Source: Flavivirga jejuensis
GTDB taxonomy: Bacteria; Bacteroidota; Bacteroidia; Flavobacteriales; Flavobacteriaceae
Length of the DNA stretch: 64,000 nt
NCBI RefSeq assembly: GCF_030540765.1
Contig: NZ_JAUOEL010000002.1
Span: 682,001-746,000 of the forward strand
Reading direction: 5' to 3'
Shown here: one piece after another, positions 1 to 64,000 of the stretch
Position numbering within the stretch: the first letter of the stretch is position 1
Layout: each line of letters opens with the position of its first letter
Made by a program: the position numbers and the translations under genes
Notes under the pieces: model-generated
Seen by the model: only the letters and a program-made list of their open reading frames with translations
Databases searched by the model: none
Told to the model about the DNA's origin: nothing

Positions 1-201
1 ATTTATGGAGAGCATATGGAGACTTTAAATCTTAATTTTGACGATCTACTAAGCTATATCCGTGAATCAAAAGCCCTCACTCTTAAATTATCATTTAATT
101 CAAATATATCGTTCCAAGATTATATTAGTGTGAAATCTAAAATACTGTCAATAGACTCTGTTAGCTTACAGCTTTTTAATCATGAACTAATTTTTAATTG
201 A
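1..201 (+). CDS. Unrecognised protein, possibly 5'-truncated C-terminus
   Basis: The frame is open from the first base of the window to a TGA stop at 199-201, giving about 66 residues, or 61 if the ATG at 16 is the true start. GGAGAG lies just before that ATG, but the window edge hides whether the frame continues upstream. The peptide has no membrane segment and no motif I recognise. It ends 35 bp before the cdaA start on the same strand, so co-transcription is likely. It may be the tail of a larger gene; function unknown. Confidence 0.45.
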   Translation: MYGEHMETLNLNFDDLLSYIRESKALTLKLSFNSNISFQDYISVKSKILSIDSVSLQLFNHELIFN

Positions 202-236
202 TCATATTTTCTTAAATTTACCAAAACCCATATCGT

Positions 237-1022
237 TTGGATATTTTCAAAGACATTTTAAACTTACGCCCCATCGATTATATAGATGTCGTTCTTGTGG
301 CTCTTTTACTTTATTATGTATATAAACTTGTAAAAGGTACTGTTGCCATTAATATTTTTATTGGGATCATTATTATTTACTTGGTTTGGAAGCTTACCGA
401 TTTCTTAGAAATGGAACTCCTCTCTGGTATTTTTGGTGGTTTTATGAAAGTAGGGATCATTGCTTTAATAGTTGTATTTCAGCCAGAGATCCGTAAATTT
501 TTGTTAATGGTAGGCTCTACCAACTTTAATAGGAGGCGCAAGTTTTTACAACAATTTAATTTTTTAAAAACCGAGACTAGCGACGAAACTGATATCGATG
601 CTATTATTTCGGCTTGCAATAAAATGTCCATGTCTAAAACGGGTGCTTTAATCGTTTTTGAAAGAAATAATAATCTAGATTTTTTATCATCCTCGGGAGA
701 TGAAATGAATATAAAGGTTACCCAACCTATTATTGAAAGTATTTTTTTTAAAAATAGTCCGCTACACGATGGTGCCATTGTAGTTAATAACAACATTGTA
801 AAAGCAACACGAGTTATTCTTCCTTTAAATAATGAAAAAAATATTCCTCAACGTTTTGGTCTCCGCCATAGGGCTGCCATTGGGGTTACTGAAAAAACAG
901 ATGCTTTGGCGCTTGTTGTAAGTGAAGAAACTGGAAGTATTTCTTATTTTAAAGATGGCGAATTTGTAGTTTTTGAAAACACAAACCAACTTAACTTAAT
1001 GATCAAGGAAGACTTATCTTAA
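237..1022 (+). CDS. cdaA: Diadenylate cyclase CdaA (DacA), membrane type
   Basis: Makes cyclic di-AMP from two ATP. The 261-residue protein has three N-terminal membrane helices (about residues 16-34, 37-54 and 62-80), followed by a DisA_N-type cyclase domain. That domain carries the DGA motif (in LHDGAIVV, near residue 178) and RHR (in GLRHRAAIG, near residue 210), both of which bind ATP. This is the length and order of the CdaA family. The start is a TTG at 237: an in-frame stop at 213-215 and the absence of any ATG before the first membrane helix leave no alternative. c-di-AMP usually controls potassium, osmotic and cell-wall homeostasis. The gene runs convergent to the ABC exporter that follows. 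Confidence 0.95.
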   Translation: MDIFKDILNLRPIDYIDVVLVALLLYYVYKLVKGTVAINIFIGIIIIYLVWKLTDFLEMELLSGIFGGFMKVGIIALIVVFQPEIRKFLLMVGSTNFNRRRKFLQQFNFLKTETSDETDIDAIISACNKMSMSKTGALIVFERNNNLDFLSSSGDEMNIKVTQPIIESIFFKNSPLHDGAIVVNNNIVKATRVILPLNNEKNIPQRFGLRHRAAIGVTEKTDALALVVSEETGSISYFKDGEFVVFENTNQLNLMIKEDLS

Positions 1023-1034
1023 ACCTTGTAAAAA

Positions 1035-2804
1035 CTAAATAATTTCTTCTTCTTGTAAAAACTGTACTTCGTATAAGTTCTTATAATACCCATGTTCTTT
1101 TTCAAGCAACTCTTTATGAGTCCCCTGCTCCACTATATTACCAGCATCCATCACTATAATTTTATCAGCTTTTTTAACTGTTGCTAATCGGTGAGCGATA
1201 ACAATGGAGGTTCTACCTTTAGTAATTTTATCTGTGGCATTTTGAATGAGTTGTTCTGAATATGAATCGACTGAGGATGTTGCTTCATCTAACACTAAAA
1301 TACTCGGATTTGTTACATATGCTCTTAAAAACGATATAAGTTGTCGTTGTCCTGAAGATAACATAACACCTCTTTCTTTTACGTTATAATGATACCCATT
1401 TGGCAAACTCATTATAAAATCATGAATGCCAATATCTTTTGCCGATTGTTGCACTTGAGCTTCGGTAACCTCTGGGTGATTTAATGTAATATTATTTAAA
1501 ATAGTATCTGCAAATAAAAACACATCTTGTAATACCACAGCTATTTGAGTACGTAATGACGCTAAGGTTACCTGTTTAATATCAATACCATCAACATAAA
1601 TAACGCCATCGTTAATTTCATAAAAACGATTTAATAAATTAATAATGGTCGATTTACCTGCTCCTGTTGCACCAACTATAGCAACCGTCTCACCTGCATT
1701 CACATCAAAAGAAATTCCTTTTAAAACTTCTTCGTCTTCTACATAACTAAAAAATACATTATCAAATTTTATATGACCTTTAAAATTCTCTGCAACATGA
1801 GAGCCTGTATCATCAATTTGAGAAGTTGTATCTATAACTTTAAACACTCTGGTAGCTGCTACCATACCCATTTGCAGTGTGTTAAATTTATCTGCTATTT
1901 GACGCAATGGCCTAAATAACATAGGGATATACATGATAAATGCTACTAAAACACCTTCTGTAACCTTGCCTTCTAACACGACATTTAAACCACCGTACCA
2001 AGCTATTAAACCAATGGTTATTGATGACGATAAATCTGCTAAGGGGAAAAAAATAGAGTTATACCAAACCGTTTTAAGCCAACCCTTTTTGTGTCTTTCG
2101 TTTATTTCTTTAAACTTTTTGTACTCAATAGCTTCACGAGTAAATAATTGTAAAATCTTCATCCCTGTTAATCGTTCTTGTACAAAAGAATTCAAATTAG
2201 AAACTTCTGTTCTAACTTCTTCAAAAGCCTTTTTCATATACTTTTGAAAAATACGTGTTGCATATAATAACAAAGGCAACATAATGAATACAATTAAACT
2301 TAATCGCCAATTCGTGTAAACCATAATCCCAAAAACCACTGCCATGGTGAGTAAATCTTTAAAAATCATGAATAAGCCTTGACCAAAAATATCGGCGATA
2401 CGCTCCATATCGGTTACTGCTCTCGTAATAAGTAAGCCTACTGAAGAATTATCATAATACTTCATTTTAAAACGCAGCAAGTGATCGAATAATTTTATAC
2501 GTACATCTACAACCAAAGTTTGTCCTAACCAAGCTGCATAATAAATAAAAAGTAGCTGAAACACTGTTTGTAAAATTAAAATAGCAAACATGATAATAAT
2601 ATAAAAGAGAAAGTCTTTAGAATTTGCTCCTGTTATACTATCATCTATAGCAAACTGAGTTACACGAGGCGTCGCTGCACTAAAAATGGCTGATAAAATC
2701 ACCAAAATAATCAACCCAAAAAAAACAATTTTATAAGGTTTTATATATTGAAAAAGACGTTTAAATAAAGTAACGTCAAATATTTTTTCCTGTCTTTTAC
2801 TCAT
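1035..2804 (-). CDS. ABC exporter, MsbA/multidrug type, fused permease-ATPase
   Basis: A 589-residue half-transporter of the inner membrane. A six-helix type 1 exporter domain (about residues 20-310) is followed by a nucleotide-binding domain with Walker A GATGAGKST, the signature LSSGQRQL (a variant of LSGGQ), Walker B ILVLDEATSSVD and the H-loop IAHRLAT. A protein of this type works as a homodimer or with a partner half-transporter; no partner gene is adjacent. It overlaps the end of truA by 8 bp and is probably translated from the same mRNA. The substrate (lipid, drug or peptide) cannot be told from sequence. MsbA-like lipid flipping is one possibility. Confidence 0.92.
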   Translation of the reverse strand: MSKRQEKIFDVTLFKRLFQYIKPYKIVFFGLIILVILSAIFSAATPRVTQFAIDDSITGANSKDFLFYIIIMFAILILQTVFQLLFIYYAAWLGQTLVVDVRIKLFDHLLRFKMKYYDNSSVGLLITRAVTDMERIADIFGQGLFMIFKDLLTMAVVFGIMVYTNWRLSLIVFIMLPLLLYATRIFQKYMKKAFEEVRTEVSNLNSFVQERLTGMKILQLFTREAIEYKKFKEINERHKKGWLKTVWYNSIFFPLADLSSSITIGLIAWYGGLNVVLEGKVTEGVLVAFIMYIPMLFRPLRQIADKFNTLQMGMVAATRVFKVIDTTSQIDDTGSHVAENFKGHIKFDNVFFSYVEDEEVLKGISFDVNAGETVAIVGATGAGKSTIINLLNRFYEINDGVIYVDGIDIKQVTLASLRTQIAVVLQDVFLFADTILNNITLNHPEVTEAQVQQSAKDIGIHDFIMSLPNGYHYNVKERGVMLSSGQRQLISFLRAYVTNPSILVLDEATSSVDSYSEQLIQNATDKITKGRTSIVIAHRLATVKKADKIIVMDAGNIVEQGTHKELLEKEHGYYKNLYEVQFLQEEEII

Positions 2805-3546
2805 CTATCTCTATATCGTTAGGATATTCTACTTCTGTTAAATATAATGCATGTGCAGGAACCGAAAACCCTGCTTCACTCCTATTTTTAGACTTTATAA
2901 TAGTATGTAAATCTTCAACCTCTATTTTGCCTAAACCAATATTAATCATAGTACCTACAATAGCACGTACCATATTACGCAAAAACCTATCAGCTTTAAT
3001 TACAAAATGAAGTTCATCATTTTCTAAAGTCCATTTTGCTTTCATTATATCACAATAATACGTTTTTACATCGGTATTACTTTTTGAAAAACATTGAAAA
3101 TCTTTATACTTAAATAAGATTTCTGAAGCTTGATTCATTTTATCAACATTCAAATTCTGTTTCACAAAAAAACTATTATCAAATAAAAACACATCCTTCT
3201 TAAGTGCTATTCTATATAAATAAGTTCTACTTACTGCATCAAAACGGGCATGTGCATCGTCTTTTACTTTTAAAATATTACGAATGGCAATATCTTTTGG
3301 TAAATACGAATTTAATTTATACACCAAATTTAGGTCGTTAAAAACAACATGAGTATCGAAATGAGCAAACATTTGTGAAGCATGTACACCAGTATCTGTA
3401 CGACCTGCCCCCATAATAGAAATGTCTTCTTTTAGAAGCATAGACAATGCTTTTTCTACAACTTCTTGTACCGATATATCTTTTGGTTGGTTTTGCCAAC
3501 CATGGTATGCAGCTCCATTATAAGAAAGTTCTATAAAATACCTCAA
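2797..3546 (-). CDS. truA: tRNA pseudouridine synthase A (TruA)
   Basis: Converts uridines 38-40 in the anticodon stem-loop of tRNAs to pseudouridine. The 249-residue length is normal for TruA. The catalytic aspartate is D51 in GAGRTDTGVHASQ, and the family pattern FDAVSRTYLYRI and RFLRNMVRAIVGT follow in order. The stop codon overlaps the start of the downstream ABC exporter by 8 bp, suggesting translational coupling. A 377-bp intergenic stretch lies upstream, where its promoter should be. Confidence 0.95.
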   Translation of the reverse strand: MRYFIELSYNGAAYHGWQNQPKDISVQEVVEKALSMLLKEDISIMGAGRTDTGVHASQMFAHFDTHVVFNDLNLVYKLNSYLPKDIAIRNILKVKDDAHARFDAVSRTYLYRIALKKDVFLFDNSFFVKQNLNVDKMNQASEILFKYKDFQCFSKSNTDVKTYYCDIMKAKWTLENDELHFVIKADRFLRNMVRAIVGTMINIGLGKIEVEDLHTIIKSKNRSEAGFSVPAHALYLTEVEYPNDIEIDE

Positions 3547-3923
3547 TCTGATTTAATACTTTTGTTAAATGAATATCATATGCCGTTTAAATCACCAATT
3601 ATAAAACGCCCTTTGTTCCTTTCTATTACAATGTAAAAAGAAACCGTAACTAAGGCTATTATTTATTTTTCTTCTTTTTAATAAAGAAAAATCGTCGTTT
3701 TCTATACGGTAAATTTAAATGATATATCGTATGCAAAGATAGATAGTTTTGCTGTTCCTGCGAAGGCAAGAACCTTAATTATATATTAAAAATTAAAGAA
3801 GAAAAATACTGTGTTAAAAGACAAAAGAATATAGACTTGTATCTTTAAACGAATATGAATTGAAATAAAAATATTAAAACAAGTTTTACAATTGTAAAAA
3901 CAAATTATTTTCTACAAAATATC
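3547..3923. other. Intergenic region between truA and phosphodiesterase gene
   Basis: 377 bp between divergent genes. It is AT-rich and has no convincing ORF. Around 3751-3775 there is a decayed half-copy of the dispersed element seen better at 14812 (TTCCTGCGAAGGCAAGAACC). Promoters for truA (minus) and the phosphodiesterase (plus) should lie here, but I could not assign boxes with confidence. Confidence 0.6.
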
Positions 3924-4418
3924 ATGATAAAAATATTATTAATTTCCGATACGCATAGTTATATTGATAATGATATATTAAAATATGTAAAACAAGTGGA
4001 TGAAGTTTGGCATGCTGGCGACATTGGCGACTTAAAAGTAACTGATGCCATAAAAAAATTAAAACCTTTACGTGCCGTTTTTGGTAATATTGATGATAAT
4101 AAAGCAAGAATAGAGTTTCCTGAAAACAACCGTTTTATGTGTGAGGATGTTGATGTTTGGATAACACATATTGGCGGCTATCCAAATGCTTATAATATGA
4201 GAGTTCGAGAGGAAATAAAACGAAACCCTCCTAAACTTTTTATTTGTGGGCATTCACATATATTAAAGGTCATGCCCGACAAAAAATTACGTTTACTCCA
4301 TATGAATCCTGGAGCGGTTGGCAAACATGGTTTTCATAAAATACGTACTATGCTCCGTTTTACGATAGATGGTAGTAAGATTGACAATTTAGAAGTCATC
4401 GAATTTAATAAACGTTAA
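3924..4418 (+). CDS. YfcE/MJ0936-family metallophosphoesterase
   Basis: A 164-residue calcineurin-like phosphodiesterase. Its metal-binding motifs are in canonical order: ISDTH near the N-terminus, WHAGDIGD, FGNIDD and FICGHSHI. These supply the Asp, Asn and His ligands of a two-metal centre. Length and motifs match the small bacterial YfcE/MJ0936 phosphodiesterases; the physiological substrate is unknown. The gene stands alone on the plus strand and is convergent with DUF4293, with which it shares a bidirectional terminator. Confidence 0.9.
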   Translation: MIKILLISDTHSYIDNDILKYVKQVDEVWHAGDIGDLKVTDAIKKLKPLRAVFGNIDDNKARIEFPENNRFMCEDVDVWITHIGGYPNAYNMRVREEIKRNPPKLFICGHSHILKVMPDKKLRLLHMNPGAVGKHGFHKIRTMLRFTIDGSKIDNLEVIEFNKR

Positions 4419-4542
4419 ACCCTTTCATAAATCCCTCCAAAGAAAAGGGCTATCTCACTGTTTCGACATTTAATGCTTCACTTACATGTTTTAGTGAGTT
4501 GAATGTTTCCCTCCTTTAAAAAGATTTAGGTATGCTTATAAA

Positions 4543-4570
4543 AAAACCCAAAGCTTTCACTTTGGGTTTT
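4543..4570. terminator. Bidirectional intrinsic terminator
   Basis: A perfect 11-bp stem (AAAACCCAAAG pairing with CTTTGGGTTTT) with a 6-nt loop. Flanking A and T runs supply a U-tract on either strand. It sits between the convergent phosphodiesterase and DUF4293 genes and can end both transcripts. Confidence 0.85.
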
Positions 4571-4599
4571 AACGCACTAATACTACTAAGATGTTAGGT

Positions 4600-5010
4600 T
4601 TATCGTAATCTATCTACAGATTTTACGAGATCTTCATCCTTCTTGATGGCCTTATTGGCTAATGCCAAAAACACGATAGAAACAATAGGAAGAAGCATCC
4701 CAATACCTTTCTCAGAAACCGCCGTCTCTCCAGATATGTTTAGAGATTGATATACAAAAAATCCTAGTAAAATAAAGTTTAATATGATGTTAAGTCGTCC
4801 CAACATAAACTGAGACTTCCTATTTTTATATCTAAATATAGTTACTATTGAACAAAATGCCGATGTTAAAAAGGCTGCAAAAACGTAGTTATGATCGTCT
4901 GCAAAAACTTTTGTGCCATCAGACAACACCCATAATTCAACCACATAAATTAGTCCAGCGGAGACTCCTGCTGCCATTAAAAGATATATCGTTTGAATAC
5001 GTTGTAACAT
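4600..5010 (-). CDS. DUF4293 family membrane protein
   Basis: A 136-residue inner-membrane protein with four predicted membrane helices (about residues 8-27, 42-60, 72-90 and 104-120). It has a short basic loop after helix 2 (RYKNRKSQF) and a charged C-terminus. The start MLQRIQTIYLLMA is typical of DUF4293, a Bacteroidota family of unknown function that is often found beside rho. Here it diverges from rho, keeping that arrangement. Confidence 0.85.
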   Translation of the reverse strand: MLQRIQTIYLLMAAGVSAGLIYVVELWVLSDGTKVFADDHNYVFAAFLTSAFCSIVTIFRYKNRKSQFMLGRLNIILNFILLGFFVYQSLNISGETAVSEKGIGMLLPIVSIVFLALANKAIKKDEDLVKSVDRLR

Positions 5011-5204
5011 AGAATTTTAAAAACTAGAAAGCAAAAATAATAGTTTCTTTTATAAAAATAGCCTTAAAACTTAAAATAAAGTTGTATAATTGCAGTAATA
5101 ATTCTCAATAGCCGCTGTTACAAGTGGTTAATTCTTCAGAATAAGAAAACGTTTTTCAGAATTACCCAAAATTTATATTGATACAAATATCCAATTAAAC
5201 ATAA

Positions 5205-6902
5205 ATGTTTGAAATTTCACAATTAAAAGAAAAGAAACTCTCTGATTTACAAGAGATAGCTAAAAAATTGAACGTTCCGAAATACCGTTCATTAAAAAAA
5301 TTAGATCTAGTTTACCAAATACTGGATCAACAAGCTGCCGATCCAAGTGCAGTTAAAGCTGTTGTTTCTCCTACTGAATTAACAGAAAATAAAACAGAAA
5401 GTAAGCCAAAAGCAAGGAAGCCGAGACAACGTGTTCAAAAACCTGCCAAAAGCGTTCCTTCTAAAAGCACACCTGTTAAAAATGAAGAAAAACCTTCGGT
5501 AGATAAAAAAGTTGAAACTGCTAAAGTCGAAACTGCTAAAATTGTTGAAAAGGAAAAGGCTAATACCCCCATTGCCAAACAAAACAAAGAAGAGCAAAAA
5601 CAAGATAACAATCCAAAAAAACAGGACAATAGTCCGAAACAAAAAAACCAAAACGATAATCAACAAAAACCGAATCCGAGAAGGGAACACGGTTCGCATA
5701 AAAATCAACATAAAAACCAAAAAAATGGTAATGTTGATACTGGTAACAAAGATGGTAGAAACCGTTATAGAGAACCAGATTTCGAATTTGATGCGATTAT
5801 AGAAAGTGAAGGTGTTTTAGACATCATGCAGGATGGTTACGGTTTTTTACGTTCTTCAGATTATAACTACTTATCATCACCAGATGATATTTATGTATCA
5901 CAATCACAAATTAGATTATTCGGTTTAAAAACAGGTGACACTGTTCTTGGCCATGTAAGACCTCCAAAAGAAGGTGAAAAATATTTCCCATTAATTAAAG
6001 TAAGTAAAATTAATGGACAAAACCCTAATGTAGTTAGAGACAGAGTTTCATTCGAACATCTAACTCCTTTATTCCCAGAAGAGAAATTCAATTTAGCTGA
6101 AAAGCAGAGTACGATCTCTACTAGAATAATGGATCTGTTCTCTCCAATAGGAAAAGGACAACGTGGTATGATCGTATCACAGCCAAAAACAGGAAAAACT
6201 ATGTTATTAAAGGATGTTGCAAATGCTATAGCAGCAAATCATCCTGAAGTATACCAAATGATCTTATTAATTGATGAGCGTCCTGAAGAGGTAACAGATA
6301 TGCAACGTAATGTACGTGGTGAGGTTATTGCCTCAACCTTCGATAAAGAAGCGCACGAACACGTAAAAATTGCTAATATCGTACTTGAAAAAGCAAAAAG
6401 ATTAGTTGAATGTGGTCATGATGTTGTTATTCTTTTAGATTCTATTACACGTTTGGCAAGAGCCTATAACACGGTTCAACCAGCTTCTGGTAAAATATTA
6501 AGTGGTGGTGTAGATGCTAATGCGTTGCACAAGCCAAAACGTTTCTTTGGTGCTGCCAGAAATATTGAGAACGGTGGTTCTTTAACCATAATAGCTACTG
6601 CACTTACCGAAACAGGTTCTAAAATGGACGAAGTCATTTTCGAAGAATTTAAAGGAACTGGTAATATGGAATTACAGTTGGATAGAAAAATATCTAACCG
6701 TAGAATTTTCCCAGCTATCGATCTTACATCATCAAGTACGCGTCGCGACGATATATTACTAGACGCGAACACGATTCAACGTATGTGGGTCATGCGTAAA
6801 TACCTTGCAGACATGAATCCTGTTGAAGCTATGGAATTTACTAACGAGCGTTTTAAACAAACACGAAACAACGAAGAGTTTTTAGTCTCAATGAATGGCT
6901 AA
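5205..6902 (+). CDS. rho: Transcription termination factor Rho with long N-terminal insertion
   Basis: An ATP-dependent RNA helicase that ends transcription and enforces polarity; it acts as a hexamer. At 565 residues it is about 145 longer than the E. coli protein. The order is: Rho_N helical domain (about 4-40), a low-complexity segment rich in Lys, Asn, Gln and Pro (about 60-190), a cold-shock-type RNA-binding domain (about 200-270), and the RecA-like ATPase. The ATPase has Walker [10 protein letters not shown], Walker [11 protein letters not shown], and the Q/R-loop region [14 protein letters not shown]. The insertion is typical of Bacteroidota Rho and probably adds RNA binding or condensation. 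The gene is followed by two tandem intrinsic terminators. Confidence 0.97.
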
Positions 6903-6924
6903 AATATTTAAACTAAACTAAATT

Positions 6925-6957
6925 TGAAAGCCTTAGCATATACTGTTAGGGCTTTTT
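6925..6957 (+). terminator. First of two tandem intrinsic terminators after rho
   Basis: An imperfect hairpin (AAAGCCTTA...TAGGGCTTT) followed by a T-rich run. It begins 23 bp after the rho stop. It is near-identical to a second hairpin 55 bp downstream, so the two arose by a local duplication of about 40 bp. Confidence 0.75.
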
Positions 6958-6979
6958 CTTTATAACCTAAATAAACCTC

Positions 6980-7009
6980 AAAAGCCTTAGCATAACTGTT
7001 AAGGCTTTT
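6980..7009 (+). terminator. Second tandem intrinsic terminator after rho
   Basis: A perfect 10-bp stem (AAAAGCCTTA with TAAGGCTTTT) with a 10-nt loop, followed by TTTCTTTATAAC as after the first copy. It may also serve the convergent gene ending at 7046. Confidence 0.8.
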
Positions 7010-7045
7010 CTTTATAACTTCAAAAAGGATTGATATATCTTATAA

Positions 7046-7408
7046 TTAAGAAGACATTAAAAGGTCTCTATATTCTTTTAAGTCAGAAATATTAACTTTA
7101 TTATTAAGGTTTTTAGTCAGCGCAATTAAATACTTTAGACTTTCTACTGGAGAAACATCCTCATTTTCTTCAATGGGATTATCACTATCTATAGGCTCAT
7201 CACTAAGAATAGGTATATTAAACGAGTTATTTTCTTCTATATGCTCATAAGTATACCTAAGAACCTTAACTAATAATGGAACCTGTTCTTCTAAAGCATA
7301 AGTTCTTAGTTCTTTAATGTCATCGATTAGCACACCTGTATTGATACCTGTTTCATCAAGGTCTTTAAGAATTTTATCGATTAATTTAATTGCTTTTTTA
7401 TTTTCCAA
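7046..7408 (-). CDS. Hypothetical acidic protein
   Basis: A 120-residue protein, predicted soluble and mostly helical. An acidic, Asn/Ser/Pro-rich linker lies in the middle (around residues 62-85, with SDEPIDSDNPIEENEDVSP). It has no signal peptide, membrane helix or motif I recognise. The two flanking helical parts contain several Asp/Glu and Leu heptads. It is monocistronic, convergent with rho and divergent from nothing close. Probably a lineage-specific cytosolic protein; function unknown. Confidence 0.65.
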   Translation of the reverse strand: MENKKAIKLIDKILKDLDETGINTGVLIDDIKELRTYALEEQVPLLVKVLRYTYEHIEENNSFNIPILSDEPIDSDNPIEENEDVSPVESLKYLIALTKNLNNKVNISDLKEYRDLLMSS

Positions 7409-7506
7409 AGGTTTATAATTTATATGATTAATTGACTTATAATAAATGCAAATTTATATCTTTAAAACGCTATTCATACTATAACAGTGATTAAATTTAA
7501 TCAAAA

Positions 7507-7534
7507 AAAAACTCCTCATTTCTGAGAAGTTTTT
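7507..7534 (-). terminator. Intrinsic terminator of rpsT
   Basis: A stem of AAAAACT-C-CTCA with TGAG-A-AGTTTTT around a 4-nt loop. Eight A residues on the plus strand (7503-7510) give a U-tract on the minus strand. It lies 25 bp past the rpsT stop. Confidence 0.8.
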
Positions 7535-7559
7535 CAAATATTTTAAACTTAAAATCTAC

Positions 7560-7811
7560 TTAAAGTGCAGCGACATGTTTAGCTAAACCAGATTTAAGGT
7601 TTGCAGCTTTATTAGCATGAATCACATTTTTCTTAGCTAATTTATCTAACATAGATACTACTGAAGGAAATAAAGCTTCAGCTTCTTTCTTATCAGTTAA
7701 CTCACGTAAGTTCTTAATAGCATTACGAGTTGTCTTATGCTGATACTTATTTATTAACCGTTTAGATTCGTTACTTCTAATTCTTTTTAACGCTGACTTA
7801 TGATTTGCCAT
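7560..7811 (-). CDS. rpsT: 30S ribosomal protein S20 (bS20)
   Basis: An 83-residue, strongly basic helical protein that binds 16S rRNA in the small subunit. The N-terminus [19 protein letters not shown] is the S20 signature, and the length is normal. The gene lies 26 bp downstream of tRNA-Glu on the same strand. No separate promoter is visible between them, so both probably come from one transcript starting near 7922. Confidence 0.96.
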
Positions 7812-7837
7812 TTGTTCTTTTTATTATTAAAATATTG

Positions 7838-7909
7838 TAGCCCGTAGGGGAATCGAACCCCTCTTACCAGGATGAAAACCTGGCGTCCTAGCCGATAGAC
7901 GAACGGGCC
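7838..7909 (-). tRNA. tRNA-Glu (anticodon TTC)
   Basis: A 72-nt cloverleaf on the minus strand. The 7-bp acceptor stem (GGCCCGT with ACGGGCT) begins with a G-U pair. The anticodon stem-loop reads CCAGG-TTTTCAT-CCTGG, giving anticodon TTC for glutamate. The T-arm has GGTTCGATTCC. No CCA is encoded at the 3' end. Confidence 0.97.
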
Positions 7910-7927
7910 ATTTATTTTTTCAGTGTG

Positions 7928-7957
7928 CAAATATAAACATATTATTTAGACTTGCAA
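7928..7957 (-). promoter_or_regulatory. Promoter of the tRNA-Glu/rpsT transcript
   Basis: On the minus strand, TTG, a 19-nt spacer and TATATTTG match the Bacteroidota consensus TTG-N17-23-TAnnTTTG. The -7 box is at 7928-7935. Predicted transcription starts about 15 nt before the tRNA. Confidence 0.75.
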
Positions 7958-8057
7958 TACTTTCAAATAACTAACAATGTCTCCATTGCGGATGCAAAAA
8001 TACAACTATTTTTAAATGTCACAATAGCTAGCCGATTTTTTTTAAAAAAAATTTAAA

Positions 8058-9536
8058 TTAATATGCTTTTGCAAACAATACTCTACCCTTTGAAGGCTTT
8101 CCTGAATACACACAAATCCCCTCTATTGGTTTCATATCTAAAGGAATACAACGAATAGTTGCTTTTGTTTGCTCTTTAATTTTTTCTTCAGTCTCATTTG
8201 TACCATCCCAATGTGCAGAAATAAATCCTGTTTTTGTTTCTAAAATATCTTTAAATTCACCAAAAGTATCTACTTCTGTAATATGATTATCTCTAAAATC
8301 TAAAGCTTTATTAAATAAAGCCTCTTGAATTTCTTTTAATAAACTCTCAATGGTTTCTGTTAAATCTTCCAAATTAACAATCTGCTTCGTTAAGGTATCT
8401 CTACGAGCTATTTCTACAGTACCATTTGCTAAATCTTTAGGACCAATAGCTACACGTAATGGCACCCCTTGTAATTCATGCTGTGCAAATTTGGCTCCTG
8501 GCCTGTGAGTTGTTCTATTATCAAACTTTACAGATATATTTTTGCCTCTTAAATTGCTTAAAATACCATTTGCAACTTCTGTAATAGCATTTAAATCTTC
8601 TTCACTCTTATAAATAGGCACGATAACAACTTGATTTGGCGCTAAACTTGGTGGTAAAACCAATCCGTTATCATCACTATGAGTCATGATTAAAGCCCCC
8701 ATTAATCGCGTAGAAACACCCCAAGATGTTGCCCACACATAATCTTGCTTACCTTCTTTATTAGCATATTTAACATCGAAAGCCTTTGCGAAATTCTGAC
8801 CAAGAAAATGAGAAGTTCCTGCCTGTAGCGCTTTTCCATCTTGCATTAAAGCTTCAATACAATAAGTGTCTTCTGCTCCAGCAAAACGTTCGCTCTCTGT
8901 TTTAACACCCTGTATTACAGGTATTGCCATAAAATTCTCAACAAACGTTGCGTATACATTATTCATTAACTTAGCTTCAGATACAGCTTCTGCTTTCGTT
9001 TCATGCGCAGTATGTCCTTCTTGCCATAAAAACTCTGCTGTACGTAAAAATAAACGTGTACGCATTTCCCAACGTACCACATTAGCCCATTGGTTTATTA
9101 AAAGTGGTAAATCTCTATAAGATTGAATCCATCCTCTATATGTATTCCATATAATGGCCTCACTTGTTGGTCGTACAATTAACTCTTCTTCTAACTTCGC
9201 TTCAGGATCAACTCGTAATTTTCCTTTGTTATCAGGATCGGTTTGCAACCTATAATGTGTTACAATAGCACACTCTTTAGCAAAGCCTTCTGCGTTTTTT
9301 TCCTCTGCTTCAAATAAACTTTTAGGCACAAATAATGGAAAATAGGCATTTTGATGACCTGTTTCTTTAAACATTTTATCTAATTCTGCTTGCATTTTTT
9401 CCCAAATAGCATAACCATAAGGTTTGATCACCATACACCCTCTAACGGCCGAATTCTCTGCCAGGTCTGCCTTTACAACCAACTCGTTATACCATTTTGA
9501 ATAATCTTCCGCTCTACTAGTAAGTTTTTTGCTCAT
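8058..9536 (-). CDS. proS: Prolyl-tRNA synthetase, archaeal/eukaryote-like short type
   Basis: Charges tRNA-Pro with proline. At 492 residues it is the short ProRS form without the editing insertion found in the E. coli type. It has class II motifs (the [12 protein letters not shown] and [14 protein letters not shown] regions), an anticodon-binding domain (about 290-390) and a C-terminal domain ending in a Tyr (VLFAKAY). I place the start at the ATG at 9536 ([15 protein letters not shown]), the conserved N-terminus. An upstream ATG at 9554 would add only MCQKID. The promoter lies back to back with that of the gene at 9636. Confidence 0.96.
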
Positions 9537-9589
9537 ATCGATTTTTTGGCACAAATATTGTGACTATGTTAAATAAAAGAATAGTTCAG

Positions 9590-9597
9590 CAAAACTA
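9590..9597 (-). promoter_or_regulatory. -7 box of proS promoter
   Basis: TAGTTTTG on the minus strand fits TAnnTTTG. It lies 54 bp upstream of the proS start and only 2 bp from an opposing box on the plus strand. Confidence 0.6.
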
Positions 9598-9599
9598 AC

Positions 9600-9607
9600 T
9601 ATTTTTG
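9600..9607 (+). promoter_or_regulatory. -7 box for lipoprotein/porin genes
   Basis: TATTTTTG on the plus strand fits TAnnTTTG, 28 bp before the ATG at 9636. The two opposing -7 boxes are nearly contiguous, so polymerase binding at one should exclude the other. Confidence 0.6.
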
Positions 9608-9635
9608 TTATGTTCAACAATAAAATTCTAGAGAT

Positions 9636-10799
9636 ATGCAATTTATAAGCTACTTAAAAGAAAAAGTGTCATTTGCAGCCATTCTTGGCTTGTTATTTGG
9701 TTTAGCCTCATGTGGTTCTTATCAATATGTAGGTGCAAACGATGATGGCATTTATGGTAACACAGTAAGACAAGTAAGCGTTGAAACCCCTCCTCAAGGA
9801 AATCATACGGTTGTTGAAATTCCTAATACTTCTAATAGCGATTTCTATCAAAATCATTTTAAAAATAAATCTTTAGAAGCTGAAAATATATTTTCTGATG
9901 ATGCTGTTTTTACTGATATAGATTCATACGAAGGAAATAACTATGTTGAAAATGATTCTTTAACCAATGACTATCAGGGTTATGCTGGTTGGGGACAAAA
10001 TAGCAATAGTGTAACTATTAACTATGTTGACAACGGTTGGAATAACTGGGGTTGGAATAACTGGGGCTGGAATGTAGGATTTGGGAATAGATGGAACAAT
10101 TGGGGATGGAACAACTGGGGTTATAATTCTTTCTGGTGCCCTCCTTTTTATGGAGGTGGATATTATGGTGGCTGGGCATTCAACAGTCCATGGAATTACG
10201 GATATTATGGCTCTCGCTATAGAAACTACGGATACAGATACAATAATGGCTATTATGGAAATAACAGATATTATAGCAGAAGAAATGTAGCATATAATGC
10301 TAGCAGAAGAGGTAGTTACTACTCAGGTAGATCAAGCAATATAAATAGTAATAACATTAATTCATCTAGACGTAGTAGTGCTGTAAGTAGTACAAACAGA
10401 AACTCGGCTACTTCAAAATACAACACATCAAGAAGAAGCACTAGCTCTGTAGCAGCATCAACAAATAGTAGAAGAAGTTATAATTCTAATGGCACTCGCA
10501 CATATAATAATACTCAAAAAAGAACAGTAACGAGCAGAACACCGTCTACAAATTCGGTAAGAAGATCCTCTTCATCTTCGGTAAGAAGAAGTTCAAGTAC
10601 CGTTTATAAACAACCTTCTAATACTAGCAGAAGCTCAGGAAACACTTCAAGATCTTATTCATCTTCAAGAAATTCAAGTTACACACCAAGTAGAAGTTCT
10701 AGCTCTAGTTCTGGATCTGTTTCAAGATCTTCCTCTAGTAGTCGTAGCTCAGGAAGTAGCAGAAGTTCTGGATCTTCAAGCGGAGGAAGACGTCGTTAA
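9636..10799 (+). CDS. Low-complexity surface lipoprotein, Trp/Asn- and Ser/Arg-rich
   Basis: A 387-residue predicted lipoprotein. The signal peptide has the lipobox GLASC (Cys near residue 26). A Trp/Asn/Gly-rich stretch follows (about 128-215), with tandem NNWGWNNWGWN-type repeats running into a Tyr/Gly-rich part. The last 170 residues are almost only Ser, Arg, Asn and Thr, ending in GGRRR. Proteins of this composition are common in flavobacteria and have no assigned function. The basic tail could bind nucleic acid, polysaccharide or LPS, but this is inference. It lies 27 bp before the porin gene and probably shares its mRNA. Confidence 0.8.
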   Translation: MQFISYLKEKVSFAAILGLLFGLASCGSYQYVGANDDGIYGNTVRQVSVETPPQGNHTVVEIPNTSNSDFYQNHFKNKSLEAENIFSDDAVFTDIDSYEGNNYVENDSLTNDYQGYAGWGQNSNSVTINYVDNGWNNWGWNNWGWNVGFGNRWNNWGWNNWGYNSFWCPPFYGGGYYGGWAFNSPWNYGYYGSRYRNYGYRYNNGYYGNNRYYSRRNVAYNASRRGSYYSGRSSNINSNNINSSRRSSAVSSTNRNSATSKYNTSRRSTSSVAASTNSRRSYNSNGTRTYNNTQKRTVTSRTPSTNSVRRSSSSSVRRSSSTVYKQPSNTSRSSGNTSRSYSSSRNSSYTPSRSSSSSSGSVSRSSSSSRSSGSSRSSGSSSGGRRR

Positions 10800-10826
10800 A
10801 ATTTGAAAAAGAAAAAATACAACTAC

Positions 10827-12359
10827 ATGAAAAAGTTACATTTACTGTTCATAGGTTTGCTATCTATGTCAACAATTTACGCGCAAGATATTAGCGATGC
10901 CGTAAGATACTCTCAAGATAACATACAAGGAACAGCTCGTTTTAGAGCCCTTAGTGGAGCCTTTGGTGCTTTAGGTGGCGATATGAGTGCGGTTAGTTTA
11001 AACCCTGCTGGTTCGGCTGTTTTTAGCAGAAGCCATGCTTCCTTTTCTGCATCAAATATAGATACAGAAAACGACACCCAATACTTTAATGGACTAAGTA
11101 ATACTAATGATTCTAGTTTTGACATTAACCAAGGTGGAATTGCTTTTGTATTTGCCAGTAATACCAACTCCCCTTGGCGAAAATTTACAATTGCTATTGC
11201 TTACGATAGAACGAACAATCATGAAACAAATTGGAGAGCAAGTGGCTTAAATACAAACGATGATGGTAATTTTAGCAATTCCATTGCTAGTTATTTTTAT
11301 GACTATGCAGATGGCAAAAGGTTAGATGAAATATCAGCTTTTTCAGATGAATCATTAAGCGATGCTTATCGAGATATAGGAGCTTCTTATGGTTTTGAAC
11401 ATCAGCAAGCATTTTTAGGTTTTGAGTCTTTTATCCTTGAACCTGACGATATTGACAACAATGCCAATACAACATATTCTTCCAATGTTAGCTCTGGAAA
11501 TTTTGATCATGATTATTCTTATTTTGCATCTGGATACAATGGTAAAGTCACATTTAATATAGCGGCTCAACATGAAGATAATTTATATTTAGGGTTAAAC
11601 TTAAATTCACACTTTATTGACTACCAACGTTCTACTCTATTATTTGAAGACAATTCAAATGCAGGATCTATTGTTAACAGTATAGAATTTGAAGATAACC
11701 TATCTACTAGAGGTAATGGTTTCTCTTTTCAATTAGGAACGATACTCAAATTAGCAGATGCGTTTAGAATTGGTCTTACTTACGATTCTCCCACCTGGTA
11801 TACTATTGAAGAAGAAACAACACAATATTTAGCAACAGTAAGAGAGGATGCTGGCACTAATGCCACGCAAGTTATAAACCCAAACACTGTAAATATTTAT
11901 CCTCAATACAAACTACAAACACCATCTAAAATAACAGGAAGCTTAGCGTATGTTTTTGGAAAACAAGGATTAATTAGTTTTGATTATTCTCGTAAAGATT
12001 ATAGTCAAACAGAGTTTAAGCCAGGATTCGATTATACTGATTTAAACACTGGCATTAACGATATATTGACCGATGCTTCTACTTATAAAATTGGTGGTGA
12101 GTACAAACACGAACAATTTAGCTTTAGAGGCGGATATCGTTTTGAAGAAAGCCCATATAAAGATGGTATTACTATAGGCGATTTAACGGGCTATTCTTTA
12201 GGAATTGGTTATAATTTTGGAAACACAAAATTAGACATTACTTACGATCAATCTGAACGTTCTTTCGAAACCCCTTTATATAATATTGGATTAATTGATA
12301 CTGCAACTATAGATAGAATAAATTCTAACATAACACTATCATTAAGTTTTAATATATAA
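10827..12359 (+). CDS. OmpP1/FadL/TodX-family outer-membrane protein
   Basis: A 510-residue beta-barrel protein with a cleavable signal peptide (MKKLHLLFIGLLSMSTIYAQ). The mature N-terminus (DISDAVRYSQDNIQGTARFR, then SLNPAGSAVF) has the FadL-type hatch signature with the conserved NPAG. The rest alternates aromatic and polar residues, as barrel strands do, and ends in the terminal-Phe strand SLSFNI. Family members carry fatty acids or other hydrophobic molecules across the outer membrane. A TTG at 10803 would only extend the signal peptide, so I use the ATG at 10827. Confidence 0.88.
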   Translation: MKKLHLLFIGLLSMSTIYAQDISDAVRYSQDNIQGTARFRALSGAFGALGGDMSAVSLNPAGSAVFSRSHASFSASNIDTENDTQYFNGLSNTNDSSFDINQGGIAFVFASNTNSPWRKFTIAIAYDRTNNHETNWRASGLNTNDDGNFSNSIASYFYDYADGKRLDEISAFSDESLSDAYRDIGASYGFEHQQAFLGFESFILEPDDIDNNANTTYSSNVSSGNFDHDYSYFASGYNGKVTFNIAAQHEDNLYLGLNLNSHFIDYQRSTLLFEDNSNAGSIVNSIEFEDNLSTRGNGFSFQLGTILKLADAFRIGLTYDSPTWYTIEEETTQYLATVREDAGTNATQVINPNTVNIYPQYKLQTPSKITGSLAYVFGKQGLISFDYSRKDYSQTEFKPGFDYTDLNTGINDILTDASTYKIGGEYKHEQFSFRGGYRFEESPYKDGITIGDLTGYSLGIGYNFGNTKLDITYDQSERSFETPLYNIGLIDTATIDRINSNITLSLSFNI

Positions 12360-12379
12360 TATAAATTTAAGATACTCTT

Positions 12380-12420
12380 AAAAAGGTTTGACTATTAAAA
12401 TAGTCAAACCTTTTTGTTTT
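12380..12420 (+). terminator. Intrinsic terminator after the porin gene
   Basis: A perfect 15-bp stem (AAAAAGGTTTGACTA with TAGTCAAACCTTTTT) with a 6-nt loop and a T-rich tail. Confidence 0.88.
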
Positions 12421-12504
12421 TAATGTAATTAAACTAGTAATAGACAGACAAACACAAGAAAATTAATTGTTTGTTAAGACAAAACATAACAAAAGTGTTT
12501 TACT

Positions 12505-12512
12505 TATCTTTG
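12505..12512 (+). promoter_or_regulatory. -7 box of folE promoter
   Basis: TATCTTTG matches TAnnTTTG exactly, 28 bp before the folE ATG. The same octamer also precedes purB and rmuC in this window. Confidence 0.7.
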
Positions 12513-12540
12513 CAGACTAAAAACACCACTTTTTTAGCTA

Positions 12541-13218
12541 ATGAAAATTGAAAACAACATAGAAGAATTCGAATCTTTAGGAGATGACCATATTGGAACT
12601 TCTTCAAACACACCATTAAGAAATGATGCTTTTAAACTTTCTAACGAAGAAAAAATAGACATTATTAAGGATGATGTGCGGCATATTATGGAAACCTTAG
12701 GTCTTGATTTATCAGATGATAGTTTAAGCGGTACACCAAACCGTGTTGCTAAAATGTTTGTTAAGGAAATTTTTGGAGGACTAAATCCAAAGAAAAAACC
12801 AAAGGCGTCCACTTTTGAGAACAAGTATAAATATGGAGAAATGCTTGTTGAAAAAAACATCACAGTTTATTCAACTTGCGAGCATCATTTACTACCTATA
12901 GTTGGGAGAGCTCATATCGCTTATATTTCTAACGGTTCTGTTGTTGGTCTGTCTAAAATGAATCGTATTGTAGATTATTTTGCTAAACGTCCACAAGTTC
13001 AAGAACGTTTAACCATACAGGTGGTAAAAGAACTTCAAGAAGTTTTAGACACACAAGATGTTGCTTGTGTTATAGATGCTAAGCATTTGTGCGTTAACTC
13101 AAGGGGTATTAGAGATATTGAAAGTAGTACAGTAACTTCAGAATTTGGGGGTAAATTTAAAGAAGAAGCGACTCGTAGAGAATTTTTAGATTATATAAAA
13201 TTAGATACAAAGTTTTAA
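12541..13218 (+). CDS. folE: GTP cyclohydrolase I (FolE)
   Basis: First step of tetrahydrofolate synthesis: GTP to 7,8-dihydroneopterin triphosphate. The 225-residue length is normal for type I enzymes. Zinc and catalytic residues lie in STCEHHLLPIVGRAHIAY and in the conserved DAKHLCVNSRGIRD. The first 30 residues are variable and acidic. It lies 36 bp upstream of cysS on the same strand, so the two may be co-transcribed. Confidence 0.96.
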   Translation: MKIENNIEEFESLGDDHIGTSSNTPLRNDAFKLSNEEKIDIIKDDVRHIMETLGLDLSDDSLSGTPNRVAKMFVKEIFGGLNPKKKPKASTFENKYKYGEMLVEKNITVYSTCEHHLLPIVGRAHIAYISNGSVVGLSKMNRIVDYFAKRPQVQERLTIQVVKELQEVLDTQDVACVIDAKHLCVNSRGIRDIESSTVTSEFGGKFKEEATRREFLDYIKLDTKF

Positions 13219-13254
13219 TTTATTTTTAACCATAACCAAATCATTACAATTAAC

Positions 13255-14739
13255 ATGCATCTTTTTCAGCATCAACAAATAAAACTATACAATTCCCTTA
13301 CTGGTAAAAAAGAAACATTCAAGCCCATTAACGAAGGCTATATAGGCATGTATGTTTGTGGCCCCACTGTTTACAGTAATGTGCACTTAGGTAATGTAAG
13401 AACCTTCATGTCTTTCGATATGGTATTTAGGTACTTAAAGCATTTAGGTTACAAAGTACGTTATGTTAGAAATATTACTGATGCTGGTCACTTAGAGAAT
13501 GATGCCGATGCTGGTGAAGATAAAATCACTAAAAAAGCACGTTTAGAACAAATAGAACCTATGGAAGTTGTACAGCGTTATACTGTAGATTTCCATAACA
13601 TATTAAATATATTCAATTTTTTACCACCAAGTATAGAGCCTACCGCTACAGGACATATTATTGAGCAAATTGAATTGATAAAAAATATTATAGATAATGG
13701 GTTTGCATACGAAGTAAATGGCTCTGTTTATTTTGATGTTCACAAATTCGACGAAACAAACGATTACGGTAAATTAAGTAAACGGAAACTCGATGATTTA
13801 ATTCATAATACACGTGAATTAGACGGACAAAGCGATAAAAAGAATCCTCAAGATTTTGCGCTTTGGAAAAAAGCAGAACCACAGCATATTATGCGCTGGC
13901 CTTCACCCTGGAGTGATGGTTTTCCTGGTTGGCATTTGGAATGTACAGCAATGAGTACCAAATATTTAGGCGACAATTTCGATATTCATGGCGGTGGAAT
14001 GGATTTAAAATTCCCGCATCACGAATGCGAAATCGCTCAAAATGAAGCTGCTAAAGGAAAATCACCTGTAAACTATTGGATGCATGCTAATATGTTGGAG
14101 TTAAACGGACAACGCATGTCTAAAACAACAGGCAATACCGTTAACCCTGATGAATTATTATCTGGAAACAATACATTTTTTAGTAAACCTTATGCACCTA
14201 GCGTTATTAGATTTTTTAATGCACAATCATCTTATCGAAGTGTTTTAGATTTAACTGATGATGGTTTGTTAGCAAGTGAAAAAGGATTCTACAGATTGAT
14301 GGATGCTGTTAATCTTTTAGATGATTTAAAAGCTTCTGAAACATCTAGTATTGATATAAATGCATGGAAACAGACATGTTATGATGCTATGAATGATGAT
14401 TTTAATACGCCAATTTTAATTTCGCATTTATTTGAAGCTGCAAAATACATCCATCAAATTAAAGAAGGTTCTGAGACAGTATCTTCTGAAGATTTAAACA
14501 CTTTTAAGAATACCATCAACAGCTTTGTTTTTGATGTGTTAGGCTTAGAAAACACCAGTTCTAATAATGAATCTGGAACCGAAAAACTGTCTGGTGCTGT
14601 TAATTTATTAATTAAACTAAGACAAGAAGCTAGAGCCAATAAAGATTTTGCTTTATCTGATAAAATTCGTGATGAATTAGCCGAAGTTGGCATCCAACTT
14701 AAAGATGGTAAAGAAGGTACGACTTTCTCTGTAAATTAG
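13255..14739 (+). CDS. cysS: Cysteinyl-tRNA synthetase
   Basis: Charges tRNA-Cys. This 494-residue class I synthetase has the HIGH-equivalent HLGN in [15 protein letters not shown], zinc ligands in CGPTVY and [20 protein letters not shown], and a KMSKS-equivalent QRMSKTTGN. The anticodon-binding helical bundle fills the C-terminal third. It is a normal-length bacterial CysRS, probably in one unit with folE. Confidence 0.97.
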
Positions 14740-14811
14740 TTTTATTGCTTGTCTGCTAAGTTATTTGTTATAAAGCTGTTGGTTTACTTCGACTAATTAT
14801 TAGAAGGCTTT

Positions 14812-14888
14812 GTCATTCCTGCAAAGGCAGGAATCCACTTTATAAAAATTAAGTTTTAATTAAAAGATTCCCTCCTACGAGGGAATGA
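14812..14888. repeat. Dispersed palindromic element, GTCATTCC type
   Basis: The order is GTCATTCC-tgcaaaggca-GGAATC, a 37-bp AT-rich centre, GATTCCC-tcctacga-GGGAATGA. Both ends form small hairpins, and the two halves are themselves inverted. Decayed or half copies occur near 3751, 36465 and 46591. It shares end architecture with the GTCATTCAGAG family at 19802 and 34773. Confidence 0.7.
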
Positions 14889-14897
14889 TAAATTTAA

Positions 14898-15137
14898 ATG
14901 TTAAAAAAACTACTCATTGCACCGTTTCTATTTTTGATAAAAGTGTATCAAACACTTATATCACCATTAACGCCTGCAACTTGTAGATTTCAACCAACAT
15001 GTTCTCATTATACCAAAGAAGCCTTGCAAAAACATGGTTTATTTAAAGGCGGATGGCTGGCTGTTAAACGTATTTTTAGTTGTCATCCTTGGGGCGGTTC
15101 GGGGTATGACCCTGTTCCTGAAAAGGAGGATGATTGA
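14898..15137 (+). CDS. yidD: Membrane protein insertion efficiency factor YidD
   Basis: A 79-residue protein that aids YidC-dependent insertion of inner-membrane proteins. The amphipathic N-terminus ([18 protein letters not shown]) and the conserved [19 protein letters not shown] and [13 protein letters not shown] blocks define the family. It is a lone gene here, not beside rnpA or yidC, which is common in Bacteroidota. Its start lies 9 bp after a dispersed palindromic repeat. Confidence 0.95.
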
Positions 15138-15159
15138 GTTATTTCGACATGACAAAAAA

Positions 15160-16623
15160 TTAATTTTTCTCAGGAATCTCTTTCAATATCTCCAATACAA
15201 ATTTCCAATATTTTTGAACTGATGAAATCTGAGCACGCTCATCTGGTGAATGTGCCCCTTTAATATTAGGTCCAAAACTTATCATATCCATATCTGGGTA
15301 ATTCGTTCCTAAAATACCACATTCTAATCCTGCATGACATGCAGCCACATGTGGTTTTGTTCCATTTAGGTCTTCATATAATTTCGCCATAACTTTTAAA
15401 ATAGCAGAATCCATATTAGGGGTCCATCCAGGATAATCACCAGAGAATTCTACCTCACAGCCTGTTAATTCAAAAGTGGCACGTAACGTATTTGCTAAAT
15501 CCATTTTAGCACTTTCTACAGACGAACGTGTTAAACAACCTATATAGATATTTCCTTCCTTAACCACTACCCTAGCGATATTGTTTGATGTTTCAACTAA
15601 TTCTGGAATATCGGCACTCATTCTATATACACCATTACAAGCAGCATATAAAGCGCGTGTTAAACCTTCTTGAACCCCTAAATCCATAATAAATTCTGGT
15701 GTGTCACATTTAGAAACGCTAATTTCCAAATCAGGTTCCATCGTTTTCAATTCGGCTTTTATAGCGTCTCTTTGCAGTTTCATTTCTAATAGAAATGCTT
15801 CTTCATGAAGCCCATCTATAGTAACCACAGCATTACTTTCTCGTGGAATGGCATTACGCAAACTCCCCCCATCAATCTCAGAAATTCGTAGTCCGAAATT
15901 TTCAAAACCATCAAACAACACACGGTTCATTATTTTATTAGCATTCCCCAAGCCTTCATGAATTTGCATACCCGAATGTCCGCCTTGTAAACCTTTAACG
16001 GTCACTTGATACCCTACTTTAAATTCTGGTGTTTCTTCCTCATTATAACTTCTAGTAGCAGTAACATCGACACCTCCTGCGCATCCTACGCCAATTTCAT
16101 CATCTTCTTCCGTATCTAAATTCAAAAGAATACCACCTGTAAGCAAACCTCCTTTTAAACCCATAGCCCCTGTCATGCCTGTTTCCTCATCAATAGTAAA
16201 CAAAGCTTCAATAGCAGGATGCTCAATAGCTGTACTTTCTAAAATAGCCATGATGGTGGCAACTCCTAATCCGTTATCAGCTCCAAGGGTTGTCCCTTTT
16301 GCTCGTACCCAATCGCCCTCTACAAACATATCGATGCCTTGGGTATCAAAATCAAAATTAGTATCACCATTTTTCTGATGCACCATATCTAAATGCGATT
16401 GCATAACTATGGTCATTCTATTTTCCATTCCTGGAGTTGCTGGTTTCTTTATAATAACATTCCCAACTTCATCTTCTATGGTTTCTAAACCTAGGTTTTT
16501 ACCAAAGTTTTTCATAAATGCGATCACCCGTTCTTCTTTTTTCGAAGCACGTGGTACAGCATTTAAATCTGCAAATTTATTCCAAAGTTGTTGTGGTTGA
16601 AGTTGTCTTATTTCCGAACTCAT
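15160..16623 (-). CDS. pepD: Aminoacyl-histidine dipeptidase (PepD, M20C)
   Basis: A cytosolic two-zinc dipeptidase with broad specificity, including carnosine-like Xaa-His peptides. The 487-residue length fits PepD. Metal and catalytic residues lie in QSHLDMVHQ, LGADNGLGVA and TIDEETGMTGA, with a late HAGLECGIL. A lid/dimerisation domain sits in the middle (about 205-380). It is monocistronic and convergent with yidD. Confidence 0.94.
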   Translation of the reverse strand: MSSEIRQLQPQQLWNKFADLNAVPRASKKEERVIAFMKNFGKNLGLETIEDEVGNVIIKKPATPGMENRMTIVMQSHLDMVHQKNGDTNFDFDTQGIDMFVEGDWVRAKGTTLGADNGLGVATIMAILESTAIEHPAIEALFTIDEETGMTGAMGLKGGLLTGGILLNLDTEEDDEIGVGCAGGVDVTATRSYNEEETPEFKVGYQVTVKGLQGGHSGMQIHEGLGNANKIMNRVLFDGFENFGLRISEIDGGSLRNAIPRESNAVVTIDGLHEEAFLLEMKLQRDAIKAELKTMEPDLEISVSKCDTPEFIMDLGVQEGLTRALYAACNGVYRMSADIPELVETSNNIARVVVKEGNIYIGCLTRSSVESAKMDLANTLRATFELTGCEVEFSGDYPGWTPNMDSAILKVMAKLYEDLNGTKPHVAACHAGLECGILGTNYPDMDMISFGPNIKGAHSPDERAQISSVQKYWKFVLEILKEIPEKN

Positions 16624-17002
16624 TTCTGTCTATTTTCCTTTTGTATTATAATTTACAAAGATACAAATTGAGGTCTACAAAATAAGACTTTGTTCAGCTC
16701 ATATAATATAACCACTAATAAGATGCTATTTAATCAACAGCGTCCTTTTTAAACCTGAGTTTGATGTAAGAATCGTAGATAAAAGTCAATAAATATGCTA
16801 GATTCGACTTATAATTAACATAGACTAGCTGGCTAGTTTATGTTAATTTAAGGAAGAAGATGGTATGTTTAGTGGTTTTTAGCTTGAAATTAGTAAAGTC
16901 TCACATATTATAAAGAGCCAGAAACATGCCTACTTAACGTAACAAACTAATAAACAATGCTTTACATGTAAGCCCTCGTTTTTCTTGGGTCGAACTCAGG
17001 TT
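16624..17002. other. Intergenic region with candidate MITE-like remnant
   Basis: 379 bp without a gene. It holds paired imperfect terminal inverted repeats and a central hairpin, listed separately. No ORF of significance. The pepD promoter should lie at the left end (minus strand). Confidence 0.6.
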
Positions 17003-17007
17003 TTAAG
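16746..17007. repeat. Candidate non-autonomous element with imperfect terminal inverted repeats
   Basis: The left end (16749-16768, core AAACCTGAGTT) and right end (16988-17007, core AACTCAGG) are inverted copies matching at about 16 of 20 bases, 260 bp apart overall. A strong hairpin lies inside. No transposase is encoded. The right end runs into the 3' end of the XrtF-associated gene. It could be a MITE or IS remnant; no target-site duplication is obvious. Confidence 0.4.
16813..16848. repeat. 17-bp inverted repeat (hairpin)
   Basis: Arms 16813-16829 and 16832-16848 pair over 17 bp with one mismatch (G-T) and a 2-nt centre. The sequence AATTAACATA-GACTAGC mirrors GCTAGTTTATGTTAATT. There is no T-run, so it is not a typical terminator. 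Confidence 0.7.
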
Positions 17008-17401
17008 CTTTTTTTAAGGTTTTATTAAGTAAGCCCATAGCTATATATAAAACAGGCGAAATTAATATCTCCTGTATGGATAGAGCAAAATCCCTTAAAC
17101 TCAAGCTTATTTCAAATATAAACCAATCAAACAAACCCAAAAAGGTAATAATACCTAGCCCAGAAATATGAACAAGGTGCCAAAGAGACGACATCCATGT
17201 ATCTTTTAATTTTCCAAGATGGAACGTCCCAACTAAATAAACTGCTATTGTAACTGAGAATGTAATAACATGTTTTACTTTTCTTGATATTAATAAAGTA
17301 TTTTTATTTTCTACAAAATATAAATAGAACCAAGAATAAATAATAACAATAAATATAAGTCCTAGTATAAAACGACCTTTATCCGATTTGTAGGGATTCA
17401 T
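17003..17401 (-). CDS. Exosortase F system-associated membrane protein
   Basis: A 132-residue inner-membrane protein with about four helices (residues 10-29, 43-62, 72-90 and 108-126). The N-terminus is short and basic (MNPYKSDKGRF). Family identity rests on size, membrane topology and position: it overlaps the 3' end of xrtF by 23 bp, which is the standard place of the XrtF-associated family in flavobacteria. Its role is unknown, probably accessory to processing by XrtF. It is the last gene of the three-gene unit. Confidence 0.82.
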   Translation of the reverse strand: MNPYKSDKGRFILGLIFIVIIYSWFYLYFVENKNTLLISRKVKHVITFSVTIAVYLVGTFHLGKLKDTWMSSLWHLVHISGLGIITFLGLFDWFIFEISLSLRDFALSIQEILISPVLYIAMGLLNKTLKKA

Positions 17402-17975
17402 TTTTAAAATGTATTTTGCGGCAATAGAGCATCCATATCAAAAATGTAGCAGTATATACAGTCGCTTTAAATAAATAATGATGTGCAAATTCGAAGTAGA
17501 TATAAAAATACTCTCGTAGATAGATTAATCCAACACATCTTAAAATATTTATAATATCAAGGACTATTAATCCTAGAATAATATAAAGTATTTTACGCCA
17601 AAATTTAGAAGGCATACAAATAATAAAACCAACGTATAAAGCCATTAATGACAATCCGTTACAAGCATTAGCTATATATAAAACTTTATTGTCATAATGA
17701 TATATCGCCGAAACCTGATTTTCTTGTGTTTCTCCTGCGTAAACAGAGCTCCATCCTTCAGTTTTTGCAATAAACCCATCCATTGAAGTGAAATTATTTA
17801 AAAACTGAACTGAAGATTCTCCAACGTGTGTAGTCAATAGGTGATCTAAAAATTGTGAGTCAAATAAGAAAACACCATAAATAATTTCCCAAGCAATGAA
17901 AAGCAATAAGGCTTTTCCTAAGAAAAGCCTTATTGGTAAAGGAATTTTATTTTTTAATAAATTAAAGTTTATCAT
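17379..17975 (-). CDS. xrtF: Exosortase family protein XrtF
   Basis: A multi-pass inner-membrane cysteine transpeptidase-like enzyme of the exosortase/archaeosortase family, 198 residues. It should cleave the C-terminal sorting signal of its partner. Catalytic residues are visible: Cys in ANACNGLSLM, Arg in NILRCVGL and His in EFAHHYLFKA, all in or next to membrane helices. I use the ATG at 17975 (MINFNLLKNKIPLP), which overlaps the end of the upstream PID-CTERM gene by 14 bp. An upstream GTG-like extension would be unlike the family. A 13-bp hairpin lies within its first codons. Confidence 0.88.
   Translation of the reverse strand: MINFNLLKNKIPLPIRLFLGKALLLFIAWEIIYGVFLFDSQFLDHLLTTHVGESSVQFLNNFTSMDGFIAKTEGWSSVYAGETQENQVSAIYHYDNKVLYIANACNGLSLMALYVGFIICMPSKFWRKILYIILGLIVLDIINILRCVGLIYLREYFYIYFEFAHHYLFKATVYTATFLIWMLYCRKIHFKNESLQIG
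17905..17934 (-). promoter_or_regulatory. Strong RNA hairpin inside the 5' end of xrtF
   Basis: A perfect 13-bp inverted repeat (AATAAGGCTTTTC with GAAAAGCCTTATT) with a 4-nt loop, 41-70 nt into the xrtF coding sequence. No U-tract follows it on the minus strand. It could slow translation or stabilise or process the upstream substrate mRNA. Structure seen; role inferred. Confidence 0.5.
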
Positions 17976-18309
17976 TTTTATTCCCAAACAATTTTCTGAT
18001 TCCAAAAGCAGCACCACCTATTAATAAGATACTAAGACCTCCATCTAAAGGAATAGAATCTGGCTTATCTGGTTTATCACATTTACCTTTACACTTACGT
18101 GAACCACATTTACGACATCTGTTTTTCTTTTTATCGTTATTCCACCACTTACCAGAAATGGCAATGAAGTTAGAAAGAACAGGAGTCTCACTCGCAGGAA
18201 TTGTTATCACACTAGCAGAACTTGCATTCATATTAGTAGAAAATGTTAAAGCTAAAAGTAGCATAAAGATACTAATAGTTTTAAAAAGGGTATTAGTCTT
18301 GATTTTCAT
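17962..18309 (-). CDS. PID-CTERM sorting-domain protein (XrtF substrate)
   Basis: A 115-residue secreted protein. It has a signal peptide (about residues 1-30, cleavage near NASSA) and a short mature part with a Lys/Cys-rich block (CRKCGSRKCKGKCDK). It ends in the sorting signal PDSIPLDGGLSILLIGGA, followed by a hydrophobic helix and the basic stop RKLFGNKND. The P-x-DGGL motif, helix and basic tail is the PID-CTERM signal recognised by XrtF, whose gene overlaps its 3' end. The four closely spaced cysteines (C-x2-C-x4-C-x3-C) may bind metal or form disulphides. Likely a dedicated substrate. Confidence 0.85.
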   Translation of the reverse strand: MKIKTNTLFKTISIFMLLLALTFSTNMNASSASVITIPASETPVLSNFIAISGKWWNNDKKKNRCRKCGSRKCKGKCDKPDKPDSIPLDGGLSILLIGGAAFGIRKLFGNKNDKL

Positions 18310-18352
18310 AATTTTAATAGTTTTTTATTTGAAAAGATTGATTATAGCTATT

Positions 18353-18360
18353 CAAATATA
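18353..18360 (-). promoter_or_regulatory. -7 box of PID-CTERM/xrtF operon
   Basis: TATATTTG on the minus strand fits TAnnTTTG, 43 bp upstream of the PID-CTERM start. This gives a short leader. Confidence 0.6.
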
Positions 18361-18639
18361 TTTTTATTTTTCTCTTGCTAAGAATTTTTTCGATGAATCA
18401 TAGTTTTTTTCATTTAAACTACTTAAAGCTCTATAAAAACTGTTCAAATTTTATTCTTTAGTTTACTTTATCGTCTAAATCTATCACTTTATAGCATTTT
18501 TTTTAATGATATAATTCGCATTTATTTTGCCTTGACTGAAAACGTAATCCACCCAAACTAATTCCAAAAACATATGCGTTTGTGCTGGTTTTTGCTTTTT
18601 TTGTCATGTACTTAGTAGAATAATAATTATTTTTTTAGG

Positions 18640-18647
18640 TACTTTTG
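18640..18647 (+). promoter_or_regulatory. -7 box of DUF3810 gene, predicting a leaderless mRNA
   Basis: TACTTTTG fits TAnnTTTG and ends only 4 bp before the ATG at 18652. If used, transcription would begin at or next to the start codon. Confidence 0.45.
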
Positions 18648-18651
18648 ATTT

Positions 18652-19719
18652 ATGCTGAAGAAAAAAAAAACAATTATAGCACTTTTAGTCATTCCGCAGT
18701 ACTTATTAATTAAGTTTTTATCTAACTACCCTGAGTTTATTGAACGATTTTACAGCAATGGATTATACCCTTTAATTTCTAAAATATTTAGGTACACTCT
18801 GGGTTGGATGCCTTTTTCGTTTGGGGATTTAATATATACTTTTTCTATTATTTATATAATACGGTGGTTTTATAAAAACAGAAAACGCCTAAAAAAAGAT
18901 ACCAAGCAGTGGTTTATAGATGTATTTTCCGCTATCTCGATTATGTATTTTGCATTTCACTTGTTTTGGGGGTTTAATTACTACCGCTTACCATTACATA
19001 AGAGCTTGAATCTGGCTAGTGATTATACAACGGAACAGTTAATTTCTGTAACAGAAAGGTTGATTATAAAATCGAATACCCTTCATTTTAAGATCACTAA
19101 AAATGATACCATTAAGGCCGATTTACCTTATAGTAAAAGCGATGTGTTAAAGATGGCACCTGCTGGCTATGAAAATTTGAAACAGCTCTTTCCTCATTTA
19201 GAATACCATCCAAAAAGTATAAAAAAATCATTATATAGCTATCCGTTAACTTATATGGGCTTTAGTGGCTATTTGAACCCGTTTACCAACGAAGCACAGG
19301 TTAATAGCTTAAATCCTGTTTATAAAGTCCCCACAACAGCTTCTCATGAAATCGCACATCAATTAGGCCATGCTGCCGAAAATGAAGCCAACTTTATTGG
19401 GTGTATGGCAGCAATAAACCATGACGATATTTATTTTAAGTATACGGGGTACACCTTTGGGCTCCGCTTTTGCTTAAATGAAATATACAGACGTGATCCT
19501 TGTATATATGAAGATATGGTTGCAGATGTTAACAAAGGTATTTTAAAGAACTATAAAGAGGTTCGTAAGTTTTGGGAAGCGCATGAAAATCCTACCGAAC
19601 CTTTATTTAAATTATTTTATGGTAACTTTTTAAAAGCTAACAATCAAAATAAAGGTATGGAAAGTTATAGCTATGTAGTGGCTTTATTAGTTAATTATTT
19701 TGAAACTGAAAGTTTATAG
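18652..19719 (+). CDS. DUF3810 family membrane metallopeptidase-like protein
   Basis: A 355-residue protein with three N-terminal membrane helices (about 8-26, 45-70 and 92-112) and an extracytoplasmic domain. The domain contains SHEIAHQLGHAAENEANFIG, an HExxH zinc motif followed by a downstream Glu (ENEANF). This resembles gluzincin or Ste24-like proteases and is the hallmark of DUF3810. The substrate is unknown. The promoter box is so close that the mRNA may be leaderless. Convergent with the T9SS protein gene. Confidence 0.88.
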   Translation: MLKKKKTIIALLVIPQYLLIKFLSNYPEFIERFYSNGLYPLISKIFRYTLGWMPFSFGDLIYTFSIIYIIRWFYKNRKRLKKDTKQWFIDVFSAISIMYFAFHLFWGFNYYRLPLHKSLNLASDYTTEQLISVTERLIIKSNTLHFKITKNDTIKADLPYSKSDVLKMAPAGYENLKQLFPHLEYHPKSIKKSLYSYPLTYMGFSGYLNPFTNEAQVNSLNPVYKVPTTASHEIAHQLGHAAENEANFIGCMAAINHDDIYFKYTGYTFGLRFCLNEIYRRDPCIYEDMVADVNKGILKNYKEVRKFWEAHENPTEPLFKLFYGNFLKANNQNKGMESYSYVVALLVNYFETESL

Positions 19720-19801
19720 ATTTATTCTACAAGTCTGGTTTCTTCTGGAACTTTAAAAGGGAGGCTTTCGTTTTTTTATAAGTGCTTAATTTTCAATCGT
19801 T

Positions 19802-19876
19802 TGTCATTCAGAGCACAGCGAAGAATCTTTATCATTAATCTCTAAAGATTCTTCAGTCGTACCTCCTTCTGAATGA
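19802..19876. repeat. Dispersed palindromic repeat, GTCATTCAGAG family, copy A
   Basis: Ends GTCATTCAGAG and CTTCTGAATGA are inverted. Inner arms GAAGAATCTTT and AAAGATTCTTC form a second perfect inverted pair around a short AT centre. It lies between the convergent genes ending at 19719 and 19914. Other copies are at 34773, 34955, 42059 and 42232. Confidence 0.8.
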
Positions 19877-19913
19877 ACATTACTATTTGTACAAAAACCG
19901 AACCTATATTTGT

Positions 19914-22523
19914 CTATTCAACAATTAATTTTTGTGCAATTTCGTAAAAGCCATCATTAACCTTTAAAAAATACAGCCCTCTTTTTAAAGAAGATACATT
20001 TATTTGGATCGTTTTATTGTATGGTTCCTCTTCCGAGTTTAATATTAATTTTCCTTGAATATTGTATACGCTTACATTTACTTTACTACTAATATTTTTA
20101 TTAAACCTTAATTCTACAATGTCGTTTGCTGGATTAGGAAACACTAAAAAACTTTGGTTAATTAAATCGGTATTAGAAAGCGTTGTAATAAATTCGGTAT
20201 TAAATGTATTGGTTATTACAGCTTCATTAAAATCGAAATAAATTTCAGCTGTATTTGGTATAATATCTCCAATATTATATCCTGCTAAAGGCTTTATTTT
20301 ATAATATACATAACCATGACTATTGGGTTCGTCCATATCCTCACTTGGCAAATGGATATCATCAAACTTCCAATTTAGCTGTGCATCTGTTCTTGTAAAA
20401 ACATAATCATGACTTGCGCTCAGCATTTTAATGGTCGATTTATCTAATTTCGGATTCAACGTATTATCAATCGATACATTTATCGCATCTGCAGTTCCTA
20501 CGTTTTGAAATCTTACTGTGTAATATAAATAATCATTGTTATTAAAACTGTCGTAAAAGATATCTGGACCATGAGATTCTGCAATATCATTTGGATCGTA
20601 TGAGCCTATTACGGTTTCTGATAATACCGACGTGTTATTTTCGGTAGACAAATCGATAACAGAATAAGTCGCTGTGTTAGTTAATAGTGTCCCCAAGCTT
20701 GTAGCTACAGGAACATTCATCTCTACCATAACTGTCTTTTGCTCATTAGGTTTTAAATCAACAAAATCTAAAGTAAAACCAGTTGCTGTATTGTTTACAG
20801 TATCTCCTATATCAACATTGGTTACGGTATTAAATGTTACTAAAGGGTCATGAACAAACTCCACAGTACCAGAAGAGACTGTTTCTAAGCCTTTATTTTT
20901 AATTACTAAATAATTAACATAATCAAACCCTGGTCTTGGTGGTACATAAGAAATTAAATAAACCGCAATATCACCACAATCTTGTGTTTTTGTAACAGGA
21001 AAATTATAATTAACCATACTACCATTTGAAACGCTTACTGAGTCGTATGAAACTGTTGTAATATCATAACAAGCATCATACTCTGTAAATATTTCATAAC
21101 TAATATCGTACGTATTATTTTCGTCATCACTTATAATATTGAATACACCATTTGACGAATATAAAACATGCTCAACTCCATCATTATTTTTCTCGTAGGT
21201 TAGAGCGCCATTTAAAAAATTGATTTCATCATTATCAAAAGTAGTGTTAGAATCTGTATCATGAAAAGCATTAACTTCTATAACACCTTTAGCCGAGCAG
21301 TCTTGAACGACTAATTGTAACGGTAAAATAGTGAAACAACCATAGCCTTCCATATTTTCAACATCAACATATATGGTTTGAGGGTTAGTGATATTAGTAT
21401 AATTATCAAATATAGCACTACCATATTCATCGTTTTCATCTGTATAAAAAGAAATATCATATATTATTCCTTCACTATTAATTTGATCATAAATTATAGA
21501 TAAATCAAATAACGCAAATCCATCACCACTTTCATCATCACAAACTTCATAAGGATCTAAGGCGTTTACTAATGGTGGCGTGAAAATGGAAAAACTAAAT
21601 GATGTTATTGCATAAGTCCCCCCAATACTTTCATCTACCCGTGCATACATTGTTGTAGAATCCGAAATAATATAAATTTCAGATAATTGATTTTCATTAG
21701 CTTCTGCATCAGCTTGTGATAAATAATAGGAAACAGAAGAATTATCTGAGTTTTGGTTTCCCATAATAGCACTATCTAAGCTAGTCAAATCATACTCAAT
21801 TAAACCATCATAATCTTCATCACAAATATAAATATCACCTGGATTATTAGCTCCAGTAAACCAAACCCTTATTTTAAAAGAAGTAGTCGCCACATAGCTA
21901 GAGGTATTATGTACTGCTCTTACAAAAATTGTCTGTGGGTTTCTAGTATTTGAAAAAGCTGTAGGGTTTATTATAGAATTAGTTCCTGTATCTGCATCAC
22001 TTTCTAATACATGATAAGTTAAAGTATAATCATTTTTATCATTTGTACCACAAAATATATTCGCAGATGTTAAATCGAAAGTAGACAAACCACCAGAATT
22101 TGCCTCATAGACTACTAATTCGGGTCTGGGGGTTAATAGCTTTTTAACTTCTATAGGATTTTCTCCTGTTAAAAATTCAATGCTATCAGGAATAATTTTA
22201 TTTGCTCTATAATAAATAATTTGAGGAGTTGAAACATTTATATAATTCTCTGGATTTATTATAGGATTCGTTTCATTAAGCATATCCTCTTGAGTCGTAT
22301 AATAAACAATGGAGTGGTACTCTTCTGGCTCTCCTTTATCACTTCTACAAAATGTTGCAAAAGAAAATGAATCTACTAAATTGAATATTGCAAAACCATC
22401 ATCATTATCATCACAAGCATATATTGGTGTATATCCACAAGGTACTGGAGGCAGGCCTTGAATTTGAGAGTAAACAGTAAAAGATAAAAAAATGAACAGA
22501 AAAAAGAGTAATCGTTGTACCAT
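19914..22523 (-). CDS. Large T9SS-exported surface protein (DUF7619-like, type A sorting domain)
   Basis: An 869-residue secreted protein. The order is: signal peptide (1-19); three spaced copies of a C-D-D-x-D-D-G-hydrophobic-F/Y-x-L motif (near 37, 235 and 330); an SdrD-like segment (about 405-480); a DUF7619-like Bacteroidota domain (about 635-780, starting GSYDPNDIAES); and a type A T9SS C-terminal domain (about 795-869, FLVFPNPAND ... GLYFLKV ... KLIVE). It should be carried across the outer membrane by type IX secretion and anchored or released. Acidic repeats suggest calcium binding. Adhesin-like role inferred. Confidence 0.9.
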   Translation of the reverse strand: MVQRLLFFLFIFLSFTVYSQIQGLPPVPCGYTPIYACDDNDDGFAIFNLVDSFSFATFCRSDKGEPEEYHSIVYYTTQEDMLNETNPIINPENYINVSTPQIIYYRANKIIPDSIEFLTGENPIEVKKLLTPRPELVVYEANSGGLSTFDLTSANIFCGTNDKNDYTLTYHVLESDADTGTNSIINPTAFSNTRNPQTIFVRAVHNTSSYVATTSFKIRVWFTGANNPGDIYICDEDYDGLIEYDLTSLDSAIMGNQNSDNSSVSYYLSQADAEANENQLSEIYIISDSTTMYARVDESIGGTYAITSFSFSIFTPPLVNALDPYEVCDDESGDGFALFDLSIIYDQINSEGIIYDISFYTDENDEYGSAIFDNYTNITNPQTIYVDVENMEGYGCFTILPLQLVVQDCSAKGVIEVNAFHDTDSNTTFDNDEINFLNGALTYEKNNDGVEHVLYSSNGVFNIISDDENNTYDISYEIFTEYDACYDITTVSYDSVSVSNGSMVNYNFPVTKTQDCGDIAVYLISYVPPRPGFDYVNYLVIKNKGLETVSSGTVEFVHDPLVTFNTVTNVDIGDTVNNTATGFTLDFVDLKPNEQKTVMVEMNVPVATSLGTLLTNTATYSVIDLSTENNTSVLSETVIGSYDPNDIAESHGPDIFYDSFNNNDYLYYTVRFQNVGTADAINVSIDNTLNPKLDKSTIKMLSASHDYVFTRTDAQLNWKFDDIHLPSEDMDEPNSHGYVYYKIKPLAGYNIGDIIPNTAEIYFDFNEAVITNTFNTEFITTLSNTDLINQSFLVFPNPANDIVELRFNKNISSKVNVSVYNIQGKLILNSEEEPYNKTIQINVSSLKRGLYFLKVNDGFYEIAQKLIVE

Positions 22524-22561
22524 AATTGTAGTAGATTTGTTTAAACAAAAATAGAAAGAAA

Positions 22562-23362
22562 TTGTCTACATTAGTAATAACCAGTACACAAAACCCATTT
22601 ATTCGACAACTTGCACAATTAAAAGATAAGTCGCGCGAACGTAGAAAAACAGGGCTGTTTTTAATTGAAGGGGAACGTGAGATCTCTTTGGCTTTAAAAG
22701 GAAATTACGAACTAGAAACGGTTTTATTTTACCCTGAGTTAATTTCGCAAGAACAACTTAACGACTTAACAAACCAACAAGCCAGCACGATAGAAATTTC
22801 TAAAGAGGTATATCAAAAATTAGCCTATCGCGATACTACAGAGGGTGTTTTAGCAGTTGCTAAAAGCAAAGATCATGACATCAATCATTTAGAATTCAGC
22901 ACTAAAACCCCATTAATTTTAATTGCTGAGGCTCCCGAAAAACCAGGTAATATAGGTGCTATTTTAAGAACTGCTGATGCTGCCAATGTAGATGCCGTTA
23001 TTATAGCTAATCCAAAAACAGATCTATACAACCCCAATATTATTCGTTCTAGTGTGGGTTGCGTATTTACCAATCAAATTGCAACTGGTAGTACTTCTGA
23101 GATTATTACCTTTTTAAAAGAAAATAATATCGATATTTACTGTGCCGCTTTACAAGCGTCGGTAAATTACCACACACAAGATTTCACTAAACCAACCGCT
23201 ATTATTGTTGGTACAGAAGCTACTGGATTGAGTCATGAATGGCTAGAAAGTTCGACTCAAAATATTATTATTCCCATGCAAGGAGAAATAGATTCCATGA
23301 ATGTGTCTGTTGCCGCAGGAATTCTTATTTTTGAAGCGAAGAGACAACGGGATTTTTTATAA
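22562..23362 (+). CDS. SpoU/TrmH-family RNA 2'-O-methyltransferase
   Basis: A 266-residue SPOUT methyltransferase that uses S-adenosylmethionine. An N-terminal SpoU substrate-binding domain (about 1-95) precedes the knotted catalytic domain. The three family motifs are PGNIGAILRTADAANVDAVI, IVGTEATGLSHEW and IPMQGEIDSMNVSVAAGI. The start must be TTG at 22562, because no ATG occurs before the conserved N-terminus (STLVITSTQNPFIRQLAQLK). The target could be 23S rRNA or tRNA. Divergent from the T9SS protein with only 38 bp between. Confidence 0.92.
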   Translation: MSTLVITSTQNPFIRQLAQLKDKSRERRKTGLFLIEGEREISLALKGNYELETVLFYPELISQEQLNDLTNQQASTIEISKEVYQKLAYRDTTEGVLAVAKSKDHDINHLEFSTKTPLILIAEAPEKPGNIGAILRTADAANVDAVIIANPKTDLYNPNIIRSSVGCVFTNQIATGSTSEIITFLKENNIDIYCAALQASVNYHTQDFTKPTAIIVGTEATGLSHEWLESSTQNIIIPMQGEIDSMNVSVAAGILIFEAKRQRDFL

Positions 23363-23427
23363 AAAAAACAAATTCTAAATCCTAACTATTAGAATTTGAT
23401 ATTTTAAATATTGGAATTTAAACAATT

Positions 23428-24663
23428 ATGACATCAACAACTTTATTCTATATTATTATTGCAATTATAATTATCAACTTTTTGGTCGATAAAATCCTGG
23501 ATGCTTTAAATGCCAGGCATTATAACGATGCACTTCCTAAAGATTTACAGGATGTTTATGATGATACAGAATATAAAAAATCACAAAACTATAAAGCTAC
23601 TAATTATAAGTTTGGTATTTTAACTTCCACATTTTCTATTCTTTTAACCTTAGGATTTTTACTTTTTGATGGTTTTGAGTTTGTAGATAACATCGCCAGA
23701 AGTTACAGCAATAACCCCATTATTATAGCTCTTATTTTCTTTGGTATTATTATGATTGGTAGTGATATTGTTTCAACGCCTTTCTCTTATTACAGCACCT
23801 TTGTTATTGAAGAAAAATTTGGCTTTAATAAAACAACACTTAAAATTTTTATTCTTGATAAAATAAAAGGTTGGTTGATGATGGCGATTGTTGGCGGTGG
23901 TATTTTAGCACTCATCATTTGGTTTTACCAAGTTACTGGAAATCATTTTTGGTTATATGCCTGGGGAGCAGTTGCTGTATTTACACTGTTTATGAATATG
24001 TTTTACTCTAAACTTATAGTACCATTGTTTAATAAACAAACACCTTTAGAGGCAGGAAGTTTACGAGATAAAATATCTGAATATGCACAAACAGTTGGTT
24101 TTAAACTCGATAAAATATTTGTGATTGATGGCTCTAAACGTAGCACAAAAGCCAATGCCTATTTTTCTGGGTTTGGTAGCGAAAAACGTGTCACGCTATA
24201 CGATACTTTAATTAACGATTTAGACGAGGAGGAAATTGTTGCTGTACTAGCACATGAAGTTGGCCATTATAAAAAGAAACATATTATTTTTAATCTGTTT
24301 GCTTCCATTTTATTAACAGGATTCACCCTTTTTATTTTGTCGCTTTTTATTTCAAATCCATTATTATCGAATGCATTGGGTGTGGAGATTCCTAGTTTTC
24401 ATATCGGGTTGATAGCTTTCGGATTATTATACTCCCCTATTTCTGAAATTACGGGTTTAATTATGAATCTGTTTTCTAGAAAATTTGAATACCAAGCAGA
24501 TGATTATGCCAAAAACACTTATAAAGGAGCCCCTTTAATTACATCGCTTAAAAAGTTATCTAAAAATAGTTTGAGTAATTTAACACCGCATAAAGCTTAT
24601 GTGTTTATGCATTATTCGCACCCTACTTTATTAGAACGGATTAGAAATTTGAAAAAACAGTAA
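23428..24663 (+). CDS. M48 (Ste24-like CAAX) membrane zinc protease
   Basis: A 411-residue integral membrane peptidase. The zinc motif HEVGHYKKKH and the downstream Glu region EYQADDYA are both present, with about seven membrane helices and the N-terminal peptidase_M48_N domain. Length and layout match CAAX prenyl protease 1-like bacterial proteins, which act in membrane protein quality control rather than prenylation. It begins 65 bp after the methyltransferase gene, so co-transcription is possible. Confidence 0.93.
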   Translation: MTSTTLFYIIIAIIIINFLVDKILDALNARHYNDALPKDLQDVYDDTEYKKSQNYKATNYKFGILTSTFSILLTLGFLLFDGFEFVDNIARSYSNNPIIIALIFFGIIMIGSDIVSTPFSYYSTFVIEEKFGFNKTTLKIFILDKIKGWLMMAIVGGGILALIIWFYQVTGNHFWLYAWGAVAVFTLFMNMFYSKLIVPLFNKQTPLEAGSLRDKISEYAQTVGFKLDKIFVIDGSKRSTKANAYFSGFGSEKRVTLYDTLINDLDEEEIVAVLAHEVGHYKKKHIIFNLFASILLTGFTLFILSLFISNPLLSNALGVEIPSFHIGLIAFGLLYSPISEITGLIMNLFSRKFEYQADDYAKNTYKGAPLITSLKKLSKNSLSNLTPHKAYVFMHYSHPTLLERIRNLKKQ

Positions 24664-24714
24664 TTTTCAGCGCAACCTTTTGTAATAATATTCATCTACA
24701 AATAAATGTTTGTT

Positions 24715-25077
24715 ATGAAAAAGTTAAATCTTATTTTACTCTCTTTTTTAGTCCTTGTTTCTTGTTCAAATGACGATGATAGTAGTCCTTCTTTAAATAT
24801 TAACGGAACATATACATATAGTATTCCCAATTGTGACAATGGTGGTAATTACGAAATACATTGTGAGCTGTTTGTTATTTTCGTTAATGATACACAAGTA
24901 AACCCTATTTCAATTACTGGTGGTGATATTGTTTATCAAACTGACTACACGATAAATAATAACGTTGTCAAATTCAACAAATCATCTGATTTTAATTTCG
25001 ATGTTTCTTTTGAAATTATAGACAACACTACTCTTAAGCGTATTGAAGATAGTACTATATGGGTGAAAAGCGAGTAA
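24715..25077 (+). CDS. Small surface lipoprotein, lipocalin-like
   Basis: A 120-residue predicted lipoprotein. The signal peptide ends in LVLVSC, followed by SNDDDSSPS, an acidic tract of the kind that sends Bacteroidota lipoproteins to the cell surface. The mature part is beta-rich (NGTYTY...VKFNKSSDFNFDVSFEIIDNTTLKRI) and resembles lipocalin-like folds only in a general way. Two cysteines (in IPNCDNGG and IHCELF) may form a disulphide. I use the ATG at 24715; an ATG at 24706 would add three residues. Function unknown. Confidence 0.72.
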   Translation: MKKLNLILLSFLVLVSCSNDDDSSPSLNINGTYTYSIPNCDNGGNYEIHCELFVIFVNDTQVNPISITGGDIVYQTDYTINNNVVKFNKSSDFNFDVSFEIIDNTTLKRIEDSTIWVKSE

Positions 25078-25234
25078 GAACTTGCGTTAACGATTGAACG
25101 GCATGTCTGAAATCCTTTTTGTTTTTCTCAAAAAGATTGAGTAGTGAAAGCGTGTTAAAATGCCAAAAAACAACAATAAATCTTCTTCTAAACTTAAAAA
25201 GATTCCTTCCTGTGAGGGTATAAAAATAAAAGCT

Positions 25235-25242
25235 TACCTTTG
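25235..25242 (+). promoter_or_regulatory. -7 box of DEAD-box helicase gene; long leader
   Basis: TACCTTTG fits TAnnTTTG. It would give a leader of about 105 nt. The leader starts with a small hairpin (CCTCA-gag-TGAGG at 25255-25267), which hints at leader-based control, as known for cold-shock helicases. Confidence 0.55.
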
Positions 25243-25352
25243 CGACTTCAAATTCCTCAGAGTGAGGATGTGTTACTAGAAGTTTAGGTTTAAGTATGTC
25301 GATTCGCTTCTTTATGTAACACTACATAATAAATCGCATACATATAACAAGA

Positions 25353-27164
25353 ATGAGCACATTCCAAGAATTAGGTCTTAATGACGACCTTTTACACGCA
25401 ATTACAGATTTAGGTTTTACTAAACCAAGTGAAGTACAAGAAAAAGCAATCCCTATTTTATTAGGTTCTGAAACAGATTTAGTAGCATTAGCACAAACAG
25501 GAACTGGAAAAACGGCAGCGTTTGGTTTTCCTATGTTACAAAAAATTAATATTGATAGTAGAACAACTCAAGGTTTGATTTTATCGCCTACACGAGAACT
25601 TTGTTTACAGATTACTAACGAAATGAAACAATACGGCAAGTACTGTAAAGGTCTTAACGTTGTTGCTATTTATGGTGGGTCTAGTATTACAGATCAAGCT
25701 AGAGAAGTTAAGAGAGGCGCGCAGATTATTGTGGCAACTCCTGGTCGTATGAAGGATATGATTAGCAGACGCATGGTGGACATTTCTAAAATCCAATATT
25801 CGGTTTTAGATGAAGCTGATGAAATGCTAAACATGGGTTTTAAAGAAGATATCACCGATATTTTATCACATACACCAGATGAAAAAAATACATGGTTATT
25901 TTCGGCAACGATGCCTCGTGAGGTAGCAACTATAGCTAAAAGATTCATGAATGATCCGCAGGAAATAACTGTTGGAAATAAAAACGAAAGTACTTCGAAT
26001 GTATCTCACGAATATTATTTAGTAAATTCCAGAGATCGTTATCAGGCTTTAAAACGCTTATCGGATGCCAACCCTGATATTTTCTCGGTTGTATTTTGTA
26101 GAACTAAACGGGATACACAAAAGGTAGCCGAACAACTTATTGAGGATGGGTACAGTGCAGGCGCTTTACACGGAGATTTAAGTCAGAACCAACGTGATTT
26201 GGTAATGAAATCGTTTAGAAACAAACAAATACAAATGTTAGTGGCTACAGATGTTGCTGCTCGTGGTATTGATGTGGATGATATTACCCACGTTGTAAAT
26301 TACCAATTACCAGACGAAATTGAAACGTATACACACCGTTCTGGACGTACGGGACGTGCTGGTAAAACAGGGGTTTCTATGGTGATTGTTTCTAAAAGTG
26401 AGGTACGTAAAATAAAAAGTATTGAACGTATTATTAAACGCCAGTTTGAGAAAAAAAATATTCCGGATGGCGCAGATATTTGTGAAGTACAATTGATGTC
26501 TCTTGCTAATAAAATACATAACACAGAGGTTAATCATGAAATTGATAAGCATTTATCAAATATTAATGCATTGTTTGAAGACACAGATAAAGATGAATTG
26601 ATTAAAAAATTCTTCTCTGTTGAGTTTACACGTTTCTACAACTATTACCAAAAATCTAAAAACTTAAATGTTTCTGATGATGGGGGTCGTGGTCGTGACG
26701 GTGGACGTGATTATGGTGGTAAATCGAATTCTACGCGTTATTTTATAAACGTTGGTAGTAAGGATGGTTTTGACTGGATGAAACTAAAAGACTTCTTAAA
26801 AGAAGTTTTAGAGTTAGGTAGAGATGATGTATTTAAAGTAGAAGTAAAAGAAAGTTTTTCATTTTTTAATACTGAAAATGAAGCAAAAGAAAAGGTATTA
26901 GCTTTCTTCACCGATTATAAACATGAAGGACGTTTTGTTAATGTCGAAATATCTGAAAACAGAGGTGGCGGAAGACGTAACGACAGAAACAGAGGTAGAA
27001 GACGTGATGATAGAAAAGGAGGAGGAAGACGCGAGGATAAAAAATATAACTCTGGAAACAGAAACGAAAGACGACGTTCTGATGGTGATTCAAGACCAAG
27101 ACGTTCAGATTCTTCCTTTAGTAGTGGTTCAAATGCACCTAGACCCAGACGTTCTAGACGTTAG
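25353..27164 (+). CDS. DEAD-box RNA helicase (DeaD/CsdA type) with DbpA-like RNA-binding domain
   Basis: A 603-residue ATP-dependent RNA helicase. All core motifs are present: AQTGTGKT (I), PTRELCLQ (Ia), TPGRM (Ib), DEAD in VLDEADEML (II), SAT (III), HGDLSQNQRD (IV/V region), ATDVAARGID (V) and HRSGRTGRAG (VI). A DbpA-type RNA-recognition domain follows (about 465-540), then an Arg/Gly-rich tail that is likely disordered. It probably acts in ribosome assembly, mRNA turnover and cold adaptation. The leader is long; a strong terminator follows. Confidence 0.95.
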   Translation: MSTFQELGLNDDLLHAITDLGFTKPSEVQEKAIPILLGSETDLVALAQTGTGKTAAFGFPMLQKINIDSRTTQGLILSPTRELCLQITNEMKQYGKYCKGLNVVAIYGGSSITDQAREVKRGAQIIVATPGRMKDMISRRMVDISKIQYSVLDEADEMLNMGFKEDITDILSHTPDEKNTWLFSATMPREVATIAKRFMNDPQEITVGNKNESTSNVSHEYYLVNSRDRYQALKRLSDANPDIFSVVFCRTKRDTQKVAEQLIEDGYSAGALHGDLSQNQRDLVMKSFRNKQIQMLVATDVAARGIDVDDITHVVNYQLPDEIETYTHRSGRTGRAGKTGVSMVIVSKSEVRKIKSIERIIKRQFEKKNIPDGADICEVQLMSLANKIHNTEVNHEIDKHLSNINALFEDTDKDELIKKFFSVEFTRFYNYYQKSKNLNVSDDGGRGRDGGRDYGGKSNSTRYFINVGSKDGFDWMKLKDFLKEVLELGRDDVFKVEVKESFSFFNTENEAKEKVLAFFTDYKHEGRFVNVEISENRGGGRRNDRNRGRRRDDRKGGGRREDKKYNSGNRNERRRSDGDSRPRRSDSSFSSGSNAPRPRRSRR

Positions 27165-27189
27165 TAATAACTTGTGATAATATATATTA

Positions 27190-27232
27190 AACACCTAAAT
27201 ATACACAGCTGTATATATTTAGGTGTTTTTTT
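27190..27232 (+). terminator. Intrinsic terminator after the helicase gene
   Basis: A perfect 14-bp stem (AACACCTAAATATA with TATATTTAGGTGTT) enclosing a small palindromic loop, followed by eight T residues. Confidence 0.85.
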
Positions 27233-27269
27233 TATCATATCCTATATTTTTTGTCTTAACCTATTAACC

Positions 27270-27650
27270 TCAAAAATTTATCAAACAAAAAACATTTGCT
27301 GTGCCTAATACAAGTTCAAATAAAATTCCTTGAGTAATTTGTTTGCTTGGTTTACCATCAGCTTTTAAACTGATTAACCTACCAATTGCAAAACCTACAA
27401 AAATTAGAGATGCAACAAAGTGAGAAGTAAAAGTTAGCTTTTCAATAAATATCCCGAGTGCAATGATGATTCCTGCAGAAAGCATTACTGCACTAACTCC
27501 TCTCATTTCGTTTAATAGGCTAGCATCATTTTCTAGTCTGATTCCTGAACTTTTTAAATAGGTTTTTATTGGATTGCTCAACCTCATTACACCTACAAAG
27601 ACAAGCATTAAAGCTGATAATGACAAGATTGCGATTTTAATAATTTCCAT
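27270..27650 (-). CDS. DUF4345 family membrane protein
   Basis: A 126-residue protein with four membrane helices (about 5-24, 47-68, 75-95 and 104-124). A short polar loop after helix 1 (MRLSNPIKTYLKSSGIRLEND) fits DUF4345, small membrane proteins of unknown role. It lies 59 bp downstream of the WYL regulator on the same strand and may be controlled or co-transcribed with it. Confidence 0.8.
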   Translation of the reverse strand: MEIIKIAILSLSALMLVFVGVMRLSNPIKTYLKSSGIRLENDASLLNEMRGVSAVMLSAGIIIALGIFIEKLTFTSHFVASLIFVGFAIGRLISLKADGKPSKQITQGILFELVLGTANVFCLINF

Positions 27651-27709
27651 TTTTAGTTTTTTTAATTAATACTTCTGCAAATGTAAATTGAGGTTGTGAC
27701 AAAGGTGTG

Positions 27710-28420
27710 TCAAGGGTATTTCTGATTCTTTACATATTTTTCAAAATATTCTTTAATAGTCATATTGTGAGGCCTAAATGTTTCGCTTTCGGTAACAAGT
27801 TTTTCAATAAAATCTATTCTAAAGTGTCTAAAATCATTTCGCAATCGACAAAAAGCTATTAATAGAAAATCTCCATGAATGCTGTAGATAGCAAAAGGCT
27901 CAATATTTCGGGTGGTTCGTTTATTTTCGGACGATAAATAGTGCATTGTTAAAACTCTATATTGGGTAATAGCCGATTGTATCTGCATTAGGTTATTACT
28001 CGTTTTCGCCTCATTATTGTTACCGCTAAAATAAATTCTGTCTGCCAACAAATCTGCGTTCCCCTTTTGAGAGTATCTTAAAATAGCTTTAATTTTTTCT
28101 ATGCCGCTAGAAATGTTTTCAACAAACGACGAGTCTTTGTTTTTAATCGCCAATTGTTCCATCGTAATTAATGCATTAGCTTCGTCCTCTGAAAAAAGAA
28201 CTGGAGGTAGGTGGTATCCCTCCATAATTGAATACCCTCTACCTTCTTCGGTTACAATAGGAATTCCAGATTTTTCAAGTGTGCGAATATCCCGATATAT
28301 AGTCCTTACACTTACATTATGTCTTTCTGCCAATTGTGTAGCTGTAACAATTCTTTTCGCCTGAAGCTGAGTTAGAATTGCAGTTAATCTCGAAAGTCTT
28401 GGTTTCTCTTTTTCTTCCAT
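27710..28420 (-). CDS. YafY-type helix-turn-helix/WYL transcriptional regulator
   Basis: A 236-residue DNA-binding protein. An HTH_11 winged helix (about 8-60, with VTATQLAERHNVSVRTIYRDIRT) precedes a WYL domain (about 140-215). WYL domains sense ligands, often nucleic-acid-derived, in defence and stress regulators; here the neighbour is DUF4345, with no defence genes seen. The core WYL-like triplet is degenerate (VLTMHYLSSENKRTTRNIEP). Confidence 0.88.
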   Translation of the reverse strand: MEEKEKPRLSRLTAILTQLQAKRIVTATQLAERHNVSVRTIYRDIRTLEKSGIPIVTEEGRGYSIMEGYHLPPVLFSEDEANALITMEQLAIKNKDSSFVENISSGIEKIKAILRYSQKGNADLLADRIYFSGNNNEAKTSNNLMQIQSAITQYRVLTMHYLSSENKRTTRNIEPFAIYSIHGDFLLIAFCRLRNDFRHFRIDFIEKLVTESETFRPHNMTIKEYFEKYVKNQKYP

Positions 28421-28556
28421 CTTCGTCGGTTTTTTCTACTTGTTTCCTAATGGTTATAAACGTCAAATTCTATATTTGGAGGACTTTGTTAATATACACA
28501 GAACTTTGAAATTAGTACAAATGCCCTATGTTTTTTATACATCTCTGTACAGCGCT

Positions 28557-29465
28557 TTATAAATTATATTTTAAAGATTCTTCAGTTATTATAGTTTCTA
28601 TTTTAGTAGTCTCGCTTTTTGTTTTTTGATTCTTTTTTTTAGCAAAGTAAAAAATGTCTTTTAATTGGTTATTATTCTTCCAGATGAGTTTGATATTTCT
28701 ATTATTTAATTCTTTTTGACATAAAAAACTCGGAATTAAAGCGATTCCTTTACTAGTTTTTAAACACCTAATAATTGAATTCATATTTGGAACAATATAA
28801 TTAGGCTTGTTATAGTGTTTTTTATTAAAATTTAACAACCAAAATTGTCTTATAAATCCAGTTACATTAGAAGAGCTATACCAAATTTGGTTTTTGAGTC
28901 CATTTTCTAATGATTTCCATTTTTCATTCTTAATGTCAGCTTCTATTTTTTCGGTTTCAGTTTCGTTATTAGCAACTAACCATATATTTTGATGAAAAAA
29001 AGGAGTATAACTAATGTTTTGATTCTGGTTCTTTTTAGGAGTAATGACCAGGTCTAAAACGCCTTCTTCTAATTCTTTTAACATTTGAGGGTATTCCCCG
29101 AAATGTGCTATAATGTCAAAATCAAAATGACTCATATTAGGTTCAAAAAAAGTTTGAAAAACTTCCGAACACATTCCTACACTTATTGTTTGTCTATTAC
29201 CTGTACCTGTTTTTTTAAAATGTTTTTCTGATTTTTCTAATTTTTGTAATGAATCAGAAATGTAATCATAGAGAATTATTGCTCTTTCCGTAGCAATCAT
29301 ATTTCGAGATGTTCTCTCAAAAAGTTTGTAACCTACATACGATTCTAAAGAACTGATATGTAGACTAACTCCTGGTTGTGAAGAAAAAAGTTTTTTAGAG
29401 GCTCTTGTTAAATTACCTTCTTCATATACAGCTTTAAAGGTTCTATACCATTCTAAATTTATCAT
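28557..29465 (-). CDS. LysR-family transcriptional regulator
   Basis: A 302-residue regulator. The N-terminal winged helix-turn-helix (MINLEWYRTFKAVYEEGNLT...ASKKLFSSQPGVSLHIS) is the LysR signature. A periplasmic-binding-protein-like effector domain (about 92-295) follows. It diverges from a flavodoxin-fold NAD(P)H oxidoreductase gene 93 bp away, the usual layout of a LysR regulator and its target. A palindrome with T-N11-A overlaps its own -7 box, suggesting autorepression. Confidence 0.93.
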   Translation of the reverse strand: MINLEWYRTFKAVYEEGNLTRASKKLFSSQPGVSLHISSLESYVGYKLFERTSRNMIATERAIILYDYISDSLQKLEKSEKHFKKTGTGNRQTISVGMCSEVFQTFFEPNMSHFDFDIIAHFGEYPQMLKELEEGVLDLVITPKKNQNQNISYTPFFHQNIWLVANNETETEKIEADIKNEKWKSLENGLKNQIWYSSSNVTGFIRQFWLLNFNKKHYNKPNYIVPNMNSIIRCLKTSKGIALIPSFLCQKELNNRNIKLIWKNNNQLKDIFYFAKKKNQKTKSETTKIETIITEESLKYNL

Positions 29466-29481
29466 TACTATTATTTTTATG

Positions 29482-29502
29482 ATACAAATATATGATTTGT
29501 AT
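29482..29502. promoter_or_regulatory. Candidate LysR operator overlapping lysR -7 box
   Basis: A perfect 8-bp inverted repeat ATACAAAT-atatg-ATTTGTAT that contains T-N11-A. The minus-strand -7 box TATATTTG (29485-29492) lies inside it, so a bound regulator would block its own promoter. Confidence 0.6.
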
Positions 29503-29528
29503 TATTTTAATTATATATGTGCTTACCA

Positions 29529-29536
29529 TAATTTTG
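29529..29536 (+). promoter_or_regulatory. -7 box of the NAD(P)H oxidoreductase gene
   Basis: TAATTTTG fits TAnnTTTG, 22 bp before the ATG at 29559. The palindrome at 29482-29502 lies at about -60, the usual LysR activation position. Confidence 0.55.
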
Positions 29537-29558
29537 TAGAAAATAAAATCAGATATAG

Positions 29559-30158
29559 ATGAAAAATATTTTAATAATAAATGGTTGGCATAACTTTGCT
29601 GTTGCAAAAGGAGAATTTAATAAATCTCTATTTACGATTAGCAAAACCTTTTTTAAAGACAAAAATAATTATGAGATTAAAGTAAGTGAAATAAATAAAA
29701 ATTATGAAGTAGAAAAAGAAGTTTCGAAATTTGTTTGGGCCGATATTATTATTTATCACACACCAATTTGGTGGTTTTCAGTCCCTTTTAGGTTTAAAAG
29801 ATATTTAGATGAAGTATTAACAGCAGGTTACAGAAATGGGCTTTGGAACAGTGATGGAAGAAGTTTTGATAATCCAAAAATTAACTATGGAACAGATGGC
29901 TTATTAAAAGGTAAAAGTTATATATTAACAACAAGTTGGAATGCTCCTAAAGAAGCATTTACCTTACCTAATGAATTGTTTAATCAGTTGAGTGCTGATC
30001 ATGGTGTTTTATCTGGATTTCATGCAATGAATAGATATTTAGGTTTAAGTTTAATAGAATCTTTACAGTTCCACGATGTTGAAAAAAACGCAAATATTAT
30101 TGAAGAACTTTACAGGTATAAATTATTTCTAGATAAATATTTTGAAGCTTGTTCTTAA
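29559..30158 (+). CDS. MdaB-like NAD(P)H-dependent flavin oxidoreductase
   Basis: A 199-residue flavodoxin-fold protein of the NAD(P)H quinone reductase family. The N-terminal NILIINGWHNFAVAKGEFNK is the FMN phosphate-binding region. IIYHTPIWWFSVPFRFKRYLD carries the conserved Trp-Trp of MdaB-type enzymes, and LTTSWNAPKEAF follows. Likely a two-electron quinone or electrophile reductase in the cytosol. The divergent LysR gene suggests induction by quinones or oxidants. Confidence 0.88.
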   Translation: MKNILIINGWHNFAVAKGEFNKSLFTISKTFFKDKNNYEIKVSEINKNYEVEKEVSKFVWADIIIYHTPIWWFSVPFRFKRYLDEVLTAGYRNGLWNSDGRSFDNPKINYGTDGLLKGKSYILTTSWNAPKEAFTLPNELFNQLSADHGVLSGFHAMNRYLGLSLIESLQFHDVEKNANIIEELYRYKLFLDKYFEACS

Positions 30159-30160
30159 TG

Positions 30161-30316
30161 CTATACAACGGTGGAGTATGAAATATTGGGGAGTTCGTGG
30201 ACGCTCCCCTATCAACCGATAGAAACCTTGCCAGCGTGCGGTCAATGTCATTAAGCGAGCGGTGCGCTTGGCATACCACTTAAACCCTAATATTTTATAC
30301 CACGTGCTGGTTGCAG
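30161..30316. repeat. Structured palindromic element with nested hairpins
   Basis: About 155 bp, more GC-rich than its surroundings. The outer arms are inverted and imperfect (GGTGGAGTATGAAATATTGG at 30170-30189 against CCCTAATATTTTATACCACG at 30285-30304). Inside are a GGGGAG/CTCCCC hairpin (30188-30209) and an AAGCG/CGCTT hairpin. No ORF. It looks like a mobile or attachment-like element but lacks recognisable attC core sites. Confidence 0.45.
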
Positions 30317-30319
30317 TAT

Positions 30320-30829
30320 TTATTTTTTATTTACTTTCATAATCTTTGCTTCAAGCTTCTTTTTAGGTTTTGGCCCTGTTACTATACATCTAAATCTAAT
30401 ACAAAATTCTTTTTCTTCAATCTTAACAGGAGGGGTTTGCTCATATCTCATGGAATGCAATTGTCTTTCAAAATATAATCTGGGCATTTGTTTAAATAAA
30501 TCAATTACTTGGTTATCTATTAGCTTGTCAATACTTTTTATAATTCTAAGTTGCGTTGTATCTACAAATCCATTTGCTTTCAATTTAAAATACGCAACAA
30601 AATCACCTCTTATACAATCAACAAATAATTCGTTTGGATATTTTATTTTCTCTGTCAAGTATTTACAAATCCTACCTTGTAATGCAGTGTCAATACACTT
30701 ATTATCTAATGAATCAAGAAAAGAGATTTCAAATCGAGCATAATTACAATTCTCATTCACTTCAGAGTCTTGAGCATAAATCAAATTTGTAAATAGAATC
30801 AATATCGAAGTTATAAATATACTTTTCAT
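30320..30829 (-). CDS. Secreted TonB C-terminal-like protein
   Basis: A 169-residue protein with a signal peptide (about residues 1-19, ending in IYAQ). The rest has the pattern of a TonB C-terminal domain without the membrane anchor: IKYPNE, GDFVAYFKLKANGFVDTTQL, SIDKLIDNQVIDLFKQMP. The fold resembles the energy-transducer domain, but it lacks the N-terminal helix and proline-rich linker needed to transmit force. Such stand-alone domains are common in Bacteroidota; role unknown. No operon partner. Confidence 0.68.
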   Translation of the reverse strand: MKSIFITSILILFTNLIYAQDSEVNENCNYARFEISFLDSLDNKCIDTALQGRICKYLTEKIKYPNELFVDCIRGDFVAYFKLKANGFVDTTQLRIIKSIDKLIDNQVIDLFKQMPRLYFERQLHSMRYEQTPPVKIEEKEFCIRFRCIVTGPKPKKKLEAKIMKVNKK

Positions 30830-31063
30830 TATTAATCAGTGTCAATGTTCTTTTCTTAAAATTCTGACTAACGTCTTTTTACCGTTCTGAAAATCAACTA
30901 TTAATGGTTTAAATTTTAAGTCGTGTGTTTTTCTTTTTTTCGCTAAATAACGTTCGCTAAAAGTAATTATTTGTTTTTTTACAAAGGAAGAAATTACCTA
31001 GAGCGTTCCGTATATGGTGTCCAAATATCTTATGAAAGTGTCATGTATTTACCTTGACTGCTT

Positions 31064-31687
31064 TTATTTTTTTCTAACTCGTAGTTTTTTAACTTCCTCA
31101 ATGGAAAGTCCTGTTGATGCTGCAATCAATTCGTCATCAGCACCATTTCTTTTTAATTGTTTAGCAATTTCAATCGTATTATTTTTTTTAGCAATTTCTG
31201 TTGCTTCTTTTTTAATTCTTTGTTCCAACACGAATTTAGGAACATACTTGGTGCTTTTTTTTAATTCATCAAACAGTCCAACATTAGAAAAACTAAAATA
31301 ACTTTCATCAGATATTATCAAATGATCAATAACTTCGGTTTTTACAATAATTCCAACTTGAATTAATCTATCGGTTACGTCTTTATCTGCATCCGATGGT
31401 TTTAATTCGCCACTCGGGTGATTATGACATAAAACTATTTTTACAGCTCTTTTTTGCAAGGCAAAGCTAAAAACCTCCATGGGGTCTGCTAATGTTTCAT
31501 TTACAGTTCCTAAACTAATGAGTTCTATAAAAAGAATGCGATTGTTATTTGCCAATCCAAGAACCCAAAAGTGTTCTCTGTTCTGATCAATTTTACCTTC
31601 TCGCAATAAAATACGCTGCATGATTCCGTAAATATCATCAGAATTCAGGATCTTAATTTTTTCTTCTTTAGTTAGTTTTATATCCAT
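31064..31687 (-). CDS. RadC-like JAB-domain protein
   Basis: A 207-residue protein with the JAB/MPN metal motif CHNHPSGELKPSDADKDVTD, whose His, His and Asp would bind zinc. It lacks the helix-hairpin-helix region of full RadC; its first 45 residues are unrelated. A charged helical tail (about 165-207) ends in a possible helix-turn-helix (ADDELIAASTGLSIEEVKKL). Short RadC proteins of this kind are typical of accessory islands. It lies 44 bp after the DUF5995 gene on the same strand. Biochemical role unknown. Confidence 0.85.
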   Translation of the reverse strand: MDIKLTKEEKIKILNSDDIYGIMQRILLREGKIDQNREHFWVLGLANNNRILFIELISLGTVNETLADPMEVFSFALQKRAVKIVLCHNHPSGELKPSDADKDVTDRLIQVGIIVKTEVIDHLIISDESYFSFSNVGLFDELKKSTKYVPKFVLEQRIKKEATEIAKKNNTIEIAKQLKRNGADDELIAASTGLSIEEVKKLRVRKK

Positions 31688-31731
31688 AGCATAAATGTAA
31701 GACTTTTTTCAAAATGGACCCTGTGTTTTTA

Positions 31732-32508
31732 TTAGCGGTTGTTTAATTTATTTTCGATTATCTTTTCCAATTTCTTAATTTTATCTGAAGGTTTTCCCCG
31801 TTCTCCTAGTCTTATTATTGTGAATAATAGCGTTATTAAAATACCTGGGCTTACTATTTTTTTTGATAGTTTTGATACTTCAAGATCTTTTAATGCAATC
31901 AGCTTTTCTTTTTGTTCGCCATCGCTTTTTACTAATTGGTTTGCGAATTTCCAGGCGCTATCTCTAGCCAGTTTCATACTGAAGTTTATTAAAAAGTCAT
32001 CTACCTTTTTTGTGAATTTTAAAATTTTTAGTAGCGTAGGCCAGATTTCAGCTAAATCTTTTTGGACTTCACCTACTAGCGTTGCCAATAATTCGTTTAT
32101 TTTATTAAAATCTGATTCTAATGATTTTATAGTGTTAGCATCTGTTATTTCAGATGCCGCTATGCCCAAATCTAAATTTATATGAGCATTCATTCCTAAC
32201 AATAAATGCTGCAACACTATTAGCATACCATCTGTCGACGATCTAAAAGCTATTTCCCACGATTTTGTTACTTCCTTTTTTTCTTGATATCCTGAGTATG
32301 CTGCTAAGTAGCGATTCGCAAAAATAACGTCCAATTGCTCCATCCTCTTATCGTCATCGAAATAATTTGTGCCTATTTTTTCTTTTATATTTATCGTTAC
32401 ATTTTGATATAAAGCCGCGAAATATCCAAGTGTACTTTCTTCTTTTATGGACTGCTGAATGATTTGCTCTAAATATTCTATGACTTCTTCTATTGTTGTT
32501 GCTTTCAT
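31732..32508 (-). CDS. DUF5995 family protein
   Basis: A 258-residue helical protein, no signal peptide. Conserved blocks STLGYFAALYQNVTINIKE, DVIFANRYLAAY, and VLQHLLLGMNAHINLDLGIA are the DUF5995 core, with several conserved His and Asp that could bind metal. One weak hydrophobic segment lies near residues 216-233. Function unknown in any member I know. It precedes the RadC-like gene at 44 bp, so they may form a unit. Confidence 0.8.
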   Translation of the reverse strand: MKATTIEEVIEYLEQIIQQSIKEESTLGYFAALYQNVTINIKEKIGTNYFDDDKRMEQLDVIFANRYLAAYSGYQEKKEVTKSWEIAFRSSTDGMLIVLQHLLLGMNAHINLDLGIAASEITDANTIKSLESDFNKINELLATLVGEVQKDLAEIWPTLLKILKFTKKVDDFLINFSMKLARDSAWKFANQLVKSDGEQKEKLIALKDLEVSKLSKKIVSPGILITLLFTIIRLGERGKPSDKIKKLEKIIENKLNNR

Positions 32509-32866
32509 TTTTTTGGGGTTTGTTTCGAACTCAAGTTCTTTTCGTTATTGCTTTGCAAAGTCTGTGGTTTCATAGGAATGTTCTATTTAAGAGAGTGCAA
32601 AGTTTGAAGCTTTATTCTGCGAGGTTTTAACTCATCTTTTTTAGCATGTTTTAATATTCTTAGACAAATCAATTAATCATTTCTTTGCTTTTCTCATCTT
32701 CAACAGATAAAGACAACTATTGGGACATTCTTTCTTTTAGTTAAAAAAATCAAGTAAGTTTTTTGGTTTATCTGACAGATAATGGAATCCTAACAAAATA
32801 ATATCAATTTGTTTTCATTTGATTTTATATACAACGATTTGAATACCGCCCCTTTTTAATTGGAGT
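32509..32866. other. Intergenic region in accessory stretch
   Basis: 358 bp, AT-rich. No ORF, repeat or clear promoter box recognised. It separates the DUF5995/RadC pair from the unrecognised gene at 32867. Confidence 0.5.
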
Positions 32867-33451
32867 TTATTTTTTGTTATGCTTATTTTCTAGTTTTTTT
32901 GTTTCTTCTTTCAATGTTTTGGCTAATTTTATTAAGGCAATATTCATTGCTCTCCATTGCTCAACATCACTGTCATTTTCAATTTTGTCAAACTTTTTCT
33001 TGAACTCAATCATTGTCGAAATCACAGGCTGACTTTCTCCATAATAAGGTAAATCTGCCCAATAAAGTTGGTAGTATCTTTTTGACGCTTCTATCCAATC
33101 AGGAGTATTATAAGTATTTCTATTTGCAAGTATTGATGTGACTTTAACAGTTTCCCTATATAATTCAATTAGAGCAGACTGCTCTTTAATAAACTTTTCC
33201 TCTCCAGAAGCCCATTCAAGAATATGACTATCAGTAGAGAAAATCTTAATTAGCCGTAATTTGCGTAACCACAAATCTGGATCGGGAGTCTCAGTCGCCT
33301 GAAGATATGAGTTTAATAGACTCTGTTCTTTCTGAGTTTTAGCTTTATATTTCTCTAACTTTAACTTTCCTATGTCAATTACGAAGAACGTTGCCACCGC
33401 CCCAATTGCAGCTACGACCCATTTTAAAAGATTTATCGTTTCAGGTTTCAT
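32867..33451 (-). CDS. Membrane-anchored hypothetical protein
   Basis: A 194-residue protein with one N-terminal membrane helix (about residues 9-27) followed by a charged helical domain, rich in Lys and Glu, that looks cytosolic or periplasmic. Aromatic residues cluster in the middle (PDWIEASKRYYQLYWADLPYY). The end is lysine-rich and may be coiled. I do not recognise the family. It stands alone among poorly conserved genes, suggesting accessory DNA. Confidence 0.6.
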   Translation of the reverse strand: MKPETINLLKWVVAAIGAVATFFVIDIGKLKLEKYKAKTQKEQSLLNSYLQATETPDPDLWLRKLRLIKIFSTDSHILEWASGEEKFIKEQSALIELYRETVKVTSILANRNTYNTPDWIEASKRYYQLYWADLPYYGESQPVISTMIEFKKKFDKIENDSDVEQWRAMNIALIKLAKTLKEETKKLENKHNKK

Positions 33452-33982
33452 GTTTTTTGTTGTTAAGTACTGTTATTTATGTTCCAATTCTAAATTCTGG
33501 CACAATCCAATCTTTTTCTCAATTCAGTTTTTCTGATATGCAAAAATTTGGATTGTGCCTAACTTGTAAATAAACATAATTGCGTTTATTTTTTATCTGC
33601 CTCTTCAAATATAAATAAAAATCCTACAAACTGAATACTTATTACTGAATTTAAACCACTTACAGCAACTCACATAAATCCTCCCTTATTTTAATAAAAT
33701 TACAACCTAGCCATACCACACAAAAAACACTAAAATCCAAACATTTACAACATTACCAACCCTAAAAACAAATCTATAAATCTATATTCCTGATTAAACT
33801 TTTTTGTTAATTTTTAGTCAAATTACAACTTAACTACAGCTTTTGCCGTTTTGTTTAGTATTTTAGCTATTGTATTTAACTTAAAAAAGTAAGTCATAGC
33901 AATTAATTTAATATAAATCGTTGATGACGAATGACATCTGACAACCGAAAGGAAGTCTGGTCTTAAAACAATAATATAACTA
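33452..33982. other. Intergenic region upstream of the CarboxypepD_reg-like gene
   Basis: 531 bp without a convincing ORF. It contains a 12-bp perfect inverted repeat (33499-33559), long AT- and CA-rich stretches, and must carry promoters for both flanking divergent genes. Nothing else recognised. Confidence 0.5.
33499..33559. repeat. Inverted repeat GGCACAATCCAA / TTGGATTGTGCC
   Basis: Perfect 12-bp arms at 33499-33510 and 33548-33559 with a 37-nt loop. Partial pairing continues inward (T-run against A-run). It may be a hairpin of the minus-strand 5' leader or a small element end. Confidence 0.6.
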
Positions 33983-34759
33983 ATGAAAAACTACCTATTT
34001 CTTTTTGCTTTGATTTTTACTTCTACTGTTTGTATGGGGCAAGAGGCTGATAAAGTTTTAGGTGTAGTTCTTGATGCATCAAACGATTTACCTCTTGAAA
34101 GTGTTAATATTGTTAACCTTAATCAAGTAATTGGTACAACAACCAATAAAGAAGGAAGCTTCGAAATTTCTGCTAAAGTAAACGATACACTACATTTTTC
34201 ATATTTAGGTTTTAAATCTATAAAGGTAAGAGTTACTAACGACTGGTTAAAGTTTGGAAGTTCTAACATCAAATTAACAGAATCTGCTTTAGCTCTTGAA
34301 ACAGTGACTGTGAACCAACTAAAATTAACGGGATATTTAGAAGTTGATATAAAGCAATTACCTGTAATTAATAATAATTACCGTTACAGTATTTCTGGAT
34401 TACCAAGTGCAGGTTATGAAGCTGGCTCTAAAGGAGCCATAACCAAAATTATCGGGTCTATTTTTAACCCTGCCGATTTTTTACATCGTATGTTTGGTAA
34501 AAAATCAAACGAATTACGGAAGTTAAAAAAGATGAAGGAAGACGATGAAATTAGAAACTTATTAGCCTCCCGTTTCGATAGAGAAATGCTAACTGTTTTA
34601 TTACAAGTAGATCGTGTTGATCTAGATGAAATTGTAAGCCAATGTGATTACTCTAAAGGCTTTATACAAACTGCTAACGACTTACAAATACTAGATGCTA
34701 TTAGTGAGTGTTACGAAGAATACAAACTACTAAGTCGAGGCAGGGGTAAAAGAATTTAG
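33983..34759 (+). CDS. CarboxypepD_reg-like domain protein
   Basis: A 258-residue exported protein. The signal peptide ends near VCMGQ. A carboxypeptidase-D regulatory-like beta-sandwich (about 23-105) has the typical GVVLDASNDLPLESVNIVN, GTTTNKEGSFEIS and LHFSYLGFKSIKV. The C-terminal half (about 140-258) is helical and charged, without a TonB plug or barrel. This single-domain form is common in flavobacteria; it may bind the surface or another periplasmic protein. Function unknown. Confidence 0.82.
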   Translation: MKNYLFLFALIFTSTVCMGQEADKVLGVVLDASNDLPLESVNIVNLNQVIGTTTNKEGSFEISAKVNDTLHFSYLGFKSIKVRVTNDWLKFGSSNIKLTESALALETVTVNQLKLTGYLEVDIKQLPVINNNYRYSISGLPSAGYEAGSKGAITKIIGSIFNPADFLHRMFGKKSNELRKLKKMKEDDEIRNLLASRFDREMLTVLLQVDRVDLDEIVSQCDYSKGFIQTANDLQILDAISECYEEYKLLSRGRGKRI

Positions 34760-34772
34760 GTCTAAAAACGCT

Positions 34773-34866
34773 GTGATTCAGAGCAAAGCGAAGAATTTTA
34801 CTTACTTAAAAATCAAAGAATTAAAAACCATAAAAGATTCTTCAGTCGTTCCTCTTTCTGAATGAC
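34773..34866. repeat. Dispersed palindromic repeat, copy B
   Basis: Ends GTGATTCAGAGC and TTTCTGAATGAC; inner arms GAAGAATTTT and AAAGATTCTTCAG with a longer degenerate AT centre. One of five copies in the window. Confidence 0.75.
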
Positions 34867-34954
34867 ACCCGTATTACGTCATTTCATCCGCTAGTTAAAA
34901 TTTTAACACAGATCTACCATTGACGCGTTCTATAAACAACTAACTTTCAGACAC

Positions 34955-35048
34955 TTGTCATTCAGAGCATTCCGACAATTGTCGGAGTCGAAGAATCTTT
35001 ATAATTAATCTCTAAAGATTCTTCAGTCGTTCCTCCTCTGAATGACAA
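34955..35048. repeat. Dispersed palindromic repeat, copy C
   Basis: Ends TTGTCATTCAGAG and CTCTGAATGACAA are perfect inverted copies over 13 bp. Inner arms as in copy A. A 16-bp perfect palindrome TCCGACAATTGTCGGA (34971-34986) is inserted in the left half and is absent from the other copies. Confidence 0.8.
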
Positions 35049-35202
35049 ACGATTACATATTAAGTATTTATAAAAAACTATCAATGGTAGCAAAGCAAAG
35101 AATCTCATTATCCTTTCTTTCAATTAAAACTAGAAACTATTGCCCTATCCATATTAGTCACAGGAATCTCGAACCAACCTACCATATTATTATCCATAAT
35201 TT

Positions 35203-35730
35203 CTAATGTTCTAAAATTTCTTTTAAACTCGCTAAACCTTCTTCGAAATCTTTCCCTACATGCTTATCAACATTATATAGTAACATAAAGATATTAGTCG
35301 GTATTTTATTAATCCCAGAAAATCCCCAGGTCACTTTTGTTTTTCCATTGCCAACAGTTTCAACACTTGTAACGGCATCAGACTCCGATTTCCAAGGTTT
35401 AAAAAAACGTAATCTAGCTTCTACGCGATCATTCTCAACAATATGCGTTATTTCTTGTTCTCCCAAACCTACATCTTTATTACCATCCCATTTGGCTATA
35501 AATCCAACGTCACCATCATTACCTACAAATTCTTGTTTCATATCTGGATCTTTCTTTTTCCAAGGCGACCAATTATCTTGATTTTTAATGTACTTTAAAT
35601 ATTGAAATACTTCTGGAAGTGGTTTATTAATTACAATACTTCTATTTACTTGATATTTTTTGGGTGCTATAAGAGCTAAAAGAATAAATAGCACAACAAT
35701 TGCAAGAATGACATAAAGAACTATATACAT
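35203..35730 (-). CDS. SRPBCC family protein with membrane anchor
   Basis: A 175-residue protein with one N-terminal membrane helix (about 3-22) and a START/Bet v1-like (SRPBCC) domain (about 27-172). The pattern VNRSIVINKPLPEVFQYLKYIKNQDNWSPW is typical. The fold binds hydrophobic ligands; its ligand is unknown. It is 44 bp downstream of the trmH gene on the same strand. Confidence 0.85.
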   Translation of the reverse strand: MYIVLYVILAIVVLFILLALIAPKKYQVNRSIVINKPLPEVFQYLKYIKNQDNWSPWKKKDPDMKQEFVGNDGDVGFIAKWDGNKDVGLGEQEITHIVENDRVEARLRFFKPWKSESDAVTSVETVGNGKTKVTWGFSGINKIPTNIFMLLYNVDKHVGKDFEEGLASLKEILEH

Positions 35731-35774
35731 GGTTATCAGATTATTAATTAACGTTTTTAAAAATACAAAAATTA

Positions 35775-36428
35775 TTATTTACTATAAAAACGAGCAACAA
35801 TCTCATCGTAACTTTTAATTGTTTTTTTGCACCAATCCAAACGTTTTTCTAATACTTCTTGATCTGTTAACTGCCAATCAATAGAAGTTTGTCTCAATTT
35901 AGTCGTTACATGTTGTAAAATTATTGCTGCAGATACCGATATATTTAAACTCTCTGTAAAACCAACCATAGGTATTTTTAAATAACTGTCTGCGGCATCT
36001 AAAACTTCTTGAGAGAGCCCTTCCGTTTCTCTTCCAAAGAAAAAGCAGGATTTTTTAGTGATATCAAATTCGTGTAATTCACAATCATTTGTATGAGGTG
36101 TTGTTGCTACTATTTGGTAGCCTTTTTGTTTTAAATCCGAAATACAATTACCTACCGAATCATATCTATTCAGATCCACCCATTTTTGGGCTCCCATAGC
36201 AATTTCTCTATCTATATGTTTTGAGTTTTGCTCTTCAACAATGTTTACTTCTTGTATTCCAAAGACATCACAACTACGTACTACCGCGCTTGTATTGTGT
36301 AATTGATAAACATCTTCTGTAGCAACTGTATAATATTTGGTACGCTGTGATAAAACATGATCAAAACGTGTTTTACGGTGCTCGGTTAGGTAGCTTTCTA
36401 AATGCTCTAAAAGTTTAGGATCTATCAT
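35775..36428 (-). CDS. trmH: tRNA (guanosine-18-2'-O)-methyltransferase TrmH
   Basis: A 217-residue SPOUT enzyme that methylates G18 in the tRNA D-loop. Motifs NTSAVVRSCDVFGIQEVNIV (1), FGRETEGLSQEVLDAAD (2) and IPMVGFTESLNISVSAAI (3) are complete. Length matches TrmH rather than the larger rRNA enzymes. The SRPBCC gene follows at 44 bp. Confidence 0.93.
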   Translation of the reverse strand: MIDPKLLEHLESYLTEHRKTRFDHVLSQRTKYYTVATEDVYQLHNTSAVVRSCDVFGIQEVNIVEEQNSKHIDREIAMGAQKWVDLNRYDSVGNCISDLKQKGYQIVATTPHTNDCELHEFDITKKSCFFFGRETEGLSQEVLDAADSYLKIPMVGFTESLNISVSAAIILQHVTTKLRQTSIDWQLTDQEVLEKRLDWCKKTIKSYDEIVARFYSK

Positions 36429-36464
36429 ATTATAATGTAAACACCGAATTTAATAAAAAAGAGT

Positions 36465-36488
36465 GATTCTTGCTTTGGTAGGAATGAC
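36465..36488. repeat. Half copy of the GTCATTCC-type element
   Basis: GATTCTTGCTTTGGTAGGAATGAC is an inverted, diverged copy of the left hairpin at 14812. It lies where an upstream ATG would begin the sirtuin, arguing against that start. Confidence 0.6.
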
Positions 36489-36510
36489 AAATAATAACTA
36501 TTTTTATGAT

Positions 36511-37191
36511 ATGAAAAAACATATTGTTGTACTTACAGGTGCTGGTATAAGTGCCGAAAGCGGTATTAAAACCTTTAGAGATGCTGATGGTTTATGGGAA
36601 GGTCATGATGTTATGGAAGTGGCGACACCAGAAGGTTTTAAGGCGAATCCGGCATTGGTTTTAGATTTTTATAACCAACGACGCAGACAGCTCTTGGAAG
36701 TAGCTCCTAATACTGCACATTATGATTTAGCTAAACTTGAAAGTAATTTTAAAGTGACCATCATTACTCAAAATGTAGATGATTTACATGAACGTGCTGG
36801 AAGCAGCAATGTGATTCATTTACATGGTGAGTTACTAAAGGTAAGAAGTACTTTTGACGAAACCGATATTCAAGAAAGGCAAACCGATATCGTGTTAGGC
36901 GATACATGCAAAAAAGGATCACAATTACGCCCTCATATTGTTTGGTTTGGTGAAGATGTGCCTATGATTGAAAAGGCTGTTTCTATTTGCGAGACAGCCG
37001 ACATTTTAATCATTATTGGCACTTCTATGCAAGTGTATCCCGCTGCAAGTTTGATGCATTATGTCCCCGAAAATACTGCAACTTATTTTATAGATCCGAA
37101 ACCAAATATTGATAGTAAAAAAAATCTAACTGTTATTGCTGAACCTGCTACCGTTGGAGTTTCTAAAATTTTAGATATACTAAATAAATAA
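36511..37191 (+). CDS. cobB: Sirtuin-type NAD-dependent protein deacylase, zinc-less
   Basis: A 226-residue SIR2 deacylase. NAD-binding motifs VVLTGAGISAESGIKTFRD and TQNVDDLHERAG are intact, as is the catalytic His in VIHLHGELLKVRS. The small domain has one cysteine (GDTCKKGSQLRPHIVWFGE) and not the two CxxC pairs that hold zinc in CobB of E. coli; this is the zinc-less Bacteroidota form. I start at ATG 36511 (MKKHIVVLTG), since the extra 16 codons from 36463 come from a repeat element. Confidence 0.9.
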   Translation: MKKHIVVLTGAGISAESGIKTFRDADGLWEGHDVMEVATPEGFKANPALVLDFYNQRRRQLLEVAPNTAHYDLAKLESNFKVTIITQNVDDLHERAGSSNVIHLHGELLKVRSTFDETDIQERQTDIVLGDTCKKGSQLRPHIVWFGEDVPMIEKAVSICETADILIIIGTSMQVYPAASLMHYVPENTATYFIDPKPNIDSKKNLTVIAEPATVGVSKILDILNK

Positions 37192-37292
37192 TATTTTTTG
37201 AATTATTTTTTTAGTTCTAATACCGTTTTATATTTCCCCTGTAGACAGCTATAAATAGCTTATAAAAATACTTTATAAGAAATAAAACTTAA

Positions 37293-37712
37293 CTAATCTT
37301 TTTCAATAATCGTAATGGGTAAATCTTCGGTTCCAGCATAAAACACAACAATTTCAGCAGGTTTATTGCCCTCATTAATACCATAATGTACTTTGTTCAC
37401 CAGCTCCACTATAACATCGCCTGCTTTAAGTTTTAAAACCTTATTATCTATATCTACAACGGTTAATTCTCCTTTTAATAAAATGCCCGAATTAATTACA
37501 GGATGGTAATGTTTATGTAATGTCGTTTTAGGAGGAATCGTTATTTTTAAAACCGTAATCTTTGGATTTCCTTCTGGATACTTAGGAAGTGTATCGCCAT
37601 TCCAACTTTTAGTAGTCTCTGCTAGTTTAACAACTTGGATCTCTGTTATTTTACTAGCACCACAAGACGATAAGATTAACACGAAATTTAAAAGGGTAAT
37701 TATTCTCTTCAT
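37293..37712 (-). CDS. Cupin-domain lipoprotein
   Basis: A 139-residue protein with a signal peptide and lipobox ILSSC. A single cupin barrel follows, with metal-ligand-like His in TTLHKHYHPVINSGILLKG and NKVHYGINEGN. Cupins have many roles; this one is likely periplasmic or surface-bound. I use the ATG at 37712 (MKRIITLLNF). Starting at 37742 would overlap the upstream glycosyltransferase stop and add a non-signal N-terminus. Confidence 0.8.
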   Translation of the reverse strand: MKRIITLLNFVLILSSCGASKITEIQVVKLAETTKSWNGDTLPKYPEGNPKITVLKITIPPKTTLHKHYHPVINSGILLKGELTVVDIDNKVLKLKAGDVIVELVNKVHYGINEGNKPAEIVVFYAGTEDLPITIIEKD

Positions 37713-37722
37713 GTTTAATTGA

Positions 37723-38955
37723 TTATTTATTCTTTTCCTCAATCCACTTACTCATAAACTTAGTACTTTGCATATTGTGATGTTGTAGCATTTGCCCCGT
37801 AAAGTTGTTAAGCCGATTGTTACTGAGTTCATCGACCATTTGTGTTATTTTATTAGATAGTTCTTTTTGAAAATCTCCTTTGTTAAAGCGTCCATTTATA
37901 ATCTGAAATCCGTTTTGTTGCTTTTCTTCCCAAAGACTTTTATTTGTATATAAATCAACAGCTCTATTAACAAAATTTTCTGGAGTATCTTCTATAAAAC
38001 CATTAGGTTCTAAGCTACCAAACATCCCTTCTGCTCCAATAGTAGTCGTTATACATGGCGTGCCATTTTGCATGGCATCTACTAATTTCCCTTTTAAACC
38101 CGCTCCAAATCTTATGGGTGCTAAACAAACTCTGGCTTGTTGCATAACATCGTTTACATGTTCTGCAAACCCTTTAATTAGAAAGCCCTCTTTTATATTA
38201 TGGAGCTGATTGACTTTTTGTGATGCATACGCTCCGTAAACACGTAATTCGGCTTTGGGTAATTGCTTTTTTATTAATGGCCAAATAGTTTCTTTTAAAT
38301 ATAACACCGCGTTATAATTGGGATTATGCAAAAAATTACCAATGGTTATAAAATGTTGCCGATCATCAAAATTTAAAAGTTTTTCGGTAGCTTCTCCCGA
38401 AACACCATCTAACATAAAGGGCAAATAATGTAATAAGGCGTCATCTACTTTAAACTCCTTTTTAAGAATATCCATTTCGGCTTCAGAAATAATTAAACTT
38501 AAATCACTTCTATAAATACTTGCTATTTCTCGCTTTGCGGTATCATTGAATAAATAAGACCTATCAAACGTTTTGTCATCTTTAAAAGCTTGGTGCCTTC
38601 CCTTTCGTAAACAATGCAAATCTTCGGTATCTATAATTCTCAAAGCTTTCGGACAGTGTTCTGTAACCCGCCAGCCAAATTGTTCTTCCATCATAAAACG
38701 ATCAAATAAAACAATATCTGGATGCAGTTCTTTTATAAAAATATCGAAACTAGCATGATTTAATTCGATGGGAATTTGATCGATTTCAATAGTACTTAAA
38801 TCAAAAGCATTATCACTTTTAGCACAAGGGCTAGAAAATGTTATTTGATAATTCTGAGTTTGAAAAAACCGAATTAACTGCATCATCCTACTACCCGCCG
38901 CAGAACTTTTGGGCTCAGGCCATACAAAGCCTATTATTAAAAGTTTTTTTACCAC
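37723..38955 (-). CDS. Glycosyltransferase, GT4/GT1-like
   Basis: A 410-residue GT-B fold enzyme. The N-terminal domain starts with KKLLIIGFVWPEPKSSAAGSR-type loop residues. The C-terminal donor-binding half has PKAELRVYGAYASQK, then ICLAPIRFGAGLKGK-like and LVDAMQNGTPCITTTIGAEG, the nucleotide-sugar site. It probably adds a sugar to an exopolysaccharide, lipid or glycoprotein. No glycan cluster surrounds it, so the acceptor is unknown. The cupin gene follows with 10 bp between stop and start. Confidence 0.85.
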   Translation of the reverse strand: MVKKLLIIGFVWPEPKSSAAGSRMMQLIRFFQTQNYQITFSSPCAKSDNAFDLSTIEIDQIPIELNHASFDIFIKELHPDIVLFDRFMMEEQFGWRVTEHCPKALRIIDTEDLHCLRKGRHQAFKDDKTFDRSYLFNDTAKREIASIYRSDLSLIISEAEMDILKKEFKVDDALLHYLPFMLDGVSGEATEKLLNFDDRQHFITIGNFLHNPNYNAVLYLKETIWPLIKKQLPKAELRVYGAYASQKVNQLHNIKEGFLIKGFAEHVNDVMQQARVCLAPIRFGAGLKGKLVDAMQNGTPCITTTIGAEGMFGSLEPNGFIEDTPENFVNRAVDLYTNKSLWEEKQQNGFQIINGRFNKGDFQKELSNKITQMVDELSNNRLNNFTGQMLQHHNMQSTKFMSKWIEEKNK

Positions 38956-39024
38956 TAATTCATGAATATATTTATTTTATTAAGCCCCTTCAATCCCATA
39001 ATTTATTTAAAACAATAACCTTCT

Positions 39025-39120
39025 AAACACTGCCTACTGCTACTGAACACTGCCTACCGAACACTGAACACTGAACACTGAACACCGAACACTGAATACT
39101 GCCTACTAAACACCGAACGC
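39025..39120. repeat. Degenerate heptamer tandem repeat (AACACTG)
   Basis: About twelve units of a 7-bp motif, AACACTG with variants ACCGAAC and TGCCTACT, in nearly 100 bp. The clean core (39059-39094) has GAACACTGAACACTGAACAC. It lies between a glycosyltransferase and a haem-binding protein gene. No function assigned. Confidence 0.7.
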
Positions 39121-39134
39121 CAATAAAGACAAAC

Positions 39135-39608
39135 TCACTCAGGCTTAGCCTCCAAACTATATTTAAAACGGACTTGTTTTGCCCAATCTGTTACAGCAGC
39201 TATTTGTTTATCTGTAAGTTTAGCTTCGGTATGCGTCCAGGTATATGAATTTAGAGGCATACTTTTATCCTCAATCATTTCTATAAGTTCTTCAAATTTA
39301 TGATCTTTTCGCTTTATCGAATTCCCATCCCACTTAGATACATTAAAGTGTTTTTTTCCATGTTTTATATGGTCTGCCAACCAATAATTTACAGGAGTAA
39401 TATGGTTATACCACGGATATCTGGTAACATTGCTATGGCAATCAAAGCAGCTCTCTTCTAAAATAACTTTAACAGCTTCTGGCGGATTCGTTTCATTAAA
39501 AAAGGCATTTATTGATGCTAAATCCCCTTCATTCTTTTCAGGACCAAAAAATTGAGCGACAACAAATACAATTAATAAAAACAGAAATACTTTTTTTACT
39601 ATATTCAT
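39135..39608 (-). CDS. Haem-binding domain protein (cytochrome-c-like)
   Basis: A 157-residue protein with an N-terminal signal or anchor helix (about 6-22) and a Haem_bd domain. A single CxxCH motif in ESCFDCHSNVTRYPWYNHI attaches one haem covalently. The downstream SMPLNSYTWTH region supplies the Met ligand typical of this family. It should sit in the periplasm and pass electrons or sense gases. Length normal. No cytochrome cluster around it. Confidence 0.9.
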   Translation of the reverse strand: MNIVKKVFLFLLIVFVVAQFFGPEKNEGDLASINAFFNETNPPEAVKVILEESCFDCHSNVTRYPWYNHITPVNYWLADHIKHGKKHFNVSKWDGNSIKRKDHKFEELIEMIEDKSMPLNSYTWTHTEAKLTDKQIAAVTDWAKQVRFKYSLEAKPE

Positions 39609-39657
39609 TTTTTTAAAATTTTGATATAAATTTACTTTTACAAAATATAAAAATCAT

Positions 39658-40230
39658 TTGACAACTACACAACTTTATCAAGAATTAAACTATGTAAACC
39701 ACTCTCGTGAAAAACGGTTGTATTATGCAAATTTAGTTATTAATAACCCTAATCTAGTACCTAAATTATTAGATATTCTGTTTACTGTAGATGATAAAAT
39801 TTCGCCCAGAGCGGCATGGGTTTTTGAATTTATGTGTAGTAAAGATATTGAGACTATTATTCCGTATTTAGATACTTTTACCGAAAACATACATAAAGTT
39901 CATATAGATTCTGCTGTGCGCCCTGTTATCAAAATTTGCGAATTACTGGCCAAAGCATATACCTCTAAAACCGACAATAAGATAAAAAAGGCCTTAAATG
40001 CGGTACATAAAGAACGTATTATTGAAACCTGCTTTGATCATATGATCAATAATGGCAAAGTAGCTCCTAAAGCATACGGCATGACAACGCTTTATTTGCT
40101 TGGAAAATCGTACGATTGGGTATATCCAGAGCTCGTTCTTATTCTAGAACGCGATTTCCAAATACAAAGTGCTGCTTTTAAAGCCAGAGCTAAACAAATT
40201 CTTAAAAAAATAAAAAAAGTACGAAGCTAA
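39658..40230 (+). CDS. Helical-repeat hypothetical protein upstream of purB
   Basis: A 190-residue, all-helical soluble protein with a HEAT-like pattern of amphipathic helices (for example PRAAWVFEFMCSKDIETIIPYLD, VIKICELLAKAY, and a basic C-terminus). No catalytic motif recognised. The only candidate start before the conserved N-terminus is TTG at 39658 (TTTQLYQELNYVNHS). It precedes purB by 111 bp, and purB has its own promoter box between. Function unknown. Confidence 0.75.
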   Translation: MTTTQLYQELNYVNHSREKRLYYANLVINNPNLVPKLLDILFTVDDKISPRAAWVFEFMCSKDIETIIPYLDTFTENIHKVHIDSAVRPVIKICELLAKAYTSKTDNKIKKALNAVHKERIIETCFDHMINNGKVAPKAYGMTTLYLLGKSYDWVYPELVLILERDFQIQSAAFKARAKQILKKIKKVRS

Positions 40231-40310
40231 AAGCATCAGTTAATTACGATTACGGAGTAATATTTTCACCAAAATTCTGTCTTCCTCCCTTCTCTTCTGT
40301 CTAAAAAAAC

Positions 40311-40318
40311 TATCTTTG
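40311..40318 (+). promoter_or_regulatory. -7 box of purB promoter
   Basis: TATCTTTG fits TAnnTTTG, 23 bp before the purB ATG and identical to that of folE and rmuC. Confidence 0.7.
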
Positions 40319-40341
40319 CAACTTCAAAAAAACATACGAAA

Positions 40342-41685
40342 ATGTCATTATCATCATTAAATGCTATCTCTCCAATTGATGGGCGATATAGAAGTAAAGT
40401 TAACGAATTAGCACCTTATTTTTCTGAAGAAGCTCTTATAAAATATCGTGTTTTAGTTGAAATTGAATATTTTATTGCGCTTTGTGAAATTCCGCTACCT
40501 CAACTTAAGCATATTGATTCTAATATTTTTGATGATCTAAGAAACATCTATAAAGATTTCTCTGAAGATGATGCTTTAGCCATAAAGAAAATTGAAGGCA
40601 TTACAAACCATGATGTTAAAGCTGTTGAATATTTTATAAAAGAAAAATTTGATGCTTTAAATTTATCGGAGTTTAAAGAATTTATTCACTTCGGATTAAC
40701 TTCACAAGACATTAATAATACGGCTATTCCTTTAAGTATTAAGGAAGCAATGAACGGTGCTTATGTTCCTGAATATTTTAATGTTTTAAATAGATTAAAA
40801 GTTTTATCAAATGATTGGGCATCCATCTCAATGCTTGCTAGAACGCACGGACAGCCTGCCTCTCCTACTCGTTTAGGAAAAGAAATTGCTGTTTTTGTAA
40901 AACGCTTAGAAGAACAATTTAATTTATTAAATGATATTCCTAGTGCTGCAAAATTTGGTGGTGCTACAGGTAATTTTAATGCACATCATGTGGCATATCC
41001 TAATATAGATTGGAAAGCCTTTGGTTCTAAATTTGTACAAGAAAAACTTGGTTTACACCATTCGTTTCCAACAACTCAAATCGAGCATTACGACCACATG
41101 GCTGCATTGTTTGATACTTTAAAACGTATAAACACCATTTTAATTGATCTGGATAAAGATATTTGGACTTACGTTTCGATGGATTATTTCAAACAAAAGA
41201 TTAAAGCGGGTGAAGTTGGTAGTTCTGCAATGCCTCATAAAGTAAACCCTATTGATTTTGAAAATAGTGAAGGTAATTTAGGTATTGCTAATGCTGTTTT
41301 CGAACATTTATCGGCAAAACTGCCTGTTTCCAGATTACAACGCGATTTAACAGATAGTACGGTGTTACGTAATGTTGGGGTTCCTTTTGGACATACACTT
41401 ATTGGTTTTAAATCTATTTTGAAAGGACTTGATAAATTACTTTTAAATGAATCTAAATTTGCTGAAGACTTAGAAAACAACTGGGCTGTTGTTGCTGAGG
41501 CCATTCAAACCATTCTACGTCGTGAGGCATACCCTAATCCTTATGAAGCATTAAAAGGGTTAACAAGAACGAATGAAGAAATTAATCAAAACTCTATTTC
41601 TAACTTTATTGACACTTTAGAGGTATCAAACACAATAAAAGAAGAATTAAAGCGTATTACACCTAGCAATTATACAGGAATCTAA
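40342..41685 (+). CDS. purB: Adenylosuccinate lyase
   Basis: Splits succinylaminoimidazole carboxamide ribotide and adenylosuccinate in purine synthesis. A 447-residue tetramer subunit. The fumarase/aspartase signature GSSAMPHKVNPIDFENSEGN with the catalytic serine is present, as are TSQDINNT and RTHGQPASPTRLGKEIA. Length fits the class of about 450 residues (E. coli type). A small membrane-protein gene follows at 9 bp. Confidence 0.97.
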   Translation: MSLSSLNAISPIDGRYRSKVNELAPYFSEEALIKYRVLVEIEYFIALCEIPLPQLKHIDSNIFDDLRNIYKDFSEDDALAIKKIEGITNHDVKAVEYFIKEKFDALNLSEFKEFIHFGLTSQDINNTAIPLSIKEAMNGAYVPEYFNVLNRLKVLSNDWASISMLARTHGQPASPTRLGKEIAVFVKRLEEQFNLLNDIPSAAKFGGATGNFNAHHVAYPNIDWKAFGSKFVQEKLGLHHSFPTTQIEHYDHMAALFDTLKRINTILIDLDKDIWTYVSMDYFKQKIKAGEVGSSAMPHKVNPIDFENSEGNLGIANAVFEHLSAKLPVSRLQRDLTDSTVLRNVGVPFGHTLIGFKSILKGLDKLLLNESKFAEDLENNWAVVAEAIQTILRREAYPNPYEALKGLTRTNEEINQNSISNFIDTLEVSNTIKEELKRITPSNYTGI

Positions 41686-41694
41686 AATTAAATA

Positions 41695-41925
41695 ATGCTT
41701 ATGCTGTTAACCAACAAACAATCTTTAATACTTTGTGGTCTTATGGCTGGCGGTATTTTTGTTGGTGGCATTTTAGATATCTTGAATAATTTTATTGTTT
41801 TAACAATTCTTACCATCGTATTCTTAACAATTATTCTTAATCTGTTTTATTTCATATTGAATTCAAAAGAAGAAATAGAGATAAAAATAGAAGAAGAGGC
41901 AGAAAATAAAAATGATTCGAAATAA
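41695..41925 (+). CDS. Small two-helix membrane protein
   Basis: A 76-residue protein with two membrane helices (about 11-30 and 33-54) and a Glu/Lys-rich tail (KEEIEIKIEEEAENKND). It lies 9 bp after purB and is likely co-transcribed, before a terminator. No family recognised. The ATG at 41701 is an alternative start. Confidence 0.6.
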   Translation: MLMLLTNKQSLILCGLMAGGIFVGGILDILNNFIVLTILTIVFLTIILNLFYFILNSKEEIEIKIEEEAENKNDSK

Positions 41926-41975
41926 AAAAAAGCTGAATTCTAAGTTAAAAACCAAGTAATTCAGTCAAAAAAATG

Positions 41976-42007
41976 AAGGTCTTTCAATAAAAAGAAAGAC
42001 CTTTTTT
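41976..42007 (+). terminator. Intrinsic terminator after purB unit
   Basis: A perfect 10-bp stem (AAGGTCTTTC with GAAAGACCTT), 8-nt loop, followed by TTTTTATT. Confidence 0.85.
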
Positions 42008-42058
42008 ATTTGTAATCTAATTTCAGAAAAGGTTGCTGTCTAAAAAAAGATGAACTTT

Positions 42059-42175
42059 GTCATTCAGAGCGCAGCGAAGAATCTTTATAATTAATCTCTA
42101 AAGATTCTTCAGTCGTAAGCTTCGCTTATATCTTCAAACAAAATATATTTTGTTTTCGATAGCCTTCTGAATGAC
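42059..42175. repeat. Dispersed palindromic repeat, copy D
   Basis: Ends GTCATTCAGAGC and CTTCTGAATGAC. Inner arms GAAGAATCTTT and AAAGATTCTTCAGTCG identical to copy A. The right half is expanded with AT-rich sequence. Confidence 0.8.
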
Positions 42176-42231
42176 ATAGCGACTCCTTTTTGTTCAAAGG
42201 TTTGTGTCATCCTATGTTTGCAAAAGTTAGT

Positions 42232-42341
42232 GTCATTCTGAGCAAAACGAAGAATCTTAAAAATAAAGTATTAAATTTCATGAGATCCTTCAGTCGTAAA
42301 CTTCGCTTACATAGATAGCGACTCTGTTACATCTCAGAATG
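42232..42341. repeat. Dispersed palindromic repeat, copy E (diverged)
   Basis: Ends GTCATTCTGAGC and CATCTCAGAATG. Inner GAAGAATCTT and AGATCCTTCAGTCG are partly degraded. It lies 57 bp after copy D in the same orientation. Confidence 0.65.
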
Positions 42342-42456
42342 TTTTTAGACTCTTTCTTGTCCCCGCACTTACGAGCATTACAATCCTTAAATTAAAAGAA
42401 ACTTCTATAAAAAATTAAGGAGCACACTTTTAATAATTAACATGACTATATATAAA

Positions 42457-42999
42457 TTATTTAAAGAAATTCATAAGGTCTTTTACCTGACTTTCGTCAA
42501 TATTGGCAGTTTGTAGAGCGGTAAATAGAATTGTCATCTTATCTGGACTCATATCATCACCCAATACACGAATTATACCAAATCCTAATTCCTTGGAACT
42601 TCCAAAAACAACCACTTCATCAGCTTCATCATCTGTACCAATATACTTTACAATAACTTTCCTTCCTTTATCGCTAAATTCCAAAAGGTCATTATATTTA
42701 CTATCACTCAAAATAGTTTTAACTTTTGCTAATTCCACTTGATAGGTCTCTGTATCTGCTTCAGTAGTTTTATAACCTAAAAAATTTAATCGTCTTACAG
42801 AATTGAAAGCTTCATTTTGCTCTTCTGTAAAATTAGATTTGTCCAATTTCACCATAGATATAGGTATATCTTGTGATATAAAATTGTTTGATTCTTGATT
42901 ATCGACAAAATAGTGTTGCAGGCTTGCTCCATTTCCACAGCTTACCAAAATAACAGCTATAAATAAAATGTAAAAAATATGTTTGATTGTTCGTTTCAT
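42457..42999 (-). CDS. DUF4252 family lipoprotein
   Basis: A 180-residue protein with signal peptide and lipobox VILVSC (Cys near 21). The rest shows the alternating beta/alpha pattern of DUF4252 with a final DESQVKDLMNFFK. It is the last gene of a sigma factor-membrane protein-DUF4252-DUF4252 unit. A 127-bp gap precedes it. The mature domain is shorter and more diverged than the upstream paralogue. Role unknown; probably in the envelope. Confidence 0.82.
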   Translation of the reverse strand: MKRTIKHIFYILFIAVILVSCGNGASLQHYFVDNQESNNFISQDIPISMVKLDKSNFTEEQNEAFNSVRRLNFLGYKTTEADTETYQVELAKVKTILSDSKYNDLLEFSDKGRKVIVKYIGTDDEADEVVVFGSSKELGFGIIRVLGDDMSPDKMTILFTALQTANIDESQVKDLMNFFK

Positions 43000-43126
43000 C
43001 TGTTAATGTTTATTTGTTATTTTTCTCAGGAGTTTCCTGTTGCCAGATGTCATTCGCATATCTAAAAACTTCGGTAATTATTGAAATTTCTAGATATGCT
43101 CATTTCATGATTGATGAATGTTTTTG

Positions 43127-43687
43127 TTATTTCTTATTTTCTAAATGTTTCCCTCCTGGGATATTCATTTTATCGGTAAGTTTAGAGATTTCGTTTAAGT
43201 CTATATCTCCCGTAAGCGATACAACAACTGTTTCAATTTTTCTTTTTTCACCATTAATTTCAATGCCTTCTCCTTTCATAGCTCTATCAACACCATTTAC
43301 AAAAATTAAAAGTTCTTTTACATGGTCTGCATCTTTACCTTCTTTTACATAAAATTTCACTTCGGTACCATCATCTTTCACTTCCATTAATTCTTCTAAA
43401 GCGCTTGAGCGAGATTTTACCCATTTTGTAATGTCTCCAGAAATAGTTTTGTTGTCTGTCACAATTGTTTTAAAACTGGTAATACTTTTTACCATATCCA
43501 TATAAGCTTTTGCTTCAGCATCTTCTACATTAATACCCATTTTAGCTATCATTTGAAACATTTTCGGCTTAATGGATACATAAGTAACATCGGCATTATC
43601 GCTGTATTTATCAAAAATATTTTGCGCCATTCCTGTTAATGGTAATAACATTAATGCTGTTATAAATACAATTATTTTTTTATTCAT
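43127..43687 (-). CDS. DUF4252 family secreted protein
   Basis: A 186-residue protein with a cleavable signal peptide (MNKKIIVFITALMLLPLTG...AQ). The DUF4252 pattern is clear: DKYSDNADVTYVSIKPKMFQMIAKM, then a short strand-helix region ending in LNEISKLTDKMNIPGGK. It is a periplasmic paralogue of the next gene. I use ATG 43687; a start at 43720 adds 11 residues before the signal peptide. It belongs to the ECF operon. Confidence 0.82.
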   Translation of the reverse strand: MNKKIIVFITALMLLPLTGMAQNIFDKYSDNADVTYVSIKPKMFQMIAKMGINVEDAEAKAYMDMVKSITSFKTIVTDNKTISGDITKWVKSRSSALEELMEVKDDGTEVKFYVKEGKDADHVKELLIFVNGVDRAMKGEGIEINGEKRKIETVVVSLTGDIDLNEISKLTDKMNIPGGKHLENKK

Positions 43688-43738
43688 CTTTTTCTTATTA
43701 AAATTTATTATCGTTTTCATTTTTTCGTTTTTTAATTG

Positions 43739-44221
43739 TTAATTCTTAAAAATTATACTTGTTGTATTCTCAATTTCATTAAGATACCCTAGTGTAGCTG
43801 TACCTTTGTTTACTTCGTTTAGATAATTTACAGTAGAAGCTCCTTTATTAAAATGACTTGAGATCATAGCTAACGACCTTGTTACTTCGTTAAGCGCTTG
43901 TTCAGGTTCACAAAATGTACCTAACAAATCTTCTTCACAAGAATTGTCTGGTTGATTAAAATAAAACCCTAACATAAGAACAGCTACCGCAGCAACAGAA
44001 ATCCATTTGTAATTAAAAGTACGTTTAGTTTTTAATGGAATGTCTTTAGTAAATTGTTCTTGTTTGTTTACTAAAAAATACGCAAACATAGGCTTATACA
44101 CTTCTAAATGTGGCGCTACAGTTTCTTGTGAGAAATAGTGTTTTAACTGCTGCTCTTCTTTTAGCGTTGTTTCACCGTTCTCGTACTTTTCTAGTAATTT
44201 TTCTATATTATTTAACACCAT
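43739..44221 (-). CDS. Putative anti-sigma factor, single-span membrane protein
   Basis: A 160-residue protein: a cytosolic helical N-terminus (about 1-60, NIEKLLEKYENGETTLKEEQ, resembling anti-sigma binding domains), one membrane helix (about 70-88) and an outside part with two cysteines (NSCEEDLLGTFCE). Its start overlaps the end of the sigma factor gene by 14 bp, the usual anti-sigma position. No FecR domain is seen. The role is inferred from this position and topology. Confidence 0.7.
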   Translation of the reverse strand: MVLNNIEKLLEKYENGETTLKEEQQLKHYFSQETVAPHLEVYKPMFAYFLVNKQEQFTKDIPLKTKRTFNYKWISVAAVAVLMLGFYFNQPDNSCEEDLLGTFCEPEQALNEVTRSLAMISSHFNKGASTVNYLNEVNKGTATLGYLNEIENTTSIIFKN

Positions 44222-44717
44222 AATTATGTGTATTAGTTAATTTCTCTCTTATTGTTTTTCTTGCTCTCGATAAGTTTACACGTACTGCTGTATTATTCAT
44301 ATCCAGCATTTTTGCAATCTCATCAAAATCGTATTCTTCTATATCTCGTAATTGAATAATCATTTTCTGTTGTTCGGGCAATTCCTCAATAATTTTTGAA
44401 ACCCAATCGACGCTATCATTTAATTCAATTTGCTTTTGTAATGGTGTGTTACCATCTTCATAATTACTATGTACAATTTTTAAATTTTGAGCTTGTTTAG
44501 ATTTTAATTTATCAAAACAAAAATTCTTTGTCATTGTCATAGAAAAGGCTTCTACATTTTTATATTCTTGTATTTTCTTTTTATTATTCCATAATCTCAA
44601 CAAGACCTCTTGCGTGGCATCCTCGGCTTCCTCTCTAGATACCAGTAATCGTTTTGCTAAACGAAAAACTTTATCTTTAAAAGGCATTACAATATTTAAA
44701 AACTCTATTTGAGTCAT
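44208..44717 (-). CDS. ECF-type RNA polymerase sigma factor
   Basis: A 169-residue sigma-70 family protein. Region 2 (about 10-75, with AEDATQEVLLRLW and KNVEAFSMTMTKNFCFD) and region 4 (about 110-160, LPEQQKMIIQLRDIEEYDFD, then a helix-turn-helix) are both present; there is no region 3, as in ECF factors. It leads an operon with a membrane protein and two DUF4252 proteins. The regulated promoter is unknown. Confidence 0.92.
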   Translation of the reverse strand: MTQIEFLNIVMPFKDKVFRLAKRLLVSREEAEDATQEVLLRLWNNKKKIQEYKNVEAFSMTMTKNFCFDKLKSKQAQNLKIVHSNYEDGNTPLQKQIELNDSVDWVSKIIEELPEQQKMIIQLRDIEEYDFDEIAKMLDMNNTAVRVNLSRARKTIREKLTNTHNYGVK

Positions 44718-45032
44718 TGTATTGGTTTGGTTTAGTTAGCTCCTTTGTCTTTAATACATTTTCCCAAAGGAGAAAATTGCTTTATTATGGCTATTTGATA
44801 TTACGACGAACAACAATATATTTTGTTACAGCAAAAAATAAATCTTTTTTAAATTAGGCTATTCTTATTCTTTTTATCAATGGTATATACGATAAAACGG
44901 GTACTTTCCTCCTAAGAATAGCAACTTAAATGCTGTCTCCAATTAATTATTTGAGGCCATATTATTTTTTTAATATAAAATAATGTAAGTAAATTTAGAG
45001 TTTTAAAGACTAAACGTTTATAAAAAACAGCT
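44718..45032. other. Divergent intergenic region between ECF sigma and S41 protease genes
   Basis: 315 bp. A CTCCTTTG/CAAAGGAG inverted repeat (44740-44772, 17-nt loop) lies near the sigma gene start and could be in its leader. No clear promoter box or ORF. Confidence 0.5.
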
Positions 45033-46499
45033 ATGAAATATTTTAAACCCCAAATTTTACTGCTTATCCTTACCTTTTTAGCAACAAGTTGTTTCCAGGA
45101 TGATGATGATATTGTAGTTTCTTCGAGTGACATAAATGATTTTGTATGGAAAGGTATGAACTCCTGGTACAATTGGCAATCTCAAGTACCTGACTTATCT
45201 GACTCAAAAGATGATAACTTAGCAGAATACAACGCGTATTTAAGCCAAGGTCAGTTTGCAAATCCAGAAAATCTTTTTAATAGCCTTGTGTACCAAACTG
45301 GTACTGTTGATAGGTTTTCTTGGTTTATAGAGGACTATATAGTACAAGAACAACAATTTCAAGGTATTTCAAAATCTCATGGTATTCAATATGGACTTGT
45401 TCAAACAAATAGTGATGATGTGGTTTTATATGTAAGATACGTCGCCGATGATTCTCCAGCCAGCAATGCTAATATTAAAAGAGGTGATATCATTAATGCT
45501 GTTGATGGCACTATTTTAAATATTAGTAATTATAAAAGTGTGCTAGGTAATTTGTCGAATGAAACAATAAAACTATCCTTTGTTTCTGAAAACGGAGGTA
45601 TTTTAACACCTATTGAGGACAAAACCATCACATCTGTTGTGTTATCTGAAAACCCAGTATACTTAACAAAAGTCTTTGACGATATTGATGGTAAAAAAGT
45701 TGGTTATTTAGTTTATAACGGATTTAGATCATCTTATAATGATGAATTAAATGCTGCTTTTTCATTTTTTAAAAGTGAAAACATAGACGAACTCATATTA
45801 GATCTAAGAATTAATGGAGGTGGATCTGTACCTACATCTGCATATTTAGCGAGTATGATATATGCTGGTGCTGGGTTAGAAAAATTTGCCGATTTAAAAT
45901 TTAATTCAAAGCATGACAATGAAGATGGTTTTTATACCTTTCAAAATACGTTAGATGTATATGATACAAATAATAACAAGACTGGTGAAGAAACTATTAA
46001 TAGATTAAATACAATTAATAATTTATATGTCTTAGCATCATATAGTACAGCTTCTGCAAGTGAAATGGTTATAAACGGATTGAAACCGTTTATCCCTGTG
46101 AAAGTAATTGGAACCACAACATATGGTAAAAATGTTGGATCTATTACTTTGTATGATTCTCCTTTAACTGATTTTCAAGATAGAAGCTCTGCCAATGCTG
46201 GTCACTTAAATGCTATGCAGCCCATTGTTTTTCAAATATTTAATAAAAATGGCGAAAGTGATTATACGCAAGGTTTCCCTCCAGATATCGAAGTAACAGA
46301 ACACCAATATTTGAACAACATACTACCATTTGGTGACGAAAATGAAATTGTTTTAAAAGCAGCCCTTGATGATATAAGAGGAATAACCATAAAAAGTATT
46401 GCTACTAAAAAGAGCTCCTCATTCACAAAAGAACTAGATATTAGTTTCCTTGATAAGAAATTTGAAAAGGAAATGTACATAGAAAATCATACGAAGTAG
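45033..46499 (+). CDS. S41 family peptidase, lipoprotein with PDZ domain
   Basis: A 488-residue predicted lipoprotein: lipobox ATSC followed by FQDDDD (an acidic surface-export tract), an N-terminal helical region, a PDZ domain (about 110-190, DDSPASNANIKRGDIINAVDG) and the tail-specific protease domain (about 210-430). The catalytic serine is in YSTASASEMVINGL and the lysine in GKNVGSI. It would process or degrade proteins at the cell surface. Not adjacent to other proteases. Confidence 0.9.
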   Translation: MKYFKPQILLLILTFLATSCFQDDDDIVVSSSDINDFVWKGMNSWYNWQSQVPDLSDSKDDNLAEYNAYLSQGQFANPENLFNSLVYQTGTVDRFSWFIEDYIVQEQQFQGISKSHGIQYGLVQTNSDDVVLYVRYVADDSPASNANIKRGDIINAVDGTILNISNYKSVLGNLSNETIKLSFVSENGGILTPIEDKTITSVVLSENPVYLTKVFDDIDGKKVGYLVYNGFRSSYNDELNAAFSFFKSENIDELILDLRINGGGSVPTSAYLASMIYAGAGLEKFADLKFNSKHDNEDGFYTFQNTLDVYDTNNNKTGEETINRLNTINNLYVLASYSTASASEMVINGLKPFIPVKVIGTTTYGKNVGSITLYDSPLTDFQDRSSANAGHLNAMQPIVFQIFNKNGESDYTQGFPPDIEVTEHQYLNNILPFGDENEIVLKAALDDIRGITIKSIATKKSSSFTKELDISFLDKKFEKEMYIENHTK

Positions 46500-46671
46500 C
46501 ATTTCAATTATTCTTGATATATGGCTATATAAAATGGGTTATCTAAAAACCTAGTTTTTGTCAACTAACATTAACTGGGTTTTTATTGAAATTGTCATTC
46601 CCGTGAAATCGCAAGATTCATAAATTACTTATTATAAAAAATAGTACATAATGAATAAAACAGGAATCTAA

Positions 46672-46702
46672 AAAATGCCGCCAAAAAAAGTAGCGGCATT
46701 TT
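46672..46702. terminator. Intrinsic terminator between protease and BtuG-like genes
   Basis: A perfect 10-bp stem (AAAATGCCGC with GCGGCATTTT), 11-nt loop with A-run. It can end the BtuG-like transcript on the minus strand and the protease transcript on the plus strand. Confidence 0.8.
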
Positions 46703-46725
46703 ATAAAGTAGTTAAGTGACTGAAT

Positions 46726-47790
46726 TTAATTAAAATAAATTTTAGAAGCTCCTAAAGCTACAGATTTTGTATCTAACTTATCTTTTGTTGTTAAATCATA
46801 AATATTCAGCTCACTTAAATCTGAAAAACTGGAATCTAATAAATAGGCTTTACCATCTTTAACTTCCATCCCATATAAATAGCCTTGAGGTTCAAATATT
46901 GATGTTGATGGTAACGCCGTTGCATTTTCATCAATCATATACACCTCATTATTTATATCGTAATATAACGCTCCATTATCTAATACTAATAGAGATGGAT
47001 GCTCTCCTGTGGCAAATGTTAAGGATGAAATTTCTAAATTAGTTGACACATCAATTTTTCTGATCGATGCTTCGGTCTCACCATTAGCAGTCCAAGATTC
47101 ATTTCCACCACATAGAACGATTAATTCTCCTTGATCATTAACAAATATTTCATCTGGCTTATAACCTACAGTAATTTCTTCAATACTATTATCTGAAAGA
47201 TCTATTACAGATACAACATTATTTGTTGAAAAAGCACCTTTATGAGATACATATAATTTACCGTTATTTTCAATAATCCTTTCAGGACCAATGGCTACAT
47301 CTATTTTTTCTTCAACAGTATAAGTGTCTAAATTAATAACTGTTATAAAATCATCATCTATATCTGTAGTGTAATCTCCTTTACCCCAATTTGTCACATA
47401 ACCTTTGTTTCCTACAACTGCCATATATCTTGGAACTTCTAAACCTGATGTAATAGTAGCTTTTTCTTCAAAAGTATATCTATCAACAACAGTAACTGAG
47501 TTGGCATTATCTACAATAATAAAAGCCCTATCATCATCAAAAGCCATGGATTGTAAATAAATACCCAATTCGGTAGTATTTACTTTTTTATAAATAAGAT
47601 TTTCGGTTGTTGTCAAATCATTTGAAACGAAAGATACAGAGCCTGTACCTGCTCCACTTCCTTCTCCGCTAATTAAGAGGCCATTTTCGTAATCTCCTTT
47701 AGGTAATTGTGGTGAATCATCATCACTACAGGATGCTAAAAATAATACACTTAAAATAAAGACTTTTGATATTAATTTATTAGTTTTCAT
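46726..47790 (-). CDS. btuG: BtuG-like surface lipoprotein (DUF5074 beta-propeller)
   Basis: A 354-residue lipoprotein: lipobox FLASC followed by SDDDSPQ, the surface-export tract. The mature part has about seven blades of YncE-like beta-propeller (repeats of the type FITVINLDTYTVEEKIDVAIGPERI and VVSVIDLSDNSIEEITVGYKPDEI). It lies 4 bp after btuB and under the same cobalamin riboswitch. BtuG of Bacteroides is a DUF5074-like propeller that caps BtuB and binds B12 with very high affinity. The same role is inferred here. Confidence 0.85.
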   Translation of the reverse strand: MKTNKLISKVFILSVLFLASCSDDDSPQLPKGDYENGLLISGEGSGAGTGSVSFVSNDLTTTENLIYKKVNTTELGIYLQSMAFDDDRAFIIVDNANSVTVVDRYTFEEKATITSGLEVPRYMAVVGNKGYVTNWGKGDYTTDIDDDFITVINLDTYTVEEKIDVAIGPERIIENNGKLYVSHKGAFSTNNVVSVIDLSDNSIEEITVGYKPDEIFVNDQGELIVLCGGNESWTANGETEASIRKIDVSTNLEISSLTFATGEHPSLLVLDNGALYYDINNEVYMIDENATALPSTSIFEPQGYLYGMEVKDGKAYLLDSSFSDLSELNIYDLTTKDKLDTKSVALGASKIYFN

Positions 47791-47793
47791 TAA

Positions 47794-49665
47794 TTAGAAT
47801 TTATAGTTTATATTAAAATTAAAATTTCTATTGGGCATAGGTCTTCTAGGTCGTACCACATAATATTTGTTAAATACGTTATTTATTTTAAGACCTATTG
47901 TTAATTGTTTATTCTGAAGATTTAAAAGTTTATAGTCCAATCCTGTATTGGCTACAAAGTAATACGGTATAACAAAATCGTTAGAATTGCTTTCTGTGGT
48001 ATACACTTTACCATTAAATAATTGCTGATAAAAAAAGCTAAATCGTTTATAAGTATATCCCAGACTACTGTTAAGCAAATGTTTAGGCACAAAAATAAGT
48101 TGTTTATCTGTCGCTTTATTTGTGGCTACAGTATAACTATAATTCGCGTTAAACGTTACAGTATGTTTATTAAAGGTTTTGTTAAATGACAAAGACATTT
48201 CTAAACCTTTATTATTCACTTCTGATAAATTTATTGGCACCCAAACGCTTGGCCTGTCTGGGTCTCCACCTGGCGTCCAAACTATTTTATCTTTAGCAGC
48301 TATGTAAAATATTCCTATATCAATTAAAATTTGATTGTTCTTATAACCAAATCCAAATTCTCCTTGTAAAGCTGTTTCGGGTATTAAATCTAAATTCCCT
48401 TGTCCTGGCCAAAACAAATCATTGTAAGTTGGCACACGATAGTTTTTAGAACCATTCGCTCTAAAAAATAAATTCCTTATTCGTTTTACTTTTACTCCCA
48501 AAGCATAAGTAAATGGAACATCATAATCTGAATTAAAATCTTTTCTAAGCTTAGCATCAAAAGACACGAAACTATTGACCTTCTGATTATAAATTAAAGA
48601 TTGGGAAAACTGTTTTCTATTTCTCTCTGCGATTTGATCTGTTTTTCCAAAAGCAGATTCATACTCCGAATAAGAAGTTATACTTGCTTTTAGTTTTGGA
48701 AAACTATAAGAAACATTATAGTTAGCGAGATAACGTTTGGATTTCCCGAAGTTAAATGTACTTATAGTTCTATCTTCAAAATAGCGGTATTCCTGGGTTA
48801 AAAAGGCAAGCTTTGCTTCATGGTTTAACCTTGACTTTTCATGTGTATAAATCAATAAGTTTCTATGGCTAAAATCTTGATATTTCTCATTAGCTGTTAA
48901 TGGGTTTGGTAGTTCGCCAGAAAAGAACCTTTTTCCAAAATAATTAGCCCCATAAAATTTTAATTTAGAAAACTTTGTTAGCGAATAAGCAGCACTCACA
49001 TTAAATCCATAATTTTCGTAAGCACCATTTGTATTTTTAAAGTCTGTATTTAAAAACTTATAATCGTTTTCAGACTGGTTATAAGAAACCCCAGCATTAA
49101 TAGCCAATTTAGAATTTGATAGTTTAAATTTATATACCCCTCTATAGGTTTCAAAACTACCAACCGAACTTACAAATTGGTTTTTAATTTGCTCCGTATT
49201 TGTAAATTGTAAATTATCGTTTAAATGAATGGTTCCTCCTACTGCTCCAGAGCCATATTCTAAGCTTCCTCCCCCACTTCTTATATCTATGTTATCAAAC
49301 AGGCTAACTGTAAATGAATTAAATCCAGCTTCCCCATTATTAATAGAATTAATATTAATACCATTCCAAATAACAGCCGTATTTGATGCACTAGTTCCCC
49401 TAAAACTCGCAGAACTTGTTCCGCCTGCGCCATACTCTTTTAAATATAATGGAGAATTAAATCGCAATAAGGAAGTAAACGATTCTGTGTTTCTAACTAT
49501 AACGGAGTCACTTAAAGTAGAGACCTTATAGCCTACAGAATGCTTACTCAACTTTTTATCAGCCTGAATAACAACCTCCTCTAACCGATTTACCAAACTA
49601 TCGTTTTGAGTAAAGCAACTAAAACAAGTAATATATAATACTGATGCAATTAGTGTCTGCTTCAT
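47794..49665 (-). CDS. btuB: TonB-dependent cobalamin receptor, BtuB-like
   Basis: A 623-residue outer-membrane transporter: signal peptide (about 1-19), TonB box region (LEEVVIQADK), plug (about 45-150, with VIWNGININSINNGEAGFNS and GSLEYGSGAVGGTIHL), and a 22-strand barrel ending in Phe (NFNFNINYKF). It has no carboxypeptidase-like extension, unlike SusC-type proteins. Specificity for B12 is shown by the cobalamin riboswitch in its leader and the flanking salvage genes. It imports corrinoids using TonB energy. Confidence 0.93.
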   Translation of the reverse strand: MKQTLIASVLYITCFSCFTQNDSLVNRLEEVVIQADKKLSKHSVGYKVSTLSDSVIVRNTESFTSLLRFNSPLYLKEYGAGGTSSASFRGTSASNTAVIWNGININSINNGEAGFNSFTVSLFDNIDIRSGGGSLEYGSGAVGGTIHLNDNLQFTNTEQIKNQFVSSVGSFETYRGVYKFKLSNSKLAINAGVSYNQSENDYKFLNTDFKNTNGAYENYGFNVSAAYSLTKFSKLKFYGANYFGKRFFSGELPNPLTANEKYQDFSHRNLLIYTHEKSRLNHEAKLAFLTQEYRYFEDRTISTFNFGKSKRYLANYNVSYSFPKLKASITSYSEYESAFGKTDQIAERNRKQFSQSLIYNQKVNSFVSFDAKLRKDFNSDYDVPFTYALGVKVKRIRNLFFRANGSKNYRVPTYNDLFWPGQGNLDLIPETALQGEFGFGYKNNQILIDIGIFYIAAKDKIVWTPGGDPDRPSVWVPINLSEVNNKGLEMSLSFNKTFNKHTVTFNANYSYTVATNKATDKQLIFVPKHLLNSSLGYTYKRFSFFYQQLFNGKVYTTESNSNDFVIPYYFVANTGLDYKLLNLQNKQLTIGLKINNVFNKYYVVRPRRPMPNRNFNFNINYKF

Positions 49666-49699
49666 ATCTAACTTTTATCCCGAAAGTTTATACTTATTC

Positions 49700-49908
49700 G
49701 TTTTGAAAATGGCAGGTCTCCTGACTTGTCTTTATGTTATTACACCTTCCCAGTGATAAACCAGTGGTTTTAGTAGTTAATAACATACCTCTATGAGGCC
49801 TGAGATTAGCTCAGTTTAAACTTACAGTTGCGGGAACAGTTCTGGTTTCTCACCAGATTCCCTTTTAATCCGTTCAAAATTAGTATTGAACGGAACCAAA
49901 ATTCGCTG
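49700..49908 (-). ncRNA. Cobalamin (AdoCbl) riboswitch controlling btuB-btuG
   Basis: About 200 nt on the minus strand, 35-240 nt before the btuB start. Conserved blocks in order: AGGGAATCTGGTGAGAAACC, then CCCGCAACTGTAAG, the B12-box-like CCACTGG, GGGAAGG, and AAGTCAGGAGACCTGCC. This is the standard cobalamin aptamer order. A 5' CCGTTCAA/TTGAACGG hairpin (49871-49893) precedes the core. It ends about 35 nt before the btuB ATG, so control by masking the start is likely (no U-rich terminator seen). Confidence 0.93.
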
Positions 49909-49909
49909 C

Positions 49910-49937
49910 AAATGTACTACCAATTTTTATAATCAAA
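49910..49937 (-). promoter_or_regulatory. Promoter of riboswitch-btuB-btuG transcript
   Basis: On the minus strand TTG, 17 nt and TACATTTG (49910-49917) match TTG-N17-23-TAnnTTTG. Transcription would start just before the riboswitch. Confidence 0.7.
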
Positions 49938-50001
49938 ACTATTTTATTGTGTTATTCTTTAAAAAAAGAATAATCTTTGTTCTTTTAAATTAATTACAAA
50001 A

Positions 50002-50505
50002 ATGATTTATTATATAACAGGAGGGGAACGCTCTGGAAAAAGTAGTTACGCTCAAAATTTAGCGCTATCATTTTCAAATAAACCCAAGTATATAGCTACA
50101 TCTCGCGTTTGGGACGATGATCATAGAAAACGTATTGATAGGCATATTGCAGATAGAGATAAAAGATGGACCTCTATTGAAGAAGAAAAAGTCCTTTCTA
50201 AAACGATAAATCCAAAAGATGTCGTAGTAATTGATTGTGTAACGCTATGGCTCACAAACTTCTATGTAGACACAAAAAATGATGTTGATAAAAGCCTAGA
50301 ATTAGCTAAAATTGAATTTGATAAACTACTCGGTATTGATGCTACAATCATTATAATTTCTAATGAAATTGGTATGGGAGTACATGCCCAAACTGAAATA
50401 GGCAGAAAATTCACAGAACTTCAAGGCTGGATGAATCAACATATAGCTAAACATGCAGATAAAGCAACTTTAATGGTATCTGGAATACCTGTAAAAATTA
50501 AATAA
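50002..50505 (+). CDS. cobU: Adenosylcobinamide kinase/guanylyltransferase
   Basis: Activates adenosylcobinamide by phosphorylation and GMP transfer, the first nucleotide-loop step. The 167-residue length is close to the normal for CobU. P-loop GGERSGKSSYA, the guanylylation-region His in RIDRHIADRDKRWTSIEE, and VVIDCVTLWLTN are present. It leads the operon cobU-cobT-cobS-cobC and diverges from the riboswitch/btuB unit. The TAG/ATG junction with cobT is immediate. Confidence 0.95.
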   Translation: MIYYITGGERSGKSSYAQNLALSFSNKPKYIATSRVWDDDHRKRIDRHIADRDKRWTSIEEEKVLSKTINPKDVVVIDCVTLWLTNFYVDTKNDVDKSLELAKIEFDKLLGIDATIIIISNEIGMGVHAQTEIGRKFTELQGWMNQHIAKHADKATLMVSGIPVKIK

Positions 50506-51549
50506 ATGACCTACCTTATAGAATCTATCTCAAATCCTGAATTAGAGACCAAACTTAAAAACAAAATAAACTTAAAAACAAAGCCCATTGGTGCTTTGGG
50601 TGAACTTGAGCGTATCGCTTTTCAAATTGGGTGTATCCAGCAAACCGAAAACCCAAAAATAGAAAACCCTACTATTGTTATATTTGCAGGCGATCATGGT
50701 ATTGCTACTAAAGGCGAAGTAAACCCCTTTCCTCAGGAAGTAACTTCTCAGATGGTTTATAACTTCGTTAATGGTGGAGCTGCAATAAATATCTTTAGCA
50801 ATACTAATAATCTAAACTTAAAAATAGTTGATGCTGGCGTAAACCATAAGTTTCCTGAAGACCTTGATATTATTAATGCAAAAATTGATTTTGGTACCAA
50901 AAACTATCAAGACACTCCTGCCATGACATTAGAGCAATGCAATAAGGCTTTTAATAAAAGTGGTGACATTATTTCTAAACTTAAAAAGGAAGGCACAAAT
51001 ACCATTGGCTTTGGAGAAATGGGTATTAGCAACACCTCCTCTGCCACTTTACTTATGGCCTATTTTACAGAAATGCCTATATCTGCATGTGTAGGTTCGG
51101 GCACAGGATTAAATAGTGAAGGCATTAGCAAAAAACAACATATCTTATCTGAAGTATATAATAAATACAATCCGCAAAATGCTACAGAAGCCATGTGTAC
51201 TTTTGGTGGTTTTGAAATAGCCATGTTAACGGGTGCCATTTTAAAAGCAGTGGAACTAAAAATGGTTGTAATCATTGACGGTTTTATAGTAACTGCTGCC
51301 CTATTAACTGCTTTGTCAATTAACCCAAATGTTTTGGAGTATTGCATATTTGCTCATAATTCAAATGAAAAAGGGCACACAAAGATGCTGGAGTTTTTAA
51401 ATGCAAAGCCCCTGTTATCCTTAGACCTGAGATTAGGAGAAGGAACAGGTGCTGCACTAGCAATACCTCTAATTCAGGCTTCAGTGAATTTTTTAAATGA
51501 TATGGCAAGTTTTGATACTGCTGGGGTAAGTGGTGAAACCAAAGATTAA
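50506..51549 (+). CDS. cobT: Nicotinate-nucleotide-dimethylbenzimidazole phosphoribosyltransferase
   Basis: Makes alpha-ribazole phosphate from nicotinate mononucleotide and a lower-ligand base. 347 residues, normal length. Motifs: KTKPIGALGELE, FAGDHGIATKGEVNPFPQEV, and the glycine-rich substrate-binding end DLRLGEGTGAALAIPLIQA with its catalytic Glu. The start codon follows the cobU stop directly, so translation is coupled. Confidence 0.96.
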   Translation: MTYLIESISNPELETKLKNKINLKTKPIGALGELERIAFQIGCIQQTENPKIENPTIVIFAGDHGIATKGEVNPFPQEVTSQMVYNFVNGGAAINIFSNTNNLNLKIVDAGVNHKFPEDLDIINAKIDFGTKNYQDTPAMTLEQCNKAFNKSGDIISKLKKEGTNTIGFGEMGISNTSSATLLMAYFTEMPISACVGSGTGLNSEGISKKQHILSEVYNKYNPQNATEAMCTFGGFEIAMLTGAILKAVELKMVVIIDGFIVTAALLTALSINPNVLEYCIFAHNSNEKGHTKMLEFLNAKPLLSLDLRLGEGTGAALAIPLIQASVNFLNDMASFDTAGVSGETKD

Positions 51550-51558
51550 TATAAACTC

Positions 51559-52320
51559 ATGAAAAAAGAAGTTCAAATTTTCTTAACAGCCATCATGTTT
51601 TTCACAAGGATTCCTTGTCCGAAATGGGTCGATCATAATCCCGAATACCTTTCTAAAAGTGCTAAATACTTTTCACTGGTTGGTATTGTTGTTGGTAGTA
51701 TTGGAGCATTCGTTTTTTATGGATTTTCGTTTATTCTTCCTACCGAAATAGCAATCTTATTAAGTATGGCTGCTACGATCTATACAACAGGAGCATTTCA
51801 TGAAGATGGTTTCGCAGATGTTTGCGACGGACTTGGAGGTGGATGGACTAAAGAAAAAATTCTTCTCATTATGAAGGATTCCCGTCTAGGCACCTATGGT
51901 GTAACAGGATTAATTTTAATTCTAGCCATTAAATTTTCAGCATTAAGAGACGTGTCGTTTCATTTTATTCCTATTACAATTATTGCAGGACATAGTTTAA
52001 GCCGATTTATAGCAACCACATTAATTTACACGCATCCATATGTTCGCGATACCGAAGACAGCAAAGCAAAACCAGCTGCAAAAAGTATTACTGTAGGTAC
52101 GTTACTTCTTAGTGGTGTTTTTGGAATAACCCCCTTATTCTTTTTTGGTAAGCCTTTTATATTTTTAACCATTATTCCATGTTATTTAGCAAAAGTCTAT
52201 CTGGGTATTAAATTCAAAAAATGGTTGGGTGGACAAACAGGAGATTGTGCTGGAGCAGTTCAACAATTAAGTGAAGTTGTATTTTATTTGAGCGTGATCG
52301 CATTATGGAAATTTATATAA
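51559..52320 (+). CDS. cobS: Adenosylcobinamide-GDP ribazoletransferase (cobalamin synthase)
   Basis: An integral membrane enzyme that joins adenosylcobinamide-GDP with alpha-ribazole (phosphate). 253 residues with about six to seven helices. The signature GAFHEDGFADVCDGLGGGW with the conserved Asp/His residues and FTRIPCPKW near the N-terminus are typical. The last 16 bp overlap the cobC start. Confidence 0.95.
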   Translation: MKKEVQIFLTAIMFFTRIPCPKWVDHNPEYLSKSAKYFSLVGIVVGSIGAFVFYGFSFILPTEIAILLSMAATIYTTGAFHEDGFADVCDGLGGGWTKEKILLIMKDSRLGTYGVTGLILILAIKFSALRDVSFHFIPITIIAGHSLSRFIATTLIYTHPYVRDTEDSKAKPAAKSITVGTLLLSGVFGITPLFFFGKPFIFLTIIPCYLAKVYLGIKFKKWLGGQTGDCAGAVQQLSEVVFYLSVIALWKFI

Positions 52321-52874
52321 TTAGGCATACAACACCAGACATTGAAAAAGGGATTTGCTACGGACAAACCGATTTGGGTTTAGTTGATACCTTTTCTGAA
52401 GAATTTAAAACCATAAAACAACAAATTCCCAACAACAGAGATTACCTAATAAAGAGTAGTCCATTAAAACGATGCGCATTGTTAGCAAACCACCTGGGGT
52501 CACATGTACTTTTTGATGATCGTTTAAAAGAACTTGATTTTGGAGATTGGGAAATGAAACCATGGAATACTATTCCCGAAGAGACATTAAACCCCTGGAT
52601 GAAAGACTTTGTAAACACTACTGTTCCCAATGGAGAGTCTTATATCGATTTAGCCTCTAGAATCAATAATTTCTTTGAAGAAATATACCATTTACATGAC
52701 GATAAAAATCTAATAATTGTAACACATGCTGGTCCTATGAGAGCTTATCTTGCATCTGTTTTAAATATTCCGTTAGAAAAATCATTTAATATTAAAATTC
52801 AATATGGAGATGTGTTTCATCTTAGGAAAGAAAAAGATGAACTGAAACTTATTTCAGAAATTGAATCAACATAA
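52305..52874 (+). CDS. cobC: Histidine phosphatase, CobC-like (alpha-ribazole phosphatase)
   Basis: A 189-residue phosphoglycerate-mutase-fold phosphatase: catalytic histidine in the RHT motif (IRHTTPDIEKGICYGQTDL), the second His in VTHAGPMRAYL, and Glu/Asp in LKELDFGDWEM. It removes the phosphate from adenosylcobalamin-5'-phosphate or alpha-ribazole phosphate. It overlaps cobS by 16 bp, confirming it as part of the cob operon. Confidence 0.92.
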   Translation: MEIYIIRHTTPDIEKGICYGQTDLGLVDTFSEEFKTIKQQIPNNRDYLIKSSPLKRCALLANHLGSHVLFDDRLKELDFGDWEMKPWNTIPEETLNPWMKDFVNTTVPNGESYIDLASRINNFFEEIYHLHDDKNLIIVTHAGPMRAYLASVLNIPLEKSFNIKIQYGDVFHLRKEKDELKLISEIEST

Positions 52875-53053
52875 ATTCAATTTAAGTGATATACTTTACT
52901 TATTAAATTTGTTTTTGCCCTCCCTGTAAAACTTACCTAATTCGATAACAAAATAAAAGAATAATTAATTTTAAGCATCAAAAACAGCTTTAATTACTAT
53001 AAGTTTATAGTTTTACAAAAAAAATAAAGACCTTTATGCCTTAATTTTTTTTC

Positions 53054-54196
53054 ATGCGATTTTTAATTCTTTTAGTAACATACGCTGTGCTTCTTTCGTC
53101 TTGTAAAGAAGAAAAAAAACAGACCACACTATCCATAAACCAATCAGAAGGAATTAAAGAGACCCTAAACTATGCTAAAGGTTTCTCTATAACCAATTAT
53201 AAAGGTTACAAAAAAGTAATTGTTAATTCTGCATGGCCTAATAGCAATAAAACGTTCACCTATTTATTAGTAGAAAAAGGTAAAAAACGACCCGATCATG
53301 ATGCAAATACTAAAATAATAGAAGTTCCTATTAAAACACTTGTTGCTATTTCTACAACTAATATTCCTGCTTTAGAATATTTAGGAGTGTCCAATAGTTT
53401 AATTGGTTTTCCTAATACAAAATACATTTGTTCCGAAAAAACCAGAGCCCGAGTAGATAATGGAGATATTAAAGATTTAGGTAACGATACAGAACTCAAT
53501 ACCGAATTACTTTTAGAATTAAACCCAGAATTAGTCATTGGTTTTTCTATTAATAGTATTAATAAAAAATTAGATCAAATAGAAAAACTAGGTATTTCAG
53601 TTGTATTAGACGGTGCCTGGACCGAGCAGCATCCCTTAGGAAGAGCCGAATGGATAAAATTTATAGCCGCGTTTTACAACAAAAAAAAAGAAGCTGATTC
53701 CATTTTTAAAACGATAGAAACCAATTATTTAAAAGCAAAAGAAATAGCAAAAATAATCACCAGAAAGCCAACAGTTATGTCTGGATCAACCTTTAAAGAT
53801 GTGTGGAATGTTCCTGGAGGTAAAAGTTTTATTGCTAAATACTTAGAAGACGCCAATACCGATTATATTTGGAAAGAAAACAATAACAATGGAAGTTCAC
53901 AAATAAACTTTGAAAATGTGTTAGAAAAAGCACAAAAAGCAGAATTTTGGATAGGAGCTGGAAACTTTGACACAAAAAAACAAATGTCGGTTAATAACAA
54001 AAATTACGTTTTTTTTGATGCTTATAAAAACAATAATGTATACACTTATACAAAAAGAAAAGGAGCAAAAAATGGATTGCTCTACTACGAGTTAGGGTCT
54101 TTACGACCAGACCTCATTTTAAAAGATTGTATAAAAATTGCACATCCCGAACTGCTAAATGACTATGAAACTTTCTTTTTTAAACGTCTAGAATAG
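53054..54196 (+). CDS. btuF: BtuF-like corrinoid-binding lipoprotein
   Basis: A 380-residue ABC substrate-binding protein. Lipobox LLSSC, then a TroA/BtuF-type fold: VALISTTNIPALEYLG-like, LGNDTELNTELLLELNPELV, then two lobes with RPTVMSG-like SGSTFKDVWNVPGG. Family members carry iron-siderophore or cobalamin; the cob neighbours favour corrinoid. It joins btuC without a gap (its stop TAG ends at 54196). A 179-bp gap separates it from cobC, where a second promoter may lie. Confidence 0.85.
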   Translation: MRFLILLVTYAVLLSSCKEEKKQTTLSINQSEGIKETLNYAKGFSITNYKGYKKVIVNSAWPNSNKTFTYLLVEKGKKRPDHDANTKIIEVPIKTLVAISTTNIPALEYLGVSNSLIGFPNTKYICSEKTRARVDNGDIKDLGNDTELNTELLLELNPELVIGFSINSINKKLDQIEKLGISVVLDGAWTEQHPLGRAEWIKFIAAFYNKKKEADSIFKTIETNYLKAKEIAKIITRKPTVMSGSTFKDVWNVPGGKSFIAKYLEDANTDYIWKENNNNGSSQINFENVLEKAQKAEFWIGAGNFDTKKQMSVNNKNYVFFDAYKNNNVYTYTKRKGAKNGLLYYELGSLRPDLILKDCIKIAHPELLNDYETFFFKRLE

Positions 54197-55228
54197 TTGC
54201 AACACACAAAAACATATAAACGAACATTTGCAGTATTAATTTTAATGCTTTTGCTATGTTTTTTTGGAAATATAAGTTTAGGTTCAGTTTCTATTCCTTT
54301 TCAAGATGTTTTTAATGGCCTTATTGGAAATGCAACCGAAAACGAATCCTGGCGGCATATTATTCATGAATACAGATTACCAAAAGCTTTAACAGCTATA
54401 ATCGTTGGTTCTGGTTTAGGAATTTCTGGATTGTTAATGCAAACACTGTTTAGAAACCCTTTAGCAGGGCCTTTTGTTTTAGGAATCACCTCTGGTTCTA
54501 GTTTAGGGGTGGCTTTAGTTATTATGGGCGCCTCTGTTTTTGGTAGCACTTTAGCGGGTATACTTGTTTCCAAATGGAGTATTGTTATTGCTGCTAGTTT
54601 AGGTAGTTTTATTGTACTTCTAATGGTATTAATACTATCTAACAAAGTTAGAGATACCATGGCGATACTAATTATAGGTCTTATGTTTGGTAGCATTACA
54701 GCATCAACAGTTAGTGTGCTCTCTTATTTTAGTTCTGCAGAAGAATTACAGCAATATATATTTTGGGGGTTTGGTAGTATAGGAAATCTTACCTGGCACG
54801 AATTATTCATATTATTTGTAATTTATGCTATAGGTATATTATTAAGTTTAGTTTCTATTAAAACATTAAACACATTGTTATTAGGAGAAAATTATGCAAA
54901 AAGTCTGGGGGTGAATGTAAAAACAAGTCGATTATTAATAATTATCACAACCAGTTTATTAGCAGGAACTATTACCGCCTTTGCTGGCCCTATTATGTTT
55001 ATTGGTTTAGCGATCCCACATATGACACGACAACTTTTTAACACTTCTAACCATAAAATATTATTACCTGCTGTTTTTATATTTGGTGCCATTATTATGC
55101 TTATTTGTGATAGCATTGCACAATTACCATCAAGTGATCTTACCTTACCAATTAACGCTATTACCTCCTTAGTTGGAGCCCCAGTTATTATTTGGTTATT
55201 AGTTAGAAAACGAAAAATGATGTTTTAA
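54197..55228 (+). CDS. btuC: BtuC-like FecCD permease
   Basis: A 343-residue inner-membrane permease with about ten helices. The FecCD pattern is clear: EYRLPKALTAIIVGSGLGIS near the N-terminus and GPIMFIGLAIPHMTR near residue 265, the coupling helix region. The start is TTG at 54197, immediately after the btuF stop; no nearer ATG exists before the first membrane helix. It forms the channel of the corrinoid importer. Confidence 0.9.
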   Translation: MQHTKTYKRTFAVLILMLLLCFFGNISLGSVSIPFQDVFNGLIGNATENESWRHIIHEYRLPKALTAIIVGSGLGISGLLMQTLFRNPLAGPFVLGITSGSSLGVALVIMGASVFGSTLAGILVSKWSIVIAASLGSFIVLLMVLILSNKVRDTMAILIIGLMFGSITASTVSVLSYFSSAEELQQYIFWGFGSIGNLTWHELFILFVIYAIGILLSLVSIKTLNTLLLGENYAKSLGVNVKTSRLLIIITTSLLAGTITAFAGPIMFIGLAIPHMTRQLFNTSNHKILLPAVFIFGAIIMLICDSIAQLPSSDLTLPINAITSLVGAPVIIWLLVRKRKMMF

Positions 55229-55315
55229 AATGGATGTAAGATGAAAGATGAGAGATGAAAACCTTGAGACTTATACCTTAACTATTTAGAATTTGGAGTT
55301 TTCCTATTGGAATTT

Positions 55316-56110
55316 ATGACAAAAAACAAATCACATATCGTTTTAAAAACTCAGGATTTAACCATTGGTTATACTTCTAAAAAAGCAAAAACAGTTATTG
55401 CCTCTAACATAAATATTGAATTACATAAAGGGGAGCTTGTTGGACTTATAGGCGCTAACGGTATTGGAAAGTCTACATTACTGAGAACGCTTACTAATGT
55501 TCAGCATAAACTAAACGGAAACATCTCTATTAATAATTTACCTTTAGAAAACTATTCAAATATTAATTTGGCGAAAGTACTCAGCTTGGTTCTTACAGAA
55601 CCTTTGGGCTCAAAAAATCTGACTGTTTTTGAATTGGTGGCTTTGGGTCGTCAACCTTATACCAATTGGGTTGGAAATTTAGCTGTTGAAGATTTTGAAA
55701 TTATAAACCAATGTTTACTTCAAACAAATATTGACGATTTAAAACACAAAAAATGCTACGAGTTAAGTGATGGCCAATTACAAAAGGTAATGATTGCACG
55801 CGCTTTAGTACAAGATACTGATTTGATTATTCTGGATGAACCGACTACCCATCTGGATATGTACCATAAAGCCTATATTTTAAAACTGCTTCAAAAACTG
55901 GCTAAAGAAACTAATAAAACTATTTTATTTTCTTCTCATGAAATAGATTTAGCAATTCAATTGTGTGACACCTTAATTGTTATGACTAAAGATACTGTTA
56001 TCACAGATCAACCATGTAACCTCATAGAAAAAGGCACCTTTAATAATTTATTTCCAAAAGATTTAATAATTTTTGATGATAAAACGGGTAGTTTTAGAGT
56101 GAAGAAATAG
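55316..56110 (+). CDS. btuD: BtuD-like ABC transporter ATPase
   Basis: A 264-residue ATP-binding subunit of the importer. Walker A GANGIGKSTLL, signature LSDGQLQKV (Asp in place of Gly), Walker B LIILDEPTTHLD and H-loop SSHEIDLAI are all present. The ATG at 55316 follows a TTG at 55307 that would add only three residues; I use the ATG. It lies 87 bp after btuC and completes btuFCD. Confidence 0.92.
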   Translation: MTKNKSHIVLKTQDLTIGYTSKKAKTVIASNINIELHKGELVGLIGANGIGKSTLLRTLTNVQHKLNGNISINNLPLENYSNINLAKVLSLVLTEPLGSKNLTVFELVALGRQPYTNWVGNLAVEDFEIINQCLLQTNIDDLKHKKCYELSDGQLQKVMIARALVQDTDLIILDEPTTHLDMYHKAYILKLLQKLAKETNKTILFSSHEIDLAIQLCDTLIVMTKDTVITDQPCNLIEKGTFNNLFPKDLIIFDDKTGSFRVKK

Positions 56111-56461
56111 ACATGGCATATTCCAAACCTTTTTCGGCTAAGACAGATTGAAAGTCCGATTCGTGTTTATGTTAGACACAAAGATCTCAGCCATATTGAG
56201 ATTTTATTCGTGTCTTAATGGTTGGTAAAACAACATTTCCATTGAAATTGACATTCCCATAAAAACTGGAATCTAAATACAGTACTTTCGTTGTTGGTCT
56301 TTTTGGTCAAAACTTGTGAGCAACTTAATCGGGTATGAAATCCGAAAAAGGCCTCTATAACTCTAAGAAGATAATTGTTTCAAGAAATTCTATATTTCTT
56401 CCTATATCATACTTTAATCTTCCAACTAAAAATTTATCTTTGAGTATATATTTTTAAATAC
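56111..56461. other. Intergenic region before rmuC
   Basis: 351 bp with no ORF. It contains a weak half copy of the GTCATTCC element (near 56250-56275) and the rmuC promoter box. Nothing else recognised. Confidence 0.5.
56435..56442 (+). promoter_or_regulatory. -7 box of rmuC promoter
   Basis: TATCTTTG matches TAnnTTTG, 19 bp before the ATG at 56462. Confidence 0.65.
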
Positions 56462-57781
56462 ATGAACGACAACCTTATTCTTATAATTTCTATACTCATT
56501 TCTGCTGCTATTGGCGGTTATTTAGGCATCTTATTCACTAAATTAAAAAGTAAAAGTGAAAAAAGTACACTTGAAGAACGTCAAAATCAAATGAATGTAA
56601 CGATTGATGCGCTAAAACAAAACCTGGGTAAAGTTGAAAACGAACGTGAAGAAATAAGACGAGAGAAAGATTTTTTAAATTCTGAGTTAACCAGAAAAAA
56701 TACAGAGTATGAAAACCTTCAACAATCAAGTTTAAAACGGGATAAAGAATTAGAGGAACGTCAGGAACAATTACGCAAAGATTTTGAGTTATTAGCCACT
56801 AAAATATTAGATGAAAAGTCTGAAAAATTCACGCTTCAGAATAAAGAAAACATCAAAAACATTTTAAATCCGTTACAGGAAAAAATTAAAACTTTCGAGG
56901 AAAAAGTAGATTTAACTCAAAAAGAAAGCATCAGTATGCATTCTGCTTTAAAAGAACAATTGCTGGGTTTAAAAGACTTAAATCAACAAATGACGAAAGA
57001 GGCCACCAACCTAACCAGAGCTTTAAAAGGCGATAGTAAAATGCAAGGAAATTGGGGGGAATTGGTTTTAGAGCGTGTTCTTGAAAAATCTGGATTAGAA
57101 AAAGACAGGGAGTATTTTGTACAACAAAATTTCACCTTAGATGATGGCTCCAGAGTACTGCCCGATGTTGTTTTACACCTTCCTGATAGTAAAAAAATGA
57201 TTATCGATTCTAAAGTATCGTTAACAGATTACGAACGTTTAGTAAATGCTGAAGATGACAATAGAATACCATTTTTAAAAGCACATGTTAATTCCATTAG
57301 AAGACATGTCGACCAACTTTCTGAAAAAAATTATCAAGATTTATATGATATAGAATCACCAGATTTTGTGCTTATGTTTATTCCTATAGAACCTGCTTTT
57401 GCTGTTGCTATAAACGAAGACAACTCTATATACAATAAAGCTTTCGAGAAAAACATTGTTATTGTAACACCATCCACTTTACTAGCTACACTTCGTACTA
57501 TTGATACTATGTGGAATAATGAAAAACAACAGCGTAATGCTATAGAAATAGCCAGACAAGCTGGTGCTTTATACGATAAATTTGAAGGCCTGGTTAAAGA
57601 TTTAACTGGTGTCGGCAAAAAAATTGATGCAGCAAAAACAGATTATTCCGCAGCTATGAATAAATTAGTTGAAGGTAAAGGCAATCTGATTACAAGTGTT
57701 GAAAAGATTAAAAAAATGGGTGCCAAAGCTAAAAAAGCATTGCCAGAAGCCATTATAAAACGTGCAGAAGAAGATCATTAA
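56462..57781 (+). CDS. rmuC: DNA recombination protein RmuC
   Basis: A 439-residue protein with an N-terminal membrane helix (about 5-24), a long coiled coil (about 30-190) and an RmuC domain (about 190-400) of the restriction-endonuclease-like fold. Typical blocks are KGDSKMQGNWGELVLERVLE, LPDSKKMIIDSKVSLTDYE and DFVLMFIPIEPAF. It limits inversion of DNA repeats. The stop codon is only 11 bp before the operator array of the next gene. Confidence 0.93.
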   Translation: MNDNLILIISILISAAIGGYLGILFTKLKSKSEKSTLEERQNQMNVTIDALKQNLGKVENEREEIRREKDFLNSELTRKNTEYENLQQSSLKRDKELEERQEQLRKDFELLATKILDEKSEKFTLQNKENIKNILNPLQEKIKTFEEKVDLTQKESISMHSALKEQLLGLKDLNQQMTKEATNLTRALKGDSKMQGNWGELVLERVLEKSGLEKDREYFVQQNFTLDDGSRVLPDVVLHLPDSKKMIIDSKVSLTDYERLVNAEDDNRIPFLKAHVNSIRRHVDQLSEKNYQDLYDIESPDFVLMFIPIEPAFAVAINEDNSIYNKAFEKNIVIVTPSTLLATLRTIDTMWNNEKQQRNAIEIARQAGALYDKFEGLVKDLTGVGKKIDAAKTDYSAAMNKLVEGKGNLITSVEKIKKMGAKAKKALPEAIIKRAEEDH

Positions 57782-57792
57782 GCACATTGTTT

Positions 57793-57924
57793 TATCACAC
57801 AAAAATGTGATATTATTATTTATCACACATAAACACGATATATTCACTTATCACATTAAAGTGTGATATATTTGTTTATCACATAAAAATGCGATATATT
57901 TGTTTATCACATAAAAACGTGATA
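57793..57924 (+). promoter_or_regulatory. Phased array of five palindromic operators with embedded promoter, upstream of satD
   Basis: Five 20-bp palindromes of form TATCACA-N6-TGTGATA begin at 57793, 57821, 57849, 57877 and 57905, exactly 28 bp apart. Copies 1 and 3 are perfect; copies 4 and 5 have one arm change; copy 2 is weaker. The 8-bp linkers after copies 3 and 4 carry TATATTTG (57867-57874 and 57895-57902), matching the -7 box. The TTG of the first lies 20 nt before the second, giving a full promoter with palindrome 4 as its spacer. The array ends 1 bp before the satD ATG. Confidence 0.75.
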
Positions 57925-57925
57925 T

Positions 57926-58555
57926 ATGATACCCAAAATAATAACAAGCGTCGTAACTGGAGATATTATTAAATCCAGAACACAGGTAAATCCAGAAGTA
58001 TGGATAAAAGTACTAAAGGATGCTTTAGCTTATTTAAGTACAGATGCGTCATACTGGGAGATATACCGTGGAGACAGCTTTCAAATAGAAATTAAAGATG
58101 TTGGTTCCAGTTTTATGGCGGCACTATATATAAAGGCTTGTATAAAATCTATTCATGGTTTAGATGTTCGATTGGCTATTGGTATTGGCAATAAAACCTA
58201 TGAAGGTGAAAATGTAACAGAATCTAATGGTGAAGCCTTTGTGTTTTCTGGAGAAACACTGGAAACTTTGAAAAAAGAAAAACAGAATTTACGTATAAAA
58301 ACCAATAGTTTCAAAATAGACGAAGCACTAAACTTATATTTTAAGTTAGCCCTTATATCTATGGATAGCTGGACCGTAAATCTGGCAGAAGTTGTTAAAC
58401 TAAGTATAGAAAACCCAGATGCTTTACAAAGCGAGCTAGGTAAACTCATAGGCATAAATCAAAATGCTATAAGTACCAGACAGAAAAGAGCCCACCTAGA
58501 CGAAATTGAGGCGTTAGACCTTATGTACAGACAAAAAATAGAGACTTTAACATGA
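57926..58555 (+). CDS. satD: SatD-family regulator-like protein
   Basis: A 209-residue protein of the SatD family. The N-terminal part (about 1-115) has a nucleotide-cyclase-like fold pattern (VTGDIIKSRTQ, then YRGDSFQIEI and RLAIGIG). The C-terminal part (about 150-205) is a helix-turn-helix (ALQSELGKLIGINQNAISTRQKRA). It may bind the palindrome array just upstream and repress itself; inferred. It overlaps the DUF3307 gene by 4 bp (ATGA). Function of the family is not established. Confidence 0.85.
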   Translation: MIPKIITSVVTGDIIKSRTQVNPEVWIKVLKDALAYLSTDASYWEIYRGDSFQIEIKDVGSSFMAALYIKACIKSIHGLDVRLAIGIGNKTYEGENVTESNGEAFVFSGETLETLKKEKQNLRIKTNSFKIDEALNLYFKLALISMDSWTVNLAEVVKLSIENPDALQSELGKLIGINQNAISTRQKRAHLDEIEALDLMYRQKIETLT

Positions 58556-59253
58556 TACTACTAAAACTTTTATTAGCCCACTTAATTGGTGATTTTTTTC
58601 TGCAACCTCAAAAATGGGTTGAAGAAAAAGAAGAGAAAAAATTAAAATCACCAAAGCTGTATTTTCATATACTAATTCATGTTATTCTAACAATAATATT
58701 ACTTTGGGATATATCGTTATGGCCAATTGTACTAATTATAGGTTTTTCACATCTCATTATTGATGCTTTAAAGCTTGTCTTTCAAAAGAAAAAAACAAAA
58801 CGATTATTTTTCTTTATAGATCAGTTACTTCATATTTTAGTGATTATTGGATGTTATTTTTTCTATTTGGATACGACATTTCATCTGGAATCTTTTATTA
58901 CCGAAAACAATCTTTTATTGTTAACTTCTTTGTTGTTTTTAACAATTCCTGCCTCTATAATTATGAAAACCATTTTTTTAAAGTGGAATATTTCAGAACT
59001 TACTAAAAATAATCAATCACTTAAGGATGCTGGTAAATATATTGGTATTTTAGAACGTATTTTAGTGTTTATTTTTATAATTTCAGACCACTGGGAAGCT
59101 GTTGGTTTTTTAATTACTGCGAAGTCAGTTTTTAGATTTGGAGATTTAAAAGAGTCTAAGGACAGACAACTTACAGAATATATTTTAATAGGCACTTTAA
59201 TTAGTTTTGGAATAGCAATCATCACAGGTATTATATACACTGTGTTAATTTAA
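58552..59253 (+). CDS. DUF3307 family membrane protein
   Basis: A 233-residue protein with about six membrane helices. The N-terminus (KLLLAHLIGDFFLQPQKWV) with conserved His, Asp and Gln-Pro, and the His-rich loop FSHLIIDALKL, define DUF3307. It overlaps satD by 4 bp, an association seen in other Bacteroidota. Function unknown; the polar residues in the membrane suggest transport or catalysis. Confidence 0.85.
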   Translation: MILLKLLLAHLIGDFFLQPQKWVEEKEEKKLKSPKLYFHILIHVILTIILLWDISLWPIVLIIGFSHLIIDALKLVFQKKKTKRLFFFIDQLLHILVIIGCYFFYLDTTFHLESFITENNLLLLTSLLFLTIPASIIMKTIFLKWNISELTKNNQSLKDAGKYIGILERILVFIFIISDHWEAVGFLITAKSVFRFGDLKESKDRQLTEYILIGTLISFGIAIITGIIYTVLI

Positions 59254-59258
59254 GATAT

Positions 59259-59795
59259 ATGTTTAAAAGTACAGAAGAATCCCAAATTACCATCTCGGAA
59301 TTAATGTTACCATCACACTCAAACTTTAGTGGAAAAATTCATGGTGGTTATATTTTAAACTTAATGGATCAGATAGCATTTGCCTGTGCCTCTAAACATT
59401 CCAGAAACTATTGTGTTACCGCATCTGTAAACAAAGTAGATTTTTTAAACCCTATTGATGTTGGTGAATTGGTTACCTTAAAAGCATCGGTTAATTACAC
59501 TGGTAGAACATCTATGGTTATTGGTGTTCGTGTTGAATCGGAAAATATTCAAACAGGAAAAACAAAGCATTGTAATTCTTCTTATTTTACGATGGTAGCC
59601 AAAGATGAAAATGGAAAAAATGTACCTGTTCCTGGTATTATATTAGATTCTGAACAAAGTATTCGTCGTTTTTCAAGAAGTATTACCAGACAAGACCAAG
59701 CAAAGAAAAGATCTAATAATTTTAAAGCTTCTGAATTTAAAATGGATGACTATATAGAACTTTTAAAAGATCATAATGCGAAAGTTAAGCTTTAA
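59259..59795 (+). CDS. Acyl-CoA thioesterase, hotdog fold
   Basis: A 178-residue single-hotdog thioesterase (YciA/BACH type). The signature NFSGKIHGGYILNLMDQIAF includes the catalytic Asp, followed by VDFLNPIDVGELVTLKASVN. It hydrolyses acyl-CoA in the cytosol. It follows DUF3307 by 5 bp and is probably the last gene of the satD unit. It overlaps the end of the convergent TonB receptor gene by 4 bp. Confidence 0.92.
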   Translation: MFKSTEESQITISELMLPSHSNFSGKIHGGYILNLMDQIAFACASKHSRNYCVTASVNKVDFLNPIDVGELVTLKASVNYTGRTSMVIGVRVESENIQTGKTKHCNSSYFTMVAKDENGKNVPVPGIILDSEQSIRRFSRSITRQDQAKKRSNNFKASEFKMDDYIELLKDHNAKVKL

Positions 59796-62308
59796 AAATA
59801 AACCCTAAAAACAGCATTAGGCGTAAACCCTAAAGAATTTTGTACAGTCTCCGTAATATTTCCATCTTTTACACGATAGAAATTATTAATTTGATTTTCT
59901 TTATCCAAAATATTCCAAACTGAGATGCCTAGATTGGCTCTTGCTTTATTTGCAAGTTTAAAATTATAAGTTGCAGAAACATCCAAACGTAAATAATCAT
60001 TTAAAGTTGAAGCATTAGTCGCTTCATAATTCACTCGTTCATTAATAATTTCATTACCAAAAACGGGTTTGGTGGTAGGTTTCCCTGAATGCCAATTAAA
60101 ACCAGCAGAAACTTTTAAATTATTTAATGCATAGGTCATTCCCAAAGTAGCAGTATGTGAGATATTATAATTGCTAGGAAAATAATTCGTTTCTAAATCT
60201 TTAAACAGATAACGATTATTCATATAAGAATAACTTAACCAAGTGTTGAATCTTTCAATATGCTTTCTCAATAATACATCCACACCTTTTACATCATAAC
60301 GCCCTTGGCTCTTAACAAATTCGTATTGATTTTGAAACCCTTGACTTTGAGTGGTTATACCATCAATAATTTTATAAAAACCATCTACAGCTATTAACCA
60401 TCCATCATAACTATAGTTTAATCCCATAGAAATTTGTTTGCTTGTAATAACTGGAATGTCCTTATTATTTGATAATTGCCACCTACGTTTTTCTATTCCT
60501 AAAAAATCATTTTGAAAATTAATAACCTGAGACACATTTTGATGTTTAAACTCTCCTAATACCTCGAGTGTAAAATGTTTAAAAAAACGATGGTTAAAAC
60601 TCAACCGGGGTTCTAAAATAGATTTATTAAACTTTCCAATGTAATTATATCTAAGTCCGATATTTAAGTTTGTTTTGTTATCTAAAGTTTTATAATCAAC
60701 CTGAGAAAAAACACTATGGGTTCTTACCACTTCAGATATTAAAGACCTAAACAGTGGATTATCAACATCATCTAAATTAGTAACCTCTGTCTCCACAAAA
60801 TGATAACCGTTTAAAAGTTGTAATCTAGTATCTAAGATATAACTTACTTTTAATTTTGTACTGGTCTCTGATACTATATTTTCTTGTAAAAATCGTTGAG
60901 AATCCAGTATATTAACATTTATAGCCCTAAGCTTATAATCGGTCTCATAAATTTCAAGATCCGTACTAAACGTATCACTCCATACCCTTTTATAATGTAA
61001 AGCACCTGCAATACTATTTTGGTCCAGTCTACTATCACGAGATTCCTCTGTTTCATCTATTATAGCATTTTCGTTAAACTGAAGTTGATTATGAGCATTA
61101 ATAAAATTAACTCTCAGTTCTTCTTTATCATTAATATTATAGATCCACCTTAATGAGGTATCATAAAAATCGAAAGTTTTATTGGTATTTGTAATCGCCA
61201 TAACATTTGAAGCCACTTCTGTATTTTGTGAAATTCTGTCAAAAAAAGCAGAGTATGTTGGGGTTTCAACAAAATCGCTAATTGATTTTCTTGCTGCTAC
61301 CTGTATTGAAGATGATTCATTGATCGGAATATCTGCAAACCCATTAACATCTATTAAATTAACCCCTATAACACCTTTAAATTCGCTATTCACTTTGTGA
61401 TCTGTCTGCATGGCAATAGTTCCCGAAACACCATCGGAATAACTAACATGACTCCCATTTTTTCTTAAAGAGACTTTTTGAGTAATATGAGGGTTATACA
61501 TGGAAATCAATCCAAAAAAATGACCAGATTGGTACATTTTTATATCATCCCAGAGCATTAAATTTTGATCGTGAGTACCGCCTCTTATATTAATATTTGA
61601 AACCGTTTCATTCACACTCTGAATACCTGGAAATGCTTGAACAGACTGCAAAACATCATTATCAATTAACCCTGGTAAGATCTTTAAATTAGAAAAATCT
61701 ATCTGGAAAGAACCATTGTCTATCTTATTGATGCCACTGGTAATATAGTTTGAGATAATAACTTGAGATAATAGTTGAAGATCTGGTTGTAAATATACAT
61801 CCTCACAACCAGATCGTTTAAATTGATCATAAGACCTTGTAATAGTTCCATAACCTAAATAACGTATTGTAATTAACTGAGATACATTTTTAATTTTAAT
61901 TTGAAAAAAACCATTTTCATCACTTGTGGTAAAACGATCTGATGTTTGAACTGTTGCAGAAGCTAATGCTCTCAAATTATCTCTATCCTTAAGGTAACCG
62001 CAGAGTATAATATCTGCTCTCGGTTTAACAAGAATAAAACTATCGTTCATTAAGGCGAACGATAAACCTGTATGGTTCTCTAAATAAGCCAAAACTTCTG
62101 GAAGTGGTAATTTTTTAGCTGGTGGTTTTAAAGAAATCTCATTAATAACATCTTCTGCATAATTAAATTGAATATCATACGCCTCTTGAAGTGTTGTAAT
62201 TATTTGAGATAAAGCTCTTGAATCGCCAGTATCTTGGGCATAAATACAATTAGTAATAAAAAACAAAAGGCTAAAAAAAATAGCTGCTTTTTTAATGTTC
62301 TTTTTCAT
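59792..62308 (-). CDS. TonB-dependent receptor with STN and CarboxypepD_reg domains (FecA-like)
   Basis: An 838-residue outer-membrane receptor. The order is: signal peptide (1-24), STN signalling domain (about 40-92), CarboxypepD_reg-like domain (about 105-180), plug (about 200-310; IRGGTHDQNLMLWDDIKMYQ) and barrel (about 320-838), ending in VFRVYF. The STN domain contacts the FecR anti-sigma factor encoded 16 bp into its start region. Likely import of a siderophore, haem or glycan product; substrate unknown. Overlaps fecR by 17 bp. Confidence 0.92.
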   Translation of the reverse strand: MKKNIKKAAIFFSLLFFITNCIYAQDTGDSRALSQIITTLQEAYDIQFNYAEDVINEISLKPPAKKLPLPEVLAYLENHTGLSFALMNDSFILVKPRADIILCGYLKDRDNLRALASATVQTSDRFTTSDENGFFQIKIKNVSQLITIRYLGYGTITRSYDQFKRSGCEDVYLQPDLQLLSQVIISNYITSGINKIDNGSFQIDFSNLKILPGLIDNDVLQSVQAFPGIQSVNETVSNINIRGGTHDQNLMLWDDIKMYQSGHFFGLISMYNPHITQKVSLRKNGSHVSYSDGVSGTIAMQTDHKVNSEFKGVIGVNLIDVNGFADIPINESSSIQVAARKSISDFVETPTYSAFFDRISQNTEVASNVMAITNTNKTFDFYDTSLRWIYNINDKEELRVNFINAHNQLQFNENAIIDETEESRDSRLDQNSIAGALHYKRVWSDTFSTDLEIYETDYKLRAINVNILDSQRFLQENIVSETSTKLKVSYILDTRLQLLNGYHFVETEVTNLDDVDNPLFRSLISEVVRTHSVFSQVDYKTLDNKTNLNIGLRYNYIGKFNKSILEPRLSFNHRFFKHFTLEVLGEFKHQNVSQVINFQNDFLGIEKRRWQLSNNKDIPVITSKQISMGLNYSYDGWLIAVDGFYKIIDGITTQSQGFQNQYEFVKSQGRYDVKGVDVLLRKHIERFNTWLSYSYMNNRYLFKDLETNYFPSNYNISHTATLGMTYALNNLKVSAGFNWHSGKPTTKPVFGNEIINERVNYEATNASTLNDYLRLDVSATYNFKLANKARANLGISVWNILDKENQINNFYRVKDGNITETVQNSLGFTPNAVFRVYF

Positions 62309-63203
62309 GAAGTATCACCAAGTTTGAAGAACGCAATTCAAAAGTCATATTCATAGGTTGCGTAATAGATATTAATGCATTCTCAAGTTTATTATGTTCA
62401 AACCCTCCAGTGAATAATCGGTTAGCATCTATTCCTTTGTAGATAACTTGTATATTATATTGTCTCTCTAGTTCCATTAAAACCTCTTTAAACGGAATGG
62501 TTTCAAAGTTGCTTATATTATGAGGCCACCTTGGGGTTGAAGCCTTTGTTTTTCTTTCCGAAAATGTCCCGTTTAAAACCTGAAAAACATCTCCAGCATG
62601 CAATACTCTTACAATGGTATCTGATGTTACTTTAACAATACCTTCAAAACATTTAACTTCAAAATAATGGGCACGCTGTTTTACGTTAAATTGTGTACCA
62701 ACTACTGTTACTATACCATCATGTGTTTTAACATCGAAAACACGTCCTTTGGCAACTTTAAAAAAAGCTTCTCCTTCAAGCTTAAGTTCTCTTTTCTTAT
62801 TCCAATTCTCAGCATTAAACGTAACCCGTGTTAGGGCATTTAATTCAACCTTAGAATGGTCTGGCAACTCAATAATAGTTTTTTCACTCGCCAATGTTTC
62901 AATATGTGTAAGGGTATTGAAAAAAAATGAAAAATAGATTCCTAAACCTATTATAATAACACTTGCTATTTTTAATAAAGGAGGTAACCAATATAATTTT
63001 TTAACAAATGTTTTCTCTGAATGATAACGCTGATTGAATGTTTTAAAATCATTTACTTTAGAAAAATGAGACGCTTTAAAATGTTGCGCTGTATCAACAA
63101 TATACTGATTAAACAGGGCATCATCCAACTTACTAAATGCTTCTTTTTCAGCAACAGTCAGATCTCCTTTTAACCATGTCTCTATTAAATAATCCTTCTC
63201 CAT
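62292..63203 (-). CDS. fecR: FecR-family anti-sigma/sigma regulator
   Basis: A 303-residue single-span protein. An N-terminal cytosolic anti-sigma part (about 1-70), a membrane helix (about 77-95), a FecR domain (about 105-205, with IIELPDHSKVELNALTRVTF) and a C-terminal DUF4974 (about 235-300) are in order. It senses the receptor's STN domain and controls FecI activity. It is 35 bp downstream of fecI and overlaps the receptor gene. Confidence 0.93.
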   Translation of the reverse strand: MEKDYLIETWLKGDLTVAEKEAFSKLDDALFNQYIVDTAQHFKASHFSKVNDFKTFNQRYHSEKTFVKKLYWLPPLLKIASVIIIGLGIYFSFFFNTLTHIETLASEKTIIELPDHSKVELNALTRVTFNAENWNKKRELKLEGEAFFKVAKGRVFDVKTHDGIVTVVGTQFNVKQRAHYFEVKCFEGIVKVTSDTIVRVLHAGDVFQVLNGTFSERKTKASTPRWPHNISNFETIPFKEVLMELERQYNIQVIYKGIDANRLFTGGFEHNKLENALISITQPMNMTFELRSSNLVILHEKEH

Positions 63204-63238
63204 TAAATATATAACAACTTCACTTCTATTTCTCCTTA

Positions 63239-63763
63239 TTATTTTATTTTAAATCCTTTAAGTTCCTTTTTCAAAATATTGAAAGCACTATAAATTCTGT
63301 ATTCAACTACCTTTTGTGTTACTCCCAACATCTCTGCAATCTCACTGTGTTTCTTCCCTTCCGTCTTATTTAGTAAAAAAGCGACACGCTGTTCTTCATT
63401 TAAACTAGTTAATACTTTATTATAACGTTGCAAAAATTGTTCTTTTTCTAAAAGAAACTCTGGTGTTTCGTAAGTATGTTGCTTAGTATGTACTTGTTGG
63501 TGCCTCAAAACTACTTTTTGATGTTTAATATCATTTAACATCATATTATTAGCTACAGTATATAAAAAAGACTTGGCCTTATTTAATGATACTTTTTTGC
63601 AGTTGCTCCATAATTTCACAAAGGCATCCTGAACTTTGTCATTTGGATTAAATCGTTCTCCGTACTTATAATACAAATAACCATGTAAATCTTTAGAGTA
63701 TTTATTATAAATACGTTCAAAAACTACTTCTTTACAAATTGAATCGTTAAGGTCTTTTTTCAA
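63239..63763 (-). CDS. fecI: FecI-like ECF RNA polymerase sigma factor
   Basis: A 174-residue ECF sigma factor with region 2 (about 20-85, with KVQDAFVKLWSN and AKSFLYTVANNMMLN) and region 4 (about 115-165, LNEEQRVAFLLNKTEGKKHS). It belongs to the Bacteroidota FecI group, and together with FecR and the receptor forms a complete surface-signalling unit. It diverges from a lipoprotein gene 119 bp away. Confidence 0.93.
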   Translation of the reverse strand: MKKDLNDSICKEVVFERIYNKYSKDLHGYLYYKYGERFNPNDKVQDAFVKLWSNCKKVSLNKAKSFLYTVANNMMLNDIKHQKVVLRHQQVHTKQHTYETPEFLLEKEQFLQRYNKVLTSLNEEQRVAFLLNKTEGKKHSEIAEMLGVTQKVVEYRIYSAFNILKKELKGFKIK

Positions 63764-63881
63764 AATATTATTTTATATCGATAAAGTTAGATAAAAAATT
63801 AATTAAAAAATAAGGAGTTTATAAACTTAAGTTGTTATAGTTATAATCAAAAAAGTTTAAATCACTTCATTAAAAAAATTG

Positions 63882-64000
63882 ATGAAAAAAATAGTTAAGA
63901 CGCTTTTCATATTTTCAATAGCTATAATAATGCTATTAACTTCTTGTAGAACCGAAGAAACGGAATTAATAGAAGCACCCGAAGATGAAGTGTTAGTTCC
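63882..64000 (+). CDS. Lipoprotein, 3'-truncated by window end
   Basis: The first 39 residues of a lipoprotein: signal peptide with lipobox LLTSC, then RTEETELIEAPEDEV. The acidic tract after the Cys suggests surface exposure. The gene continues beyond the window. It diverges from fecI and could belong to the FecI regulon. Family cannot be told from this fragment. Confidence 0.7.
   Translation, partial: MKKIVKTLFIFSIAIIMLLTSCRTEETELIEAPEDEVLV

Follow-up and report, generated by a model that had tools for sequence, protein, structure and literature searches.

The operators of LexA and other autoregulated repressors diverge between phyla, and recognition-sequence classes reportedly exist, following Sorokin et al., among the controller (C) proteins of restriction–modification systems. 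Controller proteins of the C.Csp231I type are small helix-turn-helix (HTH) regulators that act on palindromic operators placed in tandem at the promoter of their own gene (PMC3115060). The SatD family (PF16264), whose name is read as 'secretion and acid tolerance' in PMC10326533, is treated there in passages with no mention of an operator, and the SatD described here scores below the cut-off of that family. Nothing joining SatD and DUF3307 was found in the open-licence literature, nor any description of an operator array such as the one reported here; satD–DUF3307 is a two-gene module without an assigned function.

Directly ahead of the satD-like gene in the 64,000-nucleotide stretch of Flavivirga jejuensis DNA analysed here (the window) is an array of five 20-bp palindromes (57793–57924), each of the last four beginning 28 bp after the start of the one before it (Table 1). 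Coordinates and arm comparison agree with the initial annotation, which had described five palindromes at exactly this spacing, copies 1 and 3 being perfect, and TAnnTTTG boxes in two linkers, placed such that the TTG of one could serve as the −33 element of the next with palindrome 4 in the spacer. The TTTG at the end of the first TATATTTG box lies 20 bp ahead of the second TATATTTG box, and copy 4 occupies that interval. The array abuts satD, as had also been noted, with one base between the end of copy 5 (57924) and the satD start (57926).

Table 1 Features of the array and of the genes that follow it, in window coordinates
Feature	Position	Strand	Remarks
Operator copy 1	57793..57812	.	Both 7-bp arms perfect
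Operator copy 2	57821..57840	.	3 mismatches to consensus
Operator copy 3	57849..57868	.	Both 7-bp arms perfect
TATATTTG, Bacteroidota −7-type box	57867..57874	+	TTTG 57871–57874 can serve as −33 element of the next box
Operator copy 4	57877..57896	.	1 mismatch to consensus; fills the 20-bp promoter spacer
TATATTTG, second −7-type box	57895..57902	+	Best candidate satD promoter, judged from consensus
Operator copy 5	57905..57924	.	1 mismatch; probably at or just past the predicted transcription start
satD-like gene, 209 aa	57926..58555	+	N-terminal nucleotidyl-cyclase/GGDEF-like palm domain, C-terminal HTH, recognition helix 179–188
DUF3307 protein	58552..59253	+	All-helical, probably membrane; overlaps satD stop codon
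4HBT thioesterase	59259..59795	+	Probably co-transcribed here; not a constant member

The loose palindrome pattern alone (up to three mismatches) is weak evidence, with 10 matches against 5.7 expected and 10 reached in 6 of 100 shuffles; the phased array of the window outscores all 100 Markov shuffles. Beyond the array, the genome has no surplus of sites, two pattern counts giving 332 against 310 and 20 against 22 in the reversed-pattern control, with the array's own sites included in each. As these counts equal the control, the notion of additional SatD sites across this genome was rejected.

Overlapping by four bases are satD and the DUF3307 gene, and the thioesterase starts five bases past the latter. 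The initial annotation had treated all three as one unit, which holds for DUF3307: among 240 distinct SatD loci, a DUF3307-like ORF lies 3′ of satD in 238, with a gap of up to 20 bp in 210, and is thus a near-constant partner (called with our own iterative profile, seeded with the gene of the window, at E up to 0.01). It does not hold for the thioesterase as a fixed member, which is found in 62 loci, downstream of satD in 31 and upstream in 31 (29 of the latter with a significant array); rmuC is upstream of satD in 70. Neighbouring genes were counted in flanks of only 1–2.5 kb, owing to which absences of the thioesterase or rmuC mean little. Because the DUF3307-like gene is near-constant and the thioesterase and rmuC are variable, we take the array to go with satD–DUF3307. 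The DUF3307 model is all-helical, a Foldseek search with it returned no known fold match (best E 1.4), and PADLOC anti-phage profiles searched against six proteins gave no match (best E 0.015). Adjoining the satD unit on the − strand (59792–63763) are sigma-factor-like, FecR-type and TonB-dependent-receptor-like genes in a row, judged from their translations.

The window protein aligns to PF16264 over nearly the full length of the profile (residues 10–189 to 4–195 of 211, E 0.0022) with 18.1 bits, below the curated cut-off of 29 bits, and 'SatD-like' is therefore its strict and safe name; we refer to it here as SatD. Of 65 relatives, 51 match the profile with E no higher than 1, the best of them at 3.3e-13, and a six-frame PF16264 search of the genome itself did not have satD among its matches. 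Among the best 80 of 584 matches, the nearest named relative by SatD sequence is from Flavivirga (86% identity). In the AlphaFold2 model (pLDDT 97.3) a palm domain is followed by a helix-turn-helix at the C terminus, the latter anticipated by the initial annotation and assigned from the model together with weak profile matches.

The nearest solved folds found by Foldseek are GTP cyclohydrolase III, GGDEF domains and class III adenylyl cyclases (top four matches with E of 6.2e-4 to 8.8e-4 and TM to target of 0.34–0.52), and the likeness of the modelled N-terminal domain to the class III cyclase/GGDEF palm is at the level of fold only. Residues D13 and D50 are invariant in alignments of 65 and 16 SatD sequences and align with the Asp of 'TDIEES' and 'QGDGF' in Ma1120 (E about 0.001), which presumably bind metal; N101 is near-invariant among the relatives. 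Owing to the cyclase/GGDEF-like fold and the invariant D13 and D50, nucleotide binding or synthesis by the N-terminal domain is plausible.

SatD is present in 68 of 120 Flavobacteriaceae genomes, in 282 of 396 in a larger sample of the family and in 90 of 296 genomes sampled phylum-wide. The 240 loci comprise 67 from the 120-genome set (68 matching genomes, one fragment, G088, left out), 83 from the phylum-wide set (seven HTH-only or partial matches and a repeat of G119 left out, and three duplicates, L075, L077 and L083, removed) and 90 from later listings, in which 109 loci were listed and 90 were new and distinct; the later set was drawn from the best 80 of 584 matches and the 30 best of the 396-genome survey. 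Arrays were scored for three palindromes in phase and for the likeness of these to one another, against Markov shuffles (100; 60 for the later set), were called significant at p up to 0.05 and were counted when the best period was 28 or 29. Scoring palindromes only is less clear than scoring palindromes and repeats together: of 67 loci, about 31 favour period 28 and about 14 period 29 by the former, against 49 and 15 by the latter.

A significant 28- or 29-bp array is present in 203 of the 240 loci: 119 of the first 150 (83 at 28 and 36 at 29 bp) and 84 of the later 90, all at 28 bp. Period 29 is found in divergent SatDs (L060–L074) and in several other lineages. Control windows 600–410 bp upstream of satD gave no significant 28/29-bp array in 237 (40 shuffles each) and 9 at other periods. 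The palindromes and 28-bp spacing that the initial annotation proposed to look for in relatives with satD are thus kept as regards the period, with 203 of 204 significant arrays at 28 or 29 bp and the remaining one at 18. They are not kept in number, which ranges from 2 to 7 copies by automatic count and is usually three or four, nor everywhere, 37 of the 240 satD loci being without a significant array. The refuting condition set by the initial annotation, absence or variation of the palindromes in close relatives with satD, is thus for the most part not borne out. A DUF3307-like gene is still 3′ of satD in 36 of these 37; thirteen (L136, L138–L148, L157) come from one bacterial family, with an upstream G+C of 0.49 versus 0.24 in array loci, and a non-significant best period of 28 or 29 is found in eight of the 37, including one from that family.

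The architecture is conserved and the operator sequence varies from lineage to lineage, with half-site types that include TATCAC, TATTCC, TATTAC, TGTTAC, TATTAG, TATAAG, TATCG, TATCTG and TATTG, the mirror image of each completing the palindrome. Agreement between copies in one genome (period-28 loci among 110) is 0.75–0.93 in the arms (positions 1–5 and 16–20), 0.38–0.58 in the linkers and, like the linkers, 0.42–0.61 in the core (positions 6–15). Conserved outer arms around a less conserved core are the pattern expected of a protein that reads half-sites. Two whole operator types are present in 8 of 193 arrays, six of which mix TATCAC and TATTCC (L012, L178, L179, L196, L203, L252); these mixed arrays look like specificity changes caught part way.

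The Bacteroidota −7 consensus is TAnnTTTG, and 125 of 193 loci have boxes of this form. The first 110 loci alone contain 84 boxes against 13.7 expected. Among 197 boxes, 111 start 8 bp to the right of a palindrome centre (period-28 arrays) and 12 start 6 bp to the right (period-29 arrays), a phase in which two letters are shared with the operator end: the TA that closes the operator helps to set the phase, and the TTTG of the box does not come from the operator. Two boxes lie exactly one period apart in 37 loci, and a TTTG lies 19–21 bp ahead of a box in 51. In L087, L092, L095, L232, L240 and similar loci (Flavobacterium where named), the core of the last operator holds TATATTTG, placing the −7 box within the palindrome and not in a linker.

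Because the operators overlap the predicted promoters in phase, autorepression is favoured, and repression by SatD of its own promoter is the most likely mode of control; as the TAnnTTTG box is absent from 68 of the 193 loci, activation or another type of promoter is possible there. Binding along one face of the DNA, as the initial annotation had it, was rejected: 28 bp is about 2.67 helical turns (28/10.5), and each dimer would therefore be rotated by about 120 degrees relative to its neighbour, away from a common face.

Co-change between protein and operator was assessed on a tree built from SatD residues 1–150 only (118 loci), with shared-branch changes counted for 190 columns and 1000 permutations. 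For operator bases 4–6 pooled, columns 181, 184, 178 and 180 rank first of 190 (z of 7.0, 5.5, 4.9 and 4.1; p = 0.001 for each, the floor of 1000 permutations), with 20, 22, 21 and 17 shared changes versus 6.6, 9.1, 9.7 and 8.5 expected. The same four columns lead for base 4 alone and base 5 alone, and column 181 is the sole one standing clear for base 6 alone. For base 2, column 179 ranks first, on only 5 changes, and Q179 is replaced by R where TAT becomes TGT (L089, L100). The first register finder set some arrays half a period off, and a bonus for a TAT start was added, which can bias bases 1–3; arrays that remain misplaced are L014 and L086, both inside the co-change test, and L185, in the held-out set.

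Residues 178–181 and 184 predict operator bases 4–5 in 80 of 83 held-out loci, compared with 58 for the N-domain neighbour, a measure of ancestry, and 61 for the rest of the C-terminal domain; where helix and ancestry disagree (n = 26), the helix is right in 24 and ancestry in 2. The held-out set leans to nearer relatives because only the best matches of the listings were used, and prediction used only rows with a consensus beginning T[AG]T, which removed 9 of the 118 loci for training and 1 of the 84 held out. With leave-one-out prediction from relatives below 50% N-domain identity only, the helix is right in 65 of 192 loci and ancestry in 24. Across the 192 loci of both sets, E or D at residue 184 goes with C at base 4 (37/38), K with TC at bases 4–5 (27/33), R with TA (28/30) and Q with TA or AA (37/40). 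The pairings of E with TATC and of Q with TATTAG each occur in two distinct kinds of recognition helix; an exception is L252, in which K184 accompanies a mostly TATCAC array. Since columns of the recognition helix and beside it co-change with the operator bases and predict them, SatD is the most likely binder, and SatD itself very probably binds the array, its putative operator. The initial annotation had left the choice between SatD and another repressor; the co-change ranks and the 80 of 83 held-out predictions point to the former.

We consider several accounts of what the array does, of which by far the most probable is that it is SatD's own operator, with SatD dimers on each palindrome exerting negative autoregulation on satD–DUF3307. 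A SatD dimer would sit on each 20-bp palindrome through recognition helix 179–188, with residues 178, 180, 181 and 184 reading bases 4–6 in either half-site and residue 179 probably contacting base 2. With such sites, in most cases three or four, spaced at 28 or 29 bp on and around the satD–DUF3307 promoter, rising SatD would shut off its own synthesis; the array may fill cooperatively, and a nucleotide bound by the N-terminal palm may tune the control. Sequence-level support for this account comes from the array, its period, its linkage to satD, the co-evolution with the recognition helix and the in-phase promoter-like boxes.

That SatD on the array switches its own promoter on, or acts as activator or repressor depending on its level, is unlikely but carries some weight, as the multi-copy operators and the 68 loci without a TAnnTTTG box would allow it and controller proteins of restriction–modification systems do both (PMC3115060). 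The operators of the window, however, extend over both the spacer and the region where transcription is predicted to start, with 111 of 197 boxes in relatives in the same phase, and a protein bound at the spacer or start usually blocks the polymerase. Binding by some other regulator, with SatD merely travelling along, would gain from the HTH assignment being drawn from a model and weak profile matches, but the co-changing SatD columns belong to the recognition helix or adjoin it and predict better than the rest of the C-terminal domain, which makes it improbable.

Still less probable is that the palindromes form a string of RNA hairpins, acting as attenuator or processing signals in a leader or in rmuC read-through RNA. 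Each palindrome could in principle fold as RNA, and copy 5 is near the predicted transcription start. Among 2499 arm pairs, however, mismatches are G–U in 113, A–C in 121 and other in 310, such that the class that keeps pairing is no commoner; the mismatch classes give no sign of hairpin selection, and the hairpins in read-through RNA suggested by the initial annotation were dropped on this count. The sequence also tracks the SatD recognition helix, and the array accompanies satD behind different upstream genes (rmuC in 70 and the thioesterase in 31 of 240). A young, functionless tandem duplication would agree with the likeness of copies within one genome, but is scarcely credible given that arms are more conserved than linkers, that control windows give no such arrays, and that period and arms are kept across genera while the operator sequence changes.

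Arrays are also found beyond Bacteroidota chromosomes. Three SatD loci on virus-collection contigs (L275–L277; 25–29% identity) have 29-bp arrays of other sequences (p 0.005 each) with DUF3307 present; no SatD was found in the phage records searched. SatD–DUF3307 pairs are carried on plasmids (L278–L286) of Gammaproteobacteria, an alphaproteobacterium and Segatella, with SatD, where annotated, given as 'hypothetical protein'. Three copies spaced at 28 bp are present in the Vibrio lentus plasmid locus (p 0.005), and in a two-copy test period 28 is best in two Pseudoalteromonas (p 0.03 and 0.01) and two Salinivibrio (p 0.005 and 0.08) plasmid loci; the repeats of these three genera again differ in sequence from the operators above. 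In the Segatella plasmid locus, 28 is tied with 32 in the two-copy test (p 0.055) and the three-copy test preferred 23 (p 0.02); in that of Enterobacter kobei, even-centred tests are non-significant (p 0.075 and 0.149), and two odd-centred palindromes, given without a p-value, lie 29 bp apart. The Pseudomonas fragi and Sphingomonas insulae loci, two of the nine on plasmids, have no array in these tests.

On the Sphingomonas insulae plasmid (L285, 1492–3357), SatD–DUF3307 is beside a gene annotated as 'Pycsar system effector family protein', in one case only; the SatD palm fold resembles the cyclase half of Pycsar-type systems. Plasmid DUF3307 proteins are longer than the 233 residues of that in the window (356 aa in L281, 2156–3226; 340 aa in L284, 2152–3174), and in these two the DUF3307 match is confined to the first ~140 residues.

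A wider reading, which we regard as doubtful, is that SatD–DUF3307 is a widespread, partly plasmid-borne nucleotide-signalling module. Its palm would make or bind the signal, nucleotide state would set the assembly of a dimer chain turning by ~120 degrees per site, DUF3307 would be the membrane effector, and redundancy of the array would permit specificity to change copy by copy, a step at which the mixed arrays hint.

Autoregulation by SatD would be the first proposed function, with a testable regulatory circuit, for a gene pair with no role assigned, the SatD half of which is in 282 of 396 sampled genomes of the family. The loci also provide 192 natural protein–operator pairs with a readable recognition code and, with the few arrays seemingly in mid-switch, make a useful system for the joint change of specificity in a repressor and its site.

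Like the controller proteins of restriction–modification systems, SatD has tandem palindromic operators at its own gene, in its case as judged from sequence. Unlike them, it has an additional N-terminal palm domain, and thus two domains against a single-domain HTH; its operators usually number three or four, at 28 or 29 bp, versus usually two; and its partner is DUF3307-like (238 of 240 loci), not a restriction enzyme. With class III adenylyl cyclases and GGDEF diguanylate cyclases it shares the predicted fold and two invariant Asp residues, and differs from them in that the domain is short and fused to an HTH. LexA-type repressors resemble SatD in targeting their own promoter and in an operator that drifts with the protein; unlike LexA, SatD has no wider target set seen in its own genome, and its sites lie in an array of strict period. 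The SatD array is thus a putative variant of autoregulated regulators with tandem operators, one that appears to be self-addressed, with letters co-evolving with SatD.
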